From contig NZ_JAFIQX010000001.1 in the NCBI RefSeq assembly GCF_017356035.1, positions 992,001 to 1,056,000 on the forward strand: a stretch of DNA of 64,000 bases. Reading direction: 5' to 3'. A program made the position numbers and the translations under genes. The notes beneath the pieces were generated by a model. That model did not search any database, had not been told where the DNA came from, and worked only from the letters and a program-made list of their open reading frames with translations. This document shows, in pieces, positions 1 to 64,000 of the stretch; position 1 is the stretch's first letter; each line of letters starts with the position of its first letter. Source of the stretch: Longitalea luteola. GTDB taxonomy: Bacteria; Bacteroidota; Bacteroidia; Chitinophagales; Chitinophagaceae.

Positions 1-45
1 CCTGTAAAATAAATGATTTTTTCCGGTAGCGCTTTATACAAAAGC

Positions 46-92
46 AAAAAAGCCATACCTGCTGGGCTGCACCAGCCGGAACGGCTTTTTTT
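46..92 (-). terminator. Rho-independent terminator of the SDR gene
   Basis: A run of A and GCC at 46-54 pairs with GGC and a T-run at 83-91, and an inner GCTGG/CCAGC stem (61-65 with 72-76) strengthens it. Read on the minus strand the hairpin ends in a T-run and lies 16 bases past the stop of the short-chain dehydrogenase. Because both ends are T/A-rich it could work in both directions. Confidence 0.7.
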
Positions 93-107
93 CATTGGTA
101 ATTATTA

Positions 108-827
108 TTACGGATGTAATTTGGCAAATTCCTTTTGCAATTCCTCGGCGCCTATTTTCGCTCTATCGGTACTGGTGCCATACGTCAGTTCCGTTTTGCC
201 TTGCTCCAGCTGTTGAAAAATGCTTTCAATGAATGGGCCAACAGCCGGTGCATGATCATGTAAGCCTTTTCCACCCAGGTCGGTATTCAATGCCGGTGGC
301 ACAATTTCCACCACATTGATATTGCGGTCTTTCAGGATATAACGTAATGAATGGGTAAAGGATCTGAAAAATGCTTTGGTAGCGGAATACACGGGCACTT
401 TGGCAAAAGGCGAAATAGCAAGCCCGGAGGTGACGTTCATTATGGTATCCAATGCAGGCAGTTGTAAAAACAGCGCTGTCAGGTGCAGGGGCGCTTCTAC
501 GTTGATAGCAATTTCCTGCTGTGCCTTCAGAAAGAAGTCACCATCTAAAGGCGACATCCAGTTTTGAATACCGGCATTGTTGATGAGCACATTCAGATCG
601 CTGTGCGCTGCAGCTACCCATTTATACAGAGCTTCTCTTTCAGCAGCACTTTCCAGATCGCATTTTCTGGTAATAACAGCCGGATGTTTAACGGATAGAT
701 CCTGTAATACATCCTCGCGCCGGCCACAAACTATTACGGTGTGATTGTCTCTTACCAGGCGCTCAACAATTCCGAGCCCAATACCGGATGCGCCACCGGT
801 TACAAGTATCTTACTTTCAGGTTTCAT
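108..827 (-). CDS. SDR family oxidoreductase (DltE-like)
   Basis: NAD(P)-dependent short-chain dehydrogenase of about 239 residues, the usual size for classical SDRs. It shows the Rossmann TGGASGIG glycine motif near the N-terminus, the NNAG motif, and the catalytic Ser/Tyr/Lys set (VTSG followed by YSATK). The wording around NNAGIQ and the tail resembles DltE-type SDRs; the substrate cannot be told from sequence. The start is the ATG at 825-827 (MKPESK). The open frame runs 30 codons further upstream, but a -7 element (TACCTTTA, 862-869) lies inside that extension, so the longer form is unlikely. It sits downstream of an AraC regulator on the same strand, which may control it. Confidence 0.9.
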   Translation of the reverse strand: MKPESKILVTGGASGIGLGIVERLVRDNHTVIVCGRREDVLQDLSVKHPAVITRKCDLESAAEREALYKWVAAAHSDLNVLINNAGIQNWMSPLDGDFFLKAQQEIAINVEAPLHLTALFLQLPALDTIMNVTSGLAISPFAKVPVYSATKAFFRSFTHSLRYILKDRNINVVEIVPPALNTDLGGKGLHDHAPAVGPFIESIFQQLEQGKTELTYGTSTDRAKIGAEELQKEFAKLHP

Positions 828-861
828 GTTCAATGACTTTTTTACTTCATTAATTGAAGTG

Positions 862-896
862 TAAAGGTAGCAGGGAGCCGGATGGGGGAGTTGCAA
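862..896 (-). promoter_or_regulatory. Possible promoter of the SDR gene
   Basis: On the minus strand TTG (894-896) is followed after 24 bases by TACCTTTA (862-869), close to the Bacteroidota TTG/TAnnTTTG pattern although the spacer is one base long. It supports translation starting at 827. Confidence 0.4.
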
Positions 897-920
897 GTTA
901 CAATCCAATATTTGCAAAAA

Positions 921-1853
921 TCAAACCTTATCCAGTTCTTCGCGGAAAGCGTTGGGCGAAAGGCCGGTATGCTTGCGGAAAAAGTTGCTGAAGTGGGCCA
1001 CTTCTTCAAAGCCCAGGCACCAGGCAATCTGGGAGATGTTCCAGTTGGAATGCCGAAGCAAGATCTTCGCTTCCTGTAACACACGCTGGCTGATGATTTG
1101 TGTCGTGGTTTTGCCGGTGGATTCTTTCAGCGCTTTATTCAAATAATTGACGTGAACCGAAAGCCTGTCGGCATAATCACTGGCCGTCCGCAACTCCGGT
1201 TGCTGGTATAAGGTCTCGATGGGAAATTGCCTTTCCAGCAATTCGATAAACAGCGAAGTAACCCGGTCGGCCGCGTTGTGTGAAGTTACCAGCGCAGCTG
1301 CAGGTTGTAGCTTTTGTCCGTAATGGATCAGCTCCATCAGGTAATTACGCAACAGATCGTACTTATAGGCATAGTCAGATGCCAGTTCTTTCACCATTTT
1401 ACGAAAGATGGCTGCTATCTCTTCATATTCTTCATTGGTAAGCTGGAATACCGGATAACCACCGGGTTTATAAATGGGCAACTCATCCAGTACGATGCCG
1501 TTTTTGGCTGAAGAAAAGTAGGTATCGGTAAAAATGCAGAAATATCCCTTCTGATTATCATCCTGCGGAACGTAATGATAGGGGATACGCGGTGTTCCAA
1601 ACAGCAGGGCGCAGTTTTCAATTTCGATCACTTTATCGGCGTACTCTACATGATTACGCCCGTTGATCAAACTGATCTTATAATAATTACGCCGGTTATA
1701 AGGCATAACGCCTTTTCTGGCACGAACGCCGGCAATGAACTCATCGATCCTGAACACATTAAAATGCCCCACAGCCTTATCGATCCCTTCCGGAATATTG
1801 GCTGAGATGCTTTTATAAAAGGCGGAGAGCGTTTTTATTTCCTTTATGGCCAT
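921..1853 (-). CDS. AraC family transcriptional regulator
   Basis: A 310-residue DNA-binding activator-type protein. The first 180 residues form an AraC-type sensor half (cupin-like, with NHVEYADKVIEIENCALLF-like strands), and the last 100 residues hold two helix-turn-helix motifs: ASDYADRLSVHVNYLNKALKE, then ISQIAWCLGFEEVAHFSNFFRKHTGLSPNAFR, here quoted as separate short motifs around IAWCLGFEE and FRKHTGLSP, the classic AraC signature. It lies between an SDR gene downstream and an aldo/keto reductase upstream, both on the same strand, so it may regulate one or both. A -7-like TATATTTG (1875-1882) sits just upstream. The ligand is unknown. Confidence 0.93.
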   Translation of the reverse strand: MAIKEIKTLSAFYKSISANIPEGIDKAVGHFNVFRIDEFIAGVRARKGVMPYNRRNYYKISLINGRNHVEYADKVIEIENCALLFGTPRIPYHYVPQDDNQKGYFCIFTDTYFSSAKNGIVLDELPIYKPGGYPVFQLTNEEYEEIAAIFRKMVKELASDYAYKYDLLRNYLMELIHYGQKLQPAAALVTSHNAADRVTSLFIELLERQFPIETLYQQPELRTASDYADRLSVHVNYLNKALKESTGKTTTQIISQRVLQEAKILLRHSNWNISQIAWCLGFEEVAHFSNFFRKHTGLSPNAFREELDKV

Positions 1854-1874
1854 TTACGGGGCGTTTGCAAAAAT

Positions 1875-1882
1875 CAAATATA
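1875..1882 (-). promoter_or_regulatory. -7 element upstream of the AraC gene
   Basis: TATATTTG on the minus strand matches the Bacteroidota -7 consensus TAnnTTTG and lies 22 bases before the ATG of the AraC regulator. I find no TTG at the usual distance, so only the -7 half is supported. Confidence 0.4.
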
Positions 1883-1949
1883 CATGGAATTTCTTAAAGT
1901 GCCGCGGTTCCCTGCGGCGTTCATGGCTTCGGTTTTGGTGATCATGAGA

Positions 1950-3026
1950 TCACAGGTAGGAATACCCTGCGCTGATCAATCCTTTATTGCGCATGGCTTC
2001 CCAGAAGGCTGCAGGTATTTGTGCATTCGCCAGGTCAACATTTTGTTTTATCCGGCTGGGGTTGGTGGTATTCAGGGCCAGGCTGCCAACACCGGGTGCG
2101 CTGAGGCTGAAGCGTGCACAGGCCTCGGCCGGCTTTACCTGGAACTGACTGCATGTTTCAAAAAACTGCTCGCGCCAGTGGAAGATCGCCTTGTGTTCTT
2201 CATTATCGGGTTGTATCAACTTGTAATCGTAATGTGTACCACCTATCAAAAAGCCTGCATGAAAGATAGCCGAGTTAATGATGTACACGCCTTTGTTCTT
2301 TAATTCTTCCATAAACGCCAGCAACTCGGCAGGGTGGTAGTGTATGGTCATACTGTTGGCGATCATTACCCAATCGAGCTCAACATCCATGGCTACTTTT
2401 TTCAAAATGCGCCAGTTCTTGGCGCCAACTCCAATGGCCTGTACTTTTCCCTGTGCTTTCAGATCATGCAGGGCTTTGTAGGCATCGAGTATATCCTGGT
2501 ACAGTTTTTCTTCTTCGCGGGCATTGGCAGCTGTTGCCAGGTATTCATCCGGGTCATGTACCGACACCATTTGCGGATGGTAGCCGCCCAGCAATTCATT
2601 GCCCTGTTCAAAACATTCAATGATGCCGGTATAACTTATTTTTTGCACCGCATCGTGCTGCAGGTTCTTCCATACACCGGGTTCGAAGGTAGGTTCCGGT
2701 GTGGTAAGCGGCACCCGGTACCAGCCTAATTTATTACTGATGATCACCGATTGCTGCGGAACCTGCAGGGTACGCAAACAACGCCCGATGCTTTCCAATG
2801 CCAGTCCGGCGCCATATTTACCGGCAGAATCAAATACAGCCGGTAGGGCGGACTGATCAATACTTTCTTTTACGATCTGTAATTTAATGTCGTCATCCAG
2901 GGCGGTAAACAAATTTCCCAATCCACTTGTGCCAAATATGACCTTGGGTAAATGTAAACCCATTGCTGCTAACTTAGATTGCGCCATTGATACTTTAACT
3001 GTTTGTGGTTTTCGTTTAATGATCAT
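1950..3026 (-). CDS. Aldo/keto reductase
   Basis: NAD(P)H-dependent oxidoreductase with a TIM-barrel fold, 358 residues. The N-terminal VIFGTSGLGNLF, the DSAGKYGAGLAE-type stretch with its Tyr, SNKLGW, and the VSVHDPDE and GVGAKNW motifs match the D-threo-aldose/L-fucose dehydrogenase branch of the superfamily. Exact substrate is unknown. An alternative start at 2987 (MAQSKLAAMG) is preceded by an A-rich stretch and would begin closer to the conserved barrel; I cannot decide between them. It is the first gene of a minus-strand run with the AraC and SDR genes, suggesting a small carbohydrate or aldehyde redox set. Confidence 0.88.
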   Translation of the reverse strand: MIIKRKPQTVKVSMAQSKLAAMGLHLPKVIFGTSGLGNLFTALDDDIKLQIVKESIDQSALPAVFDSAGKYGAGLALESIGRCLRTLQVPQQSVIISNKLGWYRVPLTTPEPTFEPGVWKNLQHDAVQKISYTGIIECFEQGNELLGGYHPQMVSVHDPDEYLATAANAREEEKLYQDILDAYKALHDLKAQGKVQAIGVGAKNWRILKKVAMDVELDWVMIANSMTIHYHPAELLAFMEELKNKGVYIINSAIFHAGFLIGGTHYDYKLIQPDNEEHKAIFHWREQFFETCSQFQVKPAEACARFSLSAPGVGSLALNTTNPSRIKQNVDLANAQIPAAFWEAMRNKGLISAGYSYL

Positions 3027-3252
3027 GCGGATGCTGCTTCACCGGTGTCCACAGCGGCTGCCATTTATTTTTGCGAAAATACGCCACTGCCTCCAATAAA
3101 ATAAGCGCTGGTTGTTGCTTCATATCATCTGGTTTAAAGGGACTGCTGCATTAGACTACAACGTGAAAAACACCCTTTTTCACCATACATAATCGAATTA
3201 GGTGTTTTCACTCCTTTGGTCAATTACAAATGCCACTAGATTTGCTATCACT

Positions 3253-4644
3253 ATGGCTAATAATGTAACCCGTCAATTGTGCGCCAGCACCTATCTTACG
3301 CCTGATCTTAGTGATAAGATCATCAATTTTGTGAAAAATCCTTATAAGGCAATTGTTCACCCGCCGGGCATCGATCCTGTTGTGTTGTTGAACCATGCCC
3401 TGAACGCCCGCAGGCAGCAAAGGCAGTTCTATGCCATCCTGTTCTTTCCTGCACTTGCCTGTGTGATCTGCGCAATATTAACGGAGCTGTCAATTGCTTT
3501 CATCTTTTTCATTATTATTTATGTAGCGGTAATTGTACGGCACTTTGTTAACAAGCAGTTTATTAAGGAGCATTTTTTGTCTGGCAATTTCAAATATGAT
3601 TTTAGCTACGAAGGCGCCGGCCGGGAACTGGTTGCCCAGCTCCAGGAAAACACTACCAAAAATGTGGTGTATTACAGTGGCTATTCTCCTTTCGTAGGTT
3701 GTGGTTATGAGATAGGCGGGTGGTCGTTCGTCATTGATATCGACAAGGGAAAAACCGAATTGGGCCATACGGAAACGCCGAAACCGTTCCTGGAAGATGA
3801 ACTTTACTATAAGGTTTCACAGGAATTGCTGCAACTGAAAGTGGAGAACCTTACCATCGATAACAAGATCTATTTTAATGGAAGAGAGCTGCGGGATAAC
3901 AAAGAGATCCTGCCCAATATCCTGGCCCATCCGGTGACGAACCTGTCTTCTGAATATACCAAGAAGGCCATGAACTCAGGCGTACAAAACGCGCGCTTTT
4001 ATAAAATGATCCAGGTAACGGGTTGGGAAGGTGACCTGGTAGTTTTTGCTTTCCTGCGGTTTAAAAAAGGAGAAAAGACCCTGTTCGTGGAAAATAACTA
4101 TTACATTTTACCACCTATTCAGGAGCAATACCGGGCGGTTGACCGGATAAAACAGCGTTCGGGAGTGAATTATTTTCTAAAACTCCTGGCCAAAATGTTC
4201 TTTATGGCCATCATAGAGGGCTTCCGGAGTATAGCTTATGTGAATGGCCAGATCAATAAAGCGGTTAGCGGCATTTTCGGCACCTCGCCCGCAGAGAAAT
4301 TAAGAAAAGAAGTAAAGATCTCGCCCGATTATGATTATGGCGCCAGTTCTTCTATCCGGGAAATGGTTTGCCAGTCGAACTATTTACAGCATTTTCAAAG
4401 ACTGGACCAGGAGCAGTTCCTGAAGACGATCGAAAAACGGATATTCAATGCGATCACAGAATTCCTTGACAGTAAGAATATCAGCACAGAAGAATTCAAG
4501 GAAAGGGAATCAAAAGTGTTGAACAACGGGATCATTGTTCAAAGCGGTGCTGTTTTTAACGGACAGAATGTGGCTACCGGTTTGGGCGCAGCTATCAATC
4601 ATTTTATTAACCCGGGCAAATCTGCGAATACAAAAGCCAAATAG
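3253..4644 (+). CDS. Conserved hypothetical membrane protein with C-terminal NNGII motif
   Basis: Function unknown, 463 residues from the ATG at 3253 (MANNVTRQ); the frame is open for 17 more codons. A hydrophobic block near residues 58-95 makes one long or two short membrane segments. The rest is soluble, with a YYSGYSPFVGCG stretch followed by WSFVIDID, a GWEGDLVV segment, an ILPPIQEQYRAVD segment and a DYGASSSIRE segment. From memory these resemble a family of hypothetical membrane proteins common in actinobacteria; no database check was possible. The C-terminus carries NNGIIVQSGAVFNGQNVATG, which recurs in the next gene. It is followed 27 bases later by that small gene and runs tail-to-tail with a kinase/phosphatase/vWA operon. 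Confidence 0.85.
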   Translation: MANNVTRQLCASTYLTPDLSDKIINFVKNPYKAIVHPPGIDPVVLLNHALNARRQQRQFYAILFFPALACVICAILTELSIAFIFFIIIYVAVIVRHFVNKQFIKEHFLSGNFKYDFSYEGAGRELVAQLQENTTKNVVYYSGYSPFVGCGYEIGGWSFVIDIDKGKTELGHTETPKPFLEDELYYKVSQELLQLKVENLTIDNKIYFNGRELRDNKEILPNILAHPVTNLSSEYTKKAMNSGVQNARFYKMIQVTGWEGDLVVFAFLRFKKGEKTLFVENNYYILPPIQEQYRAVDRIKQRSGVNYFLKLLAKMFFMAIIEGFRSIAYVNGQINKAVSGIFGTSPAEKLRKEVKISPDYDYGASSSIREMVCQSNYLQHFQRLDQEQFLKTIEKRIFNAITEFLDSKNISTEEFKERESKVLNNGIIVQSGAVFNGQNVATGLGAAINHFINPGKSANTKAK

Positions 4645-4671
4645 ATCTACCAATCGTTTTAATTTATAATT

Positions 4672-5040
4672 ATGGAGAATAATAATGGGATTATTAATTA
4701 CGGTATCATGAATGGAGAGAACATTGCAAGTGGGCCAAACGCTACCATCAATGTAACCAACCACCAGCATGCCGATCTGCAACAACTGGCTGCTTTGATA
4801 ACGGTGTTGGTCGACAAGCTGCAGGCGCCTGATGAAGCCGTGGCCAACAAGGCGGATGTCCTGGAAGCTATAAACGATCTAAGGGAAGAGATCAAAAAGC
4901 CGGAGCCGAAGAAAAGCATTTTGAAAGCGCTGGGAAAGACGGTGCTTGATAATCTTGGCTATGTAAAAACGCTGGCGCCCGTTGCACAAGACATCTGGAA
5001 ACATATCAGTTCATTTATTGGCAGCGGTACCGGAGTTTAG
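4672..5040 (+). CDS. Small protein with N-terminal NNGII motif
   Basis: A 122-residue protein of unknown function. Its first 30 residues (NNGIINYGIMNGENIASG, then PNATINV) match the C-terminal motif of the gene before it. Residues 35-80 look like an amphipathic helical or coiled-coil stretch (LQQLAALITVLVDKLQ, then ADVLEAINDLREEIKK), and the C-terminus is helical with Gly and hydrophobic residues. Its stop overlaps by 4 bases, tail-to-tail, with the stop of the kinase gene on the other strand. The shared motif and spacing suggest the two + strand genes form one unit; a link with the opposite triad is plausible but not shown. Confidence 0.8.
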   Translation: MENNNGIINYGIMNGENIASGPNATINVTNHQHADLQQLAALITVLVDKLQAPDEAVANKADVLEAINDLREEIKKPEPKKSILKALGKTVLDNLGYVKTLAPVAQDIWKHISSFIGSGTGV

Positions 5041-7256
5041 TAGCGATTGGTACCTGTTACATTAAAGTAGTCTACAAACACGCTTGTGTTGACCGCTTCT
5101 GCATATACACCAAAATAATGGAGGTCGTTCATTTCAAAAACAACCGAAGTTAAATAATTGCCGTTGACATACAGGTATAAGTAATTGTCATAGTGGGAAA
5201 TCTTGAGGACATTATAATAAGTATCCTTATTGATATTTTCTGAAACGCCTTTGGCCAGGGAAGTCCAGCTATCGTTTTCAAATTTGCCAACTTCATAGTA
5301 TCCTCCAGGTCTTATAACAAACAGATAAATTGTATTCTGCCTGCTGTTCGTGCAGTATATTCCATAACTTCCGGTACTGTAAAAGTCTCCTCTACCCATT
5401 CTGGCCGCTACTGTAAATGGTTTTTCCTGGTCAATAGAATAATGTGTTCCCGGATGATACGGCACGTCGGTTAGCATTTTTATCAACAGGTTACCATCAG
5501 CAATTTCTGTACTTGCATCTGATGAACCGTCCCATTGCCAGCCACTACTATTATCTACAAATTCATCGGTAACATCTATTTTATTACTTGTTTTGGCGAT
5601 CGTGTCTGTTTCAGGTGCAGGGGCTGCCGGATAGTACTGTGCCGTGGTATCGATCAGCGCAGGCGGGGCAGCTGTTGTATCTACGGCTGCCATCGCTACA
5701 GTATCAACCTCCGCATAACTGGTGTTTTCGCTGCTGTATGCATACCCGTCTGATGAACAGGCTTTACCCAGGATGATCCAGATGATACCAATCACAAGCA
5801 GCGGAACGATCAACCAACCTGCATTGAACCTCACCGGTTGCACCACTTCGATCTGCAGCGGCGCCGACCTGTATTCTATTCCTTCTGCCATCGACCGGGC
5901 AACGAGCTGCAGGGTAGCTCGTTGAACCCCTGCCGTGCGGGGATCGAATGGTAAGGTGATCTGCAGCGCGTCTTTTCCGGCACAATTGCTTTTATGTATT
6001 TGTCCATTCAACAGCAGGTCAATGTTTTTTCCATTCTTCACCTCCCATGTCAACGTGGCCGGCCTGTTGGCTCTTACTTTTGTGGAATGCGCCGTGAGGG
6101 TAAGCTGCGGCCTTGGTTCCACTTTTATGGTAACGGAATGATCTATATACTTAAGGGCGCCATTTTGCTTAAAACCTATGGTAAGCTTATGCACCTTCGT
6201 AGCGCTCGATACAAAGGATCGGTTCCCGGAAAACGATTGCGGTTCTCCATCCAGGTTAACGATGTCAACATAAACTGCATTCCATATAAGCTGGTACATT
6301 TCACCGGGTTGATAGACCGTTTTTCCGCCCTTCACACCAAACTGAACAACTGGCTTTTGACTGGCTCCGTGTTTGGAAAGAAATACCTCTTTTTGTTCGG
6401 GAAACAGGCAGTTGTTCACAAAACTGTTCAGGATGTCAAGCGTCAAGGGTTTTTGCTGTAACTGACCGGTATTGGGGTTTTTGCAAAAACAGTATCGTAA
6501 GGTGCTTCCAAAGAGTTTATATTTTTTATAATAGTGGTCGTTTATTTTTTCTATGGTTGTCGTGGTAAGATCTATGCCATCGTCGTACAAGAAATAGGAA
6601 TACAGGCAAATGAAATACAATAAATGCAGGGTGTTGAAGGCATCGCCTTTTAACTGTTTTATTTCCTCGCTGGTAAAGCCCATTACCTGCCGGTAAAAGT
6701 TGTACACCGGCGCCCAATAATCTTTTGAGCCAAACATTTTGGCTTTTGGTAATTCATCCAGGGAATAGGTGCTGTCGAGGTCAATAAGGTAAAAGTCTCC
6801 TGTGTTGGCGCGGTACAGGTTTTTGGGATCAAAGTCGGGAAACCAGAAACCCTGCTGGTGAATACTGTGAAGCGCGGCATACAGATCGCTGCTGAGCTTC
6901 TGCGGTAAAAAGCGGAAGCCTTTTCGTTGCAGGTCTTCCAATGTATTGCCGGGAAGATATTCTGTAAACAGGTAAAGGATCTCTTTATTGCCTTCCCGTA
7001 CACGAACCAGGTCATGAATGAAAGGCAGGCCGGATAGCCTTTTCCCTTTTAACCGCAATAATAATTTATAACCGGAGATGTCAGTGTCTTTGCGGTCGAA
7101 TCTTTTTACGAAGCAATTGGCATCGGCTATGCGCACCGGGAATTTAAAATAATCGCCGGCAGACACCCGCCAGTTCCTTGTTACGTTGCTTTGTATATCT
7201 ACAGGATCAAAATCGGAGATATAATCCACCAGCCTTCCGTTGATCATTACCTGCAT
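5037..7256 (-). CDS. Membrane-spanning protein kinase with Ig-like and lectin-like domains
   Basis: A 739-residue protein. Residues about 25-200 form a divergent Ser/Thr-kinase domain: Lys51 in CFVKRFD fits the ATP-binding lysine, LYLFTEYLPG is the hinge, FPDFDPKNLYR (Asp141, Asn146) replaces HRDxKxxN, and LIDLDST (Asp159) replaces DFG. The essential Lys, Asp, Asn and Asp are kept but HRD and DFG are not canonical. Residues 305-470 look like Ig-like beta strands, 480-497 are a membrane segment, 505-555 a Pro/Ala/Thr linker, and 565-735 a concanavalin/LamG-like beta domain. The kinase would be cytoplasmic and the last domain periplasmic. It begins 2 bases after the phosphatase stop, so the two are co-translated. 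It may phosphorylate the vWA partner (inference). Confidence 0.85.
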   Translation of the reverse strand: MQVMINGRLVDYISDFDPVDIQSNVTRNWRVSAGDYFKFPVRIADANCFVKRFDRKDTDISGYKLLLRLKGKRLSGLPFIHDLVRVREGNKEILYLFTEYLPGNTLEDLQRKGFRFLPQKLSSDLYAALHSIHQQGFWFPDFDPKNLYRANTGDFYLIDLDSTYSLDELPKAKMFGSKDYWAPVYNFYRQVMGFTSEEIKQLKGDAFNTLHLLYFICLYSYFLYDDGIDLTTTTIEKINDHYYKKYKLFGSTLRYCFCKNPNTGQLQQKPLTLDILNSFVNNCLFPEQKEVFLSKHGASQKPVVQFGVKGGKTVYQPGEMYQLIWNAVYVDIVNLDGEPQSFSGNRSFVSSATKVHKLTIGFKQNGALKYIDHSVTIKVEPRPQLTLTAHSTKVRANRPATLTWEVKNGKNIDLLLNGQIHKSNCAGKDALQITLPFDPRTAGVQRATLQLVARSMAEGIEYRSAPLQIEVVQPVRFNAGWLIVPLLVIGIIWIILGKACSSDGYAYSSENTSYAEVDTVAMAAVDTTAAPPALIDTTAQYYPAAPAPETDTIAKTSNKIDVTDEFVDNSSGWQWDGSSDASTEIADGNLLIKMLTDVPYHPGTHYSIDQEKPFTVAARMGRGDFYSTGSYGIYCTNSRQNTIYLFVIRPGGYYEVGKFENDSWTSLAKGVSENINKDTYYNVLKISHYDNYLYLYVNGNYLTSVVFEMNDLHYFGVYAEAVNTSVFVDYFNVTGTNRY

Positions 7257-7258
7257 AC

Positions 7259-8791
7259 TCAGGGATTTATTAGTCGTTCCAATACAATCAATGTTTTGTC
7301 GTCGTACGTTTTTTGCGGGATGCGGGCAATATTGTGTTTTATTACTTCGGCAATGCCGGGATTATTGCTGTTCAATTGCGTTTCCACCACCCGGCCAATA
7401 CCGTCGGTAAAAACAAAGGCCAGACTGATATTCTCGGCCGATTCAATGGCCCAGGCGGTATTATTGAACACTATCTGAAAGGCGTCATTTTCGGCGCTGT
7501 AATCGAGGCGGAACGCGATGCGGTCATTATCATGGGTAGGATCTTTGGAGAATTTAAAATCCTTGTGCAGAACAGTACCCTCTCCATTATGCTGAATAAA
7601 AGGAAAGACCTTTGAATCACCTGCTCTCAGAACATGCAGGTGTCCGTCCTCCGTCAACCGGCCTATGATAGCCGTGGTGGAACAAAGAGGTTTCATTCCG
7701 TCCTGAATAAGTTGTTTAATGGCCAGCTTCTTTTCTGCCGGCAGGGCATTGATACGCTGTACCCATTCCTGTTGTACATGGTTCCTTGCCTGTTCCAGCA
7801 GCGTATTCAGCGTAATTTTATCGGAAAAACATTGGGTAATGTGTTTTTGTATGTATTGCCCTATGCTTTGCGCCAGTAAACGGCTTGAAAAAATATGCGA
7901 GGTAGTTGGGCCATCGGTCAATTTCACATTGTCAGACGTGCCATCCATTAACCAGAAAAAGGTTTGCCGGGGAAGGGAAAGCATACCGGCAACATCTTCG
8001 CCCAATTCTGTATCAGTATGATTCTCCTCTTTTCGTGGGCCCGCCGATACCATGATCTCCGTCTTTATATGCGATCTGCGTTCCGGCGCAACATGCGGAA
8101 CGAATTGAATGTTGGTAACAGGCGGGTTATTAGTTTCATTCTGTTGTAGCTTTTTAGTAAGCTCAAAGTTCTCTTCCATTACCTGTTTTAACTTATTGCG
8201 AACATGATCTGTATCGGCCGATATGCTGGCATTGCGGGCATCTTCGTTCAGGTATTTATCAATCAGCTCGATAATTCTTTCTTTGATCTTTGCAATTTTT
8301 ATTTTTAAAGGACTGTCATGGATGGTTTCAATCCTGAGCAGACCTTTATCAACAAGATAGTTGTATAAGCTGTCCACGCCCTGCGTATAGGACTCGATCA
8401 TTTTCTCCCGGACGGCTTGTTGATCTGCCATTTTTTTAAGTTTTAAATGCTGTAAGATCAGAAGAGCCAATAGCGCAATGATCATGACAGCGGTTATTCG
8501 CATGGTCCTGGTAAATGAATCTTTCTCCTGCTGTAGCTGTTGTAATTTCCTGGCCTGTTCTTTTATGGTTGATTGCATGGAATGCGCCGTATCCACCTTG
8601 TTGCCCGCTTTACTGAACGTAAGAGGGCTACCGGTACTGGCGGCCACTTTGCCTGTATCTGTTGGCGCCTGTTGGCCTTTAGGGGTATCGACCGATCGCT
8701 GAGTTGGCAGGGGATCACCATAATCAGGGCTTGCCGCAACATAACAGTACGAAGAAATGGCTAGCAGCGCAAATAGGATGCGTACATACAT
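7259..8791 (-). CDS. Membrane-anchored PP2C-type protein phosphatase
   Basis: A 510-residue protein with a signal peptide (1-21), a short periplasmic part, a coiled coil at 75-92, a membrane helix at 99-115, a helical linker (120-215) and a C-terminal PP2C domain (243-510). Metal-binding and fold motifs are visible: RKEENHTD at the N-terminal edge, FWLMDGTSD (Asp283), a GDSKVF at 391-396, VFTDG (Asp463) and YDDKTLIV (Asp497/498). It should remove phosphate from Ser/Thr on cytoplasmic partners, the likely counterpart of the kinase encoded directly downstream. It follows the vWA gene by 16 bases. The overall layout resembles TerY-P type triads, but the added membrane anchoring is unusual. Confidence 0.86.
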   Translation of the reverse strand: MYVRILFALLAISSYCYVAASPDYGDPLPTQRSVDTPKGQQAPTDTGKVAASTGSPLTFSKAGNKVDTAHSMQSTIKEQARKLQQLQQEKDSFTRTMRITAVMIIALLALLILQHLKLKKMADQQAVREKMIESYTQGVDSLYNYLVDKGLLRIETIHDSPLKIKIAKIKERIIELIDKYLNEDARNASISADTDHVRNKLKQVMEENFELTKKLQQNETNNPPVTNIQFVPHVAPERRSHIKTEIMVSAGPRKEENHTDTELGEDVAGMLSLPRQTFFWLMDGTSDNVKLTDGPTTSHIFSSRLLAQSIGQYIQKHITQCFSDKITLNTLLEQARNHVQQEWVQRINALPAEKKLAIKQLIQDGMKPLCSTTAIIGRLTEDGHLHVLRAGDSKVFPFIQHNGEGTVLHKDFKFSKDPTHDNDRIAFRLDYSAENDAFQIVFNNTAWAIESAENISLAFVFTDGIGRVVETQLNSNNPGIAEVIKHNIARIPQKTYDDKTLIVLERLINP

Positions 8792-8807
8792 AATTGGTAA
8801 GTTGATA

Positions 8808-9773
8808 TTAATTGTCTCTCACGGCAGTTCCGCTTTCTGCCAGACAAAGCGGACAAAAACCGCTGGCCCCGCTTGCCATTCTGAACAGGCCTTTTAAGTT
8901 GGCCACCTTGGAAGGATCATCAAAAAGGAAGAACTGGTCCTGGATGGGATGGCGCGGGCATTTGCTCACCAGGCTTTTTAACTGGTAATAGCCATTGTCG
9001 CCGCTATTGCCGTAGTAGGCGCTCATCAAAAGATCGAAGACCTTGCCGTTGTATTGCAGGTTCTTGAACGGACTGGGATTTAGCGTTCTGTTATCTTCAC
9101 CGAGGTAATGTTCGCCATCAGAAAATAATAAAACGCGCACATTGGGGATCTGGTGGCTTTGCATATTGTCGTCGAGCACTGCCTGAATGCGGGGTTTGTA
9201 GTTGCCCAATGCGGTAATGGAAGAGTTGATAAATTGTTGGGTAAAATTAAACGCAACACTCAGGGCCTGATTAATATCGGTGGCGCCTTCTTTCTTCGAC
9301 ATTTTTTCGCGCAGCATTTGTTCAAGACCAGCGGCGTCTTTATACTGGTTCACAATTTCCTGAATACTGGTATAGGGTAACAAGACATCGATCTCATGAT
9401 CAAAGCCAATGATAAGCACATACGCAAACTCCCTCAATGGGTTGCCGGAGAGAGAAAAGATACCGGCAGAAACACTTTTGGCGATCAGGTCGCGCTTGGA
9501 AGTGGGATGTTGGGGAAATGCAGATCCTTTCATAGAGCCCGAACAATCGAGTAACAGAATGGCCAAACCAAGATCTTCCTGTGGGGCAAAAGCGGGAAGC
9601 GCAGGGCTGGTTGAGCTGCCTTGTGTAGTTGAAACATTATTCGATCCCTGTGCGTTTACCAGAATGCTTTCTCCATAAGGGCATTTAGGGCAGAAGTAAC
9701 CGTTTTGTTCAGCATCCTGTTTACTGAATGTATGACTGTTATCAGTACAGCATACCCATGAATTCATGCTCAT
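8808..9773 (-). CDS. vWA domain protein with zinc-ribbon ends (TerY-like)
   Basis: A cytoplasmic protein of 321 residues from the ATG at 9771-9773. The von Willebrand A domain has a complete MIDAS: DCSGS after LAILLL, a Thr-Asp in GATDINQ, and Asp in LLFSDGEH. Cys pairs flank it: CC and CPKC in the first 40 residues and CPLC near the end, together likely binding zinc. This resembles TerY-type vWA proteins paired with a PP2C phosphatase and a kinase. The open frame extends 10 codons upstream, but the -7 element TAACTTTG lies inside those codons, so I chose the internal start. First gene of the vWA-PP2C-kinase operon. Confidence 0.85.
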   Translation of the reverse strand: MSMNSWVCCTDNSHTFSKQDAEQNGYFCPKCPYGESILVNAQGSNNVSTTQGSSTSPALPAFAPQEDLGLAILLLDCSGSMKGSAFPQHPTSKRDLIAKSVSAGIFSLSGNPLREFAYVLIIGFDHEIDVLLPYTSIQEIVNQYKDAAGLEQMLREKMSKKEGATDINQALSVAFNFTQQFINSSITALGNYKPRIQAVLDDNMQSHQIPNVRVLLFSDGEHYLGEDNRTLNPSPFKNLQYNGKVFDLLMSAYYGNSGDNGYYQLKSLVSKCPRHPIQDQFFLFDDPSKVANLKGLFRMASGASGFCPLCLAESGTAVRDN

Positions 9774-9791
9774 AATTGCGGGGTTTGCCGC

Positions 9792-9799
9792 CAAAGTTA
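9792..9799 (-). promoter_or_regulatory. -7 element of the vWA-PP2C-kinase operon
   Basis: TAACTTTG on the minus strand is an exact match to TAnnTTTG, 19 bases before the chosen vWA start. A TTG lies 14 bases further upstream, shorter than the usual 17-23, so the -33 half is uncertain. Confidence 0.5.
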
Positions 9800-9859
9800 G
9801 CATTAGGGTAAAGCAATAAAATGGGTGTTTTCACCTGTTTTGCTTTTAGGAAGAGGGAG

Positions 9860-9917
9860 AAAAAAATCAGGTGAGTCACCCGTCTTCCGATAGCTATCAG
9901 ATGGCGGATAACTCACC
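9860..9917 (-). terminator. Terminator of the beta-helix protein gene
   Basis: GGTGAGT (870-876 of the 9 kb block, i.e. 9870-9876) pairs with ACTCACC (9911-9917), enclosing an inner CCGATAGCTATC palindrome region. Read on the minus strand the stem is followed by a T-run at 9861-9866. It lies directly after the stop of the 9926-12022 gene. Confidence 0.65.
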
Positions 9918-9925
9918 CGTTTGTT

Positions 9926-12022
9926 CTACCGCTTTAACAACTTCATTACTTCATTCGTCTTTGATCCGGTTATTCTCAGGAAGTAAAGGCCTGGCTTCAG
10001 TCCCAGCGGCGAAAGGTTTAGCGGTTTCATATTTCCGCCGGTAAACTGATGTCTTGCCTTGTAGAGGAGCGTACCTGATTCATTCAGCAGCTGTACTTCC
10101 ACATCTTCGGTGCTGAATGTACCGGTGGTGTTTTCCTGCTTTTGAATATACAATTGGTTTTGCAGTGGAACCGGGTAGGCGAGCAGCCGGTTCTTTTCCA
10201 CAACAGGCTGCGTTGTTTGTGTTACATACTGCCGGGCCGCTGTTGCTGGAACAATGGCAATACCATTGATCTGCGGATTACCGGTTACCGCTACGAAGTC
10301 AAGATCGAGTGTGCCATCGGTTACAGTAACGTTAATGGTTTCTTTATGCGCATTGCGGTACCCGGCGGCGGCGTAAATATCAAAATTATCCAGACGCACA
10401 GTGCCTTCCGCCTGCACATCGAATACGCGCAGTCCGGCCGCCTGGTTGCTGTTCTCGGCAAAGTATAACCGCACTTCATAGGTTCCATTGCTTACGGGGA
10501 AATTATAGTTCACCTGGGTGCCGCCGAATGCAGCATAGCGGTTTGTGCTGAAGATCTGGGAAGGCGCATCCGTGGTATTGGTTCCACCCCAGGGCTGATC
10601 ACTGCCCGTGGTGTAATTAGGAGAGGCAGGGTCGAGCCAGGCACAGGGATCTGTTTGTTTGTCTTTTTCCCAGGGAATAGGTGTGGCTGCTACCTCTAAC
10701 CCGCCTGCATTAACGCGATACAGCACTGTAGGGCCGGGTGTTCCCTGAAATTCATAGGCGCCTGCGTCATAAGCGGCTACCGGCCGTGGACGGTTCTCAA
10801 AATCGAAGGGAATGCTAAAGCCGGTTGGATTCACGCCGGCATTGATGGCCACAGAGCCTGTGAGCAGATCATAATTACCGGCAGCTGCATTTTCAAAATT
10901 GAAAGGCGCGGCAGTTGTTCTGATCACATTGCCGCTGACCACCATGGTGCCGCTCATTCTGTCGAATGCGGTATCGGTGGCAGTGCGTACGATCGCATTG
11001 TTTTGAATATAGCCCGTGCAGGCAACGGTGGGGTCGAACCGGATCACCGGCTGGGTGCTGCTGCCCATCAGTATGGTGTTGTTCACATAATAAAAGTGCT
11101 TTCCTGCTTCGGATGTAGGGTGACCACTGTAAATGGCCATCTCACCCGGATTGACGATCACATTATTGTATACATATACATTTCCCACGCCCAATACTGT
11201 TATACCATTCGCTACCGGATCTTCTATATAATTATTGTAAAATGAACCGGAAAAACCGTTGCCCAATTGTACGCCGCTGCGCTGGTTGGCCAGGTTTAAC
11301 AGGCCCGGATCGATGACCCGGTTATTATAGATCTTGGCTTTTCCTGAATAGGTGCAGCCGATCTGTATACCTTCGCGGCCGGTGCGTTCAGTGATGTTGT
11401 CATACAGTTCCAGCGTGTCTATGTCGTGCTGATCGCCATCTACCGCCCAGTTAAAATGCCCGATATAAAAACCTTCACCGGTTCGCTGGTCGTGCATATA
11501 ATTATGGTGGAATTTTACATTGCGCATGACAAAAGTTCCGCGGCCGGAATTATCTGTTTTCGCCATGATGCCGGCAAACCCCGAGTTTTTGATCTCCAGA
11601 TGATCTACTTCGAAATTGGTACTTAAGGCCTCCAGTTGCATGCCCTGGGCGGCGCTGTCTACTACAATGCCATAAAGATCACTGCTGCCTGTACCGGTGA
11701 TCCGGAAGTGTTTGGAACCCTGGAACTTGATGCCGTAGGAAAGGCCTGAGGCCAGACTGAAAGTGACTTTGCCCCCGCAGTTAATGAATACAATGGGATT
11801 AGCGGCTGTACCATTTACGTTAGTAATCAGCAGATTCCTGGTACGAACACCTGCCGCCAGGCATACCGTATCACCAGGTTGTACCGTTGATGCATTGAAC
11901 GATTGCTGGGTAAGAGGAATAGTTACGGCGCAATTACAGTTTTGCGCATACGCCTCTGCTGTACATACGAAACAAGCCAGCAGGGTTATGCCGGCGTTTC
12001 TCCACGTAAATTTCCTAAACAT
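9926..12022 (-). CDS. Secreted beta-helix and malectin-domain protein with type IX sorting signal
   Basis: A 698-residue exported protein. A signal peptide ends near residue 26 (AEAYAQ). Residues 40-430 form a right-handed parallel beta-helix of the pectate-lyase/inverting-hydrolase type, with repeating N-rich turns (NNRVIDPG, YNNYIEDP, YNNVIVNPG). Residues about 435-605 resemble a malectin-like carbohydrate-binding domain (VLYRVNAGG, then YEVRLYFAE). The last 80 residues are a type A type IX secretion sorting domain (YPVPLQNQLYIQ, then LKPGLYFLRI). It is therefore likely surface-attached or released and binds or cleaves a polysaccharide. No catalytic residues can be assigned with confidence, so the enzyme activity is open. 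Confidence 0.85.
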   Translation of the reverse strand: MFRKFTWRNAGITLLACFVCTAEAYAQNCNCAVTIPLTQQSFNASTVQPGDTVCLAAGVRTRNLLITNVNGTAANPIVFINCGGKVTFSLASGLSYGIKFQGSKHFRITGTGSSDLYGIVVDSAAQGMQLEALSTNFEVDHLEIKNSGFAGIMAKTDNSGRGTFVMRNVKFHHNYMHDQRTGEGFYIGHFNWAVDGDQHDIDTLELYDNITERTGREGIQIGCTYSGKAKIYNNRVIDPGLLNLANQRSGVQLGNGFSGSFYNNYIEDPVANGITVLGVGNVYVYNNVIVNPGEMAIYSGHPTSEAGKHFYYVNNTILMGSSTQPVIRFDPTVACTGYIQNNAIVRTATDTAFDRMSGTMVVSGNVIRTTAAPFNFENAAAGNYDLLTGSVAINAGVNPTGFSIPFDFENRPRPVAAYDAGAYEFQGTPGPTVLYRVNAGGLEVAATPIPWEKDKQTDPCAWLDPASPNYTTGSDQPWGGTNTTDAPSQIFSTNRYAAFGGTQVNYNFPVSNGTYEVRLYFAENSNQAAGLRVFDVQAEGTVRLDNFDIYAAAGYRNAHKETINVTVTDGTLDLDFVAVTGNPQINGIAIVPATAARQYVTQTTQPVVEKNRLLAYPVPLQNQLYIQKQENTTGTFSTEDVEVQLLNESGTLLYKARHQFTGGNMKPLNLSPLGLKPGLYFLRITGSKTNEVMKLLKR

Positions 12023-12512
12023 ACAACTTGATTTTATAAATGAATAATGATAAAGCCAACGTGCGGGTAGGCACCAGTGGAGCGTTATAAGGTTACCAGC
12101 AATAAGTGTGAATATGATCGTAGCGGGGATCTGCCTGACGGCGGAGTGATGAACAGAAATTTTTATGCCTGAACAGGTGGGCGAAACTCGGCTAACTGGC
12201 AGGCATCAGTGATTTATATAATGCGTTATTCAAGGCCAGTTATGTTTATACCATTTAAAATTTTTATATCAGGTTTTCTTGTTGTTTTTCACATATTCAC
12301 CGATTACCGTGCCTGAGCCGGTCAGGTAAAATCTTTCCCATTCCATTTTTAAAAAAATACCCATATGCCTTTCCGTAAAAGGAACGAAATTTGTTAGTAA
12401 GCCGGTGATTTCGTCTGCCGAATTCCATTCTTCTTGCTGTTGTTAATCCCATGACAGCTTCGGGGTATCAGTTCGTTTCCGGCATGTGTTAACTATTATA
12501 CAATAACCTAAT
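12023..12512. other. Divergent intergenic region of 490 bases
   Basis: It separates the minus-strand beta-helix gene from the plus-strand RHS gene and should carry both promoters. I see no exact TTG/TAnnTTTG pair, no RNA-like structure and no open frame with coding character. Confidence 0.6.
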
Positions 12513-15500
12513 ATGTACTTTGCGAACACGCACCTTAAGCCTGTGATCGGGATTGACCTCCATTTTGTGAATACGCCGATTCCGTTTATTCCGCTTCCTC
12601 ATCCATACATCGGCCTGGTAATTGATCCCTTTGATTATATCCCTTTTATTGGCGCAACGGTAAAAGTGAATAATGTACCTCGTGGTAATGCCGATACCGC
12701 TGGGATGATCATTACGTTTATACACATCCCTTTTGGCATTGGCTTTTCCCTGATCCCTGTGATTGGCCACGACAGCACCAATTTCTTTGGCAGCAAAACG
12801 GTGTCGGTAGATGGCGCTCCCATGAGCGGCTCGGGCTACATGCTCATGACCTGTAACGACATTGGTTTGCCGCTTTCGTTCAGGCCGGGTAAAAAATTCA
12901 AACCCATTCCTTCCTTATATTTACCCACTTCATTTTGTATCCCTTTACAATGGGGTAAACCGGTGATGGTAGGCGGACCGCTGGTGCCCAACTTCAGCCT
13001 GATGGCGTTATTGAAAGCTTTTGCCTTTGGTTCCTTCCTGAAGGTTTTTGGTAAAGCAGGCGGCAAAATGCTAAAAGCCTTAAACAATAAGTTGCTTAAA
13101 AGATTCCCGGCTACCAGTAAGCTAAGCAGCAAACTGTGTAAAATGGGCTTCGATCCCGTTGATCTCATCACCGGCCGCGTTACATACGAATATACCGATA
13201 TTGAACTGCCAGGCCCCATCCCTTTGACGTTCAGCCGCTGCTGGGATAGCGATTCAGACGTTGCAGGTCCACTGGGCCATGGTGTTCACCTGAGCTACGA
13301 TCGCTGGATACAGGAATGGCCCGATGAGGATTGTTTGTCATTAATGATGGCCGATGGCCGCCTGGTCGTTTTTCCATGGCTGGCTGCAGGAGATGAGTAC
13401 TATCATCCGCAGGAAAAAATACTTTTGCGCCGCAAACAAAACGGTCACTTTTTGCTGGAAGACTATAATGAAGAGCGCTACTATCATTTTAATTATGATA
13501 CAATACCGGGTACCTGGCGTTTGTCCTTTATTGAAAATTACAGCGGCAACCGCATTCAGTTACATTATAACGGCCGTCATTTAAATGCGATCACCGACAG
13601 TGTTGGGAGGCAACTGTTCTTTACGCTCGACAAACAACGGCGTATTACCGGGGTAACACTCCGGCATAAGAACATTGAGCAAACGCTGGTGAGCTATAGC
13701 TATAATGAAGCCGGTGATCTGGTCGCTATTGCCGACGGCCTGAACCAGCAGGTGCATCTTGAATACCAGGATCACCTGATGGTAAAAAAGACCGACCGGA
13801 ACGGCCAATCATTTTACTGGGAATATGATAATAAAAAGCGCTGTGTGCATACCTGGGGCGATGGTGGCTTGCTGGAAGGTTTTATTGAATACAGGAAAGG
13901 GTATAATGTAGTCACCAATTCGTTAGGTGAAACAACTACTTACTATTACGATGAGAACAATCTCTGTGTACAGGAAACCGATCATTATGGCAATCACCGG
14001 TATACAGAATATACCGAAACCTTTGACCTGTACCGCGAGATTGACGAAGCCGGCTTTATTACCGGTTATACATACAATGAACGGGGCATGTTACAGGCAA
14101 GAACGGCTCCCGATGGCAGCAGCGTACAGATTCAATACAATGAGTATAACCAGCCCGTTTTAATTATCCATCCCGATGGCAGCAGCCAGACCTTTGGCTA
14201 TGATGCTGCCCGCCGTTTGCAGTTTGTGAATTATCCCAATGGTAAAACAACTGCCTACGAATACAATGAAGAGGGACAGTTGACCAGCGTCACTGAACCA
14301 GGTAATCGAAAAACAATACTGAGCTACGATGAAGATGAGAACCTGAGCAGTTTGCAATGGCCGGATGGTGCAGTCGCCAGCTGGAAATATGATGCCCTGG
14401 GTAACTGCATTCAATCTGCCGATACATCAGGGCATGTACGGCAGTTCCGTTACGATCAACTGAACCGCCTGAGCCATTTATATCTGCCCGATGGTAATCA
14501 TGTAAAGCTGGTTTACAATGCATATGAAGAAGTGGTTCAGGCAGCTGACAAACATGGCGAGGTACAATTCGAATATACGCCGCTGGGAAAACTGGCAAAA
14601 CGGAAAGAGCATGGAGTAGAGCAGCAATACCTGTACGATACACAACAAAGACTTACCGCTGTTGTAAACGAAGCAGGCGGGCATTATACCTTCAGCTATA
14701 ACAAACGGGGCGAAATTATCAATGAAACCGGCTTTGGGGGTGTGCAGAAACAATACGAGCGCGATGTCACCGGTAAAATAGTGAAGATCGTACGCAGGGG
14801 TGGACTGTTCACCAATTATGAATATGATGCCAATGGCCGTATCATTCGCGTGGAGCATGAAGATGGCAGCTGGGAGCTGTACAGGTATGATAGAAATGGC
14901 CGTCTGGCAGAGGCGATCAATGAGCACAGCCAGGTGCGGTTCAAACGCAATAAAATGGGCTATGTGCACACCGAGCAGCAGGACGAATACGTGGTGGAAA
15001 GCGTTTACGACAATTCGGGCCACCGCATACAGCTAACCAGCAACCTGGGTGCTGCTATACAATTGCAGCGCAATAAGAGTGGACAGGTAACGCATCTGCA
15101 GGCAAAACAACAGCAGCAGTTATGGGAAGCCCATTTCAAATACAGCCCGGCCGACCAGGAAATAGAACGGTTATTGCCTGGTGGAATTACCAGCGAATGG
15201 CAATATGATCGCGCTCACCGCCCGGGTGAGCATAAAATAACGCAACGCGGCACCGTACAAAGCTGGAAGAAATATACCTGGGATGTGAACGACCGGTTGA
15301 CCAATATATTTGAAGCCATCTCGCAGAGCAATACCCGTTTCAAGCATGATCAACTCGGCAACCTGGTATTTGCACAATATGCCGATAATAATATTGTGCA
15401 CCGTGTTACCGATAGTACCGGGAATATTTATGAAACCACATCAAAAACAGATCGCAGCTACGACAGCAGCGGCGCCCTGCTTGAAAATAACAACTACATT

Positions 15501-16526
15501 TTTACATACGATGCAGATGGCCGTCTGTTACACAAAACCGAAAAGGCAACGCTTAAGAGAACGCAATACGAGTGGTATGCCAATGGGCAGTTGCATAAAG
15601 TGGTGCGGCCTGATGGTAAAGTGGTGACATTTACCTATGATGCGCTGGGGCGGCGGATATCAAAAACATTTGATGGAACCATAACACGTTGGGTTTGGGA
15701 TGGAGACAACATTTTGCATGAATGGAGTTACCCGGAAACAGAAAAGCCACAGGCGGTAGTGAATGAGTGGGGAGCCATCAGTTACGCTACGCAGGAGCCT
15801 AACCCGGCCAATGCCGGGGCCGCGGTGAAAGCCATAACCTGGGTGTTTGAACCGGATAGTCACAGGCTCGCCGCCAAAATAGCGAATGGCGCTGCTTACA
15901 GTGTTATAACCGATCATGTGGGAGCACCCCAATGGGTATATGATGCGGAAGGAAAAAAAAATTGGGAAGGGGTACTGGATATTTACGGAAGAGTAAGACC
16001 TTTATGCGGCAGCCGCAGCGACATGCCGTTCAGGTACCAGGGGCAGTATGAAGATGTGGAGACGGGGTTGTATTATAACAGGTTCAGGTATTATGATCCA
16101 GAACAGGGAAATTATATTAGCCAGGATCCGATTGGATTGGCGGGCAGTAATCCTACCTTGTATGGTTATGTGAACGATCCCAACGTTTTTATAGACCCGT
16201 TTGGTTTAAATGCAAAACCTGAATCGGCCAAGGCATTTGAAGCAAGAATATCAAAAATGCCTCCCGGCGAAAGGGTCATTGCAGTGAATGGAAAAGTAGC
16301 TAAGGTTGCCCGGAAAAATGGCTGGGAAAAAGACACGAAGATTACCCGGTTAAATAACCGAGATGTTTACAGGGATGCGGAGGGTAATCTGTATGCAGCA
16401 GATACCCAACATGGAAGAATTGAATATAATGATAAACGAGGAAAGCATTTAGGAGAGTATGATATTGATGGTGTTAAACAAAAGCCGGCTGACACTTCCG
16501 GTAAACATGATCTAAGATGTGGTTAA
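12513..16526 (+). CDS. PAAR-like/RHS polymorphic toxin with colicin E3-type rRNase C-terminus
   Basis: A 1337-residue toxin carrier. Residues 1-150 are a PAAR-like N-terminal region (KPVIGIDLHF, IPHP-type repeats, then GPLVPNF) that would cap a secretion spike. DPVDLITGRVTYEYTD near residue 215 opens the RHS module, followed by many YD repeats and the conserved RHS core end (RYQGQYEDVETGLYYNRFRY, then DPIGLAG and DPFGLN), where self-cleavage normally happens. The last 104 residues (from 16212) replace this with a cytotoxic domain: DTQHGRIE gives Asp1297, His1300 and Glu1304 in the DxxHxxxE spacing of the colicin E3 16S rRNase, followed by KRGKHLGEYD and KPAD. Expected to cut ribosomal RNA in rival cells. 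The probable immunity gene starts 9 bases later. The tip looks more AT-rich than the shell, as usual for swapped toxin tips. Confidence 0.92.
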   Translation: MYFANTHLKPVIGIDLHFVNTPIPFIPLPHPYIGLVIDPFDYIPFIGATVKVNNVPRGNADTAGMIITFIHIPFGIGFSLIPVIGHDSTNFFGSKTVSVDGAPMSGSGYMLMTCNDIGLPLSFRPGKKFKPIPSLYLPTSFCIPLQWGKPVMVGGPLVPNFSLMALLKAFAFGSFLKVFGKAGGKMLKALNNKLLKRFPATSKLSSKLCKMGFDPVDLITGRVTYEYTDIELPGPIPLTFSRCWDSDSDVAGPLGHGVHLSYDRWIQEWPDEDCLSLMMADGRLVVFPWLAAGDEYYHPQEKILLRRKQNGHFLLEDYNEERYYHFNYDTIPGTWRLSFIENYSGNRIQLHYNGRHLNAITDSVGRQLFFTLDKQRRITGVTLRHKNIEQTLVSYSYNEAGDLVAIADGLNQQVHLEYQDHLMVKKTDRNGQSFYWEYDNKKRCVHTWGDGGLLEGFIEYRKGYNVVTNSLGETTTYYYDENNLCVQETDHYGNHRYTEYTETFDLYREIDEAGFITGYTYNERGMLQARTAPDGSSVQIQYNEYNQPVLIIHPDGSSQTFGYDAARRLQFVNYPNGKTTAYEYNEEGQLTSVTEPGNRKTILSYDEDENLSSLQWPDGAVASWKYDALGNCIQSADTSGHVRQFRYDQLNRLSHLYLPDGNHVKLVYNAYEEVVQAADKHGEVQFEYTPLGKLAKRKEHGVEQQYLYDTQQRLTAVVNEAGGHYTFSYNKRGEIINETGFGGVQKQYERDVTGKIVKIVRRGGLFTNYEYDANGRIIRVEHEDGSWELYRYDRNGRLAEAINEHSQVRFKRNKMGYVHTEQQDEYVVESVYDNSGHRIQLTSNLGAAIQLQRNKSGQVTHLQAKQQQQLWEAHFKYSPADQEIERLLPGGITSEWQYDRAHRPGEHKITQRGTVQSWKKYTWDVNDRLTNIFEAISQSNTRFKHDQLGNLVFAQYADNNIVHRVTDSTGNIYETTSKTDRSYDSSGALLENNNYIFTYDADGRLLHKTEKATLKRTQYEWYANGQLHKVVRPDGKVVTFTYDALGRRISKTFDGTITRWVWDGDNILHEWSYPETEKPQAVVNEWGAISYATQEPNPANAGAAVKAITWVFEPDSHRLAAKIANGAAYSVITDHVGAPQWVYDAEGKKNWEGVLDIYGRVRPLCGSRSDMPFRYQGQYEDVETGLYYNRFRYYDPEQGNYISQDPIGLAGSNPTLYGYVNDPNVFIDPFGLNAKPESAKAFEARISKMPPGERVIAVNGKVAKVARKNGWEKDTKITRLNNRDVYRDAEGNLYAADTQHGRIEYNDKRGKHLGEYDIDGVKQKPADTSGKHDLRCG

Positions 16527-16534
16527 AATAAAAT

Positions 16535-16864
16535 ATGAAAAATATAAAGTTAGTCGATTCAAAAGAGGACCTTGTTCGCGGTTCAATCTTAAGATGCAAA
16601 GGAAAATATCCTTATGAAGATTATGTGGACTTTATGGTAATTGAGCAACAGGAGCACTATTCGCTACTTGTAATATCAGGATATAAAGCCGGATTGACAT
16701 ATGTGCAATTGCCAGAAGAATCTGTTCCTAAAAACAATGAAGGCTATGCTATAAGTATTGAGTGGTTAAAATTAAACTGGAATAAATGGGGATACATTGA
16801 TTGTCCCGTTACGGATGTCCATATATTATTTAAGGAACCTCCAAGCAGTTTTGAGGATAATTAA
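16535..16864 (+). CDS. Probable immunity protein for the RHS toxin (Imm45-like)
   Basis: A 109-residue acidic cytoplasmic protein starting 9 bases after the toxin stop. The pattern RGSILRCKGKYPYEDY with a conserved Trp-rich end (IEWLKLNWNKWGY) recalls immunity family Imm45 from polymorphic toxin systems; this is recognition from memory and not a computed match. Position, size and AT-rich composition fit a cognate inhibitor protecting the producer from the E3-like rRNase. If not Imm45, another small immunity fold is still the best guess. Confidence 0.7.
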   Translation: MKNIKLVDSKEDLVRGSILRCKGKYPYEDYVDFMVIEQQEHYSLLVISGYKAGLTYVQLPEESVPKNNEGYAISIEWLKLNWNKWGYIDCPVTDVHILFKEPPSSFEDN

Positions 16865-16934
16865 AATCCTCCTGCAAAAAACTCCACCAACCTTTGCCTG
16901 GGATTTCGTAACTTATGTATATAAATTTCAGTTT

Positions 16935-17099
16935 ATGAAAAGAATTGTGGTGGTCATCATTCTGATTGCCTTTATTGGGGCAGTGGCATTTGCCAGGCTG
17001 AGCCGGACAACCAGAACTGAAAAACAAAAAGCGCCCGTTAAACAGGAGCAGAAGAACGAACAGAAAAAAGAATACAAGCGGCACTGCATGTTCTCCTGA
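16935..17099 (+). CDS. Small single-pass membrane protein
   Basis: A 54-residue frame starting at ATG 16935 (MKRIVVVIILIAFIGAVAFA). A strong N-terminal membrane helix is followed by a Lys/Gln/Glu-rich cytoplasmic or periplasmic tail with one Cys near the end. Function unknown. It follows the immunity gene by 70 bases and is followed by a terminator, which supports it as the last gene of the toxin transcript. Confidence 0.5.
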   Translation: MKRIVVVIILIAFIGAVAFARLSRTTRTEKQKAPVKQEQKNEQKKEYKRHCMFS

Positions 17100-17150
17100 A
17101 TTACATGAAAGAAGAAAGGCATTTACTGTCTGGGTAGCCGGTCAACATTG

Positions 17151-17175
17151 AGCAGGTCACTGGCCTGCTTTTTTT
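17151..17175 (+). terminator. Rho-independent terminator
   Basis: AGCAGG (17151-17156) pairs with CCTGCT (17164-17169) around a 7-base loop, followed by seven T (17169-17175). It ends the RHS toxin/immunity transcript ahead of the thioredoxin gene. Confidence 0.75.
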
Positions 17176-17223
17176 ATATTTATAAACGAACTGGTTAAGC
17201 AAGCTTCATAAAACGATGGAACT

Positions 17224-17523
17224 ATGAAAGAGAATTTTTTAAATATCCTGAACGACAGCAAACCGGTGTTGGTGGATTTTTTTGCAGAATGGTGCGGCCC
17301 CTGTAAAATGCAGGCGCCGGTATTGCAGGAAGTGAAATCTATAGTAGGGGATAAGGTGCGGATCATTAAGATCGATGTAGACAGATCGCCGGCCGTTGCC
17401 CAGCAATACCAGATCAGCGGCGTGCCAACCCTGATCCTGTTCAGGAACGGCCAACCGGTTTGGCGGCAATCAGGCCTGGCCAGTAAAAAGCAATTGGTTG
17501 ATCTTATTCAACAGTATGTATAG
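17224..17523 (+). CDS. Thioredoxin
   Basis: Cytoplasmic thiol-disulfide reductase of 99 residues, slightly shorter than the usual 105-110. The redox motif WCGPC is at residues 23-27 and the cis-Pro loop GVPTL at 66-70. No signal peptide. It keeps the full thioredoxin fold and the KIDVD segment. It stands alone between the toxin locus and a lipoprotein gene, so no partner is indicated. Confidence 0.95.
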   Translation: MKENFLNILNDSKPVLVDFFAEWCGPCKMQAPVLQEVKSIVGDKVRIIKIDVDRSPAVAQQYQISGVPTLILFRNGQPVWRQSGLASKKQLVDLIQQYV

Positions 17524-17550
17524 GCAGGATGGGAATGTAAACTGCTGTTG

Positions 17551-17581
17551 TTGCGAATGTTAAGAATGAATATTAATTTTA
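17551..17581 (+). promoter_or_regulatory. Promoter of the lipoprotein gene
   Basis: TTG (17551-17553), a 20-base spacer and TAATTTTA (17574-17581) fit the Bacteroidota promoter pattern with one mismatch at the last base. It lies 23 bases before the ATG at 17604. Confidence 0.6.
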
Positions 17582-17603
17582 GCGCGGCAATACCTATACA
17601 TAT

Positions 17604-18329
17604 ATGAGTTTGAGTTATAATAAGTTCTTGCTGCCGGCCTGTATTTTACTTGCCAGCTTTGCCTTTATATCCTGCAAAAAGAATGATAACAAAGAGCACC
17701 CACTGGTAAGCGGTAATTTTGTGTTTGATAAACTGGGCAATTTTAGCTCCATAAGAATGTTTACAAGGCTTGGCGAAGTCAAAGATCAAAGCCTGATCGG
17801 GCAATATAAAATTAAATTTTCAGAACATATTTATCCCACGGCCCCAACCTCTTCAGATGCGGTTGATACGTTTAACATAATTGATGAACACACCGCACGG
17901 CATATTACCAGGAACAGCTTCACCAATGAGTTAATGACAAAGGACTTTGTAATTACTAAAATGGATAACCATTACCAATTCCGAAGCAAAGACACTTCGA
18001 GATTTATGTCTCAGCCGGTTGATAGATTCATGACAAACATTGGAAAATATAAACCCTATTATTTTGTTACGCCAACACCTGTAGGCGGTAGTATGGTCAC
18101 GACCTTACAATACTTCTATGCATCGCCCACTGCTGAAGGCTTGGTTTTCCCTTTCATCAACGTAATACGATTTGCTACCATCAATAACCCGTGGCAACCA
18201 TATAGCACTTATGTCAATGTAAACCGGGTGAACAATGTGTTTGATGAAAAATTCCCGTTGAATACATTGATATATGATACGCTGCTCGTACAATCATTCA
18301 ATGTAACGTATAAAGAAACAGCACGCTGA
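17604..18329 (+). CDS. Lipoprotein of unknown function
   Basis: A 241-residue protein with a lipoprotein signal: hydrophobic LLPACILLASFAF and a lipobox ending at Cys24 (FISC), followed by KKNDNK. The mature part is rich in beta-type sequence with no motif I recognise. It has its own consensus promoter and is not tightly linked to neighbours. Likely anchored in the inner or outer membrane. Confidence 0.85.
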   Translation: MSLSYNKFLLPACILLASFAFISCKKNDNKEHPLVSGNFVFDKLGNFSSIRMFTRLGEVKDQSLIGQYKIKFSEHIYPTAPTSSDAVDTFNIIDEHTARHITRNSFTNELMTKDFVITKMDNHYQFRSKDTSRFMSQPVDRFMTNIGKYKPYYFVTPTPVGGSMVTTLQYFYASPTAEGLVFPFINVIRFATINNPWQPYSTYVNVNRVNNVFDEKFPLNTLIYDTLLVQSFNVTYKETAR

Positions 18330-18380
18330 CAACATTCCCTGAAAATTAAACGTCATTCAAACAAATTAATGCGGTAATTC

Positions 18381-18411
18381 TTGTTAGATCACCGCATGGG
18401 GTATATCTTTG
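18381..18411 (+). promoter_or_regulatory. Promoter of the GntR regulator gene
   Basis: TTG (18381-18383), 20-base spacer, TATCTTTG (18404-18411): an exact match to the Bacteroidota consensus. Transcription would begin near 18418, so the real start codon must be downstream of that, at 18427 or 18430. Confidence 0.75.
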
Positions 18412-18426
18412 TATTCGTCTGATGAT

Positions 18427-19095
18427 ATGATGAATAATATTATCCCCCGCAGGTCACTGGCCGATGAAGTAGCTGCCCAATTACAACAGCAGATCACCCT
18501 TGGTAAATATAAAACCGGTGAGCAGCTGCCTATTGAGCCGGAATTGATGAAAACCTTTGGGGTAGGGCGTTCTACCATTCGGGAAGCAATTAAAATACTG
18601 GTGAATTCAGGCCTGTTGCGTGTTCAGCAGGGACTGGGTACCTTCGTAGAAGGCGCAGAAGGGATCAAAGAGCCATTGCCCCAGCGACTGAAAAGGGCCG
18701 ATTTTAAAGACCTCGACGAAGTGCGGCAACTCATAGAAATTAAGATCGCCGAAAAAGCAGCTGCCAACAGAACGGAGGATGATCTGAAAGAGATCCGCCA
18801 CTGGCTGTCAGCCCGTAAAAAAGCGGCTACTGAAAACCTGCTGCTGGAAAGTGTTGAGGCTGACATCCGGTTCCATACCGCCATTGCAGTAGCATCTAAA
18901 AACGAGATCCTGGCCGACCTGTACAAGACCTTCTCATTGCAAATAAAAAACAGGTTTCTGACCATTTTTACAGACACTACTGATTTTAAAGAAACGCAGG
19001 AACTGCATGAACAATTGCTGAAAAGCATCGAAGCAAAAGATGCCAAAAAGGCCTGGAACACGGCCGCAAAAATCATAGGACATACTGCTCAATAA
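18427..19095 (+). CDS. FadR/GntR family transcriptional regulator
   Basis: About 222 residues. The N-terminal winged helix shows the GntR signature (LADEVAAQLQQQI, GEQLPIEPELMKTFGVGRST, then IREAIKILVNSGLL and QQGLGTFV). The C-terminal 150 residues are all-helical, the FCD ligand-binding domain, with a RFHTAIA motif holding metal-ligand type residues. The upstream frame begins with TTG inside the -7 element, so I start at ATG 18427. It probably represses itself and the MFS gene 37 bases downstream; a 13-base palindrome lies between them and a near copy sits at its own start. Confidence 0.9.
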   Translation: MMNNIIPRRSLADEVAAQLQQQITLGKYKTGEQLPIEPELMKTFGVGRSTIREAIKILVNSGLLRVQQGLGTFVEGAEGIKEPLPQRLKRADFKDLDEVRQLIEIKIAEKAAANRTEDDLKEIRHWLSARKKAATENLLLESVEADIRFHTAIAVASKNEILADLYKTFSLQIKNRFLTIFTDTTDFKETQELHEQLLKSIEAKDAKKAWNTAAKIIGHTAQ

Positions 19096-19113
19096 AAAAT
19101 TTCTATTTAAACA

Positions 19114-19126
19114 TCAGATGATCTGA
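19114..19126. promoter_or_regulatory. Candidate GntR operator palindrome
   Basis: TCAGATGATCTGA is a perfect 6+1+6 palindrome 7 bases before the MFS start. A related site, TCTGATGATATGA (18418-18430, 11 of 13 identical), overlaps the predicted transcription start of the GntR gene. Confidence 0.45.
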
Positions 19127-19132
19127 CAAATT

Positions 19133-20374
19133 ATGATGAAAACAACCAATTCCTCCGCAGCTATTGATCCAAAAGCACTGGCGCAAACAACCGTTTATTC
19201 CATTCTGTTCACTATTAGCTTTACCCATCTGTTAAACGATATGATGCAGTCGGTTATCCCGGCTATCTATCCATTGATGAAAGACAATTTTCAATTGTCG
19301 TTTACCGAGATCGGGTTGATCACGTTTACTTTCCAGGTTACCGCATCGCTGCTGCAGCCTTTCGTTGGACACTTTACCGATAAAACGCCCCGCCCTTATT
19401 CACTGGCCATTGGTATGAGCTTTACATTGGCAGGGCTTATTTCCCTGGCATTTGCTTCCAGCTTTATCGCTATACTCATTTCAGTTAGTTTGATCGGCAT
19501 GGGCTCCTCTGTATTTCATCCCGAATCGTCGCGGGTGGCGCACCTGGCTTCCGGTGGTAAGAAAGGACTGGCCCAATCTATTTTCCAGTTAGGCGGTAAT
19601 GCCGGAGCCGCTATCGGACCTTTACTGGCTGCATTGATCGTTGTTCCTTATGGACAATTCAATATTATCTGGTTTGCGTTCATAGCCATTTTGGGCATCA
19701 TTGTGCTTTTTAGAGTGGGCACCTGGTATAAAGGCCATTTAATATCGAAAAGCAAAAATAAAACGGTTGCTGTTCCCGCGAACCATAAGGCATTGTCAAA
19801 AACAAAGGTCATTACTTCCCTGGGCATCCTGTTGGTGCTTATCTTCTCGAAGTACTTTTATATGGCCAGCATGAGCAGTTACTTTACTTTTTATCTTATT
19901 GATAAATTTCATGTAACGGTACAGCAGTCACAGATCTACCTGTTCATCTTTCTGGCATCCGTAGCTGCCGGTACTTTACTGGGCGGCGCATTGGGCGACC
20001 GTTTCGGGCGGAAATATATTATCTGGATCTCGATCCTGGGCGCTGCGCCCTTTACATTGTTGCTGCCCTATGCCAACCTGTTCTGGTGTGGCGTACTGTC
20101 GGTTATCATTGGCCTTATTATGTCCTCCGCGTTCTCTGCCATCCTGGTGTATGCCACAGAACTGGTGCCTGGTAAGGTAGGTATGATCGCCGGTTTGTTC
20201 TTTGGTTTTGCCTTTGGTATGGGCGGGCTGGGTTCAGCGGTATTGGGAAAACTGGCCGACATCACCAGCGTAGGTTATGTTTTTAAGGTATGCGCTTTTT
20301 TGCCTCTGATCGGTTTTGTGACCGGTTTTTTGCCGAATATTGAACAAACGAAAAAAGCAGCTGCCAGCGCTTAA
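19133..20374 (+). CDS. MFS transporter, fosmidomycin-resistance (Fsr) type
   Basis: A 413-residue inner-membrane exporter of the major facilitator superfamily with about 12 hydrophobic helices. THLLNDMMQSVIPAIYP, the FVGHFTDK loop and the GMGSSVFHPESSR motif are hallmarks of the Fsr branch, which exports fosmidomycin and probably other small acidic compounds by proton antiport. LGDRFGRK marks the symmetric loop in the second half. It lies 37 bases after a GntR regulator, with a palindrome between, suggesting ligand-induced expression. Confidence 0.9.
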   Translation: MMKTTNSSAAIDPKALAQTTVYSILFTISFTHLLNDMMQSVIPAIYPLMKDNFQLSFTEIGLITFTFQVTASLLQPFVGHFTDKTPRPYSLAIGMSFTLAGLISLAFASSFIAILISVSLIGMGSSVFHPESSRVAHLASGGKKGLAQSIFQLGGNAGAAIGPLLAALIVVPYGQFNIIWFAFIAILGIIVLFRVGTWYKGHLISKSKNKTVAVPANHKALSKTKVITSLGILLVLIFSKYFYMASMSSYFTFYLIDKFHVTVQQSQIYLFIFLASVAAGTLLGGALGDRFGRKYIIWISILGAAPFTLLLPYANLFWCGVLSVIIGLIMSSAFSAILVYATELVPGKVGMIAGLFFGFAFGMGGLGSAVLGKLADITSVGYVFKVCAFLPLIGFVTGFLPNIEQTKKAAASA

Positions 20375-20464
20375 GTAAACATCCTCAACAAATGTCAAAA
20401 TAACTGTTGTCAGTCACAGCCGGGAACAGGGCCGGTTCATTTTCCCGGCAACGCTGTATAACAT

Positions 20465-20512
20465 AACAAGAAGGGCCGGCCTATGGGCAAGCCTTTCTTG
20501 TTATTCTTTTCC
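20465..20512. terminator. Bidirectional terminator between convergent genes
   Basis: AACAAGAAGG (20465-20474) pairs with CCTTTCTTGTT (20492-20502) with one bulge, followed by TATTCTTTT. It lies between the ends of the MFS gene and the VOC gene. Confidence 0.55.
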
Positions 20513-20521
20513 GGTTGCTTA

Positions 20522-20947
20522 TTAAGCATTTTTCAATTGCTCTATATCGAATTTTTTCATTTGCATGTAGGTCTGCATAACCTTTTGTGCTTTCGCCGGA
20601 TCGCTTAACAGCTTCGGTAATATAGTCGGTACAATCTGCCAGCTCACACGAAATTGATCTTTTAACCACCCGCACTGGCCTTCACTGCCACCATTCGCGG
20701 TCAATTTTTCCCAGTAATAGTCGATCTCTTCCTGGGTTTCACAATCTACTACAAACGATACTGCTTCATTGAATTTGAAATGCGGGCCTGCATTTAATCC
20801 CATAAACTTCTTGCCATTCAATTCAAAAGTTACCACCATTTGATTATCGGCCGTGATCTTTGAGTTCTTGAAAATGGAGCAATAGAATTTTGCTGCGGCC
20901 TGTGCCTGGCCATCGAACCACAGGCAGGGATAAATTTGATTAGTCAT
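20522..20947 (-). CDS. VOC family protein (PhnB/3-dmu-9_3-mt type)
   Basis: A 141-residue cytoplasmic protein of the glyoxalase/bleomycin-resistance fold, PhnB-like subgroup often mislabelled 3-demethylubiquinone methyltransferase. Typical motifs: PCLWFDGQAQAAAKFYCSIF at the start, FKFNEAVSFVV, and GQCGWLKDQFRVSWQIVP near the end. Function in this subgroup is generally unknown. Start set at ATG 945-947 (MTNQIYP); the open frame continues 16 codons upstream without homology. A possible operon partner is the AraC regulator just upstream on the same strand (73 bases). Confidence 0.88.
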   Translation of the reverse strand: MTNQIYPCLWFDGQAQAAAKFYCSIFKNSKITADNQMVVTFELNGKKFMGLNAGPHFKFNEAVSFVVDCETQEEIDYYWEKLTANGGSEGQCGWLKDQFRVSWQIVPTILPKLLSDPAKAQKVMQTYMQMKKFDIEQLKNA

Positions 20948-21020
20948 GATAATTGTTTTTGCTTTATTGATAGCACAAAGAAACAACGCCCGCAAAACCT
21001 GAAATAGAACAAAGCCGACA

Positions 21021-21791
21021 TTATTCCGCCTGGCCGAATTTCAGGTAATCTTTGGGCGTGATACCGGTAAACTCTTTGAAGGCGCGGATGAAATGGCTTT
21101 GATCGGCATAGCCATTGGCGAAAGCAACATCGGTAAGCTTGTTGAACTGCCTGTTGTTAAGCTGTTGAAAAGCGTTATTGAACTGCCAGATGCGCCTGAA
21201 CAGGTTGGGCGCCACGCCAATGTTCTTTTCAAACAGCCGTTGAAAAGTGCGTTCGGTAATGTGCAGTTCCTTTTGCACCCTGAGCAGGGCATCTTTATTG
21301 GCATTTTCTACAATGGCCTGGGTGGCGAACCGGATCAATTTGCAATCGGCAGTGGTTTTGGTGATCAGGCTGAACACATAGTCATCCAGCAGCGAAAGCA
21401 TAACTGAGGTGGAGTCTGCATTGAGTAACTGTTCCTGTAATCGCCCGGTTTTGGAAGGCGACAGCAAATTCAGATCGATGGGGTTGTCGGTCAGCTCGCG
21501 GGCAGAAACGCCAAATAAGGCAAATAACGCAAACGGTTTAAAGAAGTAGGCGATGAGGGTAAAATTGTCGCGGATGATTAATGTTTCCGGGAAAACGGTT
21601 TGGCCAAACAGGGTGAGGTTATTGGTGTTGGTCTTGATAAGTCCCCTGGCGGTTTGAAACAGCAGGGTAGGCGCTCCATTGGCATACAAAGGCAGCGTGA
21701 ATGGGTTGGTGACCAGTACATCCTCAATGACCAGGATCCTGTCTACGTAGTTACTGATCTTTTCGCATGGCGCCAGGTTACTGACTTTCAT
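21021..21791 (-). CDS. AraC family transcriptional regulator
   Basis: A 256-residue regulator. The first 140 residues are a non-cupin sensor domain typical of Bacteroidota AraC proteins (starts MKVSNLAPCEKISNYVD); the C-terminal 100 residues carry the two-helix-turn-helix DNA-binding domain (LHITERTFQRLFEKNIG, then FANGYADQSHFIRAFKEFTG). Its own promoter is a consensus match. It probably controls the VOC gene that follows it; the inducer is unknown. Confidence 0.92.
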   Translation of the reverse strand: MKVSNLAPCEKISNYVDRILVIEDVLVTNPFTLPLYANGAPTLLFQTARGLIKTNTNNLTLFGQTVFPETLIIRDNFTLIAYFFKPFALFALFGVSARELTDNPIDLNLLSPSKTGRLQEQLLNADSTSVMLSLLDDYVFSLITKTTADCKLIRFATQAIVENANKDALLRVQKELHITERTFQRLFEKNIGVAPNLFRRIWQFNNAFQQLNNRQFNKLTDVAFANGYADQSHFIRAFKEFTGITPKDYLKFGQAE

Positions 21792-21816
21792 AGTGTTTGC
21801 ATTGGTCAGACAGCAT

Positions 21817-21846
21817 CAAAGATAATCTACTCACCTCTCTTGGCAA
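21817..21846 (-). promoter_or_regulatory. Promoter of the AraC gene at 21 kb
   Basis: On the minus strand TTG (21844-21846), 19-base spacer, TATCTTTG (21817-21824): an exact consensus match. Transcription would start about 20 bases before the ATG. Confidence 0.75.
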
Positions 21847-21861
21847 ATTCCACCTAAAAGC

Positions 21862-21891
21862 AAGAAGTTCCGGTGGTTACCGGAACTTCTT
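21862..21891 (-). terminator. Terminator after katG
   Basis: A perfect 12-bp stem, AGAAGTTCCGGT (21863-21874) with ACCGGAACTTCT (21879-21890), loop GGTT. On the minus strand it is followed by a short T-rich stretch (TTGCTTTT). It lies 22 bases after the katG stop. Confidence 0.75.
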
Positions 21892-21913
21892 TAATTGTAC
21901 ACACATCTATTAA

Positions 21914-24205
<2,292 letters not shown>

Positions 24206-24248
24206 TTATGGTATTAGTGAATGACCGCACCATTTTTGTGCAGGGTGG

Positions 24249-24283
24249 TAAAATTAGGGTTTTGGGGTAATAATTATAATCAA
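24249..24283 (-). promoter_or_regulatory. Candidate katG promoter
   Basis: On the minus strand TTG (24281-24283), 24-base spacer and TAATTTTA (24249-24256). Spacer is one base over the usual range and the last -7 base differs. The TTG lies inside the palindrome at 24275-24294. Confidence 0.4.
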
Positions 24284-24294
24284 TTGATTCTATA
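24275..24294. promoter_or_regulatory. AT-rich palindrome upstream of katG
   Basis: TATAATCAATTGATTCTATA contains the perfect palindrome ATCAATTGAT flanked by TATA arms, one base off full symmetry. It covers the predicted -33 of katG, a position suited to repression by a PerR/Fur-type or OxyR-type sensor (inference). Confidence 0.35.
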
Positions 24295-24370
24295 TTTCAA
24301 TAGGTAAAATCTATAATGCGGCCCGATAGCAGCATTTATGGATTTGGTCACTAAAAATTAACTTTATGCT

Positions 24371-24625
24371 ATGAATAAAGATCTAAGAGAAACGCTGCCC
24401 GCTAAAGGAAGCTTTTACGAGCTGGTGGTAAAGCTGCACCAGGAAAAACAACAGGCCGCTATGTTGTATGACGACGGCGGTGTAACCCGCGCCAATGGTT
24501 TTATTACAACCGTTTTCGAAAAGGACGGGAAACACTGGCTGCGGCTGGATGATCAATTGGAAATTGACATAGAGAAGCTCTATGCCATCAACGGTCTCTT
24601 TTCCTCGGATTATTCCGAATGTTAG
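24371..24625 (+). CDS. Small hypothetical protein
   Basis: An 84-residue cytoplasmic protein, MNKDLRETLPAKGSFYE onward, with beta-type segments (NGFITTVFEKDGKHWLRLDD). No domain recognised. It has a clear ATG after an A-rich leader and a -7-like TAACTTTA (24359-24366). It lies between divergent katG and a GH65 gene; no functional clue. Confidence 0.7.
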   Translation: MNKDLRETLPAKGSFYELVVKLHQEKQQAAMLYDDGGVTRANGFITTVFEKDGKHWLRLDDQLEIDIEKLYAINGLFSSDYSEC

Positions 24626-24687
24626 CGATGAAAGATACCATGGCAGAATTGCTTACATTCGACTTTTACATTTAACGATCTGCCATC

Positions 24688-26751
24688 ATGAAACATGCCC
24701 TCATCACTATCAATTTATTGATACTTCTTTCTGTTTGCACTTTCTGCCAGGATCCCTGGAAAATTACAGCCGGTTCAATAGACCCATCCAATTATTATGG
24801 CATTACCGTTGCCAATGGAATGATCGGTATTGTATCATCGCCGGAACCGCTAAAAGTAAAGGAGGTGGTGCTGGCCGGTGCTTATGATCTGTATGGCCGC
24901 GGGCGGGTGAGCAATTTTCTGCGCAGCTTCAACCTGCTGAACGTATACCTCGATATTGATGGCCGCCGGCTCGATGCCAAAAGTATAACCGGTTTTAAGC
25001 AGGAGCTAAATATGCGGCAGGCAGCCTTCACCGCTTCTTTTGATTACGGCGATAAAGCCACTATCAGCTATACTTACTATTCCTTACGCCATTTACCCTA
25101 CACTGTGTTGATGGATGTTAGCATAACTGCCAAAAAAGAGCTGGCCGTTACCGGCGCCAGCGTTATGGAAGCGCCGGATGCCCTGAAAGACGTACAGAAT
25201 TATTACAATGAGATCGACCGGCCGCATGTGGTACTCAGTTTGCTAACCTCAACAGCCAGATCGCCCACCGGCAAATTACTGATGTGCGCTACCAACACAT
25301 TCCTGTTTGATGAAGAGCATGGGCATGAACCCCGGGTCATCCATGAAATGTGGGATAACAACATGCACCTGATGAAGTTCTCCAAAAATATGAAAGCTGG
25401 AGAGCATTACCGTTTCTCCATTGCCGGTTCTTCCATCACTTCTGCACACCATGATGATCCGTTGAATGCCGCAGAACGCCTCACCATTTATGCAAAGCTG
25501 GAAGGGCGCAACCGGTTATTGCAGTTGCATCAAAAAGCCTGGGACAGCTTGTGGCGAAGCGATATTGTGATAGAAGGAGATGCCCAGGCACAACAGGACG
25601 TCCGCAGCATGCTGTATCATCTTTATTCCTTTGTTCGGGAAGGAACGGCCAATTCGCCTTCGCCCATGGGCTTAAGTGGACTGGGGTATAACGGCCATGT
25701 CTTTTGGGATGCGGAACTATGGATGTATCCGCCTTTGCTGGTGCTGCATCCTGAGCTCGCCAAAAGCATGATCGAATACCGGTTCCAACGGCTGGAAGCC
25801 GCGAAACGAAATGCTTTTACGAACGGGTTCAAAGGGGCGATGTACCCGTGGGAGAGTGCCGCCACCGGCGTGGAAGAAACGCCGGTATGGGCATTGAGCG
25901 GGCCTTTTGAACATCATATAACAGCTGATGTGGCCATAGCCGCGTGGAATTATTATGCGGTAACGCAGGACAAACAATGGCTTCGCGAAAAAGGGTATCC
26001 CATATTGTCTGCTACTGCCGACTTTTGGACAAGCCGGGTCGAACGAAATGGTCCGGGCCACTATGACATAAAAAATGTGGTAGCCGCCGATGAATGGGCC
26101 GAGAATGTAGACAACAATGCTTTTACCAATGCCGCTGCAAAAGCCAATCTGCAATACGCCACACAGGCCGCCATTCTGCTGGGTATTACGCCCAATGCTG
26201 ACTGGATGCAGGTGGCAAACAATATCCCTGTTTTAAAGATGCCCGCCCAGCCGGGGCAGTCAGCCGGGGCTGACGGTGTTACCCGGGAACACGCTACCTA
26301 TAAAGGAGAAGGCATTAAACAGGCGGATGTGAATTTGCTGGCTTATCCGTTGAAGGAGATCACTGATCCGAAACAGATCAAAAGAGACCTCGAGTATTAC
26401 GAAACCCGGGTGCCGCAGGAAGGTACGCCTGCTATGACGCAAGCGGTTTTTACGTTGCTGTATGCACGGTTAGGTGATACCAGCAAAGCGTATCATTGGT
26501 TCAGAGATGCTTATCTGCCCAACCTGAATCCGCCCTTCCGGGTGATAGCAGAAACGAAGGGCGGCACCAATCCTTATTTTGCAACGGGCGCCGGTGGTGT
26601 GCTGCAGGCGGTATTGATGGGTTTCGGTGGGTTGGAAATAACGCCTAAAGGGATCATTCAGATCAGATCCTCGCTTCCCGCCAACTGGAAAAAATGTACC
26701 ATCACCGGTGTTGGGCCGGCCAGGAAAACCTATAGCCGGGAAGCGAAATAA
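24688..26751 (+). CDS. Secreted glycoside hydrolase family 65 protein
   Basis: A 687-residue exported enzyme with a signal peptide (1-20). After an N-terminal beta-sandwich (20-260) comes the GH65 alpha/alpha-barrel: FWDAELWMYPPLLVLHPELAKSM-type segment (quoted around FWDAELWMYPP), ARRNAF-like YRFQRLEAAK, PWESAATGVEE, and VVAADEWAENVDNN with the probable general acid Glu in the DEWAE motif, followed by AFTNAAA. GH65 members are phosphorylases or hydrolases of alpha-linked glucosides; this exported, Bacteroidota-type form is more likely a hydrolase (inference). A C-terminal beta strand region closes the protein. Confidence 0.85.
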   Translation: MKHALITINLLILLSVCTFCQDPWKITAGSIDPSNYYGITVANGMIGIVSSPEPLKVKEVVLAGAYDLYGRGRVSNFLRSFNLLNVYLDIDGRRLDAKSITGFKQELNMRQAAFTASFDYGDKATISYTYYSLRHLPYTVLMDVSITAKKELAVTGASVMEAPDALKDVQNYYNEIDRPHVVLSLLTSTARSPTGKLLMCATNTFLFDEEHGHEPRVIHEMWDNNMHLMKFSKNMKAGEHYRFSIAGSSITSAHHDDPLNAAERLTIYAKLEGRNRLLQLHQKAWDSLWRSDIVIEGDAQAQQDVRSMLYHLYSFVREGTANSPSPMGLSGLGYNGHVFWDAELWMYPPLLVLHPELAKSMIEYRFQRLEAAKRNAFTNGFKGAMYPWESAATGVEETPVWALSGPFEHHITADVAIAAWNYYAVTQDKQWLREKGYPILSATADFWTSRVERNGPGHYDIKNVVAADEWAENVDNNAFTNAAAKANLQYATQAAILLGITPNADWMQVANNIPVLKMPAQPGQSAGADGVTREHATYKGEGIKQADVNLLAYPLKEITDPKQIKRDLEYYETRVPQEGTPAMTQAVFTLLYARLGDTSKAYHWFRDAYLPNLNPPFRVIAETKGGTNPYFATGAGGVLQAVLMGFGGLEITPKGIIQIRSSLPANWKKCTITGVGPARKTYSREAK

Positions 26752-27440
26752 GGTCGCCAGCACCGTATCAACACCGGTCTTACGTAGGTTCAGAAGACAT
26801 AACAATGGCATTCCGAGGTGGGATGACTAGTGTGCCGCAGGTAACAGTGATGGTCACGGGCTGCCATTCTTCCTGCTATAATCCGTTAGCACCTATTTTT
26901 CACCAGGTACCGGTGTAGGGGAAGTAAATGAGGGTAACGGATCGTACGCAGATTGCCGGTGTAAATGGCTCTTGAAAGGACGAATGGACGAAGGCCCGGT
27001 CAAACTGGCACGGCTAAAAAAATGTGTACCAGAATCCTTTTCCACATTGACGGGTAAAGTTTGTGTAAACGGATGGGCAATTTTAACGTTTAATCAATAA
27101 CATTTAAATACCAGATTCAGTATGCAATTGTACTTGTAGTGGAACGTGTGTCTATCAGTTCTAACACCAATATGTTGCCATTACACCTGTGGATATGTGG
27201 AAACAGCAGGGTTCAAACGATCCGTGCGGTACTTATATAGGTTTTCTTTTTTTTCAATTGATTATGAGTATATTATTAAATAAAGCAGGAGCCTTTCCAA
27301 AGCATTTTCAAGCTGCATTGATTTTGTTTTTACCAGGCAGATCCTGTGGCGCGACATCCTTTTTTCGGGGAAAGCACAACCACAAATCGGCCGGGTTTAT
27401 GGTGGCATAATTTTTCCAAGATGATTATAAAGTTTTGATC
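26752..27440. other. Non-coding stretch of 690 bases, possible mobile-element scar
   Basis: No frame here has coding character. Around 27048-27076 the sequence TTGACGGGTAAAGTTTGTG, continuing TAAACGG, resembles the terminal repeats of IS256-type elements (rule: TTTACACAAACTTT on the other strand), but no transposase or second end is seen. The rest shows no structure. Confidence 0.35.
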
Positions 27441-27653
27441 ATGGACAAACAGGATATAAAGAAGGATTTAAAAACTGACAGGAAAAAGACAGTAGAAGAA
27501 GAAAAAGACAATTCAGTTTCGCAACCTGATCCTGAAACACTTCATAAAACAGATCCTCAGGAAAGTATGAAGGGACCCGTTAGTTCCCTTGTAAATAAGG
27601 TAAAAGAAAACGCTGAGGAAAATGATGAAGAAGAAAATGATGAAAAAGAATGA
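27441..27653 (+). CDS. Small acidic, highly charged protein
   Basis: A 70-residue hydrophilic protein, starting at ATG 27441 (MDKQDIKKDL), rich in Glu, Asp and Lys with a run of acidic residues at the end (ENDEEENDEKE). Probably unstructured; no family recognised. A strong terminator follows, which supports it being transcribed. Confidence 0.6.
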   Translation: MDKQDIKKDLKTDRKKTVEEEKDNSVSQPDPETLHKTDPQESMKGPVSSLVNKVKENAEENDEEENDEKE

Positions 27654-27704
27654 ATAATAAAGACTGGAGATCCGTTGCTTTCCAAATCGGATAAGATTTA
27701 AAGG

Positions 27705-27728
27705 GCTATCATAATGATAGCTTTTTTT
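27705..27728 (+). terminator. Rho-independent terminator
   Basis: GCTATCAT (27705-27712) and ATGATAGC (27714-27721) form a perfect 8-bp stem followed by seven T (27722-27728). It insulates the exopolysaccharide promoter from upstream transcription. Confidence 0.85.
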
Positions 27729-27924
27729 GCCCGTCTGTTTAGGGAATGATATGTAGCTATAATATAGTACCTCATTAAAACCAAATTGCGATGAATTATT
27801 TGTTACATTTTGAAGTATTATACATCAAAACACCTACCGTTTGTTTACGTTTCATTGAACAATTGATTGAAGAAAAGTTTTCATTGAAACACTGATTATT
27901 TTAGAAGAATGGAGCCTGAATTAT

Positions 27925-27956
27925 TTGGTGGTATTAAATAAATATCTTTAATTTTG
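27925..27956 (+). promoter_or_regulatory. Predicted promoter of the exopolysaccharide operon
   Basis: TTG (27925-27927), 21-base spacer, TAATTTTG (27949-27956): exact consensus. Transcription from about 27963 would give a leader of about 840 bases before the UpxY-like gene, long leaders being typical of UpxY-controlled capsule loci. Confidence 0.6.
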
Positions 27957-28152
27957 AGACATATTCTAGAGCGGTTATGCAGAGGAAATAATACCACAGC
28001 GCTTGTCGAATGAGTGTTTTAAGTGGGTTCCTTTTTGATGTCATTCTTTTCTTTCGTGCTTTAATTTTCTATCCAATTATTCTTGCTAATTACTTTCATC
28101 CATTATCCAAACATACATAGTGATGTCGGGTTTGTCTAAATCTCTTTTATTC

Positions 28153-28173
28153 GGGATTATGATTGGCGAAGCC
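28153..28173 (+). repeat. Leader element copy 1
   Basis: GATTATGATTGGCGAAGCC preceded by GG. It holds a GGC-GAA-GCC mini-hairpin. Read as codons it gives a 7-codon frame, ATG to TGA, mirroring the first five codons of the UpxY-like gene. Confidence 0.7.
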
Positions 28174-28332
28174 TTTGTGTGATAAGTACAGTTGTTTTGA
28201 AGCCAGTGAGTGTTGAAGAAAAACCTTGTAGTCTTAAAAAAAAGGTATTAATTTATAGTGTTCTCTTATCCTCTTTCGATCCCCTTATTCTTTCATAATG
28301 TTAGCCTTTTTTAGCTGAATTGCAGTGAAACT

Positions 28333-28353
28333 GTGATTTTGATCGGCGGAGCC
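28333..28353 (+). repeat. Leader element copy 2
   Basis: GATTTTGATCGGCGGAGCC preceded by GT; the mini-hairpin is GGC-GGA-GCC. Confidence 0.7.
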
Positions 28354-28694
28354 GTACGTTTTGAGGAAGTGAAAAGATCGCGCAGCGATATTAAGGCTAA
28401 TGAATTGGTTAGGCGCTCTGATCCCTGGAAAGCAACCGGTAAATTCATTTGTTCGTAAAACTTTAAAAAACCAATTCAGACTTTAGCTGAAACTCCCGTT
28501 GTTCTAATAATCTACAACCAGCGATTTAATTCTTTTTGTTACTTAATTACCTTACTCTATTGATGCAGACAAGACTCCATTCAATTAGTTCTTTTAGTTT
28601 CATTCTTCTTTCGTTTCTACATCCATTATTCATGGTAATTCTTTCTCTATCCATTATCCAACTAAAGTATTTCGTTTACGTCTAGATCCGTATT

Positions 28695-28715
28695 GGGATT
28701 TTGATAGGCGGAGCC
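28695..28715 (+). repeat. Leader element copy 3
   Basis: GATTTTGATAGGCGGAGCC preceded by GG. A second small hairpin (GTACATC-CGT-GATG) follows it at 28721-28736. Confidence 0.7.
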
Positions 28716-28798
28716 GAACAGTACATCCGTGATGGTTGTACGAAAACCTGCACCTGTTTTATAGCGTTTACTTTTTCTCTTAATCCAAAACTAAAACT

Positions 28799-28819
28799 GG
28801 GATTATGATGGGCGAAGCC
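28799..28819 (+). repeat. Leader element copy 4, overlapping the UpxY-like start codon
   Basis: GATTATGATGGGCGAAGCC preceded by GG. It contains the ATG at 28805 and encodes the first five residues (MMGEA) of the antiterminator gene. Confidence 0.75.
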
Positions 28820-29377
28820 TTGTTATCAAAAAAAGAAGATTTGAAAGCTGTGAAGAAGTGGTATGCTGTATACACGCATGCCAAGTGGGAGAAAAAAGTT
28901 GCATCCTTATTTACCCGTAAAAACATTGAGAATTATTGTCCCCTGAACAGGGTCTTGCGCCAATGGAGCGACCGCAAGAAGATCGTGTATGAGCCATTGT
29001 TCACCTGTTATGTATTTGCCCGCGTAACGGAGAAAGAGCGTATAAGTGTATTACAAACAGATGGCGTTCTCAACTATGTTACCTGGCAGGGCAAACCCGC
29101 TGTTATACGCGACTCTGAAATTGAGGTCATCAAGAACTTCCTGTTGGAACACAGTAATGTAAGACTGGAGAAAATTGATGTGGATGTAAATGACAGGGTA
29201 CGCATTAAATGCGGCCTGTTCATGGAACAGGAAGGCCTGGTGATGGAAGTGCTGGGAAAAACCGTTCGGGTTTCATTGCCAACGCTTGGTTATGCCATGC
29301 TGGCTGAAATACCCAAATCGCATGTTGAAGTGGTGGACAGCAGGGGCAAGGGAGATGCTGAACATTTAATTTCCTAA
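28805..29377 (+). CDS. UpxY/NusG-family transcription antiterminator
   Basis: A specialised NusG paralogue, 190 residues. The NGN domain begins KKWYAVYTHAKWEKKVAS and includes the VYEPLFTCYVFARV core and the TDGVLNYVTWQGKPAVI segment; a KOW-type domain follows (DRVRIKCGLFMEQEGLV). Such proteins (UpxY in Bacteroides, RfaH/LoaP elsewhere) join RNA polymerase at a site in the leader and keep it going through long polysaccharide operons. It is the first gene of a 23.6-kb operon with a repeat-bearing leader, which fits. No UpxZ-like partner is seen. Confidence 0.92.
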   Translation: MMGEALLSKKEDLKAVKKWYAVYTHAKWEKKVASLFTRKNIENYCPLNRVLRQWSDRKKIVYEPLFTCYVFARVTEKERISVLQTDGVLNYVTWQGKPAVIRDSEIEVIKNFLLEHSNVRLEKIDVDVNDRVRIKCGLFMEQEGLVMEVLGKTVRVSLPTLGYAMLAEIPKSHVEVVDSRGKGDAEHLIS

Positions 29378-29392
29378 TAAATATATATTACC

Positions 29393-30226
29393 GTGAAGTC
29401 ACCGTATCAAAAACACAAAACCTTGTTTTACCAAAAGCTGCCCGCAAGGTTAAGCAACCGAACCTGGTTATGGGTGGTTCTGCTGGCCGGCATTATAGGC
29501 GCCTCCTGCACCAACACAAAGAAAGTGGTTTATTTCAGTGGTATTACTGAAACAGAGATCAACAACGCCATTGATAACCTGGAACCTGTAATTCAAAAGA
29601 ACGATCTGCTGAGTATTACTGTGAGCAGTCCGAACGCAACAGCCAGCCAACCCTTCAATACAGCTGTAACCGTTTCAACCCAGGCGATAGGATATACATC
29701 CACGCAGGCAACCGGTTACCTCGTTGATCAGGACGGTTTCATTGATATGCCAATGCTTGGCCGCATCAAAGCTGCCGGCTTAACCAAAAAAGGTCTGAAA
29801 GAAAGTATTACAAAGGTTATTACCGACAACAAATACCTGTTATATCCCGTAGTAACGGTTCGTTACCTGAATTTTAAAGTAACAGTATTGGGCGAAGTTG
29901 CCAAACCGATGGTGATCAATGTGCCTGATGAAAAAATAAACATCCTCGAAGCATTGGGCTTTGCCGGCGACATGACCGTGTATGCACGTCGTGATAACGT
30001 TACTTTGATCAGGGAAGAAAAAGGTACAAGAATAGTTAAAAGGCTTGATCTCAATTCCGGGAACCTGTTAACCTCTCCCTATTATTATCTCAAGTCGAAT
30101 GATATTCTATACGTAGAACCAAATAAACAGAAAGTTGCCACTGCAGGCAATACTCGTATATGGCTGCCGGCTATTTTGAGTGCGCTCTCACTGGCAGTTG
30201 TGATTATTGATCGATTAACAAGGTAG
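29393..30226 (+). CDS. Outer-membrane polysaccharide export lipoprotein (Wza family)
   Basis: A 277-residue export protein starting at GTG 29393. A hydrophobic stretch (VVLLAGIIGASC) with a lipobox Cys gives an outer-membrane lipoprotein. The PES domain follows (IQKNDLLSITVSSPN, then YLVDQDGFIDMPMLGRIKAAG) and an SLBB domain (FKVTVLGEVAKPMVINVPDE). A C-terminal membrane segment (IWLPAILSALSLAVVIIDRL) is typical of Bacteroidota members. It should form the outer-membrane channel with the Wzc-like protein encoded 2 bases downstream. Confidence 0.92.
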   Translation: MKSPYQKHKTLFYQKLPARLSNRTWLWVVLLAGIIGASCTNTKKVVYFSGITETEINNAIDNLEPVIQKNDLLSITVSSPNATASQPFNTAVTVSTQAIGYTSTQATGYLVDQDGFIDMPMLGRIKAAGLTKKGLKESITKVITDNKYLLYPVVTVRYLNFKVTVLGEVAKPMVINVPDEKINILEALGFAGDMTVYARRDNVTLIREEKGTRIVKRLDLNSGNLLTSPYYYLKSNDILYVEPNKQKVATAGNTRIWLPAILSALSLAVVIIDRLTR

Positions 30227-30228
30227 AT

Positions 30229-32619
30229 ATGCAAACTAACAAAAAATCAGGCAATGAAATGAACATCGTTTCAGTTGCCATCAACTGGTACCTGCCATAC
30301 TGGCCATTGTTCGTGCTACTTATTATTCTTGGCCTTGCAGGCGCGTGGGCTTACCTCAAGTATTATGCTACCCCTGTTTATGAAACGTATGCGACCATCA
30401 TGGTAAAAGACGAGAAAAAGGGAGTGGATGAATCAGGCGTACTGGAAGCCCTTCAAATTTATCCCACCAAGAATATCGTTGAAAATGAGATGGAGGTCAT
30501 TCACTCCAGGAAACTGATGGAAAAGGTGGTGGATCAATTGCAGTTGTATGCTCCCATTTATGAAGGCCCTACCAAAGGCAAAATGAAAGCTACTTCTGCT
30601 TACACCAGTTCGCCCATTGTTATTTCAGCAAAACGGCCCGAAGATCTGAAAGAGACCGGTGAACTGGATGTGCCCATTGCATTTACTTATGATAATGATA
30701 ACAATGCAGGAGAGTTCGAAGGACTTTCCAATAGAAAACCTACCGAAGTCATTATAGATGGCAAGCACTACCCGTTAGAGAAATGGTGCACTACGCCCTA
30801 TGGCGAATTGAAGTTTGACTACAACGAAAAGCTGGTGGAACCGGCACAGGGTCCATTGTTCTTCCGCCTGCACAGACCGAAAAATATAGCACCCAGCTTT
30901 ATCAGCAATCTGGAAGTTAGATCAGCCAGTAAGCTGTCAACTACGATCACCCTGGTGTTGAAAGATGAAGTGCCTGAAAGGGGCGAAGATATCCTGAACA
31001 AATTGCTGGTGGCCTATAACCTGTTATCTATAGAAGAAAAGAAGGGAACAGCGGCCAATACGCTGGAATTTATCGAAAGCCGGCTGGTAAAGGTGGAAAG
31101 AGAACTGGACTCCATTGAAAATACCATACAATCATTCAGGACCAGTCAGGGTGTGGTGGACCTTAGCCAGCAAAGCAAACAATACCTCGACAATGTAGGA
31201 AGCAACGATCGCAAGATAGCCGACCTCAGCATGCAGCTGGCAGCCCTGGACGAAATGGAACGTTATGTTAATTCAAGGGAGAATAATACAGACGATGTTG
31301 TACCTGCTGCAGTAGGCATCAGCGACCCGGTATTGAGCGACCTGATGCAGAAACTATACAATGCCAAAGTGGAATATGGCAAGCTGATGAACAGCACGGC
31401 AGAGAACAACCCCTTCGCCACTGCAGTAGCAAAGGAAATTGAACAAACGCGGCCGCTGATCCTGGAAAAACTGAGATCGCACCGGATCAACCTGGAGGCC
31501 AGCAAAAAAGACCTTACGGCCATCAGCGGTAATTACAACTCCATGCTTCGTTCCATTCCGCAAAAAGAAAGGGAGCTGATGAATATCAGCCGCGAACAGG
31601 TGATCAAAAAGAGTATCTATAATTACCTCCTGGAAAAACGCGAACAAACGGCGCTGGCCAGTTCATCGGCGGTTTCCGACAGCAAGATCATCGATTATGC
31701 CAAATCGAACCTGGTTCCTGTAAGCCCCAAGAAATCGCTGGTATATTTTGCCGTGCTGGCGGGTTCTATCGGTTTGGCAATCGGGTTGGTTTCGGCCAGG
31801 GAGATGCTGAACAAGAAGATCCTGTTCCGCTCAGAAATAGAATCACTCACCTCAGTACCTGTTATTGCAGAAATTGCGGCCAACAAGGAAAGCGAATCGC
31901 TGCTGCGGTCCGGTTCAAAGGTTTCTGTAGTGGCTGAGCAATTCAGGCACCTGCGGGCTGCTATTGGTCTGGTAGGCCGCCAGAAAGAAATGAAAATGAA
32001 ACGGATCCTGATAACCTCCAGCATCTCTTCCGAAGGAAAAACATACATAAGCACCAACCTGGCCAGGAGCCTGGCGTTGGCCGGCAATAAAGTGGTGCTG
32101 GTCGACCTCGACATCCGCAAGCCAAAAACATCGACCATCATGGGTGTGGTTGATAAACCGGGTGTGGCTGATTTCCTGGAAGGAACTAAGGAGCCGGAAG
32201 AGATCATCGGCAGCAGCATGGACCAGAATTTATATATCGTGAGCGCGGGCAGTGGGATCGAAAATGCCCGGGAGCAGATCCTGAGCGGCCGGTTAACCAT
32301 TTTGCTGAATTACCTCAACGCCAATTTCGATTATGTGATACTCGATGCTTCGCCCATCGATCCGGTTTCTGATTCATACGTATTATCAGATTATTGCGAT
32401 ATAACGCTGTTTATCATGCGTCATGGACGTACACCGAAAGCCATGGTGCAGATCCTTGACAGTAACAGCAAGTTCAAGGCATTGAAAAATCCACATATCG
32501 TCTTCAATGGCATTCGCTCCAGAGGCATTAAGGGTATGTATGGTTACAGCTATGGCTATGGCTATGAAAATGTATACCGCGAAAAGCCGAGCAGGAAATC
32601 AAAATTGCAACGGGTATAA
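30229..32619 (+). CDS. Wzc-like tyrosine autokinase/chain-length determinant
   Basis: A 796-residue inner-membrane co-polymerase fused to a bacterial tyrosine kinase. The Wzz part has membrane helices near 22-44 and 505-525 with coiled coil and GNVR-type sequence between. The kinase has a Walker A (TSSISSEGKT near 595-604), Walker A' (VVLVDLDIRKP, 620-630) and a Walker B-type YVILDASPID. The Tyr-rich tail (MYGYSYGYGYENVY) is the autophosphorylation cluster. It controls polymer length and export with the Wza-like protein. No cognate low-molecular-weight tyrosine phosphatase gene occurs in the operon. Confidence 0.94.
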   Translation: MQTNKKSGNEMNIVSVAINWYLPYWPLFVLLIILGLAGAWAYLKYYATPVYETYATIMVKDEKKGVDESGVLEALQIYPTKNIVENEMEVIHSRKLMEKVVDQLQLYAPIYEGPTKGKMKATSAYTSSPIVISAKRPEDLKETGELDVPIAFTYDNDNNAGEFEGLSNRKPTEVIIDGKHYPLEKWCTTPYGELKFDYNEKLVEPAQGPLFFRLHRPKNIAPSFISNLEVRSASKLSTTITLVLKDEVPERGEDILNKLLVAYNLLSIEEKKGTAANTLEFIESRLVKVERELDSIENTIQSFRTSQGVVDLSQQSKQYLDNVGSNDRKIADLSMQLAALDEMERYVNSRENNTDDVVPAAVGISDPVLSDLMQKLYNAKVEYGKLMNSTAENNPFATAVAKEIEQTRPLILEKLRSHRINLEASKKDLTAISGNYNSMLRSIPQKERELMNISREQVIKKSIYNYLLEKREQTALASSSAVSDSKIIDYAKSNLVPVSPKKSLVYFAVLAGSIGLAIGLVSAREMLNKKILFRSEIESLTSVPVIAEIAANKESESLLRSGSKVSVVAEQFRHLRAAIGLVGRQKEMKMKRILITSSISSEGKTYISTNLARSLALAGNKVVLVDLDIRKPKTSTIMGVVDKPGVADFLEGTKEPEEIIGSSMDQNLYIVSAGSGIENAREQILSGRLTILLNYLNANFDYVILDASPIDPVSDSYVLSDYCDITLFIMRHGRTPKAMVQILDSNSKFKALKNPHIVFNGIRSRGIKGMYGYSYGYGYENVYREKPSRKSKLQRV

Positions 32620-32643
32620 TATTCTTTTTCCAAAATAACAGGT

Positions 32644-33732
32644 ATGAAAATTCTGGTTACAGGAAGCGCGGGTTTTATTGGTTTCTTTCTTACCAAAAAA
32701 CTGATTGAACGTGGCGACGAAGTGGTTGGCCTTGATAATATCAACGATTATTACGACGTCAATTTAAAGTATGCCCGTTTGGCTCAAAATGGTATTGACA
32801 AAGCCGGCATTGAATGGAATGTGCCCGTACAAAGCCATAAATTCTTGAACTACCGGTTTGTTAAAATGAACCTGGAAGATAAAACTCATATCCAGCGTTT
32901 GTTCAAAAAGGAAAAATTCGACATGGTGGCGCACCTTGCTGCACAGGCAGGCGTGAGGAATTCCATCAATAACCCGGATGTTTATATTCAGTCGAATGTG
33001 GCGGGGTTCCTCAATATCCTCGAGGCCTGCCGCCATCATAACATCCAGCACCTGGTGTATGCAAGCTCTTCCAGTGTATATGGACTGAATGAACAGATGC
33101 CTTTTTCAGTTACGCATTGCACCAATCACCCGGTGTCGATATATGCCGCTACCAAGAAGTCGAATGAGCTGATGGCGCATGCCTACAGCTATCTGTTCAA
33201 TATACCTACTACAGGTATGCGTTTCTTCACCGTATACGGTCCCTGGGGCCGGCCGGATATGGCTTATTATCTTTTTGCCGATGCCATTATGAAGGATCAG
33301 CCCATTATCGTTTTCAATGAAGGAAAAATGAAACGCGATTTTACTTACATCGATGACGTGGTGGATGGCATAGTACATGTATTGGATCAGCCGGCTAAGC
33401 CGGCTTCCTCATGGAGTGGCCTCAACCCCGATCCATCCCGCTCACCGGCGCCGTATCGCATCTATAATATCGGCAACGACCAGCCGGTGGAGTTAATTGA
33501 TTTTATTACGGAGATAGAAAAGAATTGCGGGAAAAAGGCAATCATTGAAATGAAGGACCAGGAAAAGAGCGATGTGTTGGCTACCTGGGCAGATATAAAT
33601 GAACTGGTTAAAAACTTCGATTACAGACCTCATACACCGATTCAAACAGGATTAAGCAAATTCATTCAATGGTTCAAGCAATACTATGCATTTGAGCAGA
33701 TGGAAATGAGCCAGGTAAATACAATTTATTAA
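32644..33732 (+). CDS. NAD-dependent sugar epimerase, UDP-glucuronate 4-epimerase (CapI) type
   Basis: A 362-residue extended SDR. TGSAGFIGFFL is the NAD-binding motif, YASSSSVYG and IYAATKKSNE supply catalytic Ser, Tyr and Lys, and DNINDYYDVNLKYARL plus RFFTVYGPWGRPDMAY are characteristic of the CapI group that converts UDP-glucuronate to UDP-galacturonate. Supplies a uronic-acid building block for the polymer. Note that the only sugar-nucleotide dehydrogenase in the operon looks GDP-mannose specific, so UDP-glucuronate would come from elsewhere. Confidence 0.9.
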   Translation: MKILVTGSAGFIGFFLTKKLIERGDEVVGLDNINDYYDVNLKYARLAQNGIDKAGIEWNVPVQSHKFLNYRFVKMNLEDKTHIQRLFKKEKFDMVAHLAAQAGVRNSINNPDVYIQSNVAGFLNILEACRHHNIQHLVYASSSSVYGLNEQMPFSVTHCTNHPVSIYAATKKSNELMAHAYSYLFNIPTTGMRFFTVYGPWGRPDMAYYLFADAIMKDQPIIVFNEGKMKRDFTYIDDVVDGIVHVLDQPAKPASSWSGLNPDPSRSPAPYRIYNIGNDQPVELIDFITEIEKNCGKKAIIEMKDQEKSDVLATWADINELVKNFDYRPHTPIQTGLSKFIQWFKQYYAFEQMEMSQVNTIY

Positions 33733-33742
33733 TAACGCCGCA

Positions 33743-35338
33743 ATGATTGAAAAACCGATAATAAGTAAACCCTCTGAAGATCTGGGAATTAATGGAGGAA
33801 AGCGCAGGGAGAACCTGAAGCAACGTGCCTATCTGAATACATTATCCAGTGTGATTGATTATACAGCAAACCGGCTTGCCGGTTTGCTTGTAAATCCTTT
33901 CATCATAACGGGATTGGGAACTTCTTTGTTTGGCATCTGGCAAATGCTCGGTCAGTTTACCGGTTATGTAAACATTGCCGACACCCGGTCATCGCAGGTG
34001 CTGAAATGGACAGTTGCACAAAAGAAGGACGTAGCTACAGTGGAGGAATTGAGAAGTGACGCTGGTGCCGCTTTTGTCGTAATGTTATTTGTAATGCCGG
34101 TGATTTTGATCGCCGGCAGTATTATTGCCTGGTATGCTCCTCATATAACCCATGCCGCTAAAGAACATTATACGCTGGTTCGCATTACCTGCTGCCTGCT
34201 GATCTTCTCAATTCTCGTTTTCAAATTCTTCGAATTGTTCGAAGCGATCCTGCGGGGAATGAACCTTACTTTCAAGCGCATGGGCTTCCGGGCAGGTATC
34301 GTGCTGCTGGGTGGAGGATTAAAAGTGCTGGCGCTCATCTGGGGCTGGGGTTTGATAGGGCTCGCAGGGGTTCACCTGGTAGAAAGTTTACTGATCGGTC
34401 TTTCCTTTTACATAGTGGTAAAAAGAAATGTTGACTGGTTCGGATTCAGCATGCCAAACCGTTCGAATGTTTTCCGTTTTGGCAAATTAAGCGCCTGGTA
34501 CCTGGCAGATGCAGGTGCCAATATGGTAAATACCAATAGCGACAAACTTTTACTGGGTATCGTGGCCGGTCCGGTTACAGTAGCTTATTACTCGCTCACG
34601 AAGTTTGTACCTGCTGCTTTGCAGGGACTGATCAACCGCCTGATCCTGGGCATCATGCCCGGCATAGGAAAGCTGCTCGGCCTGAAAGAATACGACAAAG
34701 TAAAAAGCGTCAGAAAGAATATTAACCGCATCTCATTGCTGCTGACTACTGCCTTTGGTACAACCATTATCATTTTCAACCAGTCGTTTTTAAGTGCCTG
34801 GGTAGGGAACGACCATTTTGCAGGACATACCGCCAATGCATTGATCATGTTAATGACCATCCAGGACACTTTCGTTCGCAACGATGCTTGTATCATCAGC
34901 GCTACGCTTGATATCAAAAAGAAAGTATTTCTCACCCTTATTGCAGGCGTTTTATTTGCAGCCTTTGGAATTGTACTGGCTAACAAAATGGGTATTGCGG
35001 GTCTTTGCCTCAGCATGATGATAAGCAGGTTGTTCTTATTTATCGGTCAACGCAAGATCCTCTCCGATCTGATGAAGACCACACAAACGCCTTCTATGGC
35101 AGTGAGCTACCGGCCGTTCCTGACTGCTCTTGCAATGCTGGGCTTGTCCATTTGGCTGTCAACAAATACCGGCCCACTGGGCATCTATCAAATGATCGTG
35201 TTGGCGCCGGTTGCCTTTGTCAGTTCTTTAGTACTGTTTTACCTGATGGGATTGAGCAGTGCAGACAGGCTGGAGTTTAAGCAGATTATAGGCTCCATAA
35301 AATTTTTCAAATCGGATACTGGCTTCAGCAAAAATTAA
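33743..35338 (+). CDS. Wzx-like polysaccharide flippase
   Basis: A 531-residue polytopic membrane protein with about 12-14 hydrophobic helices, matching the MATE/Wzx polysaccharide-biosynthesis family (YTANRLAGLLVNPFIITGLG, TSLFGIWQ, NTNSDKLLLGIVAGPVTVAY). It should flip the undecaprenyl-linked repeat unit to the periplasm. Neighbours (Wza, Wzc, Wzy homologues) make this a Wzx/Wzy-dependent pathway. A 40-residue hydrophilic N-terminus precedes the first helix. Confidence 0.88.
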   Translation: MIEKPIISKPSEDLGINGGKRRENLKQRAYLNTLSSVIDYTANRLAGLLVNPFIITGLGTSLFGIWQMLGQFTGYVNIADTRSSQVLKWTVAQKKDVATVEELRSDAGAAFVVMLFVMPVILIAGSIIAWYAPHITHAAKEHYTLVRITCCLLIFSILVFKFFELFEAILRGMNLTFKRMGFRAGIVLLGGGLKVLALIWGWGLIGLAGVHLVESLLIGLSFYIVVKRNVDWFGFSMPNRSNVFRFGKLSAWYLADAGANMVNTNSDKLLLGIVAGPVTVAYYSLTKFVPAALQGLINRLILGIMPGIGKLLGLKEYDKVKSVRKNINRISLLLTTAFGTTIIIFNQSFLSAWVGNDHFAGHTANALIMLMTIQDTFVRNDACIISATLDIKKKVFLTLIAGVLFAAFGIVLANKMGIAGLCLSMMISRLFLFIGQRKILSDLMKTTQTPSMAVSYRPFLTALAMLGLSIWLSTNTGPLGIYQMIVLAPVAFVSSLVLFYLMGLSSADRLEFKQIIGSIKFFKSDTGFSKN

Positions 35339-35350
35339 AACCTTATACAG

Positions 35351-36484
35351 ATGAAAATGTTGTTTGTTGCCCCCCGTTTTCATACCAACCAGGTGCAGTT
35401 GATAAAGAAGCTCCTGGACGAAAAACATGAAGTTTCTTTTCATGTCGCCAATATAGGACCCACCGAAGACCACAGCCTGATAGTGCCAACGACATTTAAA
35501 CAAAGCAAACTGTCGGTGATCGTGGAAAAGATCTTTGGAAAGGGCGCATCAACCAGAAAGAATTACTTCCCTAATCCAATAAAGTACTGGCAGGTCTTCA
35601 AACAATTGAACCCCGAAATGGTGGTTATACGTGATCCCTATAAATTGTTTTCACTGATGGCTGCTTTTTATGCGCGCATTACAAAAGCCAGGATCGTTTT
35701 TTACACACAGGAGAATTTATATCGGTCAAGGTCATGGCGGCTGCGGTTAAAACAAAAACTTACCATTCGCTTTTTCAGGGCTGCCTGGATGACCCCGATA
35801 AAAAGCAATGACATTTCCGGGAATAACAATGCGCTGAAATATATGTATTACGTACCGCTGCCTGTTACGGTAACTACTGAAGAAAAATTTAATAACCAGA
35901 TAGCAAACGAGGGGCCAAAAATATTGATGGTGGGTAAATACCACCAGGAAAGGAAGAAGCACCTGTTGTTTATCCGGGCATTGAGCCGGCTGAAGAACAA
36001 ATACCAGTTTACGGCAACGATCGTAGGAGAATGTGCTACCCCGGCGCAACAGCTCAACTTAAACACCATCAAACAGGAAGTGGATAACCTGAAACTTACC
36101 GGTTTGATCGATTTTAAACAGAATGTACCTTATCATAAGATGGCAGACCTGTATGCAGCGCATCACATTTTTGTGCTGCCGGCCATCAATGAACAATATG
36201 GCGTATCGGTGAACGAAGCAATGGGGTACGGCCTGCCTGTAATTTGTACCGATACCTGCGGTGCAAAATTCAATATTACCAATGGGCAGAATGGATTTGT
36301 TGTTAAATCAGATAACCTGGATGATCTCGCTGCTTCTTTGGAAAAGCTTATTTCCGATTATCAGAAACTAACACAAATGCGGGCGCAGTCGCTGCAATAT
36401 GCCCGGGAGAACCTTTCCGCCGATACCTTTTATTCCAAATTTGCCCAATTGACCCGCGAACGTTTTTCGATCGCCATGAACTAG
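35351..36484 (+). CDS. Glycosyltransferase, GT4-like
   Basis: A 377-residue GT-B enzyme. N-terminal MKMLFVAPRFHTNQ opens the acceptor domain; the nucleotide-sugar domain shows KILMVGKYHQERK and the EX7E region EQYGVSVNEAMGYGLPVICT, followed by NGFVV. It adds one sugar to the lipid-linked unit on the cytoplasmic side. Donor and linkage unknown. Confidence 0.9.
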   Translation: MKMLFVAPRFHTNQVQLIKKLLDEKHEVSFHVANIGPTEDHSLIVPTTFKQSKLSVIVEKIFGKGASTRKNYFPNPIKYWQVFKQLNPEMVVIRDPYKLFSLMAAFYARITKARIVFYTQENLYRSRSWRLRLKQKLTIRFFRAAWMTPIKSNDISGNNNALKYMYYVPLPVTVTTEEKFNNQIANEGPKILMVGKYHQERKKHLLFIRALSRLKNKYQFTATIVGECATPAQQLNLNTIKQEVDNLKLTGLIDFKQNVPYHKMADLYAAHHIFVLPAINEQYGVSVNEAMGYGLPVICTDTCGAKFNITNGQNGFVVKSDNLDDLAASLEKLISDYQKLTQMRAQSLQYARENLSADTFYSKFAQLTRERFSIAMN

Positions 36485-36522
36485 TTCCGTGCTTCATTAA
36501 ACCACAAAAAGGGGAGGCCCTA

Positions 36523-37761
36523 ATGACACCGTTTTTTCTGTTCCTTCAGTTTGTTTGCTTTTATGGACTTGGTATTTATGTGATACTTAAAAAGAATGAG
36601 CGGGGAATTTTTTATCTGCCGGTATTGTTCTTTGTAGAAAAGATAGTAGGTGTGCTTAGTCCGGCTTTCCTTTACTATGGTCTTATATCTTTTATCATCG
36701 TGTTACAAATTGTAAGGAATTCTTCGTTCTTTAAAAACAATATTTTTTCATTTCTGCTGATCATATACTTTTTTGCTTTATTGACCCAGTCTGAGAACCT
36801 GACATTGATAAGGCCATTCTTTTTCTCGGTTATCTGGTTGTTCTTATTGATAGCGTTAATTCCGTCTATTTATGCAAAGTTTACCAGGGAGGAGGTTTTT
36901 AAGGAATTGTGCAATGCCTGCTTCCTGATACTGATACTTTTTATAGCCAATGCCCTTGTGTCTACGGTTTATAAGTTTTCGCCCATGGGCATGTATGGTA
37001 TTACAAAAGGTGTCATGTACGGCAACCTGTGGGCGGCGGCTTTCAATACCCTGTCTACAGCGCTTTTTGTAGTGTTTCTAAAAGGCATTACCGAACGTAA
37101 GCACATGTATGTAATTCTATCCGTTGTTTCCCTTTTCTTCATCATGCTTACGTTGCGCCGCACTGTTATGGCGTTAAGCGCTTTCGGAATAGTGGTTGGT
37201 ATGCTTACCCTCATGACCCAGAAGAAGGCTAAAATGGTATTCGTTATGATGGGCCTGGTTGTTGTAACTGGTTTTGTGATCTATTCCAATACCAATTTTT
37301 TACAGGAGTTCAATGAAAGGGTGGAGCTGCGTAAACTGGATGACCGGGCGCTGGCTGAAGAAAAGCGCTTCATAGAATATGATCTGTTGTATGCTGATAT
37401 GTTCGTGTACAATGCATATAGTCCCTGGTTCGGCTTTGGATTATTTAACAGCGCCGGCAACTATGGCAATGGTTTCCTGGGCGACAGAAGCCTGCATGGA
37501 GATATTCCGAATCTGCTGCATTCAAGTGGGATAATAGGAGTGCTTCTGTATCTTTTAATGGTAGGAACTGCATTTGCCCAGTCGATCAAAGCCGCCAATA
37601 GATACTTTGACAAATTATTGATTCTTTTCTGTACAGGATCTTTTTTGGTTTATACGGTTACGGGCCGGTATACCGAGATAGCTTCAACACTGTTGTTATT
37701 TCTCGTACTTATGATGCCTTTAGCAAAAGATGAACCGCCTACCGAAGAGACCGAGGTATAA
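36523..37761 (+). CDS. Wzy-like O-antigen/exopolysaccharide polymerase
   Basis: A 412-residue protein with about 10-12 membrane helices and a large periplasmic loop ending in YSPWFGFGLFNSAGN, the O-antigen ligase/polymerase (WzyC-like) signature region with charged RFIEYD before it. It joins repeat units in the periplasm. The gene is AT-richer than its neighbours, common for polymerases. Confidence 0.85.
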   Translation: MTPFFLFLQFVCFYGLGIYVILKKNERGIFYLPVLFFVEKIVGVLSPAFLYYGLISFIIVLQIVRNSSFFKNNIFSFLLIIYFFALLTQSENLTLIRPFFFSVIWLFLLIALIPSIYAKFTREEVFKELCNACFLILILFIANALVSTVYKFSPMGMYGITKGVMYGNLWAAAFNTLSTALFVVFLKGITERKHMYVILSVVSLFFIMLTLRRTVMALSAFGIVVGMLTLMTQKKAKMVFVMMGLVVVTGFVIYSNTNFLQEFNERVELRKLDDRALAEEKRFIEYDLLYADMFVYNAYSPWFGFGLFNSAGNYGNGFLGDRSLHGDIPNLLHSSGIIGVLLYLLMVGTAFAQSIKAANRYFDKLLILFCTGSFLVYTVTGRYTEIASTLLLFLVLMMPLAKDEPPTEETEV

Positions 37762-37792
37762 TTGAATATTTATCTAACAAACCAATTCAGCG

Positions 37793-38968
37793 ATGGCCAG
37801 ATTTTTATTTTACGATGACAAGCTCATCAACCTGATGATGCAGGAAGAAAAGCCCTGTGGTGGTTCAGCCGTACAATCATTTGCCTGGATGATGGGACTT
37901 CTTGAAGAAGGGCAGGAGGTGTATGTAATGACCAATTCGCCCGGCAAAAAACTTTTGAAAGAGGAGTGTAGCCGGATCAGGCTGGTTCCCATGTTTGAAC
38001 CGAACAAAGGTGTGCGCTGGCTGCGGTGGCTCTATTACCGGCTGCCACATACTTACAGGAGTATAAAAGCGGCGAAGCCTGATTATTTATATGTAGGCAT
38101 TCCTGCTTGGACATCATTCTTTCTCGGGATCATTTGCCGGATGCTGAAAATTAAATTGATCCACCGGATATCGAGCGATATCCAGCTTGACAACCGCTTC
38201 CGCAAGGATAATTCCTTCATGCACCAGTTCCTCCTGAACATGGGCTTCAGGCTGTCGCATCATATATTATGTCAGAACAATTATCAATTGATGATGGTGG
38301 GGAAAAAATTCCCGGGCAAATCCACTATCAAGATCTTCAATCCTTTTTATGTAAAGAACGAGGAGCCGGTTGATACAAGTTCAAGACGGTATATAGCCTG
38401 GGTGGGCATTTACCGCTACCCGAAGAACCTGAAAATGTTATTTGAAATAGCCAGCATTTTAAGAAATGAACGGTTTGTTGTTGCCGGCAAAGAAGGAGCG
38501 AAGATGGATTCGGAAACCAGCTATTACCTCGAAAAACTGAAACACTTGCCCAATGTGTCATTCTGTGGTTATTTACAACGCGAGCAGGTTATGCCCTTCA
38601 TTGCGAACGCTAAATTTTTACTGAACACTTCCCGCTATGAAGGCTTCAGCAATACATTTCTGGAAGCGCTGTCGGTTGGCACGCCAATTTTATCAGGCGT
38701 AAATGTTAACCCCGATTCAATTATTTCAAGATACAACCTGGGCCTCATTTATAACGATGTGTTCGACCTGTGCAAACAGTATGCTTCTATAACACCTGAG
38801 CTGTACCAGCTGATGTCGGATAATGCAAGATCGTATGTGGCGAACAATCATGGATACAGGTTACTGGCCAGGAATCTGCTCAGGTATCTTTCAGAAATGG
38901 ATCGAATAATACCCATTCGTAGCAATACACGCCTGATAACACTTACCGATCAGGCTACACATGCATAA
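37793..38968 (+). CDS. Glycosyltransferase, GT4-like
   Basis: A 391-residue GT-B protein. The C-terminal half carries RYIAWVGIYRYPKNLKML and the donor-site pattern SRYEGFSNTFLEALSVGTPI with the conserved acidic pair. N-terminal GGSAVQSFAWMMGLLEEG matches the acceptor-domain loop. Third gene in a set of sugar-adding enzymes between the polymerase and deacetylase genes. Confidence 0.9.
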   Translation: MARFLFYDDKLINLMMQEEKPCGGSAVQSFAWMMGLLEEGQEVYVMTNSPGKKLLKEECSRIRLVPMFEPNKGVRWLRWLYYRLPHTYRSIKAAKPDYLYVGIPAWTSFFLGIICRMLKIKLIHRISSDIQLDNRFRKDNSFMHQFLLNMGFRLSHHILCQNNYQLMMVGKKFPGKSTIKIFNPFYVKNEEPVDTSSRRYIAWVGIYRYPKNLKMLFEIASILRNERFVVAGKEGAKMDSETSYYLEKLKHLPNVSFCGYLQREQVMPFIANAKFLLNTSRYEGFSNTFLEALSVGTPILSGVNVNPDSIISRYNLGLIYNDVFDLCKQYASITPELYQLMSDNARSYVANNHGYRLLARNLLRYLSEMDRIIPIRSNTRLITLTDQATHA

Positions 38969-38978
38969 TTTCTAAAGT

Positions 38979-40169
38979 ATGATGCTTCATAATCAAAAGA
39001 CCCGTATTATTTTTTTCATCGGCAGTTTAAAGGGGGGAGGCAAGGAACGCCGATTGATTGAGCTGCTTACCTATCTGAACCAGAAACACAGCTATGAGCT
39101 CATGGTAGTAGTAACCGGTACAGAAATAGATTATTCGGCTTTTTATAAACTGAATATTCACTATGAGGTTATTAAGAAGAGATGGAAAAAGAATGATCCA
39201 ACGGTGTTTGCCAAGTTCTACAAAATATGTCAGCAGTTCAAGCCACATCTTATACATACCTGGGGACGCATGCAGTCGTTCTATGCGCTGCCTGCGGTTA
39301 TTGGCAGAAGGATCCCGCTGGTGAACGGACAGATCACATCAGCGCCTCCCAATGCAGGCAAATGGTCATTAAAAAAGATCATTGACCGCATCAATTTCAG
39401 TTTCTCAACCGTAATCCTTTCCAACTCCCGGGCAGGTATAGAGGCTTTCAAACCGCCGCCGGCAAAAGCGAAGGTGATCTACAATGGTATCAACCCAAAC
39501 CGTTTCGAAAATCTGCCCGATCCAAAGCAGGTGCGTGCAAAGTACGGGATTGTAACGCCATTTACGGTAATAATGGTGGCTACCTTTTCGAACAATAAGG
39601 ATTACCCCTTATTCTTCAGGATAGCAGAACGAATTACCCGGGTAAGAAAAGACATCACCTTCATTGCTGCAGGTGATAATTGCGATGATGATTCGGTAAG
39701 GGATCCGTTTTATAAACTGGCGAAACAGAATCCCGGCATCCTGCTAACAGGCCGGGTAAGCGATGTGGAAGCGCTGGTCAATAGTTGTACACTGGGCGTT
39801 CTTTTTTCCAATAAGGCGGTACACGGGGAAGGTATCTCAAATTCAATTGTAGAATATATGGGCCTCGGCAAACCGGTGGTTGCAAACGATGCCGGCGGTA
39901 CAAAAGAAATAGTACATCATAATGTAAATGGTTACCTGGTAACCGGGCAAACAGAAAATGAAATTGCCGAATTGATAACTGACCTCATTGATAACCCTGA
40001 TAAATGTTCAGCCTTTGGGAAAGTAAGCCGGAAGATCATTGATGAATCTTTTTCGCTTAATAAAATGGGAAGGGCATTTGAACAAACATACCAGGATATT
40101 CTGGCCAATGAAAATATTATAATTTATGAAAGTGCTATTCGTGAGCAGCGGCAACAGCAAAGAGTTTGA
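38979..40169 (+). CDS. Glycosyltransferase, GT4-like
   Basis: A 396-residue GT-B protein with GGKERRLIELLTYL near the start (acceptor loop), TVIMVATFSNNKDYPLFF and the donor motif GEGISNSIVEYMGLGKPVVA followed by GGTKEIV. The start could be either of two adjacent ATG codons (38979 or 38982). Its 3' end overlaps the next glycosyltransferase by 44 bases, implying coupled translation. Confidence 0.9.
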   Translation: MMLHNQKTRIIFFIGSLKGGGKERRLIELLTYLNQKHSYELMVVVTGTEIDYSAFYKLNIHYEVIKKRWKKNDPTVFAKFYKICQQFKPHLIHTWGRMQSFYALPAVIGRRIPLVNGQITSAPPNAGKWSLKKIIDRINFSFSTVILSNSRAGIEAFKPPPAKAKVIYNGINPNRFENLPDPKQVRAKYGIVTPFTVIMVATFSNNKDYPLFFRIAERITRVRKDITFIAAGDNCDDDSVRDPFYKLAKQNPGILLTGRVSDVEALVNSCTLGVLFSNKAVHGEGISNSIVEYMGLGKPVVANDAGGTKEIVHHNVNGYLVTGQTENEIAELITDLIDNPDKCSAFGKVSRKIIDESFSLNKMGRAFEQTYQDILANENIIIYESAIREQRQQQRV

Positions 40170-41184
40170 TATCATTCCTTTCATCAAAGAGCAGGGGGAA
40201 TCGTTGAAGAGCGAGGGCATTGAAGTGGATTATTACCCTGTTCATGGAAAAGGTTTAAAAGGTTATATTAAAGCCGGATTCAGCCTGCGAAAATTGCTGA
40301 AGAGAAAACAGTATGATCTGATCCATGCGCATTTTACGTATTCGGGCTGGACTGCCCTGATAGGTGCCGGATGGAGAATCCCCGTTGTATTGTCGTTAAT
40401 GGGCAGCGACGCCAATGGCGAATACAAAGGCGAAAATAAAGTGGTTTTAAGCAGCCGGCTCTCCTCATTTATGACCTGGTTGATCCAGCCTTTTGTAAAA
40501 GCAATCATCTCCAAATCGGCTAACATTGAAAAGTCTGTTTACCTCAAACGTAAATCACACATCATTCCCAATGGCGTCAATATGCAAAAGTTCAGGCCCC
40601 GGGAAATGAATGGCCATAGTGATCATACCAGAACAGACGGAAAAATTAAAGTTCTGTTCCTTGGCAACAAGAACAAGCCGGGTAAGAATTTTCCACTGGT
40701 GGAAGCGGCCATTCAGCATTTGGGCTGGCAGCATGTAGAGTTGATCAGTCCTTACCCGGTACAGCATAACGATGTGCCGAAATATTTGAATGAAGCGGAT
40801 GTACTGGCTTTCCCATCTTATATGGAAGGCTCGCCGAATGTAATTAAAGAAGCGATGGCCTGTAATTGCCCCATCGTTTCAACAGATGTAGGCGATGTGA
40901 GCTGGGTATTTGGAAAAACCAAAGGATGTTACCTGGCATCTTTTGAGCCGGCAGATTTCGCAGAAAAATTGAAAGAGGCCATCCACTTTTCACAAACCAA
41001 AGGCAGGACCAAAGGCCGGCAGCGTATTGTGAGTCTGAGCCTGGATATGGAAACAGTGGCAAAACGGCTCAGGTCAGTGTATATTAAATGTATTACCAAA
41101 TCTAAATCATACCCAATTACCGAAACAACTGCAAATTATCACGCCCCTGTTCAAACTGAATTGGTTGGAAACAATAGTCAATAA
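40126..41184 (+). CDS. Glycosyltransferase, GT4-like
   Basis: A 352-residue GT-B protein: MKVLFVSSGNSKEF, IHAHFTYSGWTALIG, VVLSLMGSDANGE in the N-terminal half, and EGSPNVIKEAMACNCPIVST with DVGDVSW in the donor domain. It begins inside the end of the preceding gene (44-base overlap). A tail of about 30 residues after the fold is low-complexity. Confidence 0.9.
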   Translation: MKVLFVSSGNSKEFDIIPFIKEQGESLKSEGIEVDYYPVHGKGLKGYIKAGFSLRKLLKRKQYDLIHAHFTYSGWTALIGAGWRIPVVLSLMGSDANGEYKGENKVVLSSRLSSFMTWLIQPFVKAIISKSANIEKSVYLKRKSHIIPNGVNMQKFRPREMNGHSDHTRTDGKIKVLFLGNKNKPGKNFPLVEAAIQHLGWQHVELISPYPVQHNDVPKYLNEADVLAFPSYMEGSPNVIKEAMACNCPIVSTDVGDVSWVFGKTKGCYLASFEPADFAEKLKEAIHFSQTKGRTKGRQRIVSLSLDMETVAKRLRSVYIKCITKSKSYPITETTANYHAPVQTELVGNNSQ

Positions 41185-41207
41185 ACCCCCTAAAACGAAG
41201 AGATTGT

Positions 41208-42194
41208 ATGAGAAAAAGTTTGAGAAACTTGGTCTGCCAGGCCGTAGCGAATTCGTTCATTCTTACCGGCGTAGTAAAGTACGCAACCAGGAAGGCGTTG
41301 AACTCAAAATGCATTCTGTCCCTGTATTTTCACAAACCTTCGAAAGCAGAATTTGAATGGTGCATCCAATGGTTAAAGGACAAAGGCTTCCGGTTTATTA
41401 GCCTGGATGAGGTTGAAAGAATAAAAAACGGCGAAATACCTTTTCCCAAAGGCTCGGTATTGATAACGGTAGATGATGGCTGGCGATCAAATGTGCCCAA
41501 TGTTGTGGAAGTGGCCATCCGGCATAAAGTACCGGTAACCATTTTTGTTTCCACATCACCTGTAGAAGAAGGCGCTTATTGGTGGTCGTACGTACAACAG
41601 GCAAAACAAAAAGGATTGATACCCTATTCAAAGCATGAATTGAAAAAAGTGCCCGAGCAAACACGGCTTGGTATTTTACAGGATATCAAGAAGAAAGTTA
41701 ACCCTGGCAGGGATGCAATGACAGTTGACGAGGTTAAAACCATTTCAGCGTATCCTTATATAACCATAGGCGCGCATACGCATACGCATCCGATCCTCAT
41801 TAACTGCAACCAGAAGCAGATCTATGAAGAATTAAAAATATCCCGGCAAAAGCTGGAATCATGGATTGGTAAGGAAGTGGACTATTTCGCATATCCGAAT
41901 GGCGATTACAGCAAGCGCGAAGCACAAATACTGAAGAACCTCAACTACCGGTTGGCATTTTCATCAGATCCCAAATACCTTACGCCGGAATCGCTGAAGA
42001 ACAGTTTTACCCTGCCGCGGTTCGGTTTTCTGGAAGGCGCTTCCACCGCTGAAAACATTTGCCGCATGACAGGCGTCTGGCAGCCATTGATGACGAAACT
42101 GCCGCGTCTCAGCTATTTCAAGCTGAAAAATAAAACGAATAAGAAGGAATTAATTCAGGAAAGTATGCCTAAAGGAGGCCCAAGTCCCGCATGA
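41208..42194 (+). CDS. Polysaccharide deacetylase family protein
   Basis: A 328-residue NodB-type enzyme. Motif 1 is ITVDDGW (catalytic and metal Asp pair) and motif 2 HTHTHP (metal His). YFAYPNGDYSKRE is motif 3. No clear signal peptide, though residues 8-24 are mildly hydrophobic, so the site of action is uncertain. It likely removes acetyl groups from an N- or O-acetylated sugar of the polymer. Overlaps the next gene by 4 bases (ATGA). Confidence 0.88.
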   Translation: MRKSLRNLVCQAVANSFILTGVVKYATRKALNSKCILSLYFHKPSKAEFEWCIQWLKDKGFRFISLDEVERIKNGEIPFPKGSVLITVDDGWRSNVPNVVEVAIRHKVPVTIFVSTSPVEEGAYWWSYVQQAKQKGLIPYSKHELKKVPEQTRLGILQDIKKKVNPGRDAMTVDEVKTISAYPYITIGAHTHTHPILINCNQKQIYEELKISRQKLESWIGKEVDYFAYPNGDYSKREAQILKNLNYRLAFSSDPKYLTPESLKNSFTLPRFGFLEGASTAENICRMTGVWQPLMTKLPRLSYFKLKNKTNKKELIQESMPKGGPSPA

Positions 42195-43210
42195 AAATTC
42201 TTTTTGACATAAAACACCCGGCCCAGCTGAATCTTTTCAAAGGGCTCACCAGCGAGCTGCGTGAAGAGAACTGGGATGTAACTATCTGTTACCTCCAACG
42301 GGGAAAACTGCCCAACATCATTAAACTGGAATACCCGGGGTTCAACACCATTCCGGTGGGAAGCAGCAGGGGCACCAGGTGGTCGATCCTGTGGGATGGA
42401 AATATTAAACGAACCCTGGCCTTTCTGGAGCTTATCCGGAAAGAGAAATACAATATCTGTGTAGCGGCAAGCAGTATTCCACTGGCCATGGCCTGTAAAC
42501 TGGCCGGTATTCCTTTGATCCAGTTCTATGATGATCCCGAAAGGAAACAGGTGAATACGATAAATGCCAGGCTGAGCACCCAGTTGTTCTTTCCGCCTAT
42601 CGTTGAAAAGAACCGGAAAGTTTCCGTTTTCAATTGCCTGAAAGAGTGGAGTTATTTGAGTCCGCGACGCTTCAGGCCCGATGTGAAAGCGCTGGAACCT
42701 TATGGACTTGCTCCTCATGAATACATTTTCGTTCGCGAGGTAAGTAATAAATCATTTAATTATTACAATCAGCAGGATGGTATCATCAGCAGCTTTGCCG
42801 GTAAAATAGATCCATCAGCGAAAGTCATTTTATCGCTTGAGGATAAAAGTTATGCAAACCGGTATCCTGCCCACTGGACCATTTTGCAGGAACCTGTAAA
42901 AGACATTCATTCCCTCATTTATTTTTCGAAAATGGTCATTTCATCGGGTGACAGTATGGCCAGGGAAGGCGCCATGCTGGGGCTGCCCAGTGTGTACTGC
43001 GGCATCAGGAAAATGAAAGCGAATGAACTGCTGATGCAACTGGGCATGCTGCAACACCTGCCCGTTGACAGCGCAGTACCATTTATCAACATGATCATTG
43101 GGAAAGGATTTGATGAGGAAAAACAGACCAGTATCAGAAAACAACTGCTTGAACAATGGGATGACATGACTGCATTCATGAAAGAGCAGATTAACCGTTA
43201 TAAAACCTAG
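42191..43210 (+). CDS. DUF354-like glycosyltransferase-fold protein
   Basis: A 339-residue protein resembling DUF354 proteins, which share a GT-B/MurG-like fold: MKILFDIKHPAQLNLFKGL, SSIPLAMACKLAGIPLIQF, and SGDSMAREGAMLGLPSVYCG in the donor-like half. Found in archaeal and bacterial surface-polysaccharide loci. It could be a fifth glycosyltransferase of the operon; direct activity is not established. ATGA overlap with the deacetylase shows translational coupling. Confidence 0.8.
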   Translation: MKILFDIKHPAQLNLFKGLTSELREENWDVTICYLQRGKLPNIIKLEYPGFNTIPVGSSRGTRWSILWDGNIKRTLAFLELIRKEKYNICVAASSIPLAMACKLAGIPLIQFYDDPERKQVNTINARLSTQLFFPPIVEKNRKVSVFNCLKEWSYLSPRRFRPDVKALEPYGLAPHEYIFVREVSNKSFNYYNQQDGIISSFAGKIDPSAKVILSLEDKSYANRYPAHWTILQEPVKDIHSLIYFSKMVISSGDSMAREGAMLGLPSVYCGIRKMKANELLMQLGMLQHLPVDSAVPFINMIIGKGFDEEKQTSIRKQLLEQWDDMTAFMKEQINRYKT

Positions 43211-43215
43211 AAACA

Positions 43216-44523
43216 ATGAAAATTTCAATTTTTGGCCTGGGATATGTTGGATGCGTCAGCGTTGGCTGCCTTGCAAAGAACGGGCATGAAATTATCGGGG
43301 TCGATGTAAGCGAATTTAAGGTCGATCTTATCAACAGGGGCTTACCCACCATTCAGGAAAAAGACATAGACAACATTATCCGGGAAGGGTATGAAAAGGG
43401 CAGCATTTCAGCCACTACCTGCGCTGAAGAAGCAGTTCATAATACCGATCTGAGCATCATTTGTGTAGGCACACCGCCTACTGCAAACGGGCATTTGAAC
43501 CTTTCCTATATCTATAAAACCGCAGAACAAATAGGAAAGGCGCTGCGCGAAAAGGAAAGCTTTCATACCGTGGTGATCCGCAGCACGGTAATGCCGGGAA
43601 CCAACAAGAAATATGGTGAGATCATTGAAGAATTTTCGGGTAAAAAACGAGGCGTAGGTTTCTCGGTGGTTTCCAATCCTGAATTTTTACGCGAGGGTTC
43701 CGCTGTGCATGACTATTACCATCCGGCAGTAACTGTGATCGGAGGCGATCATACAGGCGCCATGGAAAAAGTGGCTTCCTTATACCGCTGTCTTGATGCA
43801 CCCATTGAAATAACTGATGTAAAGGTTGCCGAGATCATCAAGTATATCAATAATTCGTTTCATGCGCTCAAAATTGCCTTCTCCAATGAAGTGGGCAATA
43901 TCTGCAAAGCCCTGCACATCGATCCGTTCAAGGTAATGGACTTGTTTTGCAAGGACACCCGCCTGAATATTTCACCGGCCTATTTAAAACCGGGCTTTGC
44001 TTACGGCGGTTCCTGCCTGCCCAAGGACCTTAAAGGATTAGTAACGCTGGGGCACGACAATTACCTGGATACGCCGGTACTGGCAATGATCCATTCCTCG
44101 AATGAGCAGCACCAGAAGAAAGCGTTTGAACTGGTTCATAGTAAGGGAAAGAAGAACATTTGCATGGTGGGGTTGAGTTTTAAAGAAGGTACAGATGATC
44201 TGCGTTACAGTCCTTATGTCGAACTGGCCGAAACATTGATCGGGAAAGGTTACCGGGTGACCATCTATGACGAGTACGTTTGTCTTTCAAAACTCGTTGG
44301 CGCCAATAAAGCCTATGTTAACGAACGGCTGCCGCATTTATCAGAGCATATCAGCAATAATCTTGAATCTGCTATAGCCGACAATGAGGTTGTGGTGATA
44401 AGCCACCGCAATTTCGATGCAAAGACCTACCGGCATTTGCTAAAAGAGAAAACAGCCATAATTGATCTGGCCAGAATTCATGATCTCGAAGAATTGCCCA
44501 ACTACGAAGGGATCTGCTGGTAG
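43216..44523 (+). CDS. Nucleotide-sugar dehydrogenase, GDP-mannose 6-dehydrogenase (AlgD) like
   Basis: A 435-residue NAD-dependent four-electron dehydrogenase. The opening ISIFGLGYVGCVSVGCL, GHEIIGVDVS and DLINRG follow AlgD wording closely, as do RSTVMPGT, NPEFLREGSA and the active-site Cys in FAYGGSCLPKDLKGL. AlgD oxidises GDP-mannose to GDP-mannuronate; the match here points to a mannuronate or related uronate donor, though UDP-sugar specificity cannot be excluded from sequence alone. Provides an acidic sugar for the polymer, consistent with the uronate lyase-like genes downstream. Confidence 0.88.
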   Translation: MKISIFGLGYVGCVSVGCLAKNGHEIIGVDVSEFKVDLINRGLPTIQEKDIDNIIREGYEKGSISATTCAEEAVHNTDLSIICVGTPPTANGHLNLSYIYKTAEQIGKALREKESFHTVVIRSTVMPGTNKKYGEIIEEFSGKKRGVGFSVVSNPEFLREGSAVHDYYHPAVTVIGGDHTGAMEKVASLYRCLDAPIEITDVKVAEIIKYINNSFHALKIAFSNEVGNICKALHIDPFKVMDLFCKDTRLNISPAYLKPGFAYGGSCLPKDLKGLVTLGHDNYLDTPVLAMIHSSNEQHQKKAFELVHSKGKKNICMVGLSFKEGTDDLRYSPYVELAETLIGKGYRVTIYDEYVCLSKLVGANKAYVNERLPHLSEHISNNLESAIADNEVVVISHRNFDAKTYRHLLKEKTAIIDLARIHDLEELPNYEGICW

Positions 44524-44559
44524 GTGTTATTTGATCATTTTACTTAACGTAGTTTTATC

Positions 44560-45300
44560 ATGACACCAAAGAACGCAGACCACTTCTTTGATATAGTGGT
44601 CAAAAAGAAATTTTACTCCAGTAAAGGAAACCTTAAGTTTTACCTCAACGGTTTATTCGAACATGTTGATCTGTCACAAAAAGAAGTGTTGGATATCGGT
44701 GGGGGCAAAGGGCTGCTGTCGTTATATGCGGCCGTTAAAGGAGCTAAAAAAGTAGTATGTCTTGAACCGGAAGAAGATGGTTCAAGAAATGGGATGATAT
44801 CAGGATATCACGACCTGCGCAGGGAGTTGCCGGAGTCGTTACCGGTTGAACTGCTGCCGCTCAGATTACAGGATTACCTGCAGCAGACAAGCGCTGAAAA
44901 ATATGATGTTGTTGTTCTGAACAATTCGATCAACCACCTCGACGAAAACGCCTGTATTCATCTGAGAAATACAGAGGCCAGTTACAGAACCTATGTAGGC
45001 ATTTTTAAGGATCTGTCACGGATAATGAAGCCTGGAGGCGTGTTGATTGCGACCGATTGTTCGTGTAAGAACTTCTTCAACGACATTCATGTAAAAAATA
45101 TTTTCGTTCCCACCATCGAATGGCATAAACATCAAAGGCCCAGTACCTGGATCTCAGTATTGAAAGATGCCGGATTTAAAAATCCAACTGTGAAGTGGCC
45201 TTCGCTTAACCGGCTGAGAGCACCGGGCAGAATATTTATGGCCAACCCATTCATGTCATACTTAACGAGAAGCTATTTTCAATTGACTATGGAAAAGTAA
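44560..45300 (+). CDS. Class I SAM-dependent methyltransferase
   Basis: A 246-residue Rossmann methyltransferase. Motif I is VLDIGGGKGLLSLYA, with the acidic ligand in VVCLEPEEDG; YDVVVLNNSINHLDE is motif IV and MKPGGVLIATDC motif V/VI. Probably methylates a sugar hydroxyl or carboxyl of the repeat unit, given its position. Target unknown. Confidence 0.88.
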   Translation: MTPKNADHFFDIVVKKKFYSSKGNLKFYLNGLFEHVDLSQKEVLDIGGGKGLLSLYAAVKGAKKVVCLEPEEDGSRNGMISGYHDLRRELPESLPVELLPLRLQDYLQQTSAEKYDVVVLNNSINHLDENACIHLRNTEASYRTYVGIFKDLSRIMKPGGVLIATDCSCKNFFNDIHVKNIFVPTIEWHKHQRPSTWISVLKDAGFKNPTVKWPSLNRLRAPGRIFMANPFMSYLTRSYFQLTMEK

Positions 45301-45333
45301 ACAGATTGAATTTATTAACCTTTTAAAGAGATC

Positions 45334-46716
45334 GTGGTTATGTCTGGTCAAAAACAGAAACGTGAGCTTCCATACCTGGCAGTTGATCTATTTCCGCTGA
45401 TTTTTGTATTTCTAGCTGCACTGTATTGTTTCAGGGATTTCAGGTTTTCCAAAAGAGATTGGATCGCTTTATCTGTCTTTATTATTCTCTGGTGCCTGTT
45501 CGAATACCTTAGGAAATACCGGTATTCAGACCTGTCAACCAAATGGCAGAAGCGGATAACGAGTCATGTAAAGACGTATGTTTCGCTGATCATACTTGAG
45601 TTCGCGGTGCTATTGTATTTACCGGTGCCAATGGTTTTCTGGAAACAGGTGATCACTATTACATTCGGCATTTTTGCGCTTGATTTTTTGATCAGTTTCC
45701 TCATCATCGATCGACTATTCAAGATCGCAGGCAACCAGAAATTCGTGATCGTTGCAGGCACGGGTAATAAAGCGAAAATAGTGGAAGATGAGGTGTTGAC
45801 AAGTCATAATCACGGCTACCAGTTGAAAGGATTTATCAGTTGCGACACACAGGATGTGTGTATGATAGAAAGTAAAAAGGTGCTCGGTGATCTTGACAAT
45901 ATCAATCAGTACCTGCAGTCTAACGACGTTGATGAGATCGTTATCGCTTTACCCGACGATCAGAAGAACAACATACAAAAGGTGTTATCCGTTGCGGATT
46001 ATCATGGTATCAGGGTGAAATACGTGCTGGACTATCATGAGCTGTTCGGCAATCATTATAAGATCACGCGGTTTGGGCAGGTGGATGCTGTGAACATTCG
46101 CGAAATGCCCTGCGACGGAAGGTATGCCCGGTTGGTGAAGAATTGTTTCGATAAGGTGTTTGCAACCATAGCACTTACTTTATTACTGCCGTTGTTCGTA
46201 GTGGTGGCCATTTTGATCAAGCTGGAATCGCGCGGCCCTGTATTTTATTGTCCCATCCGCATCGGAAAAGGAGGGCGGCCGTTCAAAGTATATAAGTTCA
46301 GAAGCATGCGTCAGAACGATGATTCAGCTAGCGGTGTTCATTCCACACAGGTAAATGATCCGCGCATCACCCGGATAGGAAGAATTATTAGAAAATACAG
46401 CATCGACGAACTGCCGCAGTTCATCAATGTATTGTTAGGTTCCATGAGTGTGGTAGGGCCCCGTCCGCACAGAAGATACCTTAACCGGCAGCTGCAGGAG
46501 AACGTTTACCACTATATGCTCAGGCAATATGTAAAACCAGGTATAACCGGCTGGGCGCAGGTGAATGGCTGGCGCGGTCCCACTGACACCGAAGAGCAGA
46601 AAAGGCAGCGGACCCTGCACGATCTCTGGTATATTGAGAACTGGTCATTCGCACTCGATCTCAAGATCATCTTTCTCACGATATGTAGCGCAAAGGCGCA
46701 TAAAGCGGCTTTTTAA
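45334..46716 (+). CDS. Undecaprenyl-phosphate sugar phosphotransferase (WcaJ/WbaP type)
   Basis: A 460-residue polyisoprenyl-phosphate hexose-1-phosphate transferase that starts repeat-unit assembly. Four N-terminal membrane helices, a CoA-binding-like middle (FVIVAGTGNKAKIVEDE), a fifth helix and the catalytic bacterial sugar transferase domain: KLESRGPVFYCPIRIGKGG, FKVYKFRSMR, DELPQFINVLLGSMSVVGPR and PGITGWAQVNGWRG. The priming sugar is likely hexose-1-phosphate. Unusually it is encoded late in the operon. Confidence 0.93.
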   Translation: MVMSGQKQKRELPYLAVDLFPLIFVFLAALYCFRDFRFSKRDWIALSVFIILWCLFEYLRKYRYSDLSTKWQKRITSHVKTYVSLIILEFAVLLYLPVPMVFWKQVITITFGIFALDFLISFLIIDRLFKIAGNQKFVIVAGTGNKAKIVEDEVLTSHNHGYQLKGFISCDTQDVCMIESKKVLGDLDNINQYLQSNDVDEIVIALPDDQKNNIQKVLSVADYHGIRVKYVLDYHELFGNHYKITRFGQVDAVNIREMPCDGRYARLVKNCFDKVFATIALTLLLPLFVVVAILIKLESRGPVFYCPIRIGKGGRPFKVYKFRSMRQNDDSASGVHSTQVNDPRITRIGRIIRKYSIDELPQFINVLLGSMSVVGPRPHRRYLNRQLQENVYHYMLRQYVKPGITGWAQVNGWRGPTDTEEQKRQRTLHDLWYIENWSFALDLKIIFLTICSAKAHKAAF

Positions 46717-46758
46717 GAGAGGCCCTTTCTTTATTAACTCCACCTAAAAGAATTATTT

Positions 46759-47787
46759 ATGCAACTCACATCCGCACAACTTGAAACAGTTTCCCCGGCT
46801 GCATTTCTGGTCACAGGAGGCGCAGGTTTTATAGGATCGCATATTGCTGAATTTCTATTGACTGCCGGCGCCCGCAAAGTGCGTGTGCTGGATAACCTGT
46901 CAACAGGACATTTTCGTAACGTAGCGCCCTTTGCCAATCACCCGCGGTTTGAATTTAAGAAGGGCGATATCCGGGACATGGATACCTGCAAAGCTGCCTG
47001 TCAGGGAATGGATTACGTATTTCATCTGGCCACAGACGGAACTGCGTTCAATAATGCCAATGTATCAGATTTTTTAAACCTGCTGGTTGTTGCCCATGAG
47101 GCGGGTAGTAAGCGGCTGGTGTATGCCTCGGGCCCGCCAAAATACGGGGAAAGCAACGCCGCCTCAAAAGTGGAACATGCATTTTCACCGGATGCCGACA
47201 GCAAATATATAAACGAATTATATGCAGAAGTATTTACACAACAATATGGAATGGAGACGATCGGTTTGCGGTATAGTAATGTGTATGGCCTGCGGCAGAA
47301 CCTGCAAAGTGAGTATGCGGCCATGATACCCAATCTGGTGACGCAATTGCGCAAACATGCATCGCCTGCTTTTGATAATTCAGCAAATATATATTATGAT
47401 TTCAATTATATAGACGATATAGTGCGGGCGCATGTTCTGGCTATGCTCAGCACCAATGCCAATGCCTTGAACCAGGTATATAATATAACACCTCAGGAAA
47501 AAACTTCTTTATTCCAATTAGCTGTATATTTGAGAGATTTACTTAGTGCATTTGATGAAGAAATAGGTCTTATAGAAATTGGTGCGGCCGGGCTTTCAGC
47601 GCATGACACAAATTTTCCCATTGCTGAAGTCAAAGACAAGGAGCTGACCGGGTATCAACCCCGGATCTCTTTGCAGAATGGTTTGCTGAAATCAATAAGC
47701 TGGTATTGGGCTTTCCTGCCACAATTTTCAGCCGAAGCGGCAGAAAAAAAGCATCGGGAGCTCTCCGCAACCACCCTTTCTTTATGA
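46759..47787 (+). CDS. Divergent NAD-dependent epimerase with altered catalytic residues
   Basis: A 342-residue extended SDR. The NAD motif (TGGAGFIGSHIAE) and early strands (VRVLDNLSTGHFRNV) are intact, and the C-terminal substrate half has YDFNYIDDIVRAHV. But the catalytic block is degenerate: where relatives show SSxxYG it has SGPPKYG, and where they show YxxxK it has DADSK, so the usual Ser and Tyr are missing while Lys stays. The HLA segment (FHLATDGTAFNNANVS) is also shortened. It may bind a nucleotide sugar without classical epimerisation, or catalyse a different reaction. Located between the priming transferase and an aminotransferase gene. Confidence 0.85.
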   Translation: MQLTSAQLETVSPAAFLVTGGAGFIGSHIAEFLLTAGARKVRVLDNLSTGHFRNVAPFANHPRFEFKKGDIRDMDTCKAACQGMDYVFHLATDGTAFNNANVSDFLNLLVVAHEAGSKRLVYASGPPKYGESNAASKVEHAFSPDADSKYINELYAEVFTQQYGMETIGLRYSNVYGLRQNLQSEYAAMIPNLVTQLRKHASPAFDNSANIYYDFNYIDDIVRAHVLAMLSTNANALNQVYNITPQEKTSLFQLAVYLRDLLSAFDEEIGLIEIGAAGLSAHDTNFPIAEVKDKELTGYQPRISLQNGLLKSISWYWAFLPQFSAEAAEKKHRELSATTLSL

Positions 47788-47803
47788 TCTAAAACCACAT
47801 CAA

Positions 47804-48934
47804 ATGTATTTTGCGCGTCGACTTTCAATCTGGCCAACCCTGCCACTTAATGTTTATTTCCGGCATGTTTCCAAGTGGCTGCCTTTTCCGCTGAGTGACG
47901 ACGGTTGCCGGGTGTTCTCCAAGGCACGCCATGCCATCTGGAATGCCTGTAGAACCATGGGCCTGGGCGGAAACGATGTAGTACTTGTGCCGGCTTACCA
48001 TCATGGTTGTGAAATAGAGGCTTTACTACAGGCAGGTGTAAAAATCCGTTATTATGAAGTTACCGATCTGCTTGAGCCTGATGCCTCCAGTCTGGAGACC
48101 ATGCTCACGCCCGATGTAAAGGTGTTATACCTGATCCACTATCTGGGTTTTCCCCAGGATGCCATACGCTGGCGCAAATGGTGCGACGAGCGGGGGTTGC
48201 TGCTTTTTGAGGATGCAGCCCAGGCATTTCTTGCCGAATTCGATGACAAACCCGTTGGCTCTTTTGGACATGCAGGTGTTTTTTGCCTGTATAAAACATA
48301 CGGTATTCCCGACGGAGGTGCTGTGATCACGTTTATGCCGCCTAAATTGCCTGAATCGGAGCATCCATCAGGCAGGTGGGGCGTTTTTAAACGTCATGTG
48401 AACTGGGTAGCAGAACGTTGGGCATTGATCGGTAGCATACATCTGTATGTGAAACCCTTACTCAAAAAATGGAAGAGGAAGAAAAACCATAATCCGCATA
48501 AAGAGTTTGAACTGGGCGACCCAAACACATTGCCATCTGACATGACAATGCGTTTGATCACAAAAATGGTAGACCATTCAACCGCTGAGCGGCGAAGGGA
48601 AAATTATAAATTTCTATTGGATCATCACCGGCATCTGGTACCGCGTCCGTTTGCAACACTGCCCAAGGGCGCCTGTCCGTTTGCTTTTCCGGTAGAAGTG
48701 GATGATGCGGATGAAGTACTTAAAAAACTTCGGCGGTACGGAGTGGAAGGATTGTTGTTTTGGCGAAATGCACATCCGTCGCTGCCGGTAAAAGAGTTCC
48801 CAAAAAGTATGGCGTTCCGGAACCGGGTATTCGCAGTACCGGTACACCAGGAACTGACCGCATCTGAGTTAATGCAGATCACAGAAGCATTGCACAGAGC
48901 AACAACGAAAAAACTTAACCCTATAACCACATGA
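47804..48934 (+). CDS. DegT/DnrJ/EryC1-like PLP aminotransferase
   Basis: A 376-residue fold-type I PLP enzyme. Lys164 in CLYKTYGIPDGGAV is the Schiff-base lysine, and LLLFEDAAQAF holds Asp137 and Gln140 that contact PLP. N-terminal WLPFPLSDDGCRVFSKAR replaces the usual glycine-rich loop; overall it is divergent from sugar aminotransferases such as perosamine synthase. It likely makes an amino sugar, the substrate needed by the acyltransferase-like proteins that follow (4-base overlap ATGA with the first). Confidence 0.82.
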   Translation: MYFARRLSIWPTLPLNVYFRHVSKWLPFPLSDDGCRVFSKARHAIWNACRTMGLGGNDVVLVPAYHHGCEIEALLQAGVKIRYYEVTDLLEPDASSLETMLTPDVKVLYLIHYLGFPQDAIRWRKWCDERGLLLFEDAAQAFLAEFDDKPVGSFGHAGVFCLYKTYGIPDGGAVITFMPPKLPESEHPSGRWGVFKRHVNWVAERWALIGSIHLYVKPLLKKWKRKKNHNPHKEFELGDPNTLPSDMTMRLITKMVDHSTAERRRENYKFLLDHHRHLVPRPFATLPKGACPFAFPVEVDDADEVLKKLRRYGVEGLLFWRNAHPSLPVKEFPKSMAFRNRVFAVPVHQELTASELMQITEALHRATTKKLNPITT

Positions 48935-50619
48935 TCGCGACAGCAACCAAAGAAAAGACAGTAGCAGCTTTTAATCCAATCCCTGCAGGCAGCCCTGAAA
49001 TTTTAACGGGCGAACAAGTGCTCAACCTGATCAAGGATCCCGCATTCATCGAAAGCTGGAATGAATTGTTCAACGCCTGCCCGTGGGCAACGGTGTTTCA
49101 AAGCTCATCCTTTGTGGCCACATGGTATCAGTTCTACGAAAAAGAGTTTCTGCCCATTCTGGTTAAAACCGAATACGCAGGCAAACTAACGGGACTGCTT
49201 ACCTTAACAAAGGGAAAGAACGGACTGATAACCGGCGCTGGCACGAACCAGGCAGAATACCAGGTATGGCTTACGACCGATGATCCGGATGAAACATTCA
49301 TCAAAGGCGCATTGACGGCAATTACACGGAAATTCCCTAATAATAGAATACTGCTTAAATATATACCTGCAGGCACTTCATTACACTTCACGAAAGAAGA
49401 CCCGGTATGGAAGAAGCGCTCCATTTTAATGCCGGCCCGCCAGCCCGTTATGGTCATAAATGATGACCATTTTACCAGTGAACTGAAAAAGAAGAACCGG
49501 CGCGAAAAGGTAAACAGGCTGAAAAGACAGGGTGAGCTCAAGCTGGAGCGGATCACTGATTATGCCACATTTGTTTCAGTGTTTGATGAGCTGGCGCTTC
49601 AGAATGATTTCAGGAAAGGAGCCATGTACAATAAAATGGCCTTTAAGACCGACCGGTTCAGAAAACCATTTTTTCTGGCGCTGTTCCAGCAGAACGTACT
49701 GCATGCCACGCTTTTGAAGATCGGTGATAAAATAATTTCCTCCAATGTTGCCATGGGAGGACCCCGCGAGCTTCATCTGCAGGGCATCAATTCCTTTGAT
49801 GCGGCATACGCGAAACATTCACCCGGGATTATTCATTTTTTGATGCTGGGCAAATTGCTGGCCCAGGAAGGTACTGAGGTCTTCGATCTTACGCCGGGAG
49901 CTGATGGATATAAAGACGTGCTGGCAACTGATCACAAGGTTGCATACACGTTGAATATAGGTAGTAATTTCGACGGTTTCAAAACCAGGATGAATTTCCG
50001 CATCAACGGCTATTTTAAAAAGGCCATAGGTATCGTTGGTGCAGATCCCGAGAAATTAAAAAAGCGAAAAAAGAACCTAACGCAGCGCAGGGAAAAATTC
50101 ATGAATATCGCCCGGCGCGGATTCTCTTCATGGGTTGCGTATACAGCGAACCTGTTAAAAGAGCGCAACAAGACCATGAAATGCTGGGTTGTTCAAAAAG
50201 GCGCAGCGATCTCAGGCGAACTGAATGTTCAAAAAGACGATCTGAAGAACCTGATGAATTATGATCCCGGAGATGTAAGGTATAGCCACCAGGAATTTTT
50301 GTCGGACGCCATGCGGCGCTTTGAAGAAGGCGGACATTGTTATACCTGGGCAGACAAAGGGCGGTTATCGGGTTGCGCCTGGGTAGCCAGTCAGCAATCA
50401 TCTGTAGCAGACAATAAATTCGGCGGTATAACGGATGGATCGGTCTTTATGTTGTCTAACGTATACTGCCATCCTAAATCTCGCAATCAATTTCCCGTTT
50501 TTTTACAATCAGTAGCAAAGGAACTGGCAATTGATAACCCTCATGATAAATTTTATATAGTTACAGACAGTAACGACGAACTCCTATTTGAAAAGGCAGG
50601 ATTTAAGCGGTTAAAGTAA
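48931..50619 (+). CDS. FemAB/CelD-type GNAT-fold acyltransferase-like protein, first of a tandem pair
   Basis: A 562-residue protein. Residues 25-110 (ILTGEQVLNLI, WNELFNACPWATVFQSSSF) and 110-330 carry the CelD/BioF2-like (DUF1057-free) FemAB-like GNAT fold: ITGAGTNQAEYQVW, EKVNRLKRQGELKLERITDY, LLKIGDKIISSNVAMGG and FDLTPGADGYKDVLATDH. The last 150 residues form a further domain with FLSDAMRRFEEGGHCYTWADK that recurs in the next protein. Such proteins transfer acyl or aminoacyl groups to amino sugars; substrate unknown. ATGA overlap couples it to the aminotransferase. Confidence 0.75.
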   Translation: MIATATKEKTVAAFNPIPAGSPEILTGEQVLNLIKDPAFIESWNELFNACPWATVFQSSSFVATWYQFYEKEFLPILVKTEYAGKLTGLLTLTKGKNGLITGAGTNQAEYQVWLTTDDPDETFIKGALTAITRKFPNNRILLKYIPAGTSLHFTKEDPVWKKRSILMPARQPVMVINDDHFTSELKKKNRREKVNRLKRQGELKLERITDYATFVSVFDELALQNDFRKGAMYNKMAFKTDRFRKPFFLALFQQNVLHATLLKIGDKIISSNVAMGGPRELHLQGINSFDAAYAKHSPGIIHFLMLGKLLAQEGTEVFDLTPGADGYKDVLATDHKVAYTLNIGSNFDGFKTRMNFRINGYFKKAIGIVGADPEKLKKRKKNLTQRREKFMNIARRGFSSWVAYTANLLKERNKTMKCWVVQKGAAISGELNVQKDDLKNLMNYDPGDVRYSHQEFLSDAMRRFEEGGHCYTWADKGRLSGCAWVASQQSSVADNKFGGITDGSVFMLSNVYCHPKSRNQFPVFLQSVAKELAIDNPHDKFYIVTDSNDELLFEKAGFKRLK

Positions 50620-50652
50620 TCAACCTTAAAAGGAAACTATTAAAATTATTGT

Positions 50653-52395
50653 ATGAACATTGCAGCTAATCCAAAAAGTGGGTTATTGGAAAGTCCATTG
50701 CCGGAATTGAAGATCACGTCCTTATTCAATACCAACAGGAGGCCGGGTGACGGTTATTCAATTGAGTTAATGACCGGTGAGGCTGTACTTTCTCTAATTG
50801 CAACCGACATCGAATTTCAGCAAAGCTGGGATCAGTTATATGAATCGTGTCCCTGGGTCACCATTTTTCAAAGCAGGAAATTTATCACTGCCTGGTACCA
50901 GAGTTACAAAAACCAGCATTTGCCCATTCTTGTAATCGGCATGGAAGGAGGGCAGCTGAAAGGCGTGCTGCCGATGGCGCTGTTAAATACTTCTGTGAAC
51001 GATGAGCAGGTGACTGGTAAAAGCGGCCGGATCACAGGAGCAGGGCATTACGAAGCGGAATACCAGGTCTGGATCACGGGTGCTGCCGATGGAGATGTAT
51101 TTATTAAAAAAGCGATGACAGAGCTGGTGAAGCGGTTTGATGGGTATACGATCTCCCTCAGGTTCCTTCCGCCCGGAACACCGTTCGATTGGGCACAACA
51201 CGATAAAAAATGGAGCAAATACAGCATCATACAGTCGTACGACCGGCCAATTATAAATTTGAGAGACCCGGAGGTGGAAAAATCATTCCGCCGCAGAAAG
51301 CATTTCAAACATAAGCTGAACCGGGTTAAGAAGCTGGGCGAATTTCGTTTCGAGCGCATCGAAGATTATGAAACTTTCAAAACCAGTCTGGACGACATGG
51401 CTGAGCTGTATAATTTCCGGCAAAGCGCCATGTTCAACAAATATCCCTTCAGGGAAGATCCTGCTAAAAAAGAATTCCTGCTGGAAATGTTCCGCCTCAA
51501 CCTGCTTCATGTAACCGTCATGCGGGTGAATGGAAAAATAATGGCGGCCATTGTATTGGTGGTAGGAGGCAACTGGGCGCATTTGGCGGGGATCAATTGC
51601 CATGCGCCGTTTTACGCCCGCATGTACTCACCGGGGTTTTTACACTTTATATTATTGGGAAAACAGTTGTCTGACGAATGTGTTCCGTATTTCGATCTTT
51701 CTCCGGGATATGATACCTACAAGGATGATCTGGCTAACCTGCACGATGAAGTGCATGAACTGGTGATCAGCACCAGGTCAAAATTCCTGGTGAAGAGAAG
51801 GTTCAAGAAGTGGCTGCATGCCCGCATGGTTGCATGGAATATGCGTCCAATGACGGTGGAGTTAAAGATCAAGTGGTATGCGTATATGTTAAAACGGTGG
51901 AGTGTTGGATATGCCATCAAGGGACTGGCCAAAAAATTCCAGCGGAAAAAGACGCAAAAGCTTTATCTGTTGCAAAGCTATTCAATTCCAACAGGCGAAG
52001 CATTGCCACTGCATAAGAACAACCTGGAAGATCTGATGCAATACGAGTTCAGTAAAGGCAGCAGTGAAACAAAATGGGAGTTCCTGTCGAATGCCATGCG
52101 CCGCCTTGAAACCGGTCAGCATTGTTATACCTGGATGGAAAATGGCCGGTTATTGGCCTGCGCCTGGTTCAGTTATGCTGAACGGTTCACTGACGAAGTG
52201 AATAACAGTCCGGCGGCGGATAAAAAGATGATATTTAAAGGGCTTTATTGTCATCCTGCTGCAAAAAGCCGGTTGCCACAGTTTATAAACAGTGTAATAG
52301 ATGTTGCCGTGAACGAGGAGAAAAGATGTCATTTTCAGGCAGAGGACAACTTGTTTTGCAAAGCCCTGGCGGCAGTGGGATCGCCTTTACAATAA
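50653..52395 (+). CDS. FemAB/CelD-type GNAT-fold acyltransferase-like protein, second of the pair
   Basis: A 580-residue paralogue of the preceding protein. Shared landmarks in the same order: MTGEAVLSLI, WDQLYESCPWVTIFQSRKF, ITGAGHYEAEYQVW, HKLNRVKKLGEFRFERIEDY, FDLSPGYDTYKDDLANLHDE and FLSNAMRRLETGQHCYTWME. An N-terminal 30-residue extension precedes these. The two arose by duplication and are kept divergent, perhaps acting on different sugars. It is the last gene of the exopolysaccharide operon. Confidence 0.75.
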   Translation: MNIAANPKSGLLESPLPELKITSLFNTNRRPGDGYSIELMTGEAVLSLIATDIEFQQSWDQLYESCPWVTIFQSRKFITAWYQSYKNQHLPILVIGMEGGQLKGVLPMALLNTSVNDEQVTGKSGRITGAGHYEAEYQVWITGAADGDVFIKKAMTELVKRFDGYTISLRFLPPGTPFDWAQHDKKWSKYSIIQSYDRPIINLRDPEVEKSFRRRKHFKHKLNRVKKLGEFRFERIEDYETFKTSLDDMAELYNFRQSAMFNKYPFREDPAKKEFLLEMFRLNLLHVTVMRVNGKIMAAIVLVVGGNWAHLAGINCHAPFYARMYSPGFLHFILLGKQLSDECVPYFDLSPGYDTYKDDLANLHDEVHELVISTRSKFLVKRRFKKWLHARMVAWNMRPMTVELKIKWYAYMLKRWSVGYAIKGLAKKFQRKKTQKLYLLQSYSIPTGEALPLHKNNLEDLMQYEFSKGSSETKWEFLSNAMRRLETGQHCYTWMENGRLLACAWFSYAERFTDEVNNSPAADKKMIFKGLYCHPAAKSRLPQFINSVIDVAVNEEKRCHFQAEDNLFCKALAAVGSPLQ

Positions 52396-52411
52396 ACGAT
52401 CAGCGTTTATT
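52391..52411. terminator. Possible terminator between convergent genes
   Basis: AATAAACG (52391-52398) pairs with CGTTTATT (52404-52411) around ATCAG. It includes the stop codons of both convergent genes. The 17-base core AAACGATCAGCGTTTAT recurs inverted at 55762-55778. Confidence 0.4.
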
Positions 52412-53200
52412 CCCTTTCTTAGGCATCATATCAGTGTAGGAGGCGTCTTCATTGCCTACTTTGATATCATCGAAATAGATGACTCTTTTTTTGCTCCTGG
52501 TAGTTGATTCGCCGTTCCAGGATGATTTATAGATTCCCAGTTTCCAGTTCGGCGTATGGAAGTCGCCGCTGTTGAGGTCGTACATATTGGCGCCTTTGTA
52601 ATGTACTACCGGCATACCGTTGCGCCATATTTCAACCAGGCCATCAGCGGTTGGGGAATGTTTTACATGGATCACATAGTACTGCCATACATCCTTTTCG
52701 ATGGCGCCCATTTCAATTACTTTTTTGCCCTTGATGCGTGGGTTTATCCGGAGCCTTAGCTGATTATTTTTGGTTCGGATGCATAGGGAAGGGGTGGCTT
52801 TTCCACCCTGGTGCCATTGGCTGATCACTTCATCGCTGCTGTCAGCAACGAAGTCTTCTTTGGGAAAGTAAACGGCAAATGCATACCACCGTTCCAGCTT
52901 GTCTTTCTTATCGGGACCGGGAAATAATATTTCGGATCTTGTTCCATTGTTGGTTTCCGGGTCCTTGTCCCTTAATTCAAAGCGAACCGCTTTTTTACCG
53001 TTATACACGGGGCGTTCCACTATTTTTAAACCGTGCTCGGTGGCTGTTTGTTGGATCAGGAAGGAGGGAAGTGGATCATTATCTTCAAAATCGAGTTGGA
53101 AAAGGATAGGGGAATGTAGTTTTAAACGGGGTGAAAGGCTGTAAAGCATTGTCACCGAGATTAACGATAACGCAAGTATTATTTGTTTTTTCCGGCTCAC
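52400..53200 (-). CDS. Polysaccharide lyase family protein (heparin lyase I/glucuronan lyase type)
   Basis: A 266-residue exported protein with an N-terminal hydrophobic signal/anchor (IILALSLISVTMLYSL). The single jelly-roll domain shows KAVRFELRDKDPE, GTRSEILFPG, ISQWHQGG, TPSLCIRTKNNQLRLR and a C-terminal VIYFDDIKVGNE, the pattern of the Polysacc_lyase family that cuts uronate-containing polymers by beta-elimination. It is a shorter version of the next gene. Facing the exopolysaccharide operon, it may trim or release the polymer. Confidence 0.82.
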   Translation of the reverse strand: MSRKKQIILALSLISVTMLYSLSPRLKLHSPILFQLDFEDNDPLPSFLIQQTATEHGLKIVERPVYNGKKAVRFELRDKDPETNNGTRSEILFPGPDKKDKLERWYAFAVYFPKEDFVADSSDEVISQWHQGGKATPSLCIRTKNNQLRLRINPRIKGKKVIEMGAIEKDVWQYYVIHVKHSPTADGLVEIWRNGMPVVHYKGANMYDLNSGDFHTPNWKLGIYKSSWNGESTTRSKKRVIYFDDIKVGNEDASYTDMMPKKGNKR

Positions 53201-53314
53201 AGTATACTTATTTAAATGGTGGTTATTCGCTGTCGTTTTAGTAAGGGATTTCCGTTAATGAAGATACCAATTAAATAAGTGATGCCTGGCTTTATTGGGT
53301 TGATTTTATATAAA

Positions 53315-53344
53315 AAAGCCCTTCCGATGCGTCGGAAGGGCTTT
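53315..53344 (-). terminator. Rho-independent terminator of the second lyase gene
   Basis: AAAGCCCTTCCGA (53315-53327) pairs perfectly with TCGGAAGGGCTTT (53332-53344), loop TGCG. On the minus strand it is followed by TTTTTTAT. It separates the two lyase genes, so they are not simply one operon. Confidence 0.85.
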
Positions 53345-53367
53345 GTATTTACATATTAATAACCCGC

Positions 53368-54645
53368 TTATTTTACGATCGTGAAAGTGATCGTTTTGGC
53401 AGCACCTGCAGTACCTGTTGCATTATCTCCCTGGTAAGGAGTTGCTTTCAGGGTGTAAGTACCTAATGCAGGAGGATTCCAGTTGCCATAATAGAAGTTA
53501 CCGTTTCCATCATCGCTGTGCAATGCAAAAGGAGCTTTGCTGTCGGTATAGGTTTTGCTTTGTTTGCCGCTTAACTCGAACTTAACGCTTCCTGTAGTAG
53601 ATGTGTTTACACGGATGTTGGCTTTTTCAAGACCGAGTGCACTCAGGCTTATTACCTGACCATCTTTAATAGTCAACACATCTCTTTCGGTGGCAGAGTT
53701 AACCAGTACCAGGTCAGTAACTTCATTGCCAGAAGTTGGTGTTGTAACCGGATTAGATGCAATAGGATCAGTGGTCTCATCAGGAGTGGCAGGTGCAGTG
53801 CTACCGGTGCTTGGCAACATTAAGTTGTAGGTAGCGTTTTCTGTACCCATTTTGATATCGTCGAAGTAAAGTACTCTCTTGTTGGTAGAAGAAGTACGGC
53901 TGCCATTCCAATATGATTTGTAGATACCAAATTTCCAGAAGGGCAGATGATAATCACCGGTGAGCGGATAACTGTTGGGGCCGGCGTGGTTCAGGATCTT
54001 CACACCATCGCGCCAGATCTCAACCAAACCGTCAGAACCGGCAGTATGTTTAACGTGCAATACATAGGTATGCCATTTGTCTTTATCCAGCTGACCAAGA
54101 TCGATCCAGGTATCGCCCAGCACTCTCAGCCAAAGTTTGTCATTTTTGGTGCGTAAGCAAAGAGCAGGCGTGGCGCCACCGCCCTGGTGCCATTGGGTGA
54201 TCACTTCATCAGTTTCATCTGGTTTATAATCGGCGCTGGGAATATACATCGCGTAAGAATACCAGCGGTTGTTGTTTGTGGCTATGGGGAAAGTTAATTC
54301 AGCTCTTGTACCGCTTTGTACTTCGGGATCAGTGTCTCGTAACTCAAAACGAACTGATTTGGTACCATTATATTTTTGAGCTGTAGAAGCAGTAATGGAA
54401 TAGGAGGCGGCTGCCTGGAATTTCGCATAAGAGTTGTCGAACCAGCTTCCATCGGCATTCTCATGCCACAGCAGATCGCCGATTGCTTTGGTTGAAACAA
54501 GTTCGTTCATAGTGTTATTGGCACTTTCAACGGGGGGGATCACTGCATCTTTTCTGCAAGAGTACAAACTCGCTACTAATAAGGGAACGGCAAGCAGTTG
54601 CTTGTTTTTAAATAATTTGCCTGTGTTACGCATCACTGTTTTCAT
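53368..54645 (-). CDS. Lipoprotein polysaccharide lyase with C-terminal Ig-like domain
   Basis: A 425-residue lipoprotein (lipobox LYSC near residue 30). Residues 60-290 are the same lyase domain as the gene downstream: KSVRFELRDTDPE, SGTRAELTFP, ITQWHQGGGATPALCLRTKN, VEIWRDG, and RVLYFDDIKMGTENA. A Thr/Pro/Ser linker (290-320) leads to a beta-sandwich (320-425), probably for binding. Outer-membrane anchoring and duplication of the domain next to the polymer operon suggest degradation or remodelling of that polymer. Confidence 0.85.
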   Translation of the reverse strand: MKTVMRNTGKLFKNKQLLAVPLLVASLYSCRKDAVIPPVESANNTMNELVSTKAIGDLLWHENADGSWFDNSYAKFQAAASYSITASTAQKYNGTKSVRFELRDTDPEVQSGTRAELTFPIATNNNRWYSYAMYIPSADYKPDETDEVITQWHQGGGATPALCLRTKNDKLWLRVLGDTWIDLGQLDKDKWHTYVLHVKHTAGSDGLVEIWRDGVKILNHAGPNSYPLTGDYHLPFWKFGIYKSYWNGSRTSSTNKRVLYFDDIKMGTENATYNLMLPSTGSTAPATPDETTDPIASNPVTTPTSGNEVTDLVLVNSATERDVLTIKDGQVISLSALGLEKANIRVNTSTTGSVKFELSGKQSKTYTDSKAPFALHSDDGNGNFYYGNWNPPALGTYTLKATPYQGDNATGTAGAAKTITFTIVK

Positions 54646-56034
54646 TTGAGGTTATTAATTAATTTGTTTAAATACAGCATCTCACTTTGCTGTCATGGTT
54701 AACATTGGGATAGAGATCTCCCTATCGCGTCACGAGCTTGTTTTTTTGAGCTGTGAAACGTTAACCGCGAAGGCACTTCATTAACTTTTCAGTTTACTTT
54801 TCTTTCTGTGGGGCGTACTTGCGTACGCCACATTCTGGTGCACAACTGAGAACACGGCACACCGGCTAATTGGAACTGTTTGGAAATTTGAACTAACAGG
54901 CACAACGGTAACCAAGAAACGAGGTTGTGTTATTATGCTTTCGGTTAGTCGGATAACTCAGCTTCCATAGAATACGCACCCGGATACAAACAATTAGCTT
55001 AAGCTGTAGATAAGGTTTTTCATAAGGACAATAGGATAGGGTTTACCAACGTACAGTCAGTATCAGTTCTTTTAAACTACTCTTAAAGTGATTTTTCAAC
55101 TGTTCATGCGATCCCGGTCTGCTTTCTCAGAATAGGCTTCGTTTTTTCAAGGGAAATAAAGGGCCCTGACATCTTTGGGTTGCCAAATTTGCCTGTTTGA
55201 GAAATACCTGTATGCATTACATTCCTGAACAGAACGTGCGAATACCAGATCTTATCTACGTTATATTAGATAAGCATGTAAACGATCACTGTCTTGTTCT
55301 GAAAAATGAATGGCGGTGTCTTTGGGATTGTTCCAGCAATTGCGAAAATGTGTCTGGCATGCATTTTACGGGAGCTGGCACGGATTTCTTTTTTAGGGCT
55401 CCCAGTTGAGATATTTCGGCTGCGATAGATGACGCTCGCCGGATGAATTTCCTTAAAGTGGTGTTCATCATAGGTCTTTTTGAGTTTTCTAAAAGAGTAT
55501 TTCGCGTTATTTGACAAAGATAATGCCTGAATCAGGATAAAATTGAACTATATGCGGTGCGTCAGTAAATTTGCATAAACCTCGATAGGGGTTTTTCCTT
55601 AGTAAAATTCATAAAATAGCTGGTAAACAGCCATGTAAAATTTGAAGAAAAAAAACCACACTCCCCAATGAAAATGTGGAAGAACTGTGGAAAACTAAAT
55701 TGAGTGTTTTTGTGACAATTAAATAAGTGAAAGGCCCTACCTTACTTTAACATATTTGATGATAAACGCTGATCGTTTCAGCATGTATAGCATCATATAA
55801 TTAATAAGATCGATTCCTCCTGACAACTGGCAGCACAGTTCTTCTACTTTATACATACTATAAACGATCATTCGCTGTTCTTCCTTGCCTCATATACCAT
55901 ATTAAGAATACGATTGGCGGCTTCGGCCCTGTCAACAAGGCGTTTATGGTGATGACAGAGTGCTTCTGCCAATATTTTCCAAGTGCCGGAAATTCGGTAA
56001 CTTACTAACAGTCGTTTACGAAAATCATTCAAAT
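54646..56034. other. 1.4-kb region without a convincing gene
   Basis: Short frames exist on both strands but none has coding character. A small GCGTAC-TTGC-GTACGC hairpin lies at 54813-54828. CAATTAAATAAGTGA (near 55716) is repeated at about 53268 on the other side of the lyase gene, and ATAAACGCTGATCGTTT (55762-55778) is the inverse of the hairpin core at 52394-52410. Confidence 0.6.
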
Positions 56035-56388
56035 ATGAAAAAGGGACCTTTGCTTGTTGTTGTTGTAATGACGCTTTTGGCGTTTTCATTCAGGCCTTAT
56101 CATCATGGTTGGGCCAATTACGATCAAAACAAAACTTTGGATTACGTGGGCACTGTTGAGGCCTTTACATTTGAGAATCCTCATGCTACTGCCCGGGTAA
56201 AAGATAAGAAGAAAACATGGCTGGTGATCCTGGCGCCTACGAGCCGCATGGAATCAAGGGGAGTACCTTCCGATAAGATCGTTAAAGGAAGCAAGCTGCG
56301 GGTAGTGGGCTATCCGCATAAGAAGATCAGGGATGAAATGCGCGCTGAAAGGATCTATGTAGATAACGTAAAATACGAATTGCGATAA
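56035..56388 (+). CDS. Exported small protein (DUF6152-like)
   Basis: A 117-residue periplasmic protein: signal peptide (MKKGPLLVVVVMTLLAFSF), then HHGWANYDQNKTLDYVGTVE, a beta-barrel-like NPHATARV segment and VVGYPHKKIRDEMRAERIYVD. This resembles the DUF6152 family of small periplasmic proteins, which sits beside multi-pass membrane partners. Start set at ATG 56035; the frame is open upstream. Function unknown; partner gene follows 2 bases later. Confidence 0.75.
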   Translation: MKKGPLLVVVVMTLLAFSFRPYHHGWANYDQNKTLDYVGTVEAFTFENPHATARVKDKKKTWLVILAPTSRMESRGVPSDKIVKGSKLRVVGYPHKKIRDEMRAERIYVDNVKYELR

Positions 56389-56390
56389 CA

Positions 56391-56831
56391 GTGGTGTTCC
56401 GATGGATTGAATCATCCGCTCTGGCGACGGCCATTCGGCAATCGTCCTGGCTGTATCCGTTTATTGAGATCATTCATATAGTGGGCATCGTGTTGGTGGC
56501 CGGAGGGGCACTTTTTTTCGATATTCAATTACTGTCGGCCCACAGTAAACCGGTAATAGAGAGCAGGTATTTATTAAAGTGGTCTAAACGCGGACTTATT
56601 CTTGCGATACCTTCAGGGTTGTTATTGTTTGCCACCAATGCGATCGCACTCTCCATTGATCCGGTATTCGGGCTGAAATTAGTGCTGTTAATGCTTGCTG
56701 CATTAAATGCCTGGCTCTTTCATATCCGGGTGTATGTTCCGGCAAAATGGACCGCTGCCCGCTATCATGCCATTGCTTCAATTCTTTTATGGGTAAGTAT
56801 TATTGCGTGTGGAAGGTTATTGGCGTATTGA
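56391..56831 (+). CDS. Multi-pass membrane protein (DUF6644/DUF2214-like)
   Basis: A 146-residue inner-membrane protein with four hydrophobic helices: IEIIHIVGIVLVAGGALFF, GLILAIPSGLLLFATNAI, KLVLLMLAALNAWLFH and IASILLWVSIIACGRLL. His residues in helices 1 and 3 could bind heme or metal, as in small cytochrome-like membrane proteins. Start is GTG 56391, right after the preceding gene. The pair probably forms one unit; role unknown. Confidence 0.75.
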   Translation: MVFRWIESSALATAIRQSSWLYPFIEIIHIVGIVLVAGGALFFDIQLLSAHSKPVIESRYLLKWSKRGLILAIPSGLLLFATNAIALSIDPVFGLKLVLLMLAALNAWLFHIRVYVPAKWTAARYHAIASILLWVSIIACGRLLAY

Positions 56832-56835
56832 GCTG

Positions 56836-57573
56836 TTACTTCATATCTCTCAAATATTTCTGCACCTGCTCATGCATGCGTTTGTTTTCTTCCTGGATGA
56901 TCTGCTGGTAATAGTTGATCTTTGCTGAATCACGCATTACCTGGGCATTGTGCAATGCCTCGGCTGCAACAGACACCGTACTCAGCGGCGTTTCTAATTG
57001 CTGCATCATATTTTTAATGACATTGGTGCTGTTCTCATAAAAGGCCTGCTTTCGCTCACTGATGATATAAGTAAGACATAATATTGCCAGCACCGAAAGG
57101 GTAAGTAATACAGAAGCTGTAATGATCCAGCCCATATCTCTGAATACAATTTTTTTATAATCAGGTATTACCACCGTTAAGAGATCGGCCGTCGTTTTCT
57201 GCGCAATAGCCGGCTGAAATTCGTAATAAAAGACCAGGTTGTTGGCATCATCGGTTAATTTTTGCCGGTAGCCGGGGGAAGCCAGCTGTGCCGAACCCGA
57301 ACCAATTGAATATTCAAACCGGATATTCTTTAATCCATTAGACGAAAATGATTGGCGAAGCAGGTCTGCAAACAGCGTGGCTGAAAGGTCATTGAGCGAC
57401 CTCGTGAGGGGAATGGTTGCCCGCGTGTTCTCGACAGAGGAAATGATATGTGCTTTAAATGCCTGTAGTTTGCTTTGCTGCAGCGATGTGAGCCAGCTAT
57501 ACTGAATGAAAATCAAGCCAACTACCAGTACACTAAAAAACGCTATCCTGAGTCGTGTAGATCTTCTCCGCAT
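56836..57573 (-). CDS. Truncated sensor histidine kinase lacking phosphoacceptor His and ATPase
   Basis: A 245-residue membrane protein. Membrane helices at 8-28 and 147-171 bracket a periplasmic sensor, then a HisKA-like dimerisation domain (180-245). Where relatives read NMTHELKTP, this has NMMQQLETP, so the phosphorylated His is Gln191. The protein stops right after the HisKA helices; no HATPase domain follows, and the space downstream is an antiparallel gene, so no frameshift can restore it. It cannot autophosphorylate and may act as a decoy or regulator of another kinase, or be decaying. Start chosen at ATG 57571-57573 (MRRRST). Confidence 0.85.
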   Translation of the reverse strand: MRRRSTRLRIAFFSVLVVGLIFIQYSWLTSLQQSKLQAFKAHIISSVENTRATIPLTRSLNDLSATLFADLLRQSFSSNGLKNIRFEYSIGSGSAQLASPGYRQKLTDDANNLVFYYEFQPAIAQKTTADLLTVVIPDYKKIVFRDMGWIITASVLLTLSVLAILCLTYIISERKQAFYENSTNVIKNMMQQLETPLSTVSVAAEALHNAQVMRDSAKINYYQQIIQEENKRMHEQVQKYLRDMK

Positions 57574-57818
57574 GGGCAAATAATTTAACCGGTAATCGAC
57601 GGCTAAATTAACAGTAAGGTATCTTACTTCATAGTAGAAAACAACCGCGTGCATTGAGTTTAACGAAGTTTTAGGGGCATCCCCGTATTTCCTCCTGCAT
57701 ACTCGCCACCGGAATTGTCTAACCCGCGGCCTAAATCGCCTACTTCCCCGGATTCCGTTTAACCGAACCATGACCGTACAACATCTTTGTGTCATCAATT
57801 AACTCAAAAACAAACAAG

Positions 57819-58217
57819 ATGACGAATAGGAAAACTACCAAAGCGATCTACTGGACAGGCGTTGTATTAACTTCATTATGGTTTGGCACCAGCGGTATCT
57901 GTGAGCTTACGAAAGATCCCCTTGTATGGGACATCACTTTGCAATTAGGGTATCCGCCACATTTCATCTATCTGCTTGGTGTTGCCAAACTGGCCGGCAT
58001 TGCTGTGCTGTTAACGCCTAACCGTTTACTTCGATTAAAAGAATGGGTTTTTGCCGGTGTATTCTTCGATATCATTTTTGCTTTCTTCTCCAAATTAAGT
58101 GTAATTGGTGTTGCCGCTACCATCGATGCAATCATTGCTTTCATTATGGTAACAGTGACCTACATCATGTTCAGAAAATTATATGCTGTATCACATGCAG
58201 TGGTTGCCGCGAATTAA
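57819..58217 (+). CDS. DoxX-like membrane protein
   Basis: A 132-residue protein with four helices in the DoxX-like family: TTKAIYWTGVVLTSLWFGTSG, YPPHFIYLLGVAKLAGIAVLL, WVFAGVFFDIIFAFFSKL and AIIAFIMVTVTYIMF. Start at ATG 57819 (MTNRKT). Members are linked to thiosulfate or membrane redox functions in a few bacteria only, so the role here is unknown. It precedes an alpha/beta hydrolase by 33 bases and is probably co-transcribed. Confidence 0.8.
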   Translation: MTNRKTTKAIYWTGVVLTSLWFGTSGICELTKDPLVWDITLQLGYPPHFIYLLGVAKLAGIAVLLTPNRLLRLKEWVFAGVFFDIIFAFFSKLSVIGVAATIDAIIAFIMVTVTYIMFRKLYAVSHAVVAAN

Positions 58218-58250
58218 TAAAACTATCAGAAACTAAAAAAATCAGCTATT

Positions 58251-59264
58251 ATGGAACGTATAATAAAGGCAGGCCGCCATCTGTTTTTGACGGCTGCTGC
58301 ATCGATCCTTGTTACAGTAATGAGTGCCGCACAGGCGACAACTGATGATAAAGCGCAGGCATCCTTCGATCACATCAAACAGGTCAAAGCCGGGGTGCTG
58401 AATATAGGATATGCAGAGGTTGGGCCGGTCAATGGAGAAACCGTCATTTTGCTGCATGGCTGGCCATACGATATTCATAGTTATACGGAGGTATCGGCTA
58501 TACTGGCGGCTAAAGGGTACAGGGTGCTGGTTCCCTACCTGCGTGGTTATGGCACTACGCGTTTTCTTGATGATCATGCGGAACGTAATGGACAACAATC
58601 AGCGCTGGCGGTGGATGTGATCGATTTCATGAATGCGCTGAAGATCGATAAAGCCATCGTGGGCGGTTTCGACTGGGGCGCGCGTACGGCCAATATCGTA
58701 GCGGCGTTGTGGCCGGAAAGGGTGAAAGCCCTGGTGTCGGTAAGCGGTTATCTCATCGGCAGCCAGCAGGCGAATAAGGCGCCTTTGTCGCCCCAGGCAG
58801 AGTTATCGTGGTGGTACCAGTTTTACTTTGCCACCAGGCGTGGGCAAAAAGGTTACGAGGCCAACCGCCGCGAATTTGCTAAACTTATCTGGGAAACGGC
58901 TTCGCCTAAATGGAATTTTACAGATGCCGCCTTTGCACAGTCGGCTGCTGCTTTCGATAATCCTGATCATGTGGCCATCGTTATTAATAATTATCGCTGG
59001 CGGCTGGGGCTTACCAAAGGAGAGGCCCGGTATGATGCGTTGGAAAAGAAACTCGCTGCAGCTCCTGCTATAACTGTACCAACAGTTACCCTGGAAGGTG
59101 ATGCCAATGGAGCGCCGCACCCTGATCCTGCAAACTATGCCACCAGGTTTACAGGCAGGTATGTGCACCATACGTTAACCGGTGGTATTGGTCATAACCT
59201 GCCGCAGGAAGCGCCAAAAGCGTTTGCCGATGCCATTATTGAAGCGGCCGGTTTTACCAGATAA
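58251..59264 (+). CDS. Exported alpha/beta hydrolase, epoxide-hydrolase/dehalogenase type
   Basis: A 337-residue protein with a signal peptide (1-29, ending in AQA). The oxyanion motif is HGWP, the nucleophile elbow GGFDWGA has Asp in place of Ser, and GIGHNLPQE supplies the catalytic His. Aspartate nucleophile plus HGWP is typical of epoxide hydrolases and haloalkane dehalogenases; which substrate is unclear. It acts in the periplasm. Confidence 0.88.
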   Translation: MERIIKAGRHLFLTAAASILVTVMSAAQATTDDKAQASFDHIKQVKAGVLNIGYAEVGPVNGETVILLHGWPYDIHSYTEVSAILAAKGYRVLVPYLRGYGTTRFLDDHAERNGQQSALAVDVIDFMNALKIDKAIVGGFDWGARTANIVAALWPERVKALVSVSGYLIGSQQANKAPLSPQAELSWWYQFYFATRRGQKGYEANRREFAKLIWETASPKWNFTDAAFAQSAAAFDNPDHVAIVINNYRWRLGLTKGEARYDALEKKLAAAPAITVPTVTLEGDANGAPHPDPANYATRFTGRYVHHTLTGGIGHNLPQEAPKAFADAIIEAAGFTR

Positions 59265-59524
59265 AGATCTGATGTAGGCATGTTGCACCAATCTGCCGGG
59301 TGGGTGCCATGTTATTTTAATATCGGGATGATGCAGCTACCCATATAAAAGGATTATAAAGCGTTAAGGCAGAATACATTGGAAACTCTTTGGGAATGGG
59401 TGATCTAAAAAGGACATTCCCTTAGGATCTGGACAACAACATTTTGTTAAAAATACCGTTTTGTCATCTTATGGTGATCTTTTTTAAAGTGTCCCATAAA
59501 GTCCTAACCCTAAGCCCAAATTCA

Positions 59525-61603
59525 ATGAAAAAAACCCTTGCCTGTATTGGTAGTTTGTTTATTTATCTCGGCTCATTTTCCCAATGTTTATTAAAAGAAT
59601 TAGATCTGGATCGGCGCATAAACGCATCTGATCTTATTATTGAAGGGAAAGTCACCGCCCAAAATTCTTTCTGGAATGATGATCATACGATGATCTATAC
59701 CAGTAACCAGATAGAGGTATTCAAAGTTTTTAAAGGAATGGTTTCCTCCGATGTGATAGATATCATAACGGAAGGTGGTATTGTAGGATTAAAGATGATC
59801 ACAACCAGTTCCCTGCTCAGCCTGTCGACTGGTGAAACAGGCATCTTTTTCTGCGAAAGCGTAAAATACGCGAAGAAACTGCCCGCCGTTTCAAATGGTG
59901 TCGCCCGCTATGAAGCCTATGGTTCAAAGCAGGGATTTATCAAGTATGATCTGCAGCTGCAGGAAGCTTCTGACCCCTTTCATAAATACAAGGATGTACC
60001 AAATGAAATATACAAGCGTATTTCTCCATCATTGAAGTTTACAGAGAAAAAAGCATTTACCATTAGTAATAACAGCAGCAATTTCAGTACGCTGGCTGCG
60101 CCGACACCGTTAGCAGTAACAAGTTTTAGTCCAACCACTATTACTGCAGGTACCGGAACTGTATTAACGATCACCGGCAGTGGTTTTGGCGCTACGCAAG
60201 GGTCCGGTGTTGTTCAGTTCCGAAATGCCAATAATGGCGGTGTCTCTTATATTTCACCACTGGCAACACAATACTTATCCTGGAGTGATACAGAGATACG
60301 GGTAGAGGTTCCTACAGCGGCAGGAACCGGTGATATCCGGGTAGTGCAGGGCGTTACCTATACCAGCGCATCTTCACTTACCGTTAATTATGCGCATTTG
60401 AACGCAATATATGAGTTGTCGGGCGTGCTTTATGCCGGCCAGACCCAGCATGTGAACCGTAATGGTGTAAATGGTTACGTGTGGCAGATGAATACAGGTT
60501 TTGATGCCCATGCGGCCGCAAGAGCATCCTTTCTGCGGGCCTTTGATACCTGGCGATATGGCACGGGGATAAACTGGACCCTGGGCGCAACCACCACCAT
60601 AAATGTACCGGACATCGATGGAGTTAACAGTATTTGCTTTGACAATGATGCGCCTTTGAGCCCCGGCGTATTAGGCGTATGTTACAGCAGCTACGGCGGA
60701 TGTTACATGGGATCAGACATTGTATGGGTTGTTGATGAGCTCGATATTATTTTCGACGAAGGCAGCAATCTTGCCGCCTTGTCGTCTTCCTGGGAATACG
60801 GTACGGCAACACCTGCGTTCAATGAATATGATTTTGAAACGGTGGCGGTACATGAGCTGGGGCACGGCCATCAATTGGGGCATGTGATCAGTGCGGGCGC
60901 TATTATGCATTATAACATATCGAATGGCACCTTCAACAGGACATTAGGCGTTAATGACCTGGCAGGCGGCAATTATGTACAGTCGAAAAGTGAAGCGGCG
61001 GGCGCCTGTGGATTCAGCGCCATGACACCTTGTGCCGGTTGTATGGTACTGCCCATGCCGGTGGCTGCCTTAAAAGCCTATCAAAAAGACCTGGGGATAC
61101 AGGTTGAATGGTCAATTGCATCGGAAAAGGAGATCCATCATTATGACATTGAAGAATCCATTGATGGAACTGCTTTTACGGCTGCCGGCAGTCTCTCACC
61201 CAAAAATAATAATGGCGTGGCCGCCAGTTACCAGTGGTTCGACGTGGAGGTAAACAGTGATGTTAATTACTACCGCATAAAAACGGTAAGCATAAGCGGT
61301 AAAGCAGCCTACAGCAATATGATACGGGTAAGGACCGCGAACAGCAAACCGATCTGCCAGGTATATCCCAACCCGCTCAAAGGTCAGCCGCTGACAATTG
61401 AGATGGGCAATATGGAAAAGGGAATTTATGTCCTGAACCTCTATAATTTATCCGGTCAGCAGGTGTTCAGCAGGAAGATCGTGCATAATGGCGGCAGCGC
61501 ATTTCAAACCATACAGCTGCCGGTTACCAGGGCGGGTATCCATCGTGTAGTATTGAAAGGCAATGGTCATGCGCTTCAACAGACATTACTGATAGAGAAA
61601 TAA
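59525..61603 (+). CDS. Secreted zinc metalloprotease with IPT domain and type IX sorting signal
   Basis: A 692-residue exported protein (signal peptide MKKTLACIGSLFIYLGSFS). N-terminal beta domain, an IPT/TIG Ig-like domain (ITAGTGTVLTITGSGFGATQ), and a zincin catalytic domain with HELGHGHQLGH (His443, Glu444, His447, His453) and a Met-turn in AIMHY, the metzincin layout of matrixin-like proteases. The last 80 residues are a type A type IX secretion domain (VYPNPLKGQPLTIEMG). Start is ATG 59525; the frame is open 27 codons further without homology. Likely a surface or released protease. Confidence 0.9.
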   Translation: MKKTLACIGSLFIYLGSFSQCLLKELDLDRRINASDLIIEGKVTAQNSFWNDDHTMIYTSNQIEVFKVFKGMVSSDVIDIITEGGIVGLKMITTSSLLSLSTGETGIFFCESVKYAKKLPAVSNGVARYEAYGSKQGFIKYDLQLQEASDPFHKYKDVPNEIYKRISPSLKFTEKKAFTISNNSSNFSTLAAPTPLAVTSFSPTTITAGTGTVLTITGSGFGATQGSGVVQFRNANNGGVSYISPLATQYLSWSDTEIRVEVPTAAGTGDIRVVQGVTYTSASSLTVNYAHLNAIYELSGVLYAGQTQHVNRNGVNGYVWQMNTGFDAHAAARASFLRAFDTWRYGTGINWTLGATTTINVPDIDGVNSICFDNDAPLSPGVLGVCYSSYGGCYMGSDIVWVVDELDIIFDEGSNLAALSSSWEYGTATPAFNEYDFETVAVHELGHGHQLGHVISAGAIMHYNISNGTFNRTLGVNDLAGGNYVQSKSEAAGACGFSAMTPCAGCMVLPMPVAALKAYQKDLGIQVEWSIASEKEIHHYDIEESIDGTAFTAAGSLSPKNNNGVAASYQWFDVEVNSDVNYYRIKTVSISGKAAYSNMIRVRTANSKPICQVYPNPLKGQPLTIEMGNMEKGIYVLNLYNLSGQQVFSRKIVHNGGSAFQTIQLPVTRAGIHRVVLKGNGHALQQTLLIEK

Positions 61604-61612
61604 ACAGACCAG

Positions 61613-61650
61613 GGCTGGGATCAGGCGGCCAGGTTTGATCTCAGCCTTTT
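61613..61650. terminator. Bidirectional terminator
   Basis: GGCTGGGATCA (61613-61623) pairs with TGATCTCAGCC (61636-61646) with one G-T pair, followed by TTTT. It lies between the ends of the metalloprotease and RlpA-like genes. Confidence 0.7.
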
Positions 61651-61665
61651 ATTTGTGATTCCCGG

Positions 61666-62031
61666 CTATTTCTTCTTCTTTTTATATTTTATCTCAATAG
61701 AAGCCACACCGGCGTCGATCATGCCCAGTTTTCGGGCCGCTTTTTTTGATACATCTATGATACGGCCCGGAGCAAACGGTCCACGGTCGTTGACAATAAC
61801 GTTTACAGAACGGCCATTGGAAAGATTGGTCACTTTTACTTTGGTGCCAAAGGGAAGGGTTTTATGCGCTGCTGTTAGTTTGTGCTGATTGAATTTTTCT
61901 CCGCTGGCCGTAGTGCGGCCATGAAATTTGTCGGCATAATAAGAAGCTTTGCCGGTTTCGGTTATTTTACGGGCGCAGGACGACAAAGAAAGAATGAATG
62001 CAGCGGCAGCTGCCAAATGACGCATTTTCAT
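61666..62031 (-). CDS. RlpA-like septal ring lytic transglycosylase family lipoprotein
   Basis: A 121-residue lipoprotein (lipobox SLSSC). The double-psi beta-barrel is complete: [51 protein letters not shown]. Asp in NDRGPF is the expected catalytic residue. It lacks the SPOR domain of longer RlpA proteins, as in many Bacteroidota. It may cut bare glycan strands of peptidoglycan. Confidence 0.92.
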
Positions 62032-62106
62032 TGTACGTGAAGGTTTTTAAAAATAAAAACAGCAAATATACGCAAAACCAACGCCGAACGATTAGCCTTA
62101 CGCGCC

Positions 62107-63030
62107 TCAGCGTTCAACGGATGTTACCTTAATATTGAATAATTTACTTTCACCATTGTCATTGTCACTGACCAGGTGAATATTCAACGCTGCATCCGTC
62201 ACAGATTCCACACACAAGCCTTCGATCTTTTGTTGTCTGAACGATTTATCAACAGTAGATAAATTGATCATCTCATCCAACATAAGCGTTGAACTGTTCA
62301 TTTTTTTCGAGACGTTATTGATCCAGCCAATATAACTGTCGCTGATGACGCCATCGTCGTAGGCATTATCGGTAGCTTCTTCTGACAGGGTAACTAATAA
62401 TCTATCCTTTGAAGCAACATAACACAGTTCGGAAACGCCGGTAAATGCCTTTGTTTTTACAGGCAGTGTAAGTGGGATAACCGATACGGTAAAATCGTTT
62501 TGTTTTGCCGGAGCCTGTAAAGCATCTGCAGGAGTGATGATCAAATAATTGACGGGTTTTGCATTATTGCCTCGGTTGCTTAATACAAGGGCGTCGCCGA
62601 TAATGGTAGCGCCTTCTATATTTATTTCTGAAATCCCTTTTGTTTCGAGTTGTTTCAGGAAGGCGTCCTGGTAAAAGAAAGGATGAAATAAATTGGCAAA
62701 CCCGGCCTGATAGCTTTGAACAGGCAGCAGCAGGGCTTTTTTTCTTTTTTCGGTAGAAGCGGAGCCGATGATAAACAGATGCGGTTTGTTGTTTATGGAA
62801 ATGATCGTTGCGCTTTCAAAATCTGCTTTATCGGCTTTCGGTATCCGTTTTTCAGGATAATTGAACAGCCGGATGGAATCTATTTGTTTATAAGTGTTAT
62901 CAAGTATAATAAGGTTATTGGCATCGTCACCCACGAGATAGAACTTTCCATCATAGTAATTAATAGAAGACCCTGATGGAAAATCTTTCAATACATGCGA
63001 TTTAATGAGGCGGATCTCCGGTTTCAACAT
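62107..63030 (-). CDS. Beta-propeller-like protein of unknown function (DUF6929-like)
   Basis: A 307-residue protein from ATG 63028-63030 (MLKPEIRLIK). Repeated strands (GSSINYYDGKFYLVGDDANN, FESATIISINNKPHLFIIGS, KIEGLCVESV) suggest a six- to seven-bladed propeller. No signal peptide is evident. The longer frame starts inside the -33 of a consensus-like promoter, so the internal ATG is preferred. Function unknown. Confidence 0.8.
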   Translation of the reverse strand: MLKPEIRLIKSHVLKDFPSGSSINYYDGKFYLVGDDANNLIILDNTYKQIDSIRLFNYPEKRIPKADKADFESATIISINNKPHLFIIGSASTEKRKKALLLPVQSYQAGFANLFHPFFYQDAFLKQLETKGISEINIEGATIIGDALVLSNRGNNAKPVNYLIITPADALQAPAKQNDFTVSVIPLTLPVKTKAFTGVSELCYVASKDRLLVTLSEEATDNAYDDGVISDSYIGWINNVSKKMNSSTLMLDEMINLSTVDKSFRQQKIEGLCVESVTDAALNIHLVSDNDNGESKLFNIKVTSVER

Positions 63031-63048
63031 GTGCAATGGTTTTATGGC

Positions 63049-63081
63049 TAAAGATACATTGCTTACCTTTAAAAAAAACAA
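63049..63081 (-). promoter_or_regulatory. Promoter of the beta-propeller-like gene
   Basis: On the minus strand TTG (63079-63081), 22-base spacer, TATCTTTA (63049-63056): consensus except for the last base. It supports the start at 63030. Confidence 0.55.
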
Positions 63082-63099
63082 CGCTAAAATTTGCCAATT

Positions 63100-64000
63100 A
63101 TGAAATTTGCCCGCCTCGCTGGCCGGATGATCATATACATCCTGTTAAGTGGTTTTTTCTGCTCCGTTGTAAAAGCCCAGGCCCCGCCCGTGCTGGCCGA
63201 AAAAGATAAGGTGGCCTACCTGTTTGTTTATTTCACGGGTAACCGCATAACCGAAGAAGCCATTCGCTATGCCATCAGCAAAGACGGCTTTCAGTATTTC
63301 GCTTTGAACAATAACCACCCGGTCATCGATTCAAAAAAGATCAGTTCTTCCGGCGGTGTTCGCGACCCCCACATTCTAAGAGCCGAAGATGGCAAGACCT
63401 TTTACATGGTGGCTACCGACATGGTTTCTGCCAAAGGCTGGGATGCCAACAGGGCTATGACGCTGATGAAGTCGACCGACCTGATCAACTGGACTTCCAG
63501 TGTCATCAATATCCAGCAGCAGTATAAGGGACACGAAGACCTGAAACGCGTGTGGGCGCCGCAAACCATTTATGATGAAGCAGCGGGGAAATACATGGTA
63601 TACTGGTCTATGAAACATGGCGACAAACACGACATTATATATTATGCCTATGCCAATAGGGAGTTTACCGCACTGGAAGGTGAACCAAAGCCGCTGTTTA
63701 TACCGGCTACACCTGCCTACAATATTGATGCGGATATAGTTAAAAAAGACAGTCTGTATTATTTGTTCCGTAAAACCGGCGGCGCCGACGGGGCAGGGAT
63801 CAAAGTAGCCACTACTGCCTTGCTCACATCCGGAAAATGGACAGAGAACGAACAATATGTGCAGCCCACCAAACTGGATGTAGAAGGCTCTTCCGTATTT
63901 AAACTCAACAATTGGAGCACCTACATCATGATGTACGATCTGTTCAAAGCCCATGGCTTCCAGTTCACCAGGAGCCAGGACCTGCGGCATTTTGAGATCA
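63100..64000 (+). CDS. Glycoside hydrolase family 43-like protein, 3' end outside the window
   Basis: An open frame from ATG 63100 that runs past the window end (300 codons visible). Signal peptide MKFARLAGRMIIYILLSGFF ending in VKAQA. The five-bladed propeller pattern is clear: GGVRDPHILRAEDGKTFYMV with catalytic Asp in RDPHI, KRVWAPQTIYDEAAGKYMVY, and IDADIVKKDSLYYLFRK, VEGSSVFKL with the probable general acid Glu. GH43 enzymes cut arabinan, xylan and related side chains. It is divergent to the propeller gene with 69 bases between starts. Confidence 0.85.
   Translation, partial: MKFARLAGRMIIYILLSGFFCSVVKAQAPPVLAEKDKVAYLFVYFTGNRITEEAIRYAISKDGFQYFALNNNHPVIDSKKISSSGGVRDPHILRAEDGKTFYMVATDMVSAKGWDANRAMTLMKSTDLINWTSSVINIQQQYKGHEDLKRVWAPQTIYDEAAGKYMVYWSMKHGDKHDIIYYAYANREFTALEGEPKPLFIPATPAYNIDADIVKKDSLYYLFRKTGGADGAGIKVATTALLTSGKWTENEQYVQPTKLDVEGSSVFKLNNWSTYIMMYDLFKAHGFQFTRSQDLRHFEI

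Follow-up and report, generated by a model that had tools for sequence, protein, structure and literature searches.

The window analysed here, a stretch of 64,000 nt from the genome of Longitalea luteola, contains a polysaccharide locus whose long leader carries the same short sequence four times, which raises the question of what these repeats do. We consider it likely that they represent an ops-like cis-acting recruitment (and pause) site at which the product of the downstream gene, a NusG paralogue of the UpxY family, joins RNA polymerase. The reading as a recruitment site draws on the sequence of the repeats, their conservation, strand and position, the variants found with different UpxY groups, the co-occurrence with UpxY across genomes, and the genes lying behind many distant copies.

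The gene that follows the repeats (28805..29377, + strand) encodes a protein of 190 aa, which matched the Pfam NusG family with 64.4 bits and NCBIfam NF033644 with 137.6 bits (cut-off 100), and which is by NCBIfam a UpxY-family antiterminator. It belongs to group A of the UpxY paralogues described below; a group C member and a group D member scored 134.2 and 146.6 bits, respectively, against NF033644, and the RfaH, LoaP and NusG models stayed below their own cut-offs. In the predicted model of the window UpxY (mean pLDDT 67.7 overall, with a poor C-terminal part), the N-terminal NGN domain aligned with the RfaH of RfaH-ops complexes (TM-score to the target of 0.84 for 8pen). An RfaH-like helical C-terminal domain was considered and rejected, as the model has strands there instead, at low confidence.

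According to the Pfam matches of the downstream genes, upxY leads a capsule/EPS locus on the + strand. The first gene past upxY encodes a Wza-like polysaccharide export protein (29393..30226; Poly_export, E 1.6e-14), followed by a chain-length regulator with Wzz/GNVR and ATPase matches (30229..32619) and by genes for an epimerase, a flippase-like protein, two glycosyltransferases and an O-antigen-ligase-like protein slightly under its Pfam cut-off (32644..38968). No match to the UpxZ family (Pfam) was obtained in the seven genes tested 3' of the window upxY, but since UpxYs without UpxZ are noted in PMC7593976, the missing upxZ is not decisive against UpxY membership.

The first-pass annotation had proposed a consensus promoter and an 840-base leader in front of this gene. 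A match to the Bacteroidetes-type promoter pattern TTTG-N21-TANNTTTG does lie at 27924..27956 (+ strand) and gives a leader of about 840 nt, but the pattern was not commoner in the window than chance (3 observed, 3.45 expected). A slightly looser pattern was found about 150-390 nt ahead of the first copy in 6 of the 10 group A leaders, the window counted, and none was found there in the other 4. Scanning of 26700-29500 gave no sigma-70 promoters or intrinsic terminators on the + strand. An inverted repeat with a T run behind the preceding gene (27700..27728, + strand; arms 27700-27712 and 27714-27726), which was not called by the terminator scan, is a possible terminator isolating the leader.

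Within the leader, GATTNTGATNGGCGNAGCC matched exactly on the + strand at 28155, 28335, 28697 and 28801. The four copies originally placed at 28153, 28333, 28695 and 28799 are thus borne out by the pattern search, those starts lying two bases upstream because the leading G-G or G-T was included. When up to three mismatches were allowed, GATTNTGATNGGCGNAGCC occurred 6 times in the window against 0.65 expected, a number reached in none of 100 shuffles, and exact matches of the pattern first proposed are predicted from base composition alone at 5e-8 per 840 nt. The four copies are therefore real and beyond chance. They occupy 28153..28175, 28333..28355, 28695..28717 and 28799..28821, all on the + strand. 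The hairpin reads GGC-GAA-GCC in copies 1 (28165-28173) and 4 (28811-28819) and GGC-GGA-GCC in copies 2 (28345-28353) and 3 (28707-28715), in agreement with the loops first described, and the ATG at 28805 of the antiterminator ORF (28805-29377) does lie inside copy 4. In its full form the element is AATGGGATTATGATN-GGC-GRA-GCC-NT, with about 23-25 nt conserved and a near-invariant T ten bases past the first G of the hairpin. The window copies read GGCGAAGCC or GGCGGAGCC, and the ops sequence GGCGGTAGCGTG was not matched. Rfam 15 returned three matches for 26700-29500 of the window, the best at E 2.8 and all below the gathering scores, and no match at E<=2 for 7 further loci, drawn from the other UpxY groups and from other families. 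A description of the element was not found in the literature searched, which left out most subscription papers.

Ten genomes of the genus were searched; these have several UpxY paralogues, which we named groups A to D. Group A, to which the window's gene belongs, comprised 10 loci (9 and the window) in nine genomes, and no such locus was found in the tenth genome, which is 61% complete. The A-type element, gathered by the pattern GGCGNAGCC, was present in all 10 group A leaders, with 25 copies in total (4, 3, 3, 3, and 2 in each of the remaining six). Presence in related leaders had been named beforehand as the finding on which the proposal would stand or fall; besides these 10 of 10 leaders, related forms were found at the other UpxY groups. 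Copies of one leader were 0.84 identical within the element and 0.24-0.38 identical in ten-base blocks outside it (chance, 0.27), and their likeness is thus confined to about 23 nt; a recent tandem duplication as the source of the copies was rejected on these figures. In half of the 10 group A leaders the start codon falls within the last copy, whereas in the other 5 the last copy ends up 42-91 nt ahead of the matched start of the gene. The feedback proposed for copy 4 on the translation of its own gene is thereby supported only in part.

In groups B, C and D the typical forms are TGTAACTGAGTTG-GGC-GGA-GCC, TGTGACTGAGGGA-AGC-GGGA-GCT and TGTGACTGASGA-GGC-GAA-GCY, respectively, each present once per leader within about 130 nt before the gene. 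A general pattern, written after inspection of these leaders, was found in all 30 leaders of groups B, C and D (in 30 of 31 when one outlying paralogue is counted), and on the reverse strand in none of them. For group D, 2 of 9 elements were recovered when GGCGNAGCC was required and 9 of 9 with a relaxed pattern. Compared with group A, groups B, C and D resemble it in the hairpin half and depart from it in the 5' half, and for this reason specificity is likely to be encoded in the 5' half.

Sites beyond these leaders were sought with R2, a model built from Chitinophagaceae leaders, with B-, C- and D-type leaders among its training sequences. In the window's own genome, only the three leaders of groups B, C and D fell below E=0.1, with the next match at 0.39; the A-type copies of the window matched weakly (13.7 and 12.2 bits). 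Across the ten genomes of the genus, 16 matches reached E<1e-3, 14 of them UpxY leaders, and 34 reached E<0.01, of which 29 were UpxY leaders. Behind the others (2 of the best 16; 5 of 34 at E<0.01) no gene with a polysaccharide link was recognised.

Of 78 sampled Chitinophagaceae genomes, the window's own and that of one congener included, 67 encode a relative of the window protein (E<=1e-15). Outside the genus, the strict general element occurred within 400 nt at 40 of 88 Chitinophagaceae loci and at 0 of 88 on the reverse strand. With R2 at E<=0.1, 52 of these 88 loci, many of which had served to train the model, were positive, and every match was on the upxY strand; 36 were negative, and for 60 of the 88 the sequence examined did not extend downstream. 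Few of the more distant relatives (L196-L217) have the element. Outside the family, 34 places were listed, 27 of them with loci, and R2 matched at 16 of these 27 upxY loci at E<=0.023, always on the upxY strand, 12 times after upxY and 4 times before it; 11 loci were negative. The gene next to the element after upxY was assessed by Pfam at 11 of the 12 loci. It encodes a clear polysaccharide enzyme in 4 (L312, L317, L318 and L319) and belongs in 5 to types that are also found elsewhere, namely asparagine synthase (L297, L304), ABC transporter parts (L301, L296) and FkbM methyltransferase (L302); at 2 (L310 and L316) it has no polysaccharide link. In one further family of the class, for which 40 places were listed and 28 new UpxY loci tested, none of the 28 had an R2 match below E=0.3, and of two loci tested earlier one had a weak match at 0.023. 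As a side observation, an element with a spacing of 12 may read ATG-GGA-CTG-AGG-AGG-CGA-AGC (MGLRRRS), giving possible spurious ORF starts (L317, L290, L357).

R2 was also run on whole Chitinophagaceae genomes, comprising all eleven sampled genomes without a close UpxY relative, defined as having no match to the window protein at E<=1e-15, and sixteen hand-picked genomes with one. All 16 genomes with a close relative gave a match at E<1e-3 and none of the 11 without one did, two of the latter having weaker matches (0.006 and 0.17). Ten of the sixteen positive genomes had contributed sequences to R2; the six outside the training set (G013, G039, G053, G063, G077 and G079) were all positive (exact test against 0 of 11, 8e-5). 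When the eleven were searched with the UpxY family model, G093 had a protein above the cut-off (111.4 bits) and yet no element, nine had sub-threshold NusG-type matches only, and G056 had none. Reassigning G093 as UpxY-bearing gives 6 of 7 versus 0 of 10 (5.7e-4). Element presence thus tracks close UpxY relatives across the sampled genomes.

Copies were also found away from upxY, before genes that are candidate trans targets. In the genus, R1, the A-type model, gave 34 matches at E<0.01, consisting of the 25 leader copies and 9 others, and 8 of these 9 precede one of three recurring genes, the ninth having no clear target. Four precede orthologous genes whose product, 417-419 aa long, is probably secreted, two precede a Poly_export gene and two a methyltransferase-like gene; a fifth A-type copy before a gene of the 417-aa type was found at E 0.0148. 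The single secreted-type protein tested had a weak match to the T9SS sorting domain (26.5 bits, cut-off 27). All five cases of the 417-aa type have a TANNTTTG box about 30 nt ahead of the motif, and their elements would therefore be transcribed near the 5' end. This gene, at L008:9540-10796 with orthologues at L121, L122, L123 and L287, carries an A-type element and promoter box in each instance; the Poly_export (Wza-like) gene lies apart from upxY-A with an A-type element of its own in two species (L125, L128).

The R2 scan of the chosen Chitinophagaceae genomes likewise gave 34 matches at E<0.01, 13 before upxY and 21 elsewhere, of which 17 were fetched. A polysaccharide gene was first or second behind the element in 11 of these 17, with the element of L353 directly after upxY, and in 6 of the 17 no polysaccharide gene was found in these positions. 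Two further kinds of site were observed in these scans. A shared stretch of up to about 200 nt that includes the element is dispersed before a different ORF each time (DUF7003 and DUF1493 among them), at L281, L282, L283, L285 and L286 in the genus and at L360-L363 in G089, and looks like one leader joined to many accessory genes. Element-like sites reading GGCGAAGCA occur before tyrosine integrase genes (L354, L367), one of them in a genome without any UpxY-model match.

What kind of signal the element may be is suggested by its register, GGCG-N4-Y-N-T-G, which is that of the K-12 ops sequence GGCGGTAGCGTG. The consensus pause is marked by G-11 G-10 and Y-1 G+1, and the last T-G of ops GGCGGTAGCGTG are the pause position and the next base. 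In the commonest spacing class (spacing-12, n=36), the 3' half reads GGCGAAGCYNTG; T23, which the search pattern did not demand, was present in 36 of 36 (100%), the first G in 97% and G24 in 63%, and the second G in 100%, as the pattern demanded. The A-type element has the T but mostly no G behind it. Hairpins of d(GCGAAGC) and GNA loops are unusually stable DNA mini-hairpins. The outer pair of the stem was G-C in 19 copies, G-T in 20, A-T in 8 and other in 1, with no change on both sides, and covariation support is weak because the stem is nearly invariant and the outer pair alone varies. The folding program predicted a stem-loop with modest energies and no preference for DNA over RNA. Of the 25 A-type copies, 24 have A or G as the middle base of the loop and 1 has T, leaving no counterpart to the flipped-out T of ops. 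The original claim of loading or pausing sites is supported in part, being in agreement with the related leaders and the co-occurrence.

Given the hairpin of ops, which forms in non-template DNA (PMC5995543), and the contact of UpxY with the upstream duplex reported for Bacteroides (Saba 2024, as cited in PMC12691694), we infer a course of pausing, hairpin formation in the non-template DNA, direct UpxY contact, antitermination and action in trans. RNA polymerase leaving the promoter near 27956 would cross each copy in turn. Pausing at a copy would expose the 3' half (GGC-GNA-GCC and then the conserved T) as a small non-template hairpin, and the 5' half (TGGGATTATGAT) would stay in the upstream duplex during the pause, a partition expected because the register matches ops. 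UpxY-A would bind the paused complex, probably reading both halves, and would render the polymerase processive for the long polysaccharide operon; it may also serve in trans those few genes elsewhere in the genome that bear an A-type element.

Like RfaH ops/JUMPstart of E. coli, the element lies in leaders of polysaccharide operons, in one orientation and at several sites per genome, and both systems have the 12-nt block GGCG-N4-(C/T)-N-T-G in equal register, a short GC stem capped by a G...A loop, and a NusG paralogue with an NGN domain. They differ in the loop, which is GGTA in ops and a GNA triloop (GNNA in group C) with no T to flip in the element, and the element is further unlike ops in its conserved 5' half varying by UpxY group, in having up to four copies per leader and in its overlap with the start codon. 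Homology to JUMPstart/ops was rejected by profile, the K-12 ops sites ranking just 139 and 1938 of 70956 windows, and because of this low rank we limit the likeness to the short register and the GC-G..A-GC plan. The UpxY systems of Bacteroides share with the window a UpxY protein heading a capsule/EPS locus and a long leader before upxY (PMC7819879), but the window locus has no UpxZ match in seven genes and has candidate trans targets. The comparison with the Bacteroides type is one of protein and locus layout, and R2 did not find the element at 28 UpxY loci of one other family of the class. LoaP of the dfn system is also a NusG paralogue needing a small leader hairpin (PMC12691694); that hairpin is an RNA with a UNCG tetraloop, whereas the window copies have a GAA or GGA loop and a conserved unpaired 5' half.

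The dfn system suggests a different reading of the same features, in which the hairpin with its GNA/GNNA loop is recognised in the nascent RNA by UpxY, or by a partner of it, before transfer to the polymerase. Strand bias and leader position suit RNA equally well as non-template DNA, 20 of 48 outer pairs are G-T (G-U in RNA), a common type, the group C form carries a GGGA tetraloop on a longer AAGC/GCTT stem, and LoaP itself uses an RNA hairpin (PMC12691694). However, the conserved 5' half is predicted to be unpaired, the stem has just 3-4 bp, the register agrees with the ops pause site, and the UNCG loop of LoaP is missing from the window copies, so that we regard recognition in RNA as rather unlikely. 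A signal at the level of translation appears highly improbable, whether it consists of upstream ORFs (NTG-ATN-GGC-GNA-GCC) or of a hairpin at the start codon to which UpxY or some ribosome factor binds. A-type copies do hold an in-frame ATG, TTG or GTG, and copy 4 is the upxY start, but the ATG-ATN frame is missing in the other UpxY groups. Upstream ORFs were rejected on the 25 copies collected by GGCGNAGCC, in which the wobble bases of GGC and GCC are fixed while the varying loop base changes the amino acid, and bases rather than a peptide therefore look conserved.

The element might instead belong to an alternative promoter or be the DNA operator of a conventional transcription factor, and in 6 of 9 trans targets examined it does lie 29-41 nt past a TANNTTTG box, near enough for a promoter-proximal factor. 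We hold this to be very unlikely, given the single orientation, the copies up to about 850 nt into the leader with one on the start codon, the tracking of UpxY group by element type, and the lack of any match at E<1e-3 in the 11 genomes without a close UpxY relative. Hardly any credence is given to the idea that a tyrosine recombinase uses the element as its recombination site or mobile repeat and that the presence in polysaccharide loci is fortuitous. Such an origin would fit the two R2 matches ahead of tyrosine integrases, of which one comes from a genome lacking a UpxY match, and the two dispersed repeat sets in which the element and a shared leader of about 200 nt precede unrelated ORFs. 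However, the integrase-linked matches are weaker (E 0.0026 and 0.006) and their GGCGAAGCA breaks the outer pair, UpxY or polysaccharide genes accompany most matches in one orientation, and the A-type copies share little sequence beyond the element.

The element is real and widespread; in Bacteroidota, variants that can still be recognised lie next to antiterminator genes and ahead of many operons for sugar polymers, and, judged from sequence comparison, it is best read as an ops-like site for UpxY recruitment. A bolder version, which we put forward only tentatively and think less probable than not, is a two-part code in many Bacteroidota: a shared non-template hairpin half would anchor any UpxY and the 5' duplex half would pick the co-resident one, serial copies would give serial chances of loading, and a last site on the upxY start would let loading and translation gate each other.

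According to PMC7593976 (2020), E. coli RfaH is the sole RfaH representative whose mode of recruitment is described in detail. The element is predicted to serve UpxY proteins as an address tag across many lineages of the class, and it yields candidate target genes for each genome. The presence of four natural variants in one cell makes specificity among UpxY proteins open to direct test. UpxY proteins with RfaH-like trans targets are predicted, in contrast to the resident-operon picture of Bacteroides fragilis. Elsewhere in the window, and with no relation to the element, a peroxidase-family protein is encoded on the minus strand at 21914-24193 (Pfam peroxidase, 241 bits in two stretches).
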